Shown: piece by piece, positions 1 to 22,462 of the stretch | Numbering within the stretch: the stretch's first letter is position 1 | Layout: each line of letters begins with the position of its first letter | Origin: a virus | Virus record (IMG/VR): IMGVR_UViG_3300038409_000040 | Span: 1 to 22,462 of that record | Direction: 5' to 3' (one strand) | Length of the DNA: 22,462 nt | Notes under the pieces: generated by a model | Told to the model about the DNA's origin: nothing | The model's database searches: none | What the model saw: only the letters and a program-made list of their open reading frames with translations | Translations under genes and position numbers: made by a program

Positions 1-291
1 CGCCATGTTCTTCCACGACACCAGCGGGTCGCCCTTGGCGGCTCGAATGGCGTTGGTGAGCGAGGTGACGGTGGCAGCGCCGGGCACCGACAGCACGTTC
101 AGGATGCCCTTGCCGAAGCTCTTGAGGCTGCCCCACGAATCCCCGCCGGGCTGCTTGGAATCCTCGCCCGCGAACATGCGACCGCCCAAGGCGATGATCA
201 CATCGCTCAGGGGGTCATTCTTGGTCTTGCCGTACGGGGTGTTGCCCGCGATCTGTGATGCTAGGCGCGCCGCCGACCGGCTCTTGTTCAC
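1..291 (-). CDS. Partial internal/ejection-type virion protein (N-terminal 97 residues)
   Basis: An open frame starts with GTG at 291 and runs off the left edge with no stop, so only the first 97 residues are visible. The start codon overlaps the stop of the preceding gene as GTGA, the same coupling style used elsewhere in this operon. The visible part has a basic start (MNKSRSAARLASQIAG) and a Gly- and Ser-rich stretch around residues 50-85 that includes LNVLSVPGAATVTSLTNAI. It lies last in a run of genes after the tail nozzle-like gene, the place where podovirus-like phages keep ejection proteins or a large lytic virion protein. No catalytic motif is visible yet, so the role is inferred from position only. 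It is absent from ordinary long-ORF listings because it lacks an ATG start and is cut by the edge. Confidence 0.7.
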   Translation of the reverse strand, partial: MNKSRSAARLASQIAGNTPYGKTKNDPLSDVIIALGGRMFAGEDSKQPGGDSWGSLKSFGKGILNVLSVPGAATVTSLTNAIRAAKGDPLVSWKNMA

Positions 292-1793
292 CGTGCGGGT
301 GGCCACAGCGCGTTCACCATGTCAATGAGCGGGTACTTGTCCGCGGGATCGCGCCGCAGCGCGCCCGGGAACCGCCCATTGATCAGGGCCACCGCGCCCG
401 AGTTGGTCAGCCCCGGCAGGCGCGACCGCATCTGCGTGATGACCTGGCGCACAAACTGGCGGTCCTTGGTGCGGTCCTGGTCCCACTTGCGGGTGCCATT
501 CACACCGTACACGCGCTCGTACTGCGCGTCGATGTACTTCTGGGCATCCGCGACCTGGCGCGAGCCGAGGTTGAGCGCGCTCAGCTCCAGCTTGCGGTTC
601 TGAATGTCGAGCCCCGCGGCCTTCGCGGCCGTATCCAGCTCCAGGCGTGCCTTCTGAATGGTCAGGCGTCCCGCGGCGATGTCGGCCATGAGCTGGTTGC
701 GGGTCTTGGCGAGCGATGCGGTGGTGAGCACCTGCAGCCGCCTCGTCTTGGCGTTCTCCTGCGCAACATCGAGGTTGCCCAGCTTCTCCTTCGTGACCAA
801 CTCCAGCATCGCCTGGTCCTGCGCCAGCTTCGCGGCGGCCTGCTTGTTGGCCAGGGCCAGCTTGCCCTTGTCCACGGTGAGACCAGCCCGCGAGGTGTCC
901 AAGGCGCGCAGGCGCGTGTTGTAGTCCGAGTTCACCAGTGCCAGCATGTTGGCGGACTGCGCGCGCGCCGCCTCGCCCGTGCCCGTGAGCGAGGATGCCA
1001 GCGCCGCACGGGCGACGTCGCCCTGCGTCGCGTTGGTCTTGTCCACGCCAGCCTGGATGCCCTGCTGCGCCTGCACGGTGTCGATGCCGGTCAAGCGCTC
1101 CAGATCCGCGTTCCCGCCAGTGATGCCAGCGGTCTCGGCCTCGCGCTTCTTGGCCTCGTCCGCGAGCGGCGCGCGAGCGTCCTCGGCCGCCTTGCGGTAG
1201 TCGTCCCACTGGGCGCTGGCCCAGTCCTGCGCCTTCTTGTTTTCGTCCGAGAGCCACTTCGAGTACGCACCAATGTCGGCGAGCTGCCCGGTGCGGCCCG
1301 CCTCCAGACCGGCCTTCGTCTTGTCCAGCTCCTCAAACGCCGGTCCGAAGATGTCATCAATGGTGGTGTCGGGGGCCGCGGGTGTCAGGTTCGGCGTCAC
1401 AGCGGTCGTGGCCGCGGGACGTGCAGGCTTCTTTGGCTTCGTGAGCTTAGGCTTCTTCGGTGAGGTCGCGGGAGCGGTCGGTGCCGCCGCGGCAACCGGC
1501 GTGCGCGATACGTGCCGCGTTGATGCAGCCTTTGGTGCGGGCTTCGCGCCCTTTGGGGCCGTGGTAATGGGTGGCCTGAACGAGCCCTTGATTGGGGTTG
1601 GCTGACGCAGAGAGCGCGCATTCACCCAGTCCGGCTGCTTCGGCTGCTTCTTCGCTGGATCCCAACCCGGCACCGTGCCGGTGAGATCAATCGTTGGCTG
1701 CTTCGGCTGCTTCTTCGCTGGAGTTGTAGGGCGCGGTGTGCGCTTCAACTTGCGGCGCATACCAAACGGATCGCCGGTGACATCGAAAGCCAT
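288..1793 (-). CDS. Putative internal virion protein, long helical core
   Basis: This 501-residue protein starts with ATG at 1793 in a TAATG overlap with the previous gene. Residues 1-130 are low complexity and rich in Lys, Pro, Thr and Ala. They contain the motif PAKKQPKQP twice, encoded by 27-bp identical copies at 1633-1659 and 1696-1722 (63 bp apart, in frame). From about residue 145 to 410 the sequence is almost continuously helix-forming, with Ala, Lys, Glu, Gln and Asp in coiled-coil-like spacing. The C-terminal 70 residues look globular. An alanine-rich helical protein placed after the tail nozzle gene is typical of podovirus internal or ejection proteins that leave the capsid with the DNA. 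No enzymatic motif was seen. The family is not recognised, so this role is inferred from composition and gene order. Confidence 0.8.
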   Translation of the reverse strand: MAFDVTGDPFGMRRKLKRTPRPTTPAKKQPKQPTIDLTGTVPGWDPAKKQPKQPDWVNARSLRQPTPIKGSFRPPITTAPKGAKPAPKAASTRHVSRTPVAAAAPTAPATSPKKPKLTKPKKPARPAATTAVTPNLTPAAPDTTIDDIFGPAFEELDKTKAGLEAGRTGQLADIGAYSKWLSDENKKAQDWASAQWDDYRKAAEDARAPLADEAKKREAETAGITGGNADLERLTGIDTVQAQQGIQAGVDKTNATQGDVARAALASSLTGTGEAARAQSANMLALVNSDYNTRLRALDTSRAGLTVDKGKLALANKQAAAKLAQDQAMLELVTKEKLGNLDVAQENAKTRRLQVLTTASLAKTRNQLMADIAAGRLTIQKARLELDTAAKAAGLDIQNRKLELSALNLGSRQVADAQKYIDAQYERVYGVNGTRKWDQDRTKDRQFVRQVITQMRSRLPGLTNSGAVALINGRFPGALRRDPADKYPLIDMVNALWPPAR

Positions 1794-2635
1794 TAGAACA
1801 TCACCCTAGTTCCCTTGGATGCTGACTTCTTCTTGGGGATCGGCGTGGTCGGCTGCGGGCCGAGGGGCCGCGCTCCGGTGGTTGGGGCCATGCCCCTTGG
1901 TCCTGCGACTACCGGTGCTACCGGTGCTACCGGTGCGGGCTCCGCGCCTGGGCGTTCCTTGGTCTGAGCCAGCCACCGGTCGAACGCCGCCTGCGATCCC
2001 GTGCGCTTCATGTTGGCAACGTCGAGGACGTACTGGCCGGTTTCCTCCGACAGCCCGGTGTCGCGCTCGTTGATGGCCTGGTTCTCGTCGGTCGTGAGCC
2101 CATTCATGGCGCGGTCGTAGTCGGCCAGCACTTCGCCGCGATCCACCTCGCGCAGACCCGAGCGAAGGGTGCCGCGAGCGGCGTGCGCCATGTTCACGTT
2201 CTTGTAGCCCTTGTCGCGCCCGTATGCGGCGGCCAGGCGGCTCTGCCCGATGCGTGCCATGGTGTTCTCGAACGCGCGCTTGAGCGACGCGAAGCGGGTG
2301 TCGCGCAGACCCTCGCGCGCCTTGAGCGCGGCAATGGTGTCGGGATCCAGCTCGCCAGGCGTGAATGATGGGGCTGGCGTGGTTGCCGCGTTGGTGGTCG
2401 CGGGATCCTGGCCGACCGGGTGCGTCACGAGAGCGGCCGGTGGGGCCAGCGCCTGCACCGCGGCACCGGCAATCGGGCCGCGCGGGCCTGCGCCACCGGT
2501 CGTCGGCTGGCCGTGGTACGAGCTGACGACGGGAACCGTCTTCTTCTTCTTTTGGCCCACCGCGGCACCGGTAATCGGGCCGCGCGGGCCTGCGCCACCG
2601 GTCGTCGGCTGGCCGTGGTACGAGCTGAGGGGCAT
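1793..2635 (-). CDS. Putative virion protein with duplicated Gly/Pro-rich N-terminus
   Basis: This 280-residue protein is not recognised by family. The frame is open further upstream, but the start is placed at ATG 2635. An AGGAGGT site lies 8-9 bases before it, and the ATG overlaps the stop of the upstream gene as TGATG. The first 60 residues contain two copies of a segment beginning SSYHGQPTTGGAGPRGPI, separated by a Lys-rich linker (QKKKKT). The two copies are encoded by a 71-bp direct repeat. Residues about 95-210 are helical and charged, and the C-terminus is again Pro- and Gly-rich and basic. The layout of a disordered basic N-terminus with a helical centre resembles that of the following gene, so the two may act together inside the virion. 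That last point is inference. Confidence 0.8.
   Translation of the reverse strand: MPLSSYHGQPTTGGAGPRGPITGAAVGQKKKKTVPVVSSYHGQPTTGGAGPRGPIAGAAVQALAPPAALVTHPVGQDPATTNAATTPAPSFTPGELDPDTIAALKAREGLRDTRFASLKRAFENTMARIGQSRLAAAYGRDKGYKNVNMAHAARGTLRSGLREVDRGEVLADYDRAMNGLTTDENQAINERDTGLSEETGQYVLDVANMKRTGSQAAFDRWLAQTKERPGAEPAPVAPVAPVVAGPRGMAPTTGARPLGPQPTTPIPKKKSASKGTRVMF
2456..2628. repeat. 71-bp direct repeat inside a coding region
   Basis: Bases 2456-2526 and 2558-2628 are identical except for one position (2470 C against 2572 T). The offset of 102 bases is 34 codons, so the repeat keeps the reading frame and duplicates the segment beginning SSYHGQPTTGG. Near-identity at the DNA level indicates a recent duplication. 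Confidence 0.95.
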
Positions 2636-2934
2636 CACGACCTCCTGAATGCGTCCATGGCCCGCGCCACGCGCGGGTTGGCGCGCACGCGATCCGCGAG
2701 CGGTGCTTCCTGCGGCCATTGATCAGGCGGCGGTACCAGCGGAGGTGGGGGCGGATCGTGCAGAGGGGTCTGCATGATGGCCTGCTCCAGTGACGTTGGG
2801 TCGTTCAATGGGCCTTCCTTGCGCATCGGCGTTGTGCCCGGTCGTGTTCGGCTCGCCACGCGCGGCGCGGGGGCGGGCATACCCGGCTTGGGTAGTGCCT
2901 TGAGAGGCTTACCAAACACCGCCAGCTTGTGCAT
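2635..2934 (-). CDS. Small proline-rich basic protein, unknown
   Basis: This 99-residue protein starts with ATG at 2934, four bases after the stop of the nozzle-like gene. Its stop overlaps the next start as TGATG. The N-terminal third is basic (KPLKALPKPGMPAPAPR). The middle contains a run of prolines (HDPPPPPLVPPPDQWP), and the end is a short charged helix (RVRANPRVARAMDAF). No membrane segment, cysteine or catalytic motif is visible. Position between the nozzle-like gene and the internal virion genes suggests a small virion component or an assembly factor. The family is not recognised. Confidence 0.7.
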   Translation of the reverse strand: MHKLAVFGKPLKALPKPGMPAPAPRVASRTRPGTTPMRKEGPLNDPTSLEQAIMQTPLHDPPPPPLVPPPDQWPQEAPLADRVRANPRVARAMDAFRRS

Positions 2935-2938
2935 TCTA

Positions 2939-5071
2939 TCACGTCACCTTGGTCTGACTGTAGCCCTGCCGGCCCGTGTCCCACACCAGATCCAGCTCGT
3001 ACAGACGGTAGTCAACAGTGTACGGGGTGCTCGCGGGGGTGCTGGTCAACCAACACTTCGTGTGAAGTTGAATGGTGTTGATGTTGGACGGAAGCGCGGT
3101 GTCAATGATCTGATCAATGTAGTACGCCATTTGCTCCTGCGACCCCGTGATGAAGCGTCGCGGAGAGAACGATGGGCCAGTTGTCTGGATGCCCCCATCA
3201 CTCATGAAGCGCACCTCAGTTGGTGACCAACCAACCGCCGACGAGTTCGTGTACACCCAGCCATGGTGCACGTATAGCTGCTTCGCGTTGAAGGTGTGTC
3301 CCGGCCACGGCTGTAGCCCTCCCGTCGTCCAGGTCAGCGGGGTCGTATCGGTGGTTGACGCGCCCCCAGTGTTGCGGAACGAATCCTGGAACAGTTGGTT
3401 GTTGGCCTCTGCGACATCATTGAGGCACCAACCGAGCCCGAGGTACCCAGCGTGCGCAGCGGCGAAGATGCTGCGCGCGTACGGCAGGATGGAAGGGCGC
3501 GACTGAGCGATGAACAGTGGCATGCCGTTCACCTGGTTTGGGTACCACCTTGCCCACGAGCGCGTTGGAAGGTGGCACACGTACATGGTGTCTGGGTACG
3601 TGCTATTGAGGGTCGTGTCCGCGGAGTAGTCGGGGCGAATCAGCATGAACAGGTAGTCCTTGGCGATGCCAGCCGTGACCATCACCAGCGTTCCGTTGGC
3701 GCTGGCGTTGTTTGGCTGCTGGATGAGGCGCTGGTACGCCCGGCTAATGCCGCCGCGCGGCCCGTCCGTGTGCTTGGTGAGGTCCGTGACCTCCATGTCC
3801 GGGTTGATCATGTGGATGCCGCGGCGGCTCGCCCAGATCACGCTGTCATTCCAGTACGTGATGCTTCGCGAATCAACGCATCCGATCTCCCCCGAGAAGC
3901 GGCTCACGGCGAACGTGGACTCGGTATCGCCGGACATCACGTACATGGATTCCTTCTTGAAGATGATCAGCACCTTCCCGACACGGGCGAAGCCCATCAC
4001 CATTTCGTTGGGGTCGGCACCGACAATGATGATGTTGGTGTCGGGCCACTTTTCGGGCTGACCCTCCTCGCACCACTGAATCGCGTTCGCGTACTTGCGC
4101 GGCTGGATGGAGCCAACCCGGGTGGCCACGGTTGGCCGCCCGACGAAGATGCGGTCCAGGTGGTTGATGCACGTGGTTGCGTTCACCGGGGAGTTGACGA
4201 CGAATCCGAACGCGGAGAAGGTAACTGCCGCCCCGGCCTTGTCTGGTACATGGGTGGTGTCCTCACCGAGGCCATACGGCTCCGCAAGCGTGAGCGTCGT
4301 TGCACCCGTGGTGTGGCTCAACACCTCGTAGTTGTACGCGTACCCCGCATTTTCGGAGTTGAAGCGCATCAACGTACCAGTGAGGTTGATGCCAGTTGGG
4401 GCCGTTCCCAGCGTTACCGTCGTTCCTGGTGGCGTCGCGGTGCCGTTGCTCACGGTCGCCGTGTTGGCGTGAGCGGCCTGGAGCGGATCACAACCCGCCC
4501 ATCGGTGCAGGCGTCGGCCGGTGACGGATGTACCGGCCTTGGTGAGCTGCGACAGGGCGGGCGTCTTGAACGCAGTCCAGAACATGCTGCCCTCGTACGA
4601 CGCGTGCTGTGTGTCGGGTAGGCTGCTGTAGGTTCCGCCCGCGTCCGCGGTTGCGGTCCCCGAGGCTTCGTCGTAGCGCACCAGTGATGCCGCCCCATTG
4701 GCTGGGGACTTGCCGGATGGGTACAGCACCGAGTTGCCGTCCGTCTGGTACTCCGACACGTACCCGGTTGGGTACGACGTGAGCGGGCTGCCCCCCAGCA
4801 CGCCCGTCAGCGTGTAGCCGCCGTACCGAACGTGGGTGATCATCGACATCACCAGGTTGACGTACGCCGTGCCCGTGTTCTGGCGCAGCAGGCCCTGGTC
4901 CGTGAAGCCGCGACGAGCCGGGAGCTGGCCGTACACACCCGGCACGAAGTTGTCGATGGCCTGTGCCCGGTCCTCCGGGATGAGGTGCATTGGGCTGTCG
5001 GTGTCCATGCCGCGCCACGCGGCCGGGATCCGCAGGTACTTCTGCAGCTCAGTTCCTGTCAAAGCGGCCAT
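2939..5071 (-). CDS. Putative tail nozzle / DNA-stabilisation protein (beta-propeller type)
   Basis: This 710-residue, beta-rich protein starts with ATG at 5071, with AGGAC upstream, and overlaps the adaptor gene by 23 bases. The N-terminal region (QAIDNFVPGVYGQLPARRGF, about residues 38-57) states an entity-wide interface typical of tail hub proteins. The centre carries successive blade-like segments such as NHLDRIFVGRP, VGKVLIIFKKESMYVMSG, GEIGCVDSRSITYW and SVIWASRRGIHMINPD. That pattern is common in P22 gp10-like and T7 gp12-like nozzle or stabilisation proteins, which sit below the adaptor ring and seal the tail. The order portal, scaffold, capsid, adaptor, nozzle fits this. The exact family is not certain, and a receptor-binding or fibre role is a weaker alternative. 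Confidence 0.7.
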   Translation of the reverse strand: MAALTGTELQKYLRIPAAWRGMDTDSPMHLIPEDRAQAIDNFVPGVYGQLPARRGFTDQGLLRQNTGTAYVNLVMSMITHVRYGGYTLTGVLGGSPLTSYPTGYVSEYQTDGNSVLYPSGKSPANGAASLVRYDEASGTATADAGGTYSSLPDTQHASYEGSMFWTAFKTPALSQLTKAGTSVTGRRLHRWAGCDPLQAAHANTATVSNGTATPPGTTVTLGTAPTGINLTGTLMRFNSENAGYAYNYEVLSHTTGATTLTLAEPYGLGEDTTHVPDKAGAAVTFSAFGFVVNSPVNATTCINHLDRIFVGRPTVATRVGSIQPRKYANAIQWCEEGQPEKWPDTNIIIVGADPNEMVMGFARVGKVLIIFKKESMYVMSGDTESTFAVSRFSGEIGCVDSRSITYWNDSVIWASRRGIHMINPDMEVTDLTKHTDGPRGGISRAYQRLIQQPNNASANGTLVMVTAGIAKDYLFMLIRPDYSADTTLNSTYPDTMYVCHLPTRSWARWYPNQVNGMPLFIAQSRPSILPYARSIFAAAHAGYLGLGWCLNDVAEANNQLFQDSFRNTGGASTTDTTPLTWTTGGLQPWPGHTFNAKQLYVHHGWVYTNSSAVGWSPTEVRFMSDGGIQTTGPSFSPRRFITGSQEQMAYYIDQIIDTALPSNINTIQLHTKCWLTSTPASTPYTVDYRLYELDLVWDTGRQGYSQTKVT

Positions 5072-5714
5072 AGTAGTGTCCTGGCATGTGTGCCTGACGT
5101 ACGCGCTTGGTCTGCTGCTCCTGGCGAACGCTCATCGCCGTGAGTTCGCCCTCGAACAGGTTGTGCCAGTACTGGGCCATGCCCAGGTTGCGGTCGCGCT
5201 CGGCCAGCTTGGACAGCGCTCCGTACACCAGCACCACCCGGTCCGCCAGTGGCATGGCGGGTGTATCAGCGTCAGCCGACAGATCCGCAAACGACTTCCA
5301 GTAGTACAGCGTCCACGAGTACGTGGACTTGTCCGGCACCGGGATCAGCAGCAGGTTGTTGGCGACGCGCGAGTACTTCTCCGGCGCGCCTCGGCTCGCC
5401 GCGGCGGTGTCGTTGAAGCGGTTGATGGAACCGTAGTCGTACGGCGGGTAGTGCTCGATCTCGATGATCTGCGGCGTGGTCAGATTGGCCGGGCGCAGGC
5501 GGCCCAGGAACAACAGATCGGTCGGCAGCGCCAGCGCTTCCGTCCCAGCGGTGGTCGTGAGTGCCGCAGTGGTCTCGGACCAGGACCAGCGGAATGAGCG
5601 CTGCACATCACGCCACACCTCGTTGATGTACGCCTTGATGCTGGTGCGGTCGCCCTCCGCGTAGTCACGCGCGATCACCGCATCCTGCAGATCCTTGAAG
5701 TCACCTGCTGCCAC
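5049..5714 (-). CDS. Head-tail adaptor (SU10-type / T7 gp11-like connector)
   Basis: This 221-residue protein starts with ATG at 5714 inside the end of the preceding gene (14-base overlap). The N-terminus has the helix pattern of SU10-type adaptors: DRTSIKAYINEVWRDVQR, then FRWSW and a strand-loop segment TTTAGTEALALPTDLLFLGR (about residues 52-71). This resembles the conserved opening of adaptors (an N-terminal helix pair, an aromatic FRW or YRW motif, then TxxGxxxYxLPxD). Adaptors form a dodecameric ring under the portal that links it to the tail. The gene lies after the capsid gene and just before the nozzle-like gene, which is the expected place. The C-terminus is a helical, basic tail rich in Gln and Arg. 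Confidence 0.8.
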   Translation of the reverse strand: MAAGDFKDLQDAVIARDYAEGDRTSIKAYINEVWRDVQRSFRWSWSETTAALTTTAGTEALALPTDLLFLGRLRPANLTTPQIIEIEHYPPYDYGSINRFNDTAAASRGAPEKYSRVANNLLLIPVPDKSTYSWTLYYWKSFADLSADADTPAMPLADRVVLVYGALSKLAERDRNLGMAQYWHNLFEGELTAMSVRQEQQTKRVRQAHMPGHYYGRFDRN

Positions 5715-6171
5715 GCTTGGCCCCCTTCACTGGGCGGTAGCTTGTGGTCCACGTAAACGCCGCGATGCCCGCCTCCTCCATGGCCTTGCGGAAGTCCCAC
5801 AGGAAGCGCTCGTGCTGCTCGCTCTCCATCCACGCCTTCTCGCTGCGCTCGTTCTCACTGTCCACGTCCTTGAACAGTTGCTTCATGCGCTGCTCGAACG
5901 GCACGGTCTGCAGGTATCGCACTCGATCCAGCACCCGCTGATCCAACTGCTTCGTGCGGAACACCATTTCCTCGGTGCCCGTGTGCGTGTGCTCCATGAT
6001 CACCCACGGCTCCGGGTGGCCCTCCTGCAGCACCACGTACAGATTGCGGTCGATCTTCTGGAGATCCTTACACACGTTGAGCACATCGTGCTCCACCATC
6101 TTCAACTTGCCGCGTAGATGCTCCGGGAAGCGCATGTTGTGGGGGGCACCGGGAACGTGCAGATCAGCCAT
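5701..6171 (-). CDS. Conserved-looking phage protein of unknown role, before the adaptor
   Basis: This 156-residue, mostly helical, charged protein starts with ATG at 6171, with AAAGGAC just upstream. It is the first gene after the terminator and operator-like dyad that follow the capsid gene, so it opens the connector and tail transcription unit. Residues 45-70 look like a beta-hairpin (NLYVVLQEGHPEPWVIMEHT). Residues 75-140 are long helices with many Arg, Glu and Lys. Single Cys and several His residues do not form a clear metal site. The family is not recognised. In similar gene orders this slot often holds a small head-completion or virion-associated protein. Confidence 0.75.
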   Translation of the reverse strand: MADLHVPGAPHNMRFPEHLRGKLKMVEHDVLNVCKDLQKIDRNLYVVLQEGHPEPWVIMEHTHTGTEEMVFRTKQLDQRVLDRVRYLQTVPFEQRMKQLFKDVDSENERSEKAWMESEQHERFLWDFRKAMEEAGIAAFTWTTSYRPVKGAKRGSR

Positions 6172-6182
6172 GTTGTCCTTTC

Positions 6183-6217
6183 TTCACAGTGACTGTGAAT
6201 ATACCCCAAACTGTGAA
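6183..6217 (-). promoter_or_regulatory. Operator-like dyad plus third half-site, possible promoter
   Basis: Bases 6183-6199 form a perfect 17-bp dyad, TTCACAGT-G-ACTGTGAA. A third half-site, ACTGTGAA, follows at 6210-6217, exactly 18 bp from the second half. On the minus strand a -10-like TATATT (6198-6203) lies between them, so the dyad would cover the start point of transcription for the gene at 6171. This is the classic layout of a repressor site. Which protein binds is unknown. Confidence 0.55.
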
Positions 6218-6240
6218 AAAGGCCACCCCGAGGGGTGGCC
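6216..6240 (-). terminator. Intrinsic terminator after the capsid gene
   Basis: GGCCACCCC (6221-6229) pairs perfectly with GGGGTGGCC (6232-6240). On the minus strand the hairpin is followed by five T residues (6220-6216). It lies 47 bases past the capsid stop, so it ends the capsid transcript. Confidence 0.88.
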
Positions 6241-6286
6241 CTTTCACGCGGGGTTTCGCTACCACGCTCGTCAGGTGAGCGATACC

Positions 6287-7567
6287 TTACTTGGTGTCGT
6301 CCGCCGCACCCGTGATCTTGCCGTGACGGTTGCGTGCGAAGGTTCCCAGGTTGAAGTACTTGAACAGGTACGCCTCGTACTTGTCGTATCCGGTCACGTG
6401 CTTGAGCACCGTGTTGTCCTGTTCCATCCACTCCCAGTCCGACATCTGCGACCAGAACAGCGCGTCCGTGTTGAGCGCGTACACGCGGCCCAGGCGGCAG
6501 TGGTCGTCGATCACGAGCGGCTTGTCGTCGAACATGATCGCCTTGAAGCCTCCGCGCAGCGTCACCGACTGGGCGTCGTTGAAGCGCTTGAGCGAGGTCA
6601 GGGTGTTGGCGTAGCGCGAGCGAATGCCGCGCGTGGTCACCAGCACGATCTCCTCGTCCGATCCGGACTCGAAGCCGATGGAGTCCGTGAGCTGTCGCAG
6701 AAGCGAGTCAGCCACAACGGCACCTGCGGCGTCGATCTCCGAAGCCGACCAGAAGGTCTGACCAGCGGTTGCTGGGTTCAGGCCGTGCAGTGCGCCGGTC
6801 GAGTCGACGATCTTCTCCAGACCGTTGATGGCCTGGTTGAGGTCGTTGTTGGGAGCCGAGGAGGTGGAGTCGCTCGATGCCCGGACCACCACGTCGTTGG
6901 TGGTGGTGGCCACCGATGCGTCCAGCGTCATGGTGAGTCCCGAGCGGTTGATGGCCTGCACCGTTCGCGCCGCGGTTCCGCGGTACGTGGTCAGGCCCGA
7001 GTCGTAGATGTCCACGATCTCGCCGCCCTGGAGATAGATCGTGGTGTCCACGGCCTGGGTTGCCGAAGTGGCACCCGAGGTAATGGTCGCGATCTTTCCG
7101 GTGGCGTCACCGTAGCCCTGGATGTTCACGTGGCGCTTGAGGTCGTCGATGAGTCCGTTCATTTCGGCCGTGAGAGCCTTCTTGAACGCACCCTCGTTGG
7201 ATTCCGACGCCTTGATGAGCTGGCCGGTGATGTTGAACACACCGTAGTGGAAGCGCAGCGGCTCCTGGATCTGCAGGTAGCCCTGGTTTCCTGCTGCAGG
7301 CAGCTTCACGTTCTCAGCACGCGAGCCGGTTCCCTGGTTGCGCGACGAGCGCAGAGGGATGCGGAAGTCGTTGCCCACGAAGTCAATGCCCTCAGCCAGC
7401 GGCTGGATGCCACGCCACGAGCCCGCTGCCTGCGGGTCGCTCTGCGAGTCATCGCCGTCGCGGGTGCGCGAACCGAACAGCAGCACCTTGTTGGAGGACA
7501 TGTTGTCGCGAATGGGACCAATGAACTTGGTCTTCATGGCATTCGCGAAGGTCGAGAGAGTAGCCAA
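6287..7567 (-). CDS. Major capsid protein (HK97 fold)
   Basis: This 426-residue protein is the main shell subunit. It starts with TTG at 7567, chosen because a strong AAAGGGGGTG site lies just upstream. Early residues contain an N-arm, then an E-loop-like segment around 65-95 (NDFRIPLRSSRNQGTG) and a long spine-helix region near 125-150 (GAFKKALTAEMNGLIDDLKR). Residues 155-230 form a beta-rich, Thr- and Ala-rich inserted region. The P-domain and A-domain-like C-terminal half includes IVLVTTRGIRSRYANTLTS and FKAIMFDDKPLVIDDHC, typical of this fold. Placement right after the scaffold gene and the absence of a protease gene suggest a scaffold-dependent, protease-free head. It is flanked by terminators on both sides and has its own promoter, so it can be expressed at a different level from its neighbours. 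Confidence 0.93.
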   Translation of the reverse strand: MATLSTFANAMKTKFIGPIRDNMSSNKVLLFGSRTRDGDDSQSDPQAAGSWRGIQPLAEGIDFVGNDFRIPLRSSRNQGTGSRAENVKLPAAGNQGYLQIQEPLRFHYGVFNITGQLIKASESNEGAFKKALTAEMNGLIDDLKRHVNIQGYGDATGKIATITSGATSATQAVDTTIYLQGGEIVDIYDSGLTTYRGTAARTVQAINRSGLTMTLDASVATTTNDVVVRASSDSTSSAPNNDLNQAINGLEKIVDSTGALHGLNPATAGQTFWSASEIDAAGAVVADSLLRQLTDSIGFESGSDEEIVLVTTRGIRSRYANTLTSLKRFNDAQSVTLRGGFKAIMFDDKPLVIDDHCRLGRVYALNTDALFWSQMSDWEWMEQDNTVLKHVTGYDKYEAYLFKYFNLGTFARNRHGKITGAADDTK

Positions 7568-7707
7568 GGTTCACCCCCTTTGGGGCTAGAGGTTTCTAGG
7601 TATCAGAGTGGTTCGCTCGTCGCGTACCGGGCTGTACCTGTGGCCTTGGCCTCTGTCGAGCTTGTTACGTGGGTCGCGTGTACCTAACGGCCTTGCGCGC
7701 TAGCGTC

Positions 7708-7716
7708 ACTATATCA
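7708..7716 (-). promoter_or_regulatory. Extended -10 promoter for the capsid gene
   Basis: The minus strand reads TGATATAGT at 7716-7708, an extended -10 element (TGnTATAGT). It follows directly on the scaffold terminator and lies about 140 bases upstream of the capsid start. No good -35 is visible, because that region is occupied by the terminator hairpin. The rest of the leader (7568-7707) contains repeated GGTAC-CGCGAC-like words at about 7619 and 7674 but no other gene. Confidence 0.5.
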
Positions 7717-7745
7717 CAAAACAAGGGGGGCTTTCGCCCCCCTTG
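7716..7745 (-). terminator. Intrinsic terminator after the scaffold gene
   Basis: CAAGGGGGGC (7722-7731) pairs with GCCCCCCTTG (7736-7745) around a four-base loop, a 10-bp perfect stem. On the minus strand it is followed by TTTTG. It starts just past the stop of the scaffold gene at 7752. Confidence 0.87.
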
Positions 7746-7751
7746 CTTACA

Positions 7752-8753
7752 TCAGCGCTTGCCCCTCGCTACCTTGTCCTCCGCCAGGAAGTCACCGATG
7801 GCGTCCGAGAGCCCGGTGCGGCCGGTGTACTCCTTCTTCGGTGCGGCCGGTGGGCGACCTCCGGCACCGCCGTGCACAGGGGGGGCGGGCGGCGCTGGTG
7901 CTTCTGGCTCGGGCTCGGCCCCCGCGCCGCGCTTGGCGATGTAGTTGTTGTAGTACTGGAACGCCAGATCCTGGTCATCGCCCGCCGCAGCGGTCGCCAG
8001 CGTGAACAGATCCTCGTCCAGGTCAGGCACAACTTCCTTGATGGACGTGACGTACTCATCCCACTGAGAGGCGACGTTCTGAACCTGGTTGTTCTGGTAC
8101 TGCTCGCGCAGGAACTGGAACTCCGGGAGCTGTGCGAGCTGCTGGATGAGTGGGTTCTCGCCACCCTCCGCACCGGGCGCAGGTTCCTCAGGCGCGGCGG
8201 TTTCCTCCCCACCGGACTCGTCCAGGAACTGGTTGATCTGGTCCAGCAGCTCGGGGTTGCCGTCTTCCATCGCCGTGATGATCTTGGCGATGGCCCCCGC
8301 CGGGTTCTCATCCAGCTCCGTGAGCAGCCCGGCTCCGATCTGCGCGGCCTGGATGTCACCGCCGAACAGTGCCTGGAATGGCGTGCCCTGCTGCTCCAGC
8401 CGCGTGATGTACGGCTGGATCACTTCCGCCATGTACTGCTGCACCTCGGGCGTGTTGATGCCGCGCTCATCGAGATCCTTGTCCCACGGGTTGGCCTTGG
8501 GAGGCGCATCGACCTCCTCGGGAGCGTCCTCAGTGTCGCCCTCCTCGGGCTCCGCTGGTGGGACCTCCTCCGCGGGCGGCTCGGCGGGCTTGCGCGCAAC
8601 CGGCTTGCGGGCCGCGGGCTTGGCGGCGGGCTTCTTAGCGGCAGGCTTCTTCGCGGGGGCCTTGGGCTCCTCGACTACCTCCTCAGTGCCCTCGCCCTCC
8701 GCGTGCATGTCGTCGACCGCCGATGAAATGCTTGCTCCGAAGTTGGTGCTCAT
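7752..8753 (-). CDS. Capsid scaffolding protein
   Basis: This 333-residue, strongly acidic protein starts with ATG at 8753, with AAGGAG upstream, and lies between portal and capsid genes, the usual scaffold position. Residues 31-57 are a Lys/Ala/Pro tract (AKKPAAKKPAAKPAARKP) that resembles histone H1-type tails. Residues 60-85 are very acidic. A helical core spans about 88-280 (for example EVQQYMAEVIQPYITRLEQQ), rich in Gln and Glu. The C-terminus turns Pro-rich and then ends in a short basic helix (SDAIGDFLAEDKVARGKR), like the capsid-binding tail of P22-type scaffolds. It would assemble the procapsid and then leave. The internal basic tract is unusual and may contact DNA or the portal. Confidence 0.82.
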   Translation of the reverse strand: MSTNFGASISSAVDDMHAEGEGTEEVVEEPKAPAKKPAAKKPAAKPAARKPVARKPAEPPAEEVPPAEPEEGDTEDAPEEVDAPPKANPWDKDLDERGINTPEVQQYMAEVIQPYITRLEQQGTPFQALFGGDIQAAQIGAGLLTELDENPAGAIAKIITAMEDGNPELLDQINQFLDESGGEETAAPEEPAPGAEGGENPLIQQLAQLPEFQFLREQYQNNQVQNVASQWDEYVTSIKEVVPDLDEDLFTLATAAAGDDQDLAFQYYNNYIAKRGAGAEPEPEAPAPPAPPVHGGAGGRPPAAPKKEYTGRTGLSDAIGDFLAEDKVARGKR

Positions 8754-8768
8754 GAATGAGTGCTCTCC

Positions 8769-9182
8769 TTACTTGTTGAGGCGTCGCTTGGCCGCGTCCG
8801 CCATGGTTGCCGCGTGCAGCATCCCGGCAGCGTCGCCGATGCTATTCGCTGGACGTGTCGGTAGTGGTGTTGCTGCGTCCTCCTCGGCGTCGGCCGGAAG
8901 CGCGTCCTCCGCCGGATTCTCGGCGTCGGCGGGCATTGGCTCGCCCTGAGGCATGCCAGCCGCCATGTCCATGGGAGCCTGCGGCATCGGTCCGGCCTCG
9001 AACGTGGCCTCCAGCTCGCTGGTGCCCTGCATCATCTGCGTGATGTGATCGCACAGCTCCTGGTTACCGGCCTTGTGGCACGTCTTATACATTTCGGCCA
9101 GGCCCTGCATCACCTGGGAAGCGGCCTTCGAGAAGGACGCCGCCCCTGGATCGCCTGTCTGGTTTGTTGCGGTCTGAGGCAT
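8769..9182 (-). CDS. Small helical protein between portal and scaffold, unknown
   Basis: This 137-residue protein starts with ATG at 9182, with AAGGAGG seven bases upstream, nine bases after the portal stop. Residues 15-60 form helices with two Cys and two His (YKTCHKAGNQELCDHITQMM). The middle is Met-, Pro- and Ala-rich (GPMPQAPMDMAAGMPQGEP), followed by an acidic Ala-rich stretch and a basic C-terminal helix (MADAAKRRLNK). Acidic, disordered and with a basic end, it looks like a smaller companion of the scaffold. It may be a scaffold accessory or minor capsid protein. The family is not recognised. Confidence 0.75.
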   Translation of the reverse strand: MPQTATNQTGDPGAASFSKAASQVMQGLAEMYKTCHKAGNQELCDHITQMMQGTSELEATFEAGPMPQAPMDMAAGMPQGEPMPADAENPAEDALPADAEEDAATPLPTRPANSIGDAAGMLHAATMADAAKRRLNK

Positions 9183-9191
9183 TCGCCCTCC

Positions 9192-11105
9192 TTAGGTTAC
9201 GGCTGGTGGCCCGGCCTCGTCGGCCGGTGGTAGTGATGCGTCTGTTGGCTCGGTGGTTCCGTCCGCTGGTGCTGCAGCGGGTGCTGGTGGTGCACCCTCC
9301 AGTAGGGCCTTGTAGCGACCCTCCTCCGCGGCCACCTGCTCGCGCATCTGAACGTGCATGCGCTCGTGCACCAGGAACAGCTCCTGCGCGTCGGGATCGA
9401 GCTTCTCGAACTCCTCCGTCTTCATGAACTCGCGGTGCATGCGAAGGTGTGCGTCGTGGTCCTGCCACATCAGCGGCATCCACGGCTCCCCGTTGGCCAT
9501 GCGCTTGTTCTCTCGGTACGCGTGCTTGCGGTCGTGCAGGAACGGCACCAGCGACGGGTTCTCCACCGAGAGGTCCAGGATCTCAGCGGCCTGCTGCGGC
9601 ATGATCACGCCGTACTGCACCAGGCTGAGCACGCGATCCCACTTGCCGACAATGCTCTGAGGCAAGCTGGTGGTGGTCTGCACGCGCACCTGGAAGTCCA
9701 GGTTGATGCTGGCCTTCTTGAACTCGCGGACCTCGACGAAACCGTCGCGGTCGTACGACTTCACGATGATGTCCGGGTCGCCGAACTGCTGCGTGAGCGC
9801 GATGCTCTGCCAGAACCCCTCCGAGATCGACTCCTGCAGAGACATCACCGCATCCTGGATGACATCCATGTCCGACTCCTGCAGGAGCTGGATGCCCGAG
9901 CCCGAGTCGACGCGACCAGGAACCTGCGCGTTGGACACCTCGTGCTGACCGGCCACGTCCTGCATGAAGGACTTGAGCCGCTCTGGGTATTCGAGCGCCC
10001 ACGCCGGGTAGGAGTCCACGCTGATGGCCTCCGGCTTGGCCCCCAGTGGGCTGCCAGCCATCCCGCGCAGAATCTGGCGCGGCGCGGCGGTTGGATCCTG
10101 CTCAAGCTGCAGCCCCGGCGGCAGGTACCACTTGGGGTTGGCCAGGTTGCGGTTCTCGATGTTCTGCGACTCGGCGCGGTTGAGTTCGTCCTGCATCGCG
10201 CGCAGGTAGTCCATCACGCTCGCGGCGTACTTGCTCGACGCGCGAACCAGATGAGTGATGTGCGTGAACGGCATCTTGCCATGAGTGTATGGGTACTTCT
10301 CGTCGATCACGATGCCCGAGTCGGTGAACACGATGTAGCGGCCGTCCGGGACGCTCTTGTTGGGCGGCTCCCAGTACTCGTACGTTGTAATCCCGGTGAG
10401 GTTGGCCGAGCTGCCGCCTCCGCTCGTGCCAGCTCCGATGCCGATGTCCGCGAAGATGCGGTGCTCGACCAGGTTCATGGGCTCGCTCTGGCCGGGCACC
10501 AGGTGATCGGTGTTGGCTCCCTTGTAGTCGCCGTACAGGTCCCACGCGGTTTCCTCGTCGTAGAACCTGCCCTGGATGCACCACCGAGCCTGCTCGAACT
10601 GTCGGACGTACGGGTCGATGTACATTTCGAACGGCGTAATCACATCAACCTGGTTGCCCCCCGCCCAGTACCACTTGAGCCACGCATTGCCCGTGGCGAC
10701 CACCCAATACGTCAGCTCGCGCAGGCGGCGAGGGAAGTTCCACTCGTGCATGAGCTGCGAGCAGTAGCCCTCCAGCATGCGCGCCAGCATTTCGTCATCG
10801 TCCGAATCCGATGCCGGAAGCACCTGCGGGCGCGGCTGCGTCTTGAGCATGCGCGACCGCTCCACGCGCGCCAGCTTCATCATCACGTTGTGGACGGTGC
10901 GCGTGGCGTCGTCGGGTGCCTGCAGCACGACCAGCTTGCCGGTGTCCATGGAGTAGTCCACGTACTGCTCATTGTGCAGGTACGCCAGGTTCAGGAGCCA
11001 GTCACGCTCGAACGCGCGGCGCGTCTTCTTCGCCAGCTCGCGACGGTTCTGCAGCTCGATCAGGTCGAGCGGCTTCTTGCGTGGGTCCTTCACCTTGCTT
11101 GCCAT
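9192..11105 (-). CDS. Portal protein
   Basis: This 637-residue protein forms the ring at the packaging vertex. It starts with ATG at 11105 in a TGATG overlap with the previous gene. Features typical of P22-like portals are an N-terminal charged helix region, the segment TYWVVATGNAWLKWYWAGG (about residues 131-149), and ITPFEMYIDPYVRQFEQARW shortly after. A clip-to-stem stretch around 320-410 includes RAMQDELNRAESQNIENRN and the motif VPGRVDSGSGIQLLQESD. The C-terminus (from about 535) is a long helical barrel-like region, then a Pro-, Ala- and Gly-rich tail. Length is close to the P22-type size class. It lies downstream of the terminase and upstream of the scaffold, as expected. Confidence 0.95.
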   Translation of the reverse strand: MASKVKDPRKKPLDLIELQNRRELAKKTRRAFERDWLLNLAYLHNEQYVDYSMDTGKLVVLQAPDDATRTVHNVMMKLARVERSRMLKTQPRPQVLPASDSDDDEMLARMLEGYCSQLMHEWNFPRRLRELTYWVVATGNAWLKWYWAGGNQVDVITPFEMYIDPYVRQFEQARWCIQGRFYDEETAWDLYGDYKGANTDHLVPGQSEPMNLVEHRIFADIGIGAGTSGGGSSANLTGITTYEYWEPPNKSVPDGRYIVFTDSGIVIDEKYPYTHGKMPFTHITHLVRASSKYAASVMDYLRAMQDELNRAESQNIENRNLANPKWYLPPGLQLEQDPTAAPRQILRGMAGSPLGAKPEAISVDSYPAWALEYPERLKSFMQDVAGQHEVSNAQVPGRVDSGSGIQLLQESDMDVIQDAVMSLQESISEGFWQSIALTQQFGDPDIIVKSYDRDGFVEVREFKKASINLDFQVRVQTTTSLPQSIVGKWDRVLSLVQYGVIMPQQAAEILDLSVENPSLVPFLHDRKHAYRENKRMANGEPWMPLMWQDHDAHLRMHREFMKTEEFEKLDPDAQELFLVHERMHVQMREQVAAEEGRYKALLEGAPPAPAAAPADGTTEPTDASLPPADEAGPPAVT

Positions 11106-11452
11106 CAGTCCTCCAGCAGCTTCACGAAGATGCCAGCCGACTCAGCGCGCACAACAAACTGGTCAATCGCATCCAGCTTGGCCTGCATTGCCTTGATGCT
11201 CGCGCGCTCCTCCTTGAGGAGGTCATTCGCCTTGAGGAACTTCTTGATCTCGTTCGGCTTAACGCCGAACAACAGGGCGAACGCTTCAAGAATGCTCTGA
11301 CGGCCCACGAAGCAGTAGGTGCCCTCAACCGGCTCGATGCCGCTGAACACCACGCCGTCGACACCTTCTTCGCCCGTGTTGCGGCAGCACCCATGCTCCG
11401 GATCCGGGTTGGTCGGGTGGTACGAAACTAGGTCGCTCATGAACTCTGTCAT
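11105..11452 (-). CDS. Small protein between terminase and portal, unknown
   Basis: This 115-residue protein is read from ATG 11452, which forms a TGATG overlap with the terminase stop. A GTG one codon earlier (11455) is an equally possible start. AAGGGG lies 8-10 bases upstream. The N-terminus has a His-Gly-Cys-Cys cluster (PDPEHGCCRNTGEE, about residues 16-29), a possible metal site though incomplete on its own. The second half is a helical, Lys- and Glu-rich region (FGVKPNEIKKFLKANDLLKE then a further helix). Its stop overlaps the portal start. Stoichiometric coupling to terminase and portal suggests a packaging or portal accessory, but no family was recognised. Confidence 0.75.
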   Translation of the reverse strand: MTEFMSDLVSYHPTNPDPEHGCCRNTGEEGVDGVVFSGIEPVEGTYCFVGRQSILEAFALLFGVKPNEIKKFLKANDLLKEERASIKAMQAKLDAIDQFVVRAESAGIFVKLLED

Positions 11453-12948
11453 CACTCGGGTCCCCTTGTTAGCATAACAGATACACCGCTGCGCTGGCGG
11501 GCGCGCTGCTTGACTTGGTTCCGGATCATCTGGCGCACCGATTCCTCATACGTCATCGGCTTTGGTGCTTCAACTGTCGCCATGTACGAATCGGTGAACG
11601 TGGTGAAGAAGTACTGATCCGCGTCCACCAAGTGGTCATCCTTCTTGCGTGGCCGCTCGGGCTGGTCGCGGTCGGCTCGCGCCACGACCAGGTCTTCCCA
11701 CCTGTACTGCTGGTACGCCTTGTGCGTCTGCTCCAGGTTGCGGCCAATGCTCGCGACGCGTGAAGCGAGCTGCGTGTTGAGCGCGTTGATTCGGTGTGTG
11801 TACCCCTCCGCGCCGGGGGTGAAGTAAAGGCCGCGCTCCGCGAAGAACTGCGCCACAGTCTTGTTGTCCTGCTCCTCACCGGTTGGGTGGCGGCGGAACA
11901 CGTCAGGCCCGGCGACGCGCCACTTGATGTGCTCGTTGCCCTCAAGCTGTCGGATGGTCTCTGCGATGCGGTACACCGGCCACGACTTGTGCATGTCGCG
12001 CTGCATCGGGTCCGTGGGATCATACGTCTGCCACTCGCGGTACTTGTACCACCGCTTGTCCTTCGGGTCGCGCGCCCACCACCCAATCGCGCATGGGTTG
12101 CGGATGCCCCAGTCCATTCCCATGCCGCGATCCCACGACGCGGGCGGCTCGAACGGGTCGTGCACGTTCAGCTCGCTGTCGAAGTCAAGAATCTGGCCGC
12201 TGAACGCGTCGTGCTGGCACAGCACGAAGCGACGAATGTACAGCGGCGGCATGTTCAGCAGGCTGATCAGGTACTCACTCAGCGTGCCGTCCGGGTTGTA
12301 CAGCGTCGGATTATCAAAGCTGGTGGACTCGAAGTAGCGCCGGGCCTTGGTCGGGCGATTGATGTAGTACTCCCACGCCCAGTTGTGGCCGTCAGGGTTG
12401 GTCGCGACGCAGATTTGCTGGCGGGCGATGGGCCACTTCGCGCCCATTCGGCGCGCGGCAGGAAGCGGAGCGGTCTGGCGCAGCCGAGTCGTGAGGAACA
12501 CGTAGTCATCCTCATTGATCTCGTTCGCCTCGTCCACGTAGATGCTCGCGAAGTTGAAGGACATGATCTTGCGCCGGTCATCGAGGCCGCGCATGAGGTA
12601 CAGTGACTTGTTGGGCAGCCACAGGCGGTCGATGTGGTTGTTGCCGCGGCGGATCTCGCAGAAGTCGAGGAGGGTCGCGTTCGTCTCATCATCGTCGTCC
12701 TCGTCGGGCGGCGTGCTGAGCAGCGCGATGAACTCGTCCTCCGTCGAGTCGCGCAGGCTGGTAACGGTCTTGCGGATGATGCCGTTGCGCGAGCCGGGCA
12801 TTTCGAGCCCGAACTTGATGGCCTCAGCGCACAGCGCGATGGTCTTGCCAGAGCCCACCGCGCCGAACAACCCCTTCTCGCGCTTGGTGGAGAGGTGAAA
12901 CGGCGTGTGAATCGGGAATGGGGTGTACTGGAGGCGCAGCTCAGGCAT
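11452..12948 (-). CDS. terL: Terminase large subunit (packaging ATPase-nuclease)
   Basis: This 498-residue protein drives DNA into the prohead and cuts the concatemer. The ATPase domain has Walker A GAVGSGKT at residues 29-36, Walker B IYVDE at 136-140 and the coupling motif ATNP at 182-185. The RNase H-like nuclease domain has MDWG with Asp 279, a second acidic motif GPD at 347-349, and DHLVDAD at 438-444. All are in the expected order and spacing. The ATG at 12948 overlaps the end of the upstream zinc-finger gene by 8 bases. No classic small subunit is recognisable next to it, and the zinc-finger protein upstream is the candidate for that role. An extended -10-like TGTTATGCT (11479-11471) lies within its 3' end and could add transcription of the genes that follow. 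Confidence 0.97.
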   Translation of the reverse strand: MPELRLQYTPFPIHTPFHLSTKREKGLFGAVGSGKTIALCAEAIKFGLEMPGSRNGIIRKTVTSLRDSTEDEFIALLSTPPDEDDDDETNATLLDFCEIRRGNNHIDRLWLPNKSLYLMRGLDDRRKIMSFNFASIYVDEANEINEDDYVFLTTRLRQTAPLPAARRMGAKWPIARQQICVATNPDGHNWAWEYYINRPTKARRYFESTSFDNPTLYNPDGTLSEYLISLLNMPPLYIRRFVLCQHDAFSGQILDFDSELNVHDPFEPPASWDRGMGMDWGIRNPCAIGWWARDPKDKRWYKYREWQTYDPTDPMQRDMHKSWPVYRIAETIRQLEGNEHIKWRVAGPDVFRRHPTGEEQDNKTVAQFFAERGLYFTPGAEGYTHRINALNTQLASRVASIGRNLEQTHKAYQQYRWEDLVVARADRDQPERPRKKDDHLVDADQYFFTTFTDSYMATVEAPKPMTYEESVRQMIRNQVKQRARQRSGVSVMLTRGPE

Positions 12949-13810
12949 ACAGTGGGTTCCCCATCAGGCCCGCTGGGCGCTCGCCGCCGTTGATCTGCGC
13001 GCGCACGTTGCACGACTTGCAGATGCGCACACCCGAGCGCGTCACGAGGTTCTCGGGGTGCTTGCGCACGTTGCACGACGGACACTTGTACCAGTCCTTC
13101 TCGAACGCCTCCACATCCTCCTCGTCATCGTCGCCGCTCTCCAGTACCTCGGTCACGATCTCATCGAATGGGCGCGATTCGTCGACAACCTCGGCGTCGA
13201 TCTCCTCCAGCTCCTCGGGCGCGCCAACCGTGACGGTGTGGCCGGACGGAATGTTGTAGGCGATCACGAGCTGGTTGTTCGAGTTCTTGTCTTCATCAGT
13301 CTCCACCATCGGCATCGCATACTTCATAACCAGCGCGGTGGCCGCGCGGCGGGCGATGGTGTCCTTGGACTCCAAATCCTGGTACACGCGCGCGAGCGCC
13401 ATTGGCAGCATTTCCACCAGCAGATTGGCCGCGCCCAGAGCCTTGTCGCGGATCATGGGGCGGAGGGCCTTGCGGATCTCCTCGCGCATCACGTCCCGCA
13501 CCTCGTCCTCGATCTTGTCGAAGGCGCGCGACTTGAACTCGCGCACCAGCTCGTCGTGCTGGCCGGTGGCCTCGCGTGCCTCAATCATGCTGTGGCTGCG
13601 GCGCGTCTTGATCTCGGCCTCTCGCTCCTCCTTCTTGAGCTGCCGCATAAACGCCTTCTTGCACTTGGTGCTGCAGTACTTGCGGCGAGGGTCGGCGTCA
13701 TCTGGGAGCGGCGTGTCGCAGTGGCGACACGTGCCGCGCACCGACCCGGCGGCGGCCTCAAGCATGCCCGACGCGGTCTCCTCGGGCCACCCGTCGCCGA
13801 GAACCTTCAT
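12941..13810 (-). CDS. Two-zinc-finger protein upstream of terminase; candidate small terminase
   Basis: This 289-residue protein starts with ATG at 13810. That start overlaps the HNH stop as ATGA and has GGCGGAG upstream, which decides it over an upstream ATG-like start in the same frame. Residues 28-50 form a zinc knuckle with Cys 28, 31, 46 and 50 (CRHC then YCSTKC). Residues 52-190 are helical and charged, an oligomerisation-type core. Residues 195-235 are acidic with a beta stretch (QLVIAYNIPSGHTVTVG). The C-terminus has a second zinc ribbon at Cys 243, 246, 264 and 267 (CPSC and CKSC). Immediate overlap with the terminase gene and likely nucleic acid binding make it a candidate small terminase or recognition subunit. 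This is inference from position. Confidence 0.8.
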   Translation of the reverse strand: MKVLGDGWPEETASGMLEAAAGSVRGTCRHCDTPLPDDADPRRKYCSTKCKKAFMRQLKKEEREAEIKTRRSHSMIEAREATGQHDELVREFKSRAFDKIEDEVRDVMREEIRKALRPMIRDKALGAANLLVEMLPMALARVYQDLESKDTIARRAATALVMKYAMPMVETDEDKNSNNQLVIAYNIPSGHTVTVGAPEELEEIDAEVVDESRPFDEIVTEVLESGDDDEEDVEAFEKDWYKCPSCNVRKHPENLVTRSGVRICKSCNVRAQINGGERPAGLMGNPLYA

Positions 13811-14271
13811 CGCTCCGCCAACAGGTTGTACAGGCCGTCCCACACCGGCTCCAGCTTGATGCGCGACACCTCGAACCAGGTGTCCTCGGGGAACTCCTGC
13901 AGGTTCCAGTACACGCCGACCACCGGCTCATCGGTGGCAGGCGGTAGCGGCAACCTCAACAGGTTGTCCCCCTTGCCGCTGTTGCAGCGCGTGCACGCGG
14001 TGACGAGGTTCTGCGGAGACGTGAGGTGGCCACCGAGCATCACCGGAATGATGTGATCCACGCGCAGCTCGTCGCGGTGGGGGTGCGCGCCGCAGTACCG
14101 GCAGCGGAACCCGTCGCGCTCAAGGATGGTGAAGCGGACCGAGTCCGGGATGCGCTTGCGCTCGCTGCCAGCCGTGTTCCAGCGATAACGACACTGGTCG
14201 CTGCAGAACTTGGCGGTCTTGCGCTGCGGGGTGAAGGGCTCGCCGCACGTGCGGCAGTCGATGGTTGTCAC
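13807..14271 (-). CDS. HNH endonuclease with N-terminal zinc finger
   Basis: This 154-residue protein has an N-terminal zinc knuckle (Cys 6, 9, 23 and 27) and then an HNH nuclease domain: CRYC at 57-60, DHIIP at 72-76 with catalytic His 73, Asn 88, and TRCNSGK around 94-100 with Cys 93 and 96. An HNH gene just upstream of terminase and portal is common in phages, where it can assist the packaging cut. The start is set at GTG 14271, because a TGTTATAGT promoter lies so close that transcription would begin on or next to this G, giving a leaderless message. An alternative GTG start six codons upstream (14289) would fall inside that promoter. The stop overlaps the next start. Confidence 0.92.
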   Translation of the reverse strand: MTTIDCRTCGEPFTPQRKTAKFCSDQCRYRWNTAGSERKRIPDSVRFTILERDGFRCRYCGAHPHRDELRVDHIIPVMLGGHLTSPQNLVTACTRCNSGKGDNLLRLPLPPATDEPVVGVYWNLQEFPEDTWFEVSRIKLEPVWDGLYNLLAER

Positions 14272-14277
14272 CCAGCA

Positions 14278-14286
14278 ACTATAACA
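14278..14286 (-). promoter_or_regulatory. Extended -10 promoter for the HNH-packaging block
   Basis: The minus strand reads TGTTATAGT at 14286-14278, an extended -10. A weak -35 (CCGACT) lies 17 bases further upstream, within the end of the repeat-protein gene. The expected start of transcription is 14271-14272, the G of the GTG start codon. An ACCCAGC box (plus strand 14270-14276) overlaps this start point. Confidence 0.55.
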
Positions 14287-14296
14287 CACGCCAACG

Positions 14297-15154
14297 CTAT
14301 AGTCGGTTGCGCCTCTTGAGCAGCCACATGTAACGACTCAGCTGGGCCGATGGCGGCGGTTCCTCTGGGAATGTTAGTGATGCGTTGAATGAGAGCCCCG
14401 CGCTGAACGACTTGAGCACCTTCTTTGTGAGCGTACCAGTGAAGGCAAGAGCCGCCGCGCCGCCAATCCTGGCACGCTTACTGAGATCCCCTGCGAACGA
14501 CAGCGACGCGGTGAACGCCCTGCGAACGAGCGTCTGGCGACTGAGCAGACCAGTGAACGACAGGCCGCCCGCGAGTGACTTCTTGACCGCGCGTGGTGGT
14601 GTAGCCCCCGTGAACGTGAGGTTGGCCGCCAGCGCCTTCTTGGGCCTCTTAGCCAGCGCCCCAGAGAACGATAGCGACGCCGTGAGTGACTTGAGCACCT
14701 TCCTGGTTGTGGTCAGCACCCCGCTGAATGCGAGTCCCGCCGCGAGGGCCTTCTTGGCCTTGCGCGAGATCGCGCCGCTGAATGTGAGGCTGGCCGCCAG
14801 CGCCTTCTTGGGCTTCTTGGCCAGCGCCCCAGAGAACGACAGCGACGCCGTGATTGACTTGAGCACCTTCCTGGTTGTGGTCAGCGCCCCGCTGAACGAG
14901 AGCCCCGCCGCGAGCGCCTTCTTGGCCTTGCGCGAGATCGCGCCGCTGAACGACAGCCCCGCGGCCAGGGGCTTCTTGGCCTTGCGCGTGATCGCGGCGC
15001 TGAACGACAGCCCCCCGGCCAGGGGCTTCTTGGCCTTGCGCGTGATCGCGCCGCTGAACGTCAGCCCAGCGCTGAGCGCCTGCTGCACCAAGTTGCGCCT
15101 TGGTGGTGCAGTGGAAACGATGCTGCCGTGGAATGAGCGCGCGAGGCGGGCCAT
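14297..15154 (-). CDS. Tandem-repeat protein, about 13 SFSG-type units, unknown role
   Basis: This 285-residue protein is built almost entirely from repeats of 16-20 residues with consensus ALAAGLSFSGAISRKAKK. The start is ATG at 15154 in a TGATG overlap with the upstream gene, and the open frame further upstream is not used. Each unit has a short beta-strand (GLSFSG) followed by a basic segment ending in KK or RK, so the whole protein is highly positively charged. About 13 units span residues 25-260, and some are arranged as a 56-residue super-repeat. The last 25 residues (RYMWLLKRRNRL) are different and strongly basic. It sits among small beta-rich virion-type genes and before the packaging block. 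A surface-fibre or DNA- or envelope-binding role is possible. No catalytic motif is visible, and the function is unknown. Confidence 0.85.
   Translation of the reverse strand: MARLARSFHGSIVSTAPPRRNLVQQALSAGLTFSGAITRKAKKPLAGGLSFSAAITRKAKKPLAAGLSFSGAISRKAKKALAAGLSFSGALTTTRKVLKSITASLSFSGALAKKPKKALAASLTFSGAISRKAKKALAAGLAFSGVLTTTRKVLKSLTASLSFSGALAKRPKKALAANLTFTGATPPRAVKKSLAGGLSFTGLLSRQTLVRRAFTASLSFAGDLSKRARIGGAAALAFTGTLTKKVLKSFSAGLSFNASLTFPEEPPPSAQLSRYMWLLKRRNRL
14369..15082. repeat. Tandem coding repeats with 54-bp unit and 168-bp super-repeat
   Basis: The array is clear at DNA level. For example GGCCAGGGGCTTCTTGGCCT recurs exactly 54 bases apart (starting 14963 and 15017), and the word GACTTGAGCACCTTCCTGGT recurs exactly 168 bases apart (starting 14688 and 14856). 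The 168-bp block encodes three units (20, 18 and 18 residues). Units in the outer part (14369-14600) have diverged more. The repeats are in frame throughout and are not a CRISPR array. Confidence 0.93.
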
Positions 15155-15882
15155 CAGAAGCTGCTGGCGCGGTTGACGGCCTGCGCGATCATGGCTGGCA
15201 ATGGTCCGCGGCCCGCTGGTGCTCCTTCGGCGGGCTCCAGCGCGATGAGGGCGGCGCAGATCGAGGCCGGTGCCGGTGATAGCGTCGCGGTCGCATTCCC
15301 GGTCGCGCCCTGCGTCGCCTGCGCTGCATGCGCGAAACCTGTAGCGTTTTGGTCCCACAGCTCGGTGAGGGCTCCGGGGCTCGTCGCGGTAGTCCATGCG
15401 GAAAATGCCACGGCGGTACCCGCGCCCGCGACCGCCAGGCCGATCTGGCAGCCATCGACCGTGGTCGTGAATCCCGTGACCGTTGCGGGGCTCGTCGTGG
15501 TGTTGCCGGTGGCCGTCTGGTTGAACGGGCTACCGGTGGCCTTCACGCCCGAGTAATCGAAGATCCTCGCTTCGAGGATGATCGACGTGCCGCCCGCGCC
15601 GCTCAGCGTCACCGTAGGTGCCGTATCGCCGGGCACCATCCGGCGGTAGTAGACGTGGATCCCCGACGCACCGGACGAGCGCGTGTCGGTGAGTTCGGGG
15701 CCAAGCGTCCAACCGGCCGACACGCTTACGCTGCCCGCCGCCTCCGTGCCGGCGGCTTCTCCCTGACCGATGACGAGGAGCGACAGGTCGCCCTCCGCCC
15801 AGGACGCGTAAAGCGCAGGCGTGATATTGCCATTGCCGGTGCGCGTCGCGACAGTGCCAGCGCCCTTGTAGGTAACCGACAC
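15154..15882 (-). CDS. Beta-rich virion-type protein, possible tail or surface component
   Basis: This 242-residue protein starts with GTG at 15882 and is made of short beta-strands rich in Gly, Ala, Thr and Ser. It opens MSVTYKGAGTVATRTGNGN and continues with PALYASWAEGDLSLLVIG, SAGWTLGPEL and IHVYYRRMVPGDTAPTVTLS. This pattern, with a segment on large or small magnitude of a signal followed by a Trp strand and a Pro-Thr-Val-Thr strand, recurs in phage structural proteins with jelly-roll or Ig-like folds. No membrane segment is present. It is placed with several other small beta-sandwich-like genes near the lysin gene, so a surface decoration or tail attachment role is likely, but the exact family was not recognised. 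Confidence 0.8.
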   Translation of the reverse strand: MSVTYKGAGTVATRTGNGNITPALYASWAEGDLSLLVIGQGEAAGTEAAGSVSVSAGWTLGPELTDTRSSGASGIHVYYRRMVPGDTAPTVTLSGAGGTSIILEARIFDYSGVKATGSPFNQTATGNTTTSPATVTGFTTTVDGCQIGLAVAGAGTAVAFSAWTTATSPGALTELWDQNATGFAHAAQATQGATGNATATLSPAPASICAALIALEPAEGAPAGRGPLPAMIAQAVNRASSF

Positions 15883-15920
15883 AGGCTTATCCAGTGAGGG
15901 CGTGCGGCATTAGCTCGCCC

Positions 15921-16379
15921 TTATCCTTCTTCGAACTCCATGTACCCCTGGCAGTTCACCGCCGCTGGAGCGGTCACGCGCACCACAATGGCATCGGCGG
16001 TCGTTACCTGCTCCGGCTCGCGACCAAGCGGGAACTGGATGGTGAGACCGGCCTGTGGGTGCACCAGCCACCGCTTGATGGCCGTGAGCGTGGTTGGCTC
16101 GGCTGTGAAGTTGCGCTTGGCGGTTGCCTGGGCGGTGCGGGTTGGACCGCCGCTCTGCACGATGGTGTGAGTGGTCGCGGTCCCGGCTCCGGCCTCGGTG
16201 GACAGCATGAGTTCGATGGTCACGGGCTCCGCGGAGGCCGACACCCCGTCGAAGGACACACTCAGCTCGATGATGCGAACCACGGAGTTGGCCGCATTGA
16301 TGACCGACAGGATGGTCTTGGCCGTGGCAGCGGTGAGCGCGATGTCTCCCGCGGACTCGACCGTGTACCTCGCGGCCAC
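15921..16379 (-). CDS. Small beta-rich protein, probable virion component
   Basis: This 152-residue protein starts with GTG at 16379, three bases after the stop of the previous gene, with a GGGGG run upstream. It opens MAARYTVESAGDIALTAATA and continues with SVVRIIELSVSFDGVSASAE and a closing IVVRVTAPAAVNCQGYMEFEE, alternating strands with very few charged residues. Proteins of this type (a strand-rich single domain carrying a VSFDGV-like motif) are often encoded near phage structural genes and may decorate the head. No enzymatic residue stands out. A 38-base gap separates it from the gene downstream, with no other feature visible. Confidence 0.78.
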   Translation of the reverse strand: MAARYTVESAGDIALTAATAKTILSVINAANSVVRIIELSVSFDGVSASAEPVTIELMLSTEAGAGTATTHTIVQSGGPTRTAQATAKRNFTAEPTTLTAIKRWLVHPQAGLTIQFPLGREPEQVTTADAIVVRVTAPAAVNCQGYMEFEEG

Positions 16380-16382
16380 GGC

Positions 16383-16886
16383 TCAGCCCCCGGCGTTGAT
16401 GGTGAGCGTGTAGGTGAACTCGATGCTGGTGGACGTGTCCACGTTGATGGCAGCGAACACCCGGCGATCCCACATCGGCGCGCCGGACGCGTTCTTGAAC
16501 AGCCCCCACTCGGTGACCGCGAAGCTGCCGCCGTACGTGATGGTCGCAACCGAGCGGTACTGGCCCGCGGACGGGTTGGACTTGGTTCCCGCAACGCGAG
16601 AGCCGCCGGTTGGGGTCTGCAGCGCGGTGTCGCCGATGGCCGCGGCCGTGGTTCCGGTGCCGGTGTCCTGCTGGTTGTACATCTGGAAGTTGGTTCCCGA
16701 CCCGAAGTCGGTGGCCATGTCGTTCACGCCAGCCGTCGTCACCAGGCCCGAGCCCAGATCGTGGTCCGCGATCAGCTCACCGTTGCGGAACACCCGAGCG
16801 CGCAGGTGCGTCGAGAACACCTGATCGGCGGTGAGGATGGCCTCACCGCGGTCGCGCACCAGCACCCACTTACCGAATCGCCGCAT
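16383..16886 (-). CDS. Beta-rich protein, probable virion or tail-associated component
   Basis: This 167-residue protein is read from ATG 16886, which has GGAAGG nine bases upstream. An in-frame ATG three codons earlier (16895) is possible but lacks a site. It overlaps the short gene upstream by 17 bases. The sequence has a basic N-terminus (MRRFGKWVLVRDRGEA), then beta-type segments such as HLRARVFRNGELIADHDLGS, FGSGTNFQMYNQQDTGTGTT and FAVTEWGLFKNASG, ending IEFTYTLTINAGG. The motif YGGSFAVTEWGLF with a later FTYTLT strand is common in phage proteins that form a small trimeric or jelly-roll head. The role is inferred from fold type and neighbours. Confidence 0.78.
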   Translation of the reverse strand: MRRFGKWVLVRDRGEAILTADQVFSTHLRARVFRNGELIADHDLGSGLVTTAGVNDMATDFGSGTNFQMYNQQDTGTGTTAAAIGDTALQTPTGGSRVAGTKSNPSAGQYRSVATITYGGSFAVTEWGLFKNASGAPMWDRRVFAAINVDTSTSIEFTYTLTINAGG

Positions 16887-17028
16887 TGAGCACATCCTTC
16901 CAGGTCTTGTAGCCGCGGGGCTCCTTGAGGTGCTTGGTGCGGCGCACGGGGTTGAGCAGCTTCTTGATGGGGCCGTGCTTGATCACGCGCGCGTGCAGCA
17001 CACCCTCGAACGAGAGGTCGCCGTCCAT
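16870..17028 (-). CDS. 52-residue protein with one SFEG motif, similar to the repeat protein's unit
   Basis: This short gene is missed by length-filtered calling. ATG at 17028 overlaps the previous stop as TAATG and has a GGAGAGG site five bases upstream. TAA at 16872-16870 ends it inside the next gene. The protein begins MDGDLSFEGVLHARVIKHGP, then a basic stretch with KKLL and RRTKHLK, ending WKDVLNAAIR. LSFEGVLHARVIKH matches the unit pattern of the 285-residue repeat protein (a strand LSFxGxL followed by a basic segment). Coupling on both sides and the clear ribosome site support real expression. The function is unknown. Confidence 0.78.
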   Translation of the reverse strand: MDGDLSFEGVLHARVIKHGPIKKLLNPVRRTKHLKEPRGYKTWKDVLNAAIR

Positions 17029-17378
17029 TACGCCTCTCCGTTGAGGTAGGCGTCCAGGCTGGACGAGTTGGCGCTGACGTTGAGGCGGACCCAGGCCACG
17101 TTGTCCTCGGGGGCCAGGAACAGGCTCACCCCAGCGCCAGCCGCGACGACCTGTCCCGTGGTCACGTACGAGCCGTTGCCGGGTGGGCGCACGCCCGCCG
17201 TGGCCCAGCCCAGCGCCCCGGCGGGGTCGGCGGTGACCTCCACCGTGAACGTGACGCTGGTGCCGCCGGTCGCCTTGCCGAAGATGCTCAGCGCGGTGAG
17301 GTTGCGAACGTCCACCTTCTGCTGCGCGCCAGTGCCGGTGACGGCCGCGGCGAGGGACTTCTGGTCAAGGAACGGCAT
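17028..17378 (-). CDS. Small beta-sandwich-like protein, probable virion component
   Basis: This 116-residue protein is read from ATG 17378, in a TAATG overlap with the lysin stop. The open frame upstream is a shadow of the lysin gene. It begins MPFLDQKSLAAAVTGTGAQQ and alternates strands: VDVRNLTALSIFGKATGG, VTFTVEVTADPAG, GVSLFLAPEDNVAWVRLNVS. It has almost no basic residues and no cysteine. It looks like a single beta-sandwich of the kind seen in capsid decoration or tail-associated proteins. It is one of five small beta-rich genes around the lysin. No family was assigned. Confidence 0.78.
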   Translation of the reverse strand: MPFLDQKSLAAAVTGTGAQQKVDVRNLTALSIFGKATGGTSVTFTVEVTADPAGALGWATAGVRPPGNGSYVTTGQVVAAGAGVSLFLAPEDNVAWVRLNVSANSSSLDAYLNGEA

Positions 17379-17977
17379 TAGTCCTCCCAGCCGTGGACGG
17401 CGTACCACTTGGCGTAGTTGAGCACCCGCTTGAATGGGTAGAACGCGCCGGGGTCGGTGTGGTTGGTGCCCAGGCCCAGCGCGCCGAGCGCGCGGTGGGT
17501 GGTCCAGCCCGGCCGCACCACGTTGCCGGAGCGCGTCACGATTGCCTCCTGCAGCGGAAGCCCGAACTCGTGGAAGATGTACGCCATCCAGCGCGCCGTC
17601 TGGCGGAGCTGCTTGTCGCGTCCGAGCCACGTCTTGAGGGCGAACTTGGCGTAGCCGATCTGCTCGATGCCAACCGAGCAGTAGTTCATGCCGCCGACGT
17701 GCGGGGCGGTGTTGAGCAGGCTGACCGCGTACGCTGAGTTGGCGTCCTTGTCGACCACCACGTGAGCCGAGCCACCGGACGATGGGTTCTTCCACCACTG
17801 GATGACGCCGCCGAGATCCTTCACGCCCGGGTAGTCGTGGGATTCAGTGGAGTGCAGCACGCCCAGCGTGAGGTCCGCGATGCGCGTGCGGCCGTTGCGG
17901 TTGAAGCGGGCCGTGCTCAGGGTTCCGCGCGCATCGAGCGCAATCTTTGGCATGTGAACCGCTGGCAGGTGTGACAT
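17378..17977 (-). CDS. N-acetylmuramoyl-L-alanine amidase endolysin
   Basis: This 199-residue Amidase_2-type enzyme cleaves the bond between N-acetylmuramic acid and L-alanine in peptidoglycan. It starts with ATG at 17977, with GAGGT upstream. Likely zinc ligands are His 42 (LGVLHSTES), His 161 (WTTHRALG) and Asp 175 (HTDPG). Glu 105 in SVGIEQIG sits where the family places a conserved acidic residue. SAHVVVDKD (70-78) is the usual strand after the first motif. The enzyme fills the whole length, and no separate cell-wall-binding domain or signal peptide is seen, so a holin would be needed for release. No holin-like gene with membrane segments was found next to it. The gene lies just downstream of the tRNA. 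Confidence 0.93.
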   Translation of the reverse strand: MSHLPAVHMPKIALDARGTLSTARFNRNGRTRIADLTLGVLHSTESHDYPGVKDLGGVIQWWKNPSSGGSAHVVVDKDANSAYAVSLLNTAPHVGGMNYCSVGIEQIGYAKFALKTWLGRDKQLRQTARWMAYIFHEFGLPLQEAIVTRSGNVVRPGWTTHRALGALGLGTNHTDPGAFYPFKRVLNYAKWYAVHGWED

Positions 17978-18004
17978 GTTGCTACCTCGCTGTCGAAAGC
18001 TGGA

Positions 18005-18076
18005 TGGCGCTGGCCGGAATCGAACCGGCTGCCTCCGGGTAATGAACCCGGCGAGCTACCAATGCTCCACAGCGCG
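18005..18076 (-). tRNA. tRNA-Met (CAT anticodon), initiator-like
   Basis: A full cloverleaf folds on the minus strand: acceptor arm CGCGCTG/CAGCGCC, D arm GAGC-ATTGGTA-GCTC, anticodon arm CCGGG-TTCATTA-CCCGG and T arm GCCGG-TTCGATT-CCGGC, with a five-base variable loop. The anticodon is CAT. It has three marks of bacterial initiators: an unpaired 1:72 position (C1 with C72), an A11:U24 pair in the D stem, and three G-C pairs next to the anticodon loop. The CCA end is not encoded at the proper place; TCCA follows base 73. It lies 27 bases upstream of the lysin start and 8 bases after the gene upstream. Confidence 0.93.
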
Positions 18077-18084
18077 ACGAACTT

Positions 18085-18453
18085 CTAGGTACCGATGAAC
18101 GCCACCCGTGCGGTGTACGTGCTCAGGTCGGCGGCCGAGGTAACTTCCTTGTGGGACGTGTCCACGGTTGCCGCGGTCTCGTACGCCTGCACGGTGACCT
18201 GGGTCCTGGCCGCGTTCGGGCGAATGATGAGGCCCACGCTGAGCGTCCCCGAGGAGGCGCGGTTCTGCGCGTGCTCCAGGATCAGCGCGCCCTGGATGGT
18301 GTTCCATCCGAGGCTGGCCGCGGTGATGACCTCACCCGTGGTCAGGTACGCGGAGTCGAACGTGATGTCGTACACCCGGCACTTGTACCCCATGAAGTCG
18401 CTTTCCCAGATGGTCTGGTTCGGGGTGGAGACCGGCGTAACGGTCATTGACAT
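18085..18453 (-). CDS. Small beta-rich protein, probable virion component
   Basis: This 122-residue protein starts with ATG at 18453 in a TAATG overlap with the upstream stop. A second in-frame ATG two codons in (18447) is possible. The segment CRVYDITFDSAYLTTGEVIT (residues 25-44), followed by AASLGWNTIQGALILEH, resembles a frequent phage structural family that carries DVTFDxSYPTGGExLT and a strand-rich remainder. The rest is TLSVGLIIRPNAARTQVTVQ and a closing TYTARVAFIGT. It is likely a decoration or minor structural protein. It sits immediately before the tRNA. Confidence 0.8.
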   Translation of the reverse strand: MSMTVTPVSTPNQTIWESDFMGYKCRVYDITFDSAYLTTGEVITAASLGWNTIQGALILEHAQNRASSGTLSVGLIIRPNAARTQVTVQAYETAATVDTSHKEVTSAADLSTYTARVAFIGT

Positions 18454-18965
18454 TACGCCTCACCCCCCGCGACCTCGTCGGCTGGCTCGATCACCGGCAC
18501 CTCACGCGCAGCGACCACCTTGGGCTCGCGCACCGTCATGCGGCTCGCGTAGCGAGGATCCGGGGTCTCGTCGCCATCGTACAGCTCCTGTCGGCCGGGA
18601 ACGCCCGCGGAGGTGTCGATGCCTGGGTGCTCGAACGCCTCGCGCGGGTAGCGCACGCCCAGCTCGACCTCGGTGTGAGGCGTCCAGGTGTTGTGCACCT
18701 TCGGGTTGGCGGGAGCCTTGAGCGAAGCGGCCTCCGGGTCCCAGAACAGGAACTGGTTGGCCAGGTTGCCGCTGGACTGCTTGGTTGCCTGATACCGAGC
18801 GAGAGCCCAACTCAGGAACGCCGGGCGGTTGTAGCCGCGGGCGTGCCCATCGAACAGGTACTCCTCGATGTCGTGCGCCAGTTGTTCGGCCGCGACGCGC
18901 AGCGAGTCGCCGGACGGCAGAATCTCGCTCTCGTAGATGTAACGGCCGTCGTCGTTGTATGGCAT
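18453..18965 (-). CDS. Hypothetical protein, mixed helical N-terminus and disordered tail
   Basis: This 170-residue protein starts with ATG at 18965, with GGAGGCGC six bases upstream. Residues 20-65 are helical (DSLRVAAEQLAHDIEEYLFD and AFLSWALARYQATKQSS). Residues 70-130 are Trp-, Pro- and His-containing with YPREAFEHPG. The last 30 residues are acidic and Pro/Glu/Val-rich (VPVIEPADEVAGGEA). No family was recognised. An inverted repeat around the ribosome site (TAGCGCC 18966-18972 and GGCGCTA 18989-18995) could fold and mask it, so translation may be regulated. An extended -10-like element lies just upstream. Confidence 0.78.
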   Translation of the reverse strand: MPYNDDGRYIYESEILPSGDSLRVAAEQLAHDIEEYLFDGHARGYNRPAFLSWALARYQATKQSSGNLANQFLFWDPEAASLKAPANPKVHNTWTPHTEVELGVRYPREAFEHPGIDTSAGVPGRQELYDGDETPDPRYASRMTVREPKVVAAREVPVIEPADEVAGGEA

Positions 18966-18994
18966 TAGCGCCTCCGAGTCGGGTTGCTGGCGCT

Positions 18995-19003
18995 AGTGTA
19001 TCA
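18995..19003 (-). promoter_or_regulatory. Possible extended -10 promoter before the 170-residue gene
   Basis: The minus strand reads TGATACACT at 19003-18995, about 30 bases before the start codon at 18965. It is the only non-coding gap in this part of the operon. No good -35 is present. The same TG-N-TA pattern precedes the capsid and HNH genes. Confidence 0.4.
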
Positions 19004-19013
19004 CACGCGCGAA

Positions 19014-19265
19014 CTACAAAACATTGTGGCTCGCCCCCCAAATGGTGTAGTGCATGCGTGAGAGCGCTTCGAGATCCGTGAGTAGTTGGTACAGCGACGG
19101 AATGTCCGCGTGCGAACGCTTGGTAGGCGTGTCGATCACATCGCCAAACCCATTCACGGCGGGGGGCTTGAGCAGGAACGAGAAGTGTGTCTTGCCGTGG
19201 CGCTCCTCCAGCGTGAGGATGTAATCGTCGCGGTCGATGACCGTGCGGTGCGATGAGAGGTTCAT
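19014..19265 (-). CDS. 83-residue hypothetical protein
   Basis: This small protein starts with ATG at 19265, with GGAGG nine bases upstream, and overlaps the metalloprotease stop by four bases. The sequence is MNLSSHRTVIDRDDYILTLE, then HGKTHFSFLLKPPAVNGFGD and a C-terminal helix LYQLLTDLEALSRMHYTIWG. It resembles a single small alpha/beta domain with no cysteine and no membrane segment. Its tight coupling suggests a partner of the protease, for example an inhibitor or specificity factor, but that is speculation from position only. Confidence 0.75.
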   Translation of the reverse strand: MNLSSHRTVIDRDDYILTLEERHGKTHFSFLLKPPAVNGFGDVIDTPTKRSHADIPSLYQLLTDLEALSRMHYTIWGASHNVL

Positions 19266-19708
19266 TGCGGCATCCTCCAGTAGGGGCGGAATGAGGCGGT
19301 CGCGACCCGCGCGTTACGCGCGTCGCACGGCGGCCAGTAGTCAATCAGCACCGGGTACATGATGTCGGTCGGGTCGTCTACGTGTTGCTTGCCCATGAGG
19401 TGGCCCCACTCGTGCCCGATGAGGCGGCACACCTGGCGAGGGCGGTTCATGACCTCGATGAGGCACTCCTGCGGTGACGCGATCCCGATGACGTTGGACG
19501 GCATCACCGACAGCCACTCGCTGTCGCGCCGAGTGCGGATCACGCGGATGCGCGGGTTACCGCACGGTGGGGTGCCCCAGTACGCCCGCGACACCGCGAC
19601 GGCCGCGCGCGCGGCCGGGGGCGACGCGCCGCGGGCGTGATCGTTCAGCACCACGAGGATGTAGGCCACCACCCACACCCACACCACCCCAAGGATCCAC
19701 CAGCGCAT
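19262..19708 (-). CDS. Membrane-anchored metzincin-type zinc metalloprotease
   Basis: This 148-residue protein starts with ATG at 19708, with GGAGGTGG upstream and a TGATG overlap with the previous gene; the frame upstream is a shadow. Residues 3-21 are a hydrophobic segment (WWILGVVWVWVVAYILVVL) that anchors or exports the rest. The zinc site is HEWGHLMGKQH (99-109), which fits HExxHxxGxxH exactly, with Glu 100 as catalytic base. The Met-turn DIMYP (115-119) follows at a matrixin-like distance. Four cysteines (49, 82, 94, 128) could form two disulfides outside the cytoplasm. At 148 residues it is shorter than usual catalytic domains of about 165. It may cut host envelope or virion proteins, or assist lysis. 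The target is unknown. Confidence 0.8.
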   Translation of the reverse strand: MRWWILGVVWVWVVAYILVVLNDHARGASPPAARAAVAVSRAYWGTPPCGNPRIRVIRTRRDSEWLSVMPSNVIGIASPQECLIEVMNRPRQVCRLIGHEWGHLMGKQHVDDPTDIMYPVLIDYWPPCDARNARVATASFRPYWRMPQ

Positions 19709-19941
19709 CACGCCACCTCCGCCAGCTTGAGCATGGCGTCGAGCGCGTTGCGCAGCGCGATAGCGTCGTGGAAGGTGTGCGCCGTGATCACTCCGCCATT
19801 GAGGTCGCGGCTCACGTGGAGGTTCACGTCGATGTCCACCGAGAAGGTGTTGGTGCCTCGGTCCGAGCCGTCGTGCGCGAACTTCACGCTCGCGGTCGGG
19901 CTGGACCACGCGAAGGTGCGCGTGTGGGACGGTGGGATCAC
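19708..19941 (-). CDS. 77-residue hypothetical beta-rich protein
   Basis: The gene starts with GTG at 19941, with AGGAGGAAC eight bases upstream and a GTGA overlap with the previous stop. The frame continues upstream but is a shadow of the zinc-ribbon gene. The protein begins MIPPSHTRTFAWSSPTASVK and has a two-strand pattern (NTFSVDIDVNLHVSRDLNGG) followed by a helix (TFHDAIALRNALDAMLKLAE). Its stop overlaps the metalloprotease start. It is not recognised. It could be a small partner of the neighbouring protease. Confidence 0.72.
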   Translation of the reverse strand: MIPPSHTRTFAWSSPTASVKFAHDGSDRGTNTFSVDIDVNLHVSRDLNGGVITAHTFHDAIALRNALDAMLKLAEVA

Positions 19942-20369
19942 GTCAGTTCCTCCTGGTTGTTGATCACGTCCGACCACGTCTCGGGCACCGGCTCGCCCGC
20001 GCGCAGCGCCTTGATCCTGGCTCGCTTTAGTGCCGCGAGTGTGCGCACGTACTTGTCGCGCAGCGCCGGGTCCTTTTGGATACAGAGCACGCACGTCGAT
20101 GCCAGGCCCGCCGCGGGCCGCACCGGAAAGCCGCACACGTTGCAGTCCGGGTACTTGTCCGGATCCATCGGGATCGGGGTGCACTCGTCGCACGTGGTGT
20201 AGTTCGTGCGCACGGGGTAGAACTCCTTGCCGCACGTGCCGCAGTCCTTCTTCATGTGCGGTCGGTACGTGGTGTCGCGGATGATCTGGCAGACCGGGCA
20301 GAGCGCCCTCAGCTTGTTGATCTTCGCGAACGTTGCCCCGCACGCGCACGTGCCTGTGGGGAATGCCAT
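19938..20369 (-). CDS. Triple zinc-ribbon protein, putative nucleic acid-binding
   Basis: This 143-residue protein is the first gene of the long leftward operon. ATG at 20369 has a strong AGGAGGAG site just upstream. Twelve cysteines form three successive four-Cys sites: Cys 8, 10, 24, 27; Cys 43, 46, 60, 63; and Cys 76, 79, 93, 96. The spacing of about 33 residues shows tandem zinc ribbons, probably by duplication. The C-terminal 40 residues form a basic helix (YVRTLAALKRARIKALRAG). This resembles small phage zinc-ribbon proteins thought to bind DNA, RNA or RNA polymerase. Being promoter-proximal, it could regulate the operon. The exact role is not known. Confidence 0.83.
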   Translation of the reverse strand: MAFPTGTCACGATFAKINKLRALCPVCQIIRDTTYRPHMKKDCGTCGKEFYPVRTNYTTCDECTPIPMDPDKYPDCNVCGFPVRPAAGLASTCVLCIQKDPALRDKYVRTLAALKRARIKALRAGEPVPETWSDVINNQEELT

Positions 20370-20418
20370 GGCTCCTCCTCGGAGTCGGGCCTATGGTCCT
20401 ATATGCACTTCCTCACCA

Positions 20419-20452
20419 CCACCCCCAATCCCCCGAAGGGATTGTGGGTGGG
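20419..20452 (-). promoter_or_regulatory. Strong leader hairpin in the 5' untranslated region
   Basis: CCACCCCCAATCCC pairs with GGGATTGTGGGTGG around a five-base loop (one mismatch), giving a 14-bp stem. It lies between the likely transcription start and the first leftward gene. No T-run follows in either direction, so it looks more like an RNA-stabilising or regulatory leader than a terminator. Confidence 0.6.
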
Positions 20453-20464
20453 GTGCTTAGAGGA

Positions 20465-20492
20465 AGAATAACACATAGATAGTGGACTGCAA
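20465..20492 (-). promoter_or_regulatory. Candidate promoter of the leftward operon
   Basis: On the minus strand TTGCAG (20492-20487) is a -35-like element. A 16-base gap is followed by the extended -10 TGTTATTCT (20473-20465). Start of transcription would be near 20458, leaving a leader of about 90 bases that contains the hairpin. The -35 overlaps the first ACCCAGC box (20489-20498), so a box-binding protein could block or recruit polymerase. Confidence 0.5.
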
Positions 20493-20763
20493 CCCAGCAT
20501 ACCGGGGCGAGCCCGGCACCCCCTCCGGTCCCCTCCCAGCGACCCAGCAATACAGGCGCGCGGCGGCGTAGCGATGGCGTGGGCATCCTCCAAAATCTCC
20601 TGTGTCGCTGGGTTGCCATGAATCGGCGCGAGGGACCCAGCGTCCCAGGGGCGGGTACCCCCCATCGCCGATTCCGGAATAGGAACAGCGGCAAAGCAAC
20701 ACCGGAAAAGGGATTCCGGTATTGCATTGCCATCGAACGTGTGTTCGTGTCTTGCTGGGTTGC
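20489..20763. repeat. Cluster of five GCRACCCAGCR boxes
   Basis: Five near-identical boxes fall within 275 bp. Three share the 10-mer GCAACCCAGC (20489-20498 plus strand, 20607-20616 reverse, 20754-20763 reverse); two are variants, GCGACCCAGCA (from 20539) and GGGACCCAGCG (from 20632). Orientation and spacing vary. Elsewhere in the window the 7-mer was noticed only at the HNH promoter (14270) and inside the nozzle gene (3254). Confidence 0.7.
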
Positions 20764-20776
20764 TGGCTGGGGGGGC

Positions 20777-20819
20777 CGGACGCCGACCCTCACGACCCGG
20801 CCCACCAGTGAAGAAAGAC
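20777..20819 (+). repeat. Upstream copy of a 43-bp element (first of two)
   Basis: The stretch beginning CGGACGCC and containing CCGGCCCAC-like core matches 32 of 43 positions with 21961-22003. Over the first 34 positions the match is 28. It lies about 100 bases before the start of the 328-residue gene, followed by a hairpin and the ribosome site. It may be a phage-specific promoter or binding site. Confidence 0.65.
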
Positions 20820-20920
20820 AGCGTCACTCCGTTGGGGGATCTTTGCCCCCGGTGGCGCTGCAGTCCTGTACCGTGGGTGGCGCGGGGAGACATCCCGCCC
20901 CACCGAACAGGAGGACAGAC

Positions 20921-21907
20921 ATGCAGCACGACGACGATACCCGCATGCAGCGGCACAACGTGCCGCGCGCATGGCGGTCACCGACGATGTTCCGGGAGTG
21001 GATTGGCCGCGCCTACACGGGCGGGGAGTCCTCGCTGCTCCCGCATCAGCCGCGGCGTGACGGAGACTGCACGCCTCACGCGACCGCGGATGCGCCGCTC
21101 GCGCCACTCGGCTCGCCCGAGACACGGGAGCAGCGCCGCATCCGCGCGGCCCGCGCCTACGTCGGCGCGCCATCCGCACCCCTGATCACCATCACCGGGG
21201 CCACGGGAGGCGCGATCACGCGCACCATCGGCGCGCCACCGGACCATGAGCGCGAGCTAGTCACGCGCATCCCCGGTCCGCTGGGCGTCATCGTGCGCAC
21301 GCCGCGCCCGCCATCGGATCCCGAGACGGAGAACGGACGCCGCGCGCATCACCGGGCCGCCGAGCAGCACCGCCGCAAGGTGCGCGCGGCCGTTGACGCC
21401 GCGCTTAGCGCTCCCGGCATGCGCCCGACGCCCACGCCCGCGATCAAGCGCGCGCCGAACGCTCGCGCGGCCGTGGCCGCGGCGGAGTACGAGCAGGCAT
21501 GCCTGCTCGGAGTCGAGACCATCGGCGGGCACCCCCGCCTGGAGCGGCACGGAGCGGCCCCGCGTCACGCACCGCGCGTGTCGCACGATCCCAGCCCCGT
21601 GATCCCGCGCATGGCCGCGGGCGAGTGGTTCGCCCGACTCTACCGGGCGAACGACGTGCTGCGAGGCGCGCTAGTCATCGACTCGCGCGCGCGATCCGCC
21701 GCGCGATCCCGGCATCACGACCACGTGACTCGCGAGCGGACGCCGCTTGCGCAGTCGCGCGAGCCCGTCACGGCCGCCATGGCCGCGCTGGTGCTGGCCG
21801 CGGAGCAGGCATCCGCGGACGGGAAGTCCCCCGTCTCCGCGGCACGCGGCGCATGGCGCGACGTTCCCCGCCGACCGCGAGCCGTGCGCGAGCCATCGGC
21901 CGCGTAG
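20921..21907 (+). CDS. Arg/Ala-rich 328-residue hypothetical protein
   Basis: The first rightward gene starts with ATG at 20921, with a perfect AGGAGG (20909-20914) six bases before. The frame is open a further 342 bases upstream, but there it has no ribosome site and atypical content. The protein has 48 Arg but only 3 Lys, many Ala, Pro and His residues, and two Cys. Helical segments include TREQRRIRAARAYVG, AHHRAAEQHRRKVRAAVDAA, ARAAVAAAEYEQACLLG and AAMAALVLAAEQASADGK. Others look disordered. There is no membrane segment or known motif. High positive charge suggests nucleic acid binding. It is followed by a terminator. No family recognised. Confidence 0.75.
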   Translation: MQHDDDTRMQRHNVPRAWRSPTMFREWIGRAYTGGESSLLPHQPRRDGDCTPHATADAPLAPLGSPETREQRRIRAARAYVGAPSAPLITITGATGGAITRTIGAPPDHERELVTRIPGPLGVIVRTPRPPSDPETENGRRAHHRAAEQHRRKVRAAVDAALSAPGMRPTPTPAIKRAPNARAAVAAAEYEQACLLGVETIGGHPRLERHGAAPRHAPRVSHDPSPVIPRMAAGEWFARLYRANDVLRGALVIDSRARSAARSRHHDHVTRERTPLAQSREPVTAAMAALVLAAEQASADGKSPVSAARGAWRDVPRRPRAVREPSAA

Positions 21908-21923
21908 CCTCCCCCGTAGCATG

Positions 21924-21948
21924 AAGCCCCGCCCATCCGGCGGGGCTT
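21924..21948 (+). terminator. Intrinsic terminator-like hairpin after the 328-residue gene
   Basis: AAGCCCCGCC (21924-21933) pairs perfectly with GGCGGGGCTT (21939-21948) around a five-base loop, 17 bases past the stop. The following bases (CCTAG) lack a good T-run, so termination may be partial. Confidence 0.75.
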
Positions 21949-21960
21949 CCTAGTGCGGGA

Positions 21961-22003
21961 CGGACGCCTAGCCTCACCATCCGGCCCACTACTGAGAGAC
22001 CAC
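21961..22003 (+). repeat. Second copy of the 43-bp upstream element
   Basis: This copy matches the element at 20777-20819 and lies about 45-85 bases before the 88-residue gene. It is followed by a CCCCGC/GCGGGG hairpin (22009-22025) and a GGGAGGA ribosome site. The same order of element, hairpin and ribosome site occurs at both copies. Confidence 0.65.
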
Positions 22004-22047
22004 GGCTGCCCCGCCGGTTGCGGGGTGGCGCGAACTAGGGAGGAACA

Positions 22048-22314
22048 TTGCACGCGAAGCGCAAAGCGCATCCTCCGTCGCGCGTGGGACATGCCATTGT
22101 CGGGCGTCGCGGCGTCCGGGCGTCATCGTCCGGGGCATTCGTGGCGCGCGCTCGTGACACCGATAATCGTCGTCACGAGACGATGGCCGCGGAACACGCC
22201 GCGGACGTGTTGATGCGCGGGGTTCGCGCGTCCGGCGCGTACATCGACCCAATGACCCACGACCGCGTGACGCTGGATGACCGGATCATGCGAGTGATAG
22301 GGGGCAAGCGGTGA
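22048..22314 (+). CDS. 88-residue basic hypothetical protein
   Basis: The start is TTG at 22048, because GGGAGG lies four bases upstream and no ATG is available nearby. The first 30 residues are very basic (HAKRKAHPPSRVGHAIVGRR). The second half looks like a small globular helix-rich domain with AAEHAADVLMRGVRASGAYI and a C-terminal DDRIMRVIGGKR. No family was recognised. An in-frame ATG at codon 46 (TMAAEH) would give a 43-residue product but lacks a ribosome site. The stop overlaps the next start as GTGA, so the two genes are translationally coupled. Confidence 0.65.
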   Translation: MHAKRKAHPPSRVGHAIVGRRGVRASSSGAFVARARDTDNRRHETMAAEHAADVLMRGVRASGAYIDPMTHDRVTLDDRIMRVIGGKR

Positions 22315-22412
22315 CGATTCACCTTACAGTCGGCAAGGTTCACCGCGAGCCCGTGGATTGCGCGGACCCGAAGAACCGGGCAATCCTGATAGCGGTGCTC
22401 GCGCGCCAGTAG
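22311..22412 (+). CDS. 33-residue small protein, coupled to the 88-residue gene
   Basis: GTG at 22311 overlaps the preceding stop (GTGA) and the frame ends with TAG at 22410. The product reads MTIHLTVGKVHREPVDCADP, then KNRAILIAVLARQ. It alternates hydrophobic and polar residues like a small beta-alpha unit. It lies between the coupled gene and a strong terminator nine bases on. Such small coupled genes are easily missed. Its reality is moderately supported. Confidence 0.5.
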   Translation: MTIHLTVGKVHREPVDCADPKNRAILIAVLARQ

Positions 22413-22420
22413 CGGTAAAG

Positions 22421-22448
22421 GAAAGCCACCCCAAATGGGGTGGCTTTC
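22421..22448 (+). terminator. Strong intrinsic terminator at the end of the rightward unit
   Basis: GAAAGCCACCCC (22421-22432) pairs perfectly with GGGGTGGCTTTC (22437-22448) around AAAT, with a T-rich end on the plus strand. The stem is symmetric, so it may also stop leftward transcription. The GCCACCCC/GGGGTGGC core is the same as in the terminator after the capsid gene. Confidence 0.9.
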
Positions 22449-22462
22449 TTGTGCCGCACGGC

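What the first reader, a model, noticed from the sequence alone, without database searches (positions are those of the whole stretch)
19262..19708. Phage-encoded membrane-anchored metzincin protease
A 148-residue frame combines an N-terminal hydrophobic segment, an exact HExxHxxGxxH zinc site (residues 99-109) and a Met-turn DIMYP (115-119). Established: this is the matrixin (M10-like) signature, rare in phages. Seen: four cysteines, a ribosome site and coupling to flanking genes. Inferred: it is exported to the periplasm or cell surface and cuts envelope, surface-layer or competing-phage receptor proteins, or helps lysis. It sits with two coupled small unknown genes (77 and 83 residues) that may form a protease module.
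Basis: partly seen in the sequence, partly recalled or inferred. Interest (0 to 1): 0.72.

Follow-up and report, generated by a model that had tools for sequence, protein, structure and literature searches.

The report
Small exported metzincin protease in phages
The phage gene very probably makes a small zinc protease that is exported out of the host cell; it belongs to a previously unlabelled family of compact enzymes found in many unrelated environmental phages and in soil bacteria related to Conexibacter, and it may help the phage weaken the cell envelope before release.

Summary
Window 19262-19708 (minus) encodes 148 aa with HEWGHLMGKQH (99-109), DIMYP (115-119), an N-terminal hydrophobic segment, four cysteines, a GGAGG site and short overlaps with both neighbours. 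It is a metzincin of matrixin type: all 22 aligned relatives hit Pfam matrixin (P0001 itself below cut-off), and a 95-aa relative models at pLDDT 91.6 and superposes on MMP catalytic domains (Z 8.5, 2.4 A, 88 residues). It belongs to a compact family of about 30 non-redundant members in unlike uncultured phages plus Thermoleophilia bacteria, not found by tblastn in 50,697 GenBank phages and unnamed in PHROGs. 28 of 32 keep all four cysteines; 49/82 and 94/128 are lost as pairs, implying two disulfides and an exported location. 'Rare in phages' is too strong: over 119 viral contigs carry the wider signature. The three-gene module is not supported. Lysins of several Pfam families lie within 2.5 kb in 8 of 17 records (2.6 expected), but the families were partly chosen after seeing neighbours. 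Best mechanism, inferred: an exported protease trimming host envelope proteins, probably helping lysis, like Listeria Mtz. Substrate, activity and host are untested. New variant of a known kind.

The parts
19262..19708 (-). Compact matrixin-type metzincin, 148 aa (P0001): hydrophobic N-terminus 4-22, catalytic domain about 30-130, HEWGHLMGKQH 99-109, Met-turn DIMYP 115-119, Cys 49/82/94/128
19355..19414 (-). DNA of the zinc site and Met-turn, HExGHxxGxxHx7MY
   Evidence: one match, none in 100 shuffles
19716..19720 (-). GGAGG ribosome-binding site, 7 bases before the ATG
19708..19941 (-). Upstream coupled gene, 77 aa, no known relatives; partnership with the protease not supported
19014..19265 (-). 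Downstream coupled gene, 83 aa, no known relatives; partnership with the protease not supported
17378..17977 (-). Endolysin, N-acetylmuramoyl-L-alanine amidase (Amidase_2), four genes downstream on the same strand; 31% identical to lysins near related metzincins in L128 and L130

Best explanation
The gene encodes an exported, compact metzincin (matrixin-type zinc endopeptidase). The hydrophobic N-terminus takes it through the Sec pathway and either anchors it or is cleaved; two disulfides (49-82 and 94-128) stabilise a domain of about 100 residues outside the membrane; His 99, 103 and 109 hold zinc above the Met-turn and Glu 100 activates water. It is made from the gene run that also holds the amidase endolysin and cuts host envelope or surface proteins late in infection, making the wall easier to lyse or removing proteins that hinder release. 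Shown: sequence signature, family conservation, MMP-like predicted fold of a 95-aa relative, cysteine pairing pattern, tight gene coupling. Inferred: activity, export, timing, substrate, lysis role.
For: All 22 family members hit PF00413 Matrixin, best E 5e-9; invariant catalytic residues. Model of the 95-aa relative L125: pLDDT 91.6, pTM 0.84; MMP-11 Z 8.5, rmsd 2.4 A, 88 aligned, and nearly all 50 rows shown are MMPs, karilysin or snapalysin. P0001 model pLDDT 74.7; top-50 rows are MMPs, karilysin and snapalysin, Z 6.3-7.0. Cysteines: 28 of 32 keep four; three lack both upstream ones and keep both downstream ones; L118 keeps the upstream pair and lacks both downstream ones (its first cysteine lies outside the automatic count and is seen in the sequence printed). 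Many relatives have plain signal peptides ending in AxA. Lysin Pfam hits near the gene: Amidase_2, NlpC/P60, CHAP, VanY/PG_binding; 8 of 17 records within 2.5 kb against 2.6 expected, P 0.002; after removing near relatives and the window 6 of 13 against 1.9, P 0.006. Precedent: a phage-derived secreted metzincin in Listeria cleaves a lipoprotein and sensitises cells to phage lysins (PMC8235301).
Against: The lysin families searched were partly picked from neighbours already seen, so the enrichment is biased upward. Several related phages carry the gene in what looks like an early or replication region instead. Three members have no signal peptide. P0001 lacks a clear AxA site. Foldseek E-values stay just above 0.001. 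No assay, no known substrate, host unknown. The nearest relatives of this phage by capsid (L003, L004) show no homologue in their fragments.
Confidence: 0.42

Rival explanations
1. Same exported metzincin, but it serves competition: it strips surface proteins used as receptors, blocking superinfection or stopping progeny from binding debris.
For: Membrane-anchored or secreted protease; small accessory gene in variable places and missing from the sequenced parts of near relatives.
Against: No receptor or exclusion gene nearby was identified; part of the family sits beside lysins.
Confidence: 0.2
2. A moron taken from the host: a secreted nutrient or niche protease of Thermoleophilia-type bacteria that phages carry and that benefits the infected or lysogenic cell rather than lysis.
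For: Full-length four-cysteine members occur in genomes of the Conexibacter class: 16 of 299 genomes match at E 1e-8, most over nearly the full length, against only motif-sized matches in 52 genomes of the class of a Myxococcales MAG. Phage and bacterial members do not form two clean clades (deep forks unsupported).
Against: In the window it lies inside a tightly coupled gene run upstream of the endolysin, not as an isolated moron with its own promoter and terminator; no integrase was noticed in the 22 kb.
Confidence: 0.23
3. A virion-linked or head-maturation protease acting inside the cell or during entry.
For: Downstream genes include virion-like proteins (by eye only, frames 18085-18453 and 15921-16895); a few relatives lack signal peptides.
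Against: N-terminal membrane segment and paired cysteines argue for the oxidising outside; to my knowledge the metzincin fold is not used by known prohead proteases.
Confidence: 0.08
4. Catalytically dead or decaying gene kept by chance.
For: A paralogue in record G010 lacks HExxH, so loss of the site happens in the family.
Against: In P0001 every invariant residue is intact, with an intact frame, ribosome site and couplings.
Confidence: 0.05

Closest known systems
Matrixins / MMP catalytic domain (Pfam PF00413, MEROPS M10A)
   Same: HExxHxxGxxH, Met-turn methionine 8 residues after the third His, superposable predicted fold
   Different: About 95-105 residues instead of about 160; the superposition starts at MMP residue 128, so the N-terminal strand region is missing; four conserved cysteines; no propeptide seen; P0001 is below the Pfam cut-off (20.1 against 24 bits)
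Snapalysin (M7, Streptomyces)
   Same: Small secreted actinobacterial metzincin; superposes with Z 7.6, 3.3 A, 89 residues
   Different: Third zinc ligand of snapalysin is Asp (general knowledge) where this family has His; 132 residues; no Pfam M7 hit for any member
Listeria Mtz-Tim pair (PMC8235301)
   Same: Phage-derived secreted metzincin, linked to sensitivity to phage lysins
   Different: Mtz has Met-turn AIMLD and a lipoprotein partner Tim; no lipoprotein partner in the window; relatedness of the sequences was not tested
Mini-zincins (Acel_2062, PF06262; abylysin, 4jiu)
   Same: Very small zincin domains of about 100-115 residues; abylysin Z 7.8 with 85 aligned (PMC3890501)
   Different: Asp- or Glu-zincin motifs and, for Acel_2062, no Met-turn; this family is a His-type metzincin with Met-turn

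Membership tests
Metzincin clan | HExxHxxGxxH/D zinc motif | tested here: met
   invariant in 22 relatives
Metzincin clan | Met-turn methionine after the third ligand | tested here: met
   M117 and Y118 invariant in 22 relatives
Metzincin clan | Metzincin fold | tested here: met
   predicted model of the 95-aa relative: Z 8.5, 2.4 A, 88 residues on MMP-11; P0001 model Z 7.0
Metzincin clan | Three His converge on one zinc ion | tested here: inconclusive
Matrixin (PF00413 / M10A) | Profile match over the curated cut-off | tested here: not met
   P0001 20.1 bits against 24; some relatives reach E 5e-9
Matrixin (PF00413 / M10A) | Full-length catalytic domain of about 160 residues | tested here: not met
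   about 100 residues; matches only profile positions 110-136 of 159
Snapalysin (M7) | Asp as third ligand, M7 profile | tested here: not met
   His 109; no M7 hit among 22 members
Listeria Mtz-Tim type system | Adjacent lipoprotein partner | tested here: not met
   neither coupled neighbour has a lipobox or signal peptide
Listeria Mtz-Tim type system | Exported protease that sensitises cells to lysins | not testable with these tools
   needs experiments

The most novel reading that the evidence does not exclude
A widespread, unrecognised class of phage lysis factor: exported mini-metzincins, down to 95 residues and among the smallest metzincins, that clear envelope proteins ahead of or together with the endolysin in phages of Thermoleophilia-type soil Actinomycetota.
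Probability: 0.27. Interest if true: 0.7.

Novelty: new variant of a known kind. Interest (0 to 1): 0.45.

Why it matters
It gives phage metzincins a defined family with a tight cysteine signature and a minimal fold, offers a very small protease scaffold with high model confidence, and makes it testable whether phages use proteases besides peptidoglycan hydrolases to open Gram-positive cells. It also gives a lead linking uncultured phages to Conexibacter-type hosts.

Tried and rejected
Two pattern scans of viral contigs and one of genome contigs used a pattern with miscounted N, and their empty results mean nothing; corrected patterns were checked on the window first. A single-protein search in viral contigs found nothing. 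The 'Acinetobacter phage MD-2021a' matrixin hits lie in bacterial chromosome (dnaK, purK) and were dropped. The match of the motif to fragilysin covers only the zinc site and does not suggest a toxin; nothing was fetched for it. The three-gene module was rejected. The lysozyme identity of the gene after the metzincin in L124 (seen by eye) was not confirmed and was not counted. Profile searches on the class of a Myxococcales MAG gave only motif-sized matches. A tree of 42 sequences left deep forks unresolved. No paper describing this family was found in the held library.

Full report
What is there. The frame at 19262-19708 on the minus strand is real: 148 residues, ATG start, GGAGG 7 bases upstream, TGATG overlap with the 77-residue gene before it and ATGA overlap with the 83-residue gene after it. 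The zinc motif HEWGHLMGKQH is at 99-109 and the Met-turn DIMYP at 115-119; the DNA pattern is unique in the window and absent from shuffles. The window is a whole viral record of 22,462 bases with terminase large subunit, portal, major head protein, HNH nuclease and an amidase endolysin, all on the minus strand. Its closest cultured capsid relatives are phages of Arthrobacter, Microbacterium and Cellulosimicrobium at about 30% identity.

What family it is. Alone, the protein gives only a sub-threshold Pfam matrixin match (20.1 bits, cut-off 24), no PHROG and no relative in 50,697 GenBank phages beyond a record that is bacterial chromosome; two relatives give the same result. A corrected motif pattern in IMG/VR returned more than 119 contigs. 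Among these, a distinct compact group resembles P0001 beyond the motif: 95-220 residues, most with a signal peptide or membrane segment, a helix ending in an aromatic-W-G stretch, four cysteines, and a consensus HExGHLxGxGHSxDPxSVMYP. In the alignment of 22 all catalytic positions are invariant. All 22 hit PF00413, the best at 5e-9, while PHROGs has essentially nothing. A second scan added more members with 20 kb flanks; 15 of 32 records hold a detectable terminase large subunit, so at least these are genuine and diverse phages.

Structure. P0001 models at pLDDT 74.7 and its best-ranked structural relatives are MMPs, karilysin and snapalysin (Z 6.3-7.0, residues 28-144). The shortest relative, L125 with 95 residues in total, models at pLDDT 91.6 and pTM 0.84 and superposes on MMP-11 with Z 8.5, 2.4 A over 88 residues; the rows shown are nearly all MMPs, karilysin or snapalysin. 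A Z near 8 can arise from a common arrangement alone, but motif, profile and fold agree.

Cysteines and export. Of 32 non-redundant members (31 from viruses, 1 bacterial) 28 keep four cysteines; three lack both 49- and 82-equivalents yet keep both 94- and 128-equivalents; L118 shows the reverse, having both upstream cysteines (sequence printed) and neither downstream one. Loss in pairs indicates disulfides 49-82 and 94-128, hence an oxidising compartment (inference). Many relatives end their hydrophobic segment with AxA, typical of signal peptidase I. P0001 itself has a longer hydrophobic run without a clear AxA, so anchoring and cleavage are both open.

Neighbourhood. The amidase endolysin lies four genes downstream. 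In related phages the metzincin gene lies close to lysins of other, unrelated Pfam families: NlpC/P60 (L125), CHAP (L131), Amidase_2 (L128, L130, L143), PG_binding with or without a weak VanY match (L141, L146), and a CHAP-like endolysin (L137). In 17 records with a detected lysin the gap is at most 2.5 kb in 8, against 2.6 expected at random (P 0.002); dropping near relatives and the window leaves 6 of 13 against 1.9 (P 0.006). The bias is plain: I chose the Pfam families partly after looking at neighbours. In contrast a clade including L127, L129, L133, L136, L138, L144 and L153 carries the gene among what look like early or replication genes (by eye). The coupled 77- and 83-residue genes are not found elsewhere.

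Distribution. A family-specific DNA pattern hit two contigs in 84,980 species genomes: a Conexibacter MAG on an ordinary-looking chromosomal stretch, and a Myxococcales protein of another type. A profile search over 299 genomes of the Conexibacter class (Thermoleophilia in NCBI taxonomy) matched 16, most over nearly the full length with the four cysteines; 52 genomes of the class of the Myxococcales MAG gave only motif-sized matches. So the family is shared by phages and Thermoleophilia bacteria; other classes were not searched by profile. The tree does not resolve who gave it to whom.

Mechanism and precedent. I consider an exported envelope protease that helps lysis most likely, at about 0.4, against receptor stripping (0.20), a host-derived moron (0.23), a virion role (0.08) and a dead gene (0.05). 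The published precedent is Listeria Mtz, a phage-derived secreted metzincin that cleaves the lipoprotein Tim and makes cells more sensitive to phage lysins (PMC8235301). No lipoprotein partner is present here, so it may work like Mtz but is not shown to be the same system.

Verdict. It is a new variant of a known kind: a compact two-disulfide matrixin-like family, unnamed in phage libraries, with a suggestive but unproven link to lysis.

Noticed in passing
L131 8128-8652 (minus), record G010: A second family member of 175 aa with signal peptide, cysteines and an AIMNP turn but without HExxH lies a few genes from the active copy: an apparent dead paralogue.
   Followed up: partly
window 18001-18077 (minus): tRNA-Met (anticodon CAT) between the endolysin and the next gene.
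   Followed up: no
window 14297-15397 (minus): Protein built of repeats like FSGAITRKAKKPLAAGLS, possibly fibre-like; no relatives in the fetched loci.
   Followed up: no
window 20900-22462: Coding strand appears to switch and G+C rises to 0.75; only weakly supported frames on the plus strand.
   Followed up: no
window 19938-20369 (minus): 143-aa protein with several CxxC pairs and a weak HNH-type match, first gene of the run.
   Followed up: no
CAKLQH020000026.1 in the phages collection (L002): Record labelled Acinetobacter phage reads as bacterial chromosome over the stretch shown (dnaK, grpE, purK).
   Followed up: yes
Viral contigs, L005-L123: Metzincins of many other architectures (lipoprotein-like, large proteins up to 3154 aa) are common in uncultured viral contigs.
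   Followed up: partly
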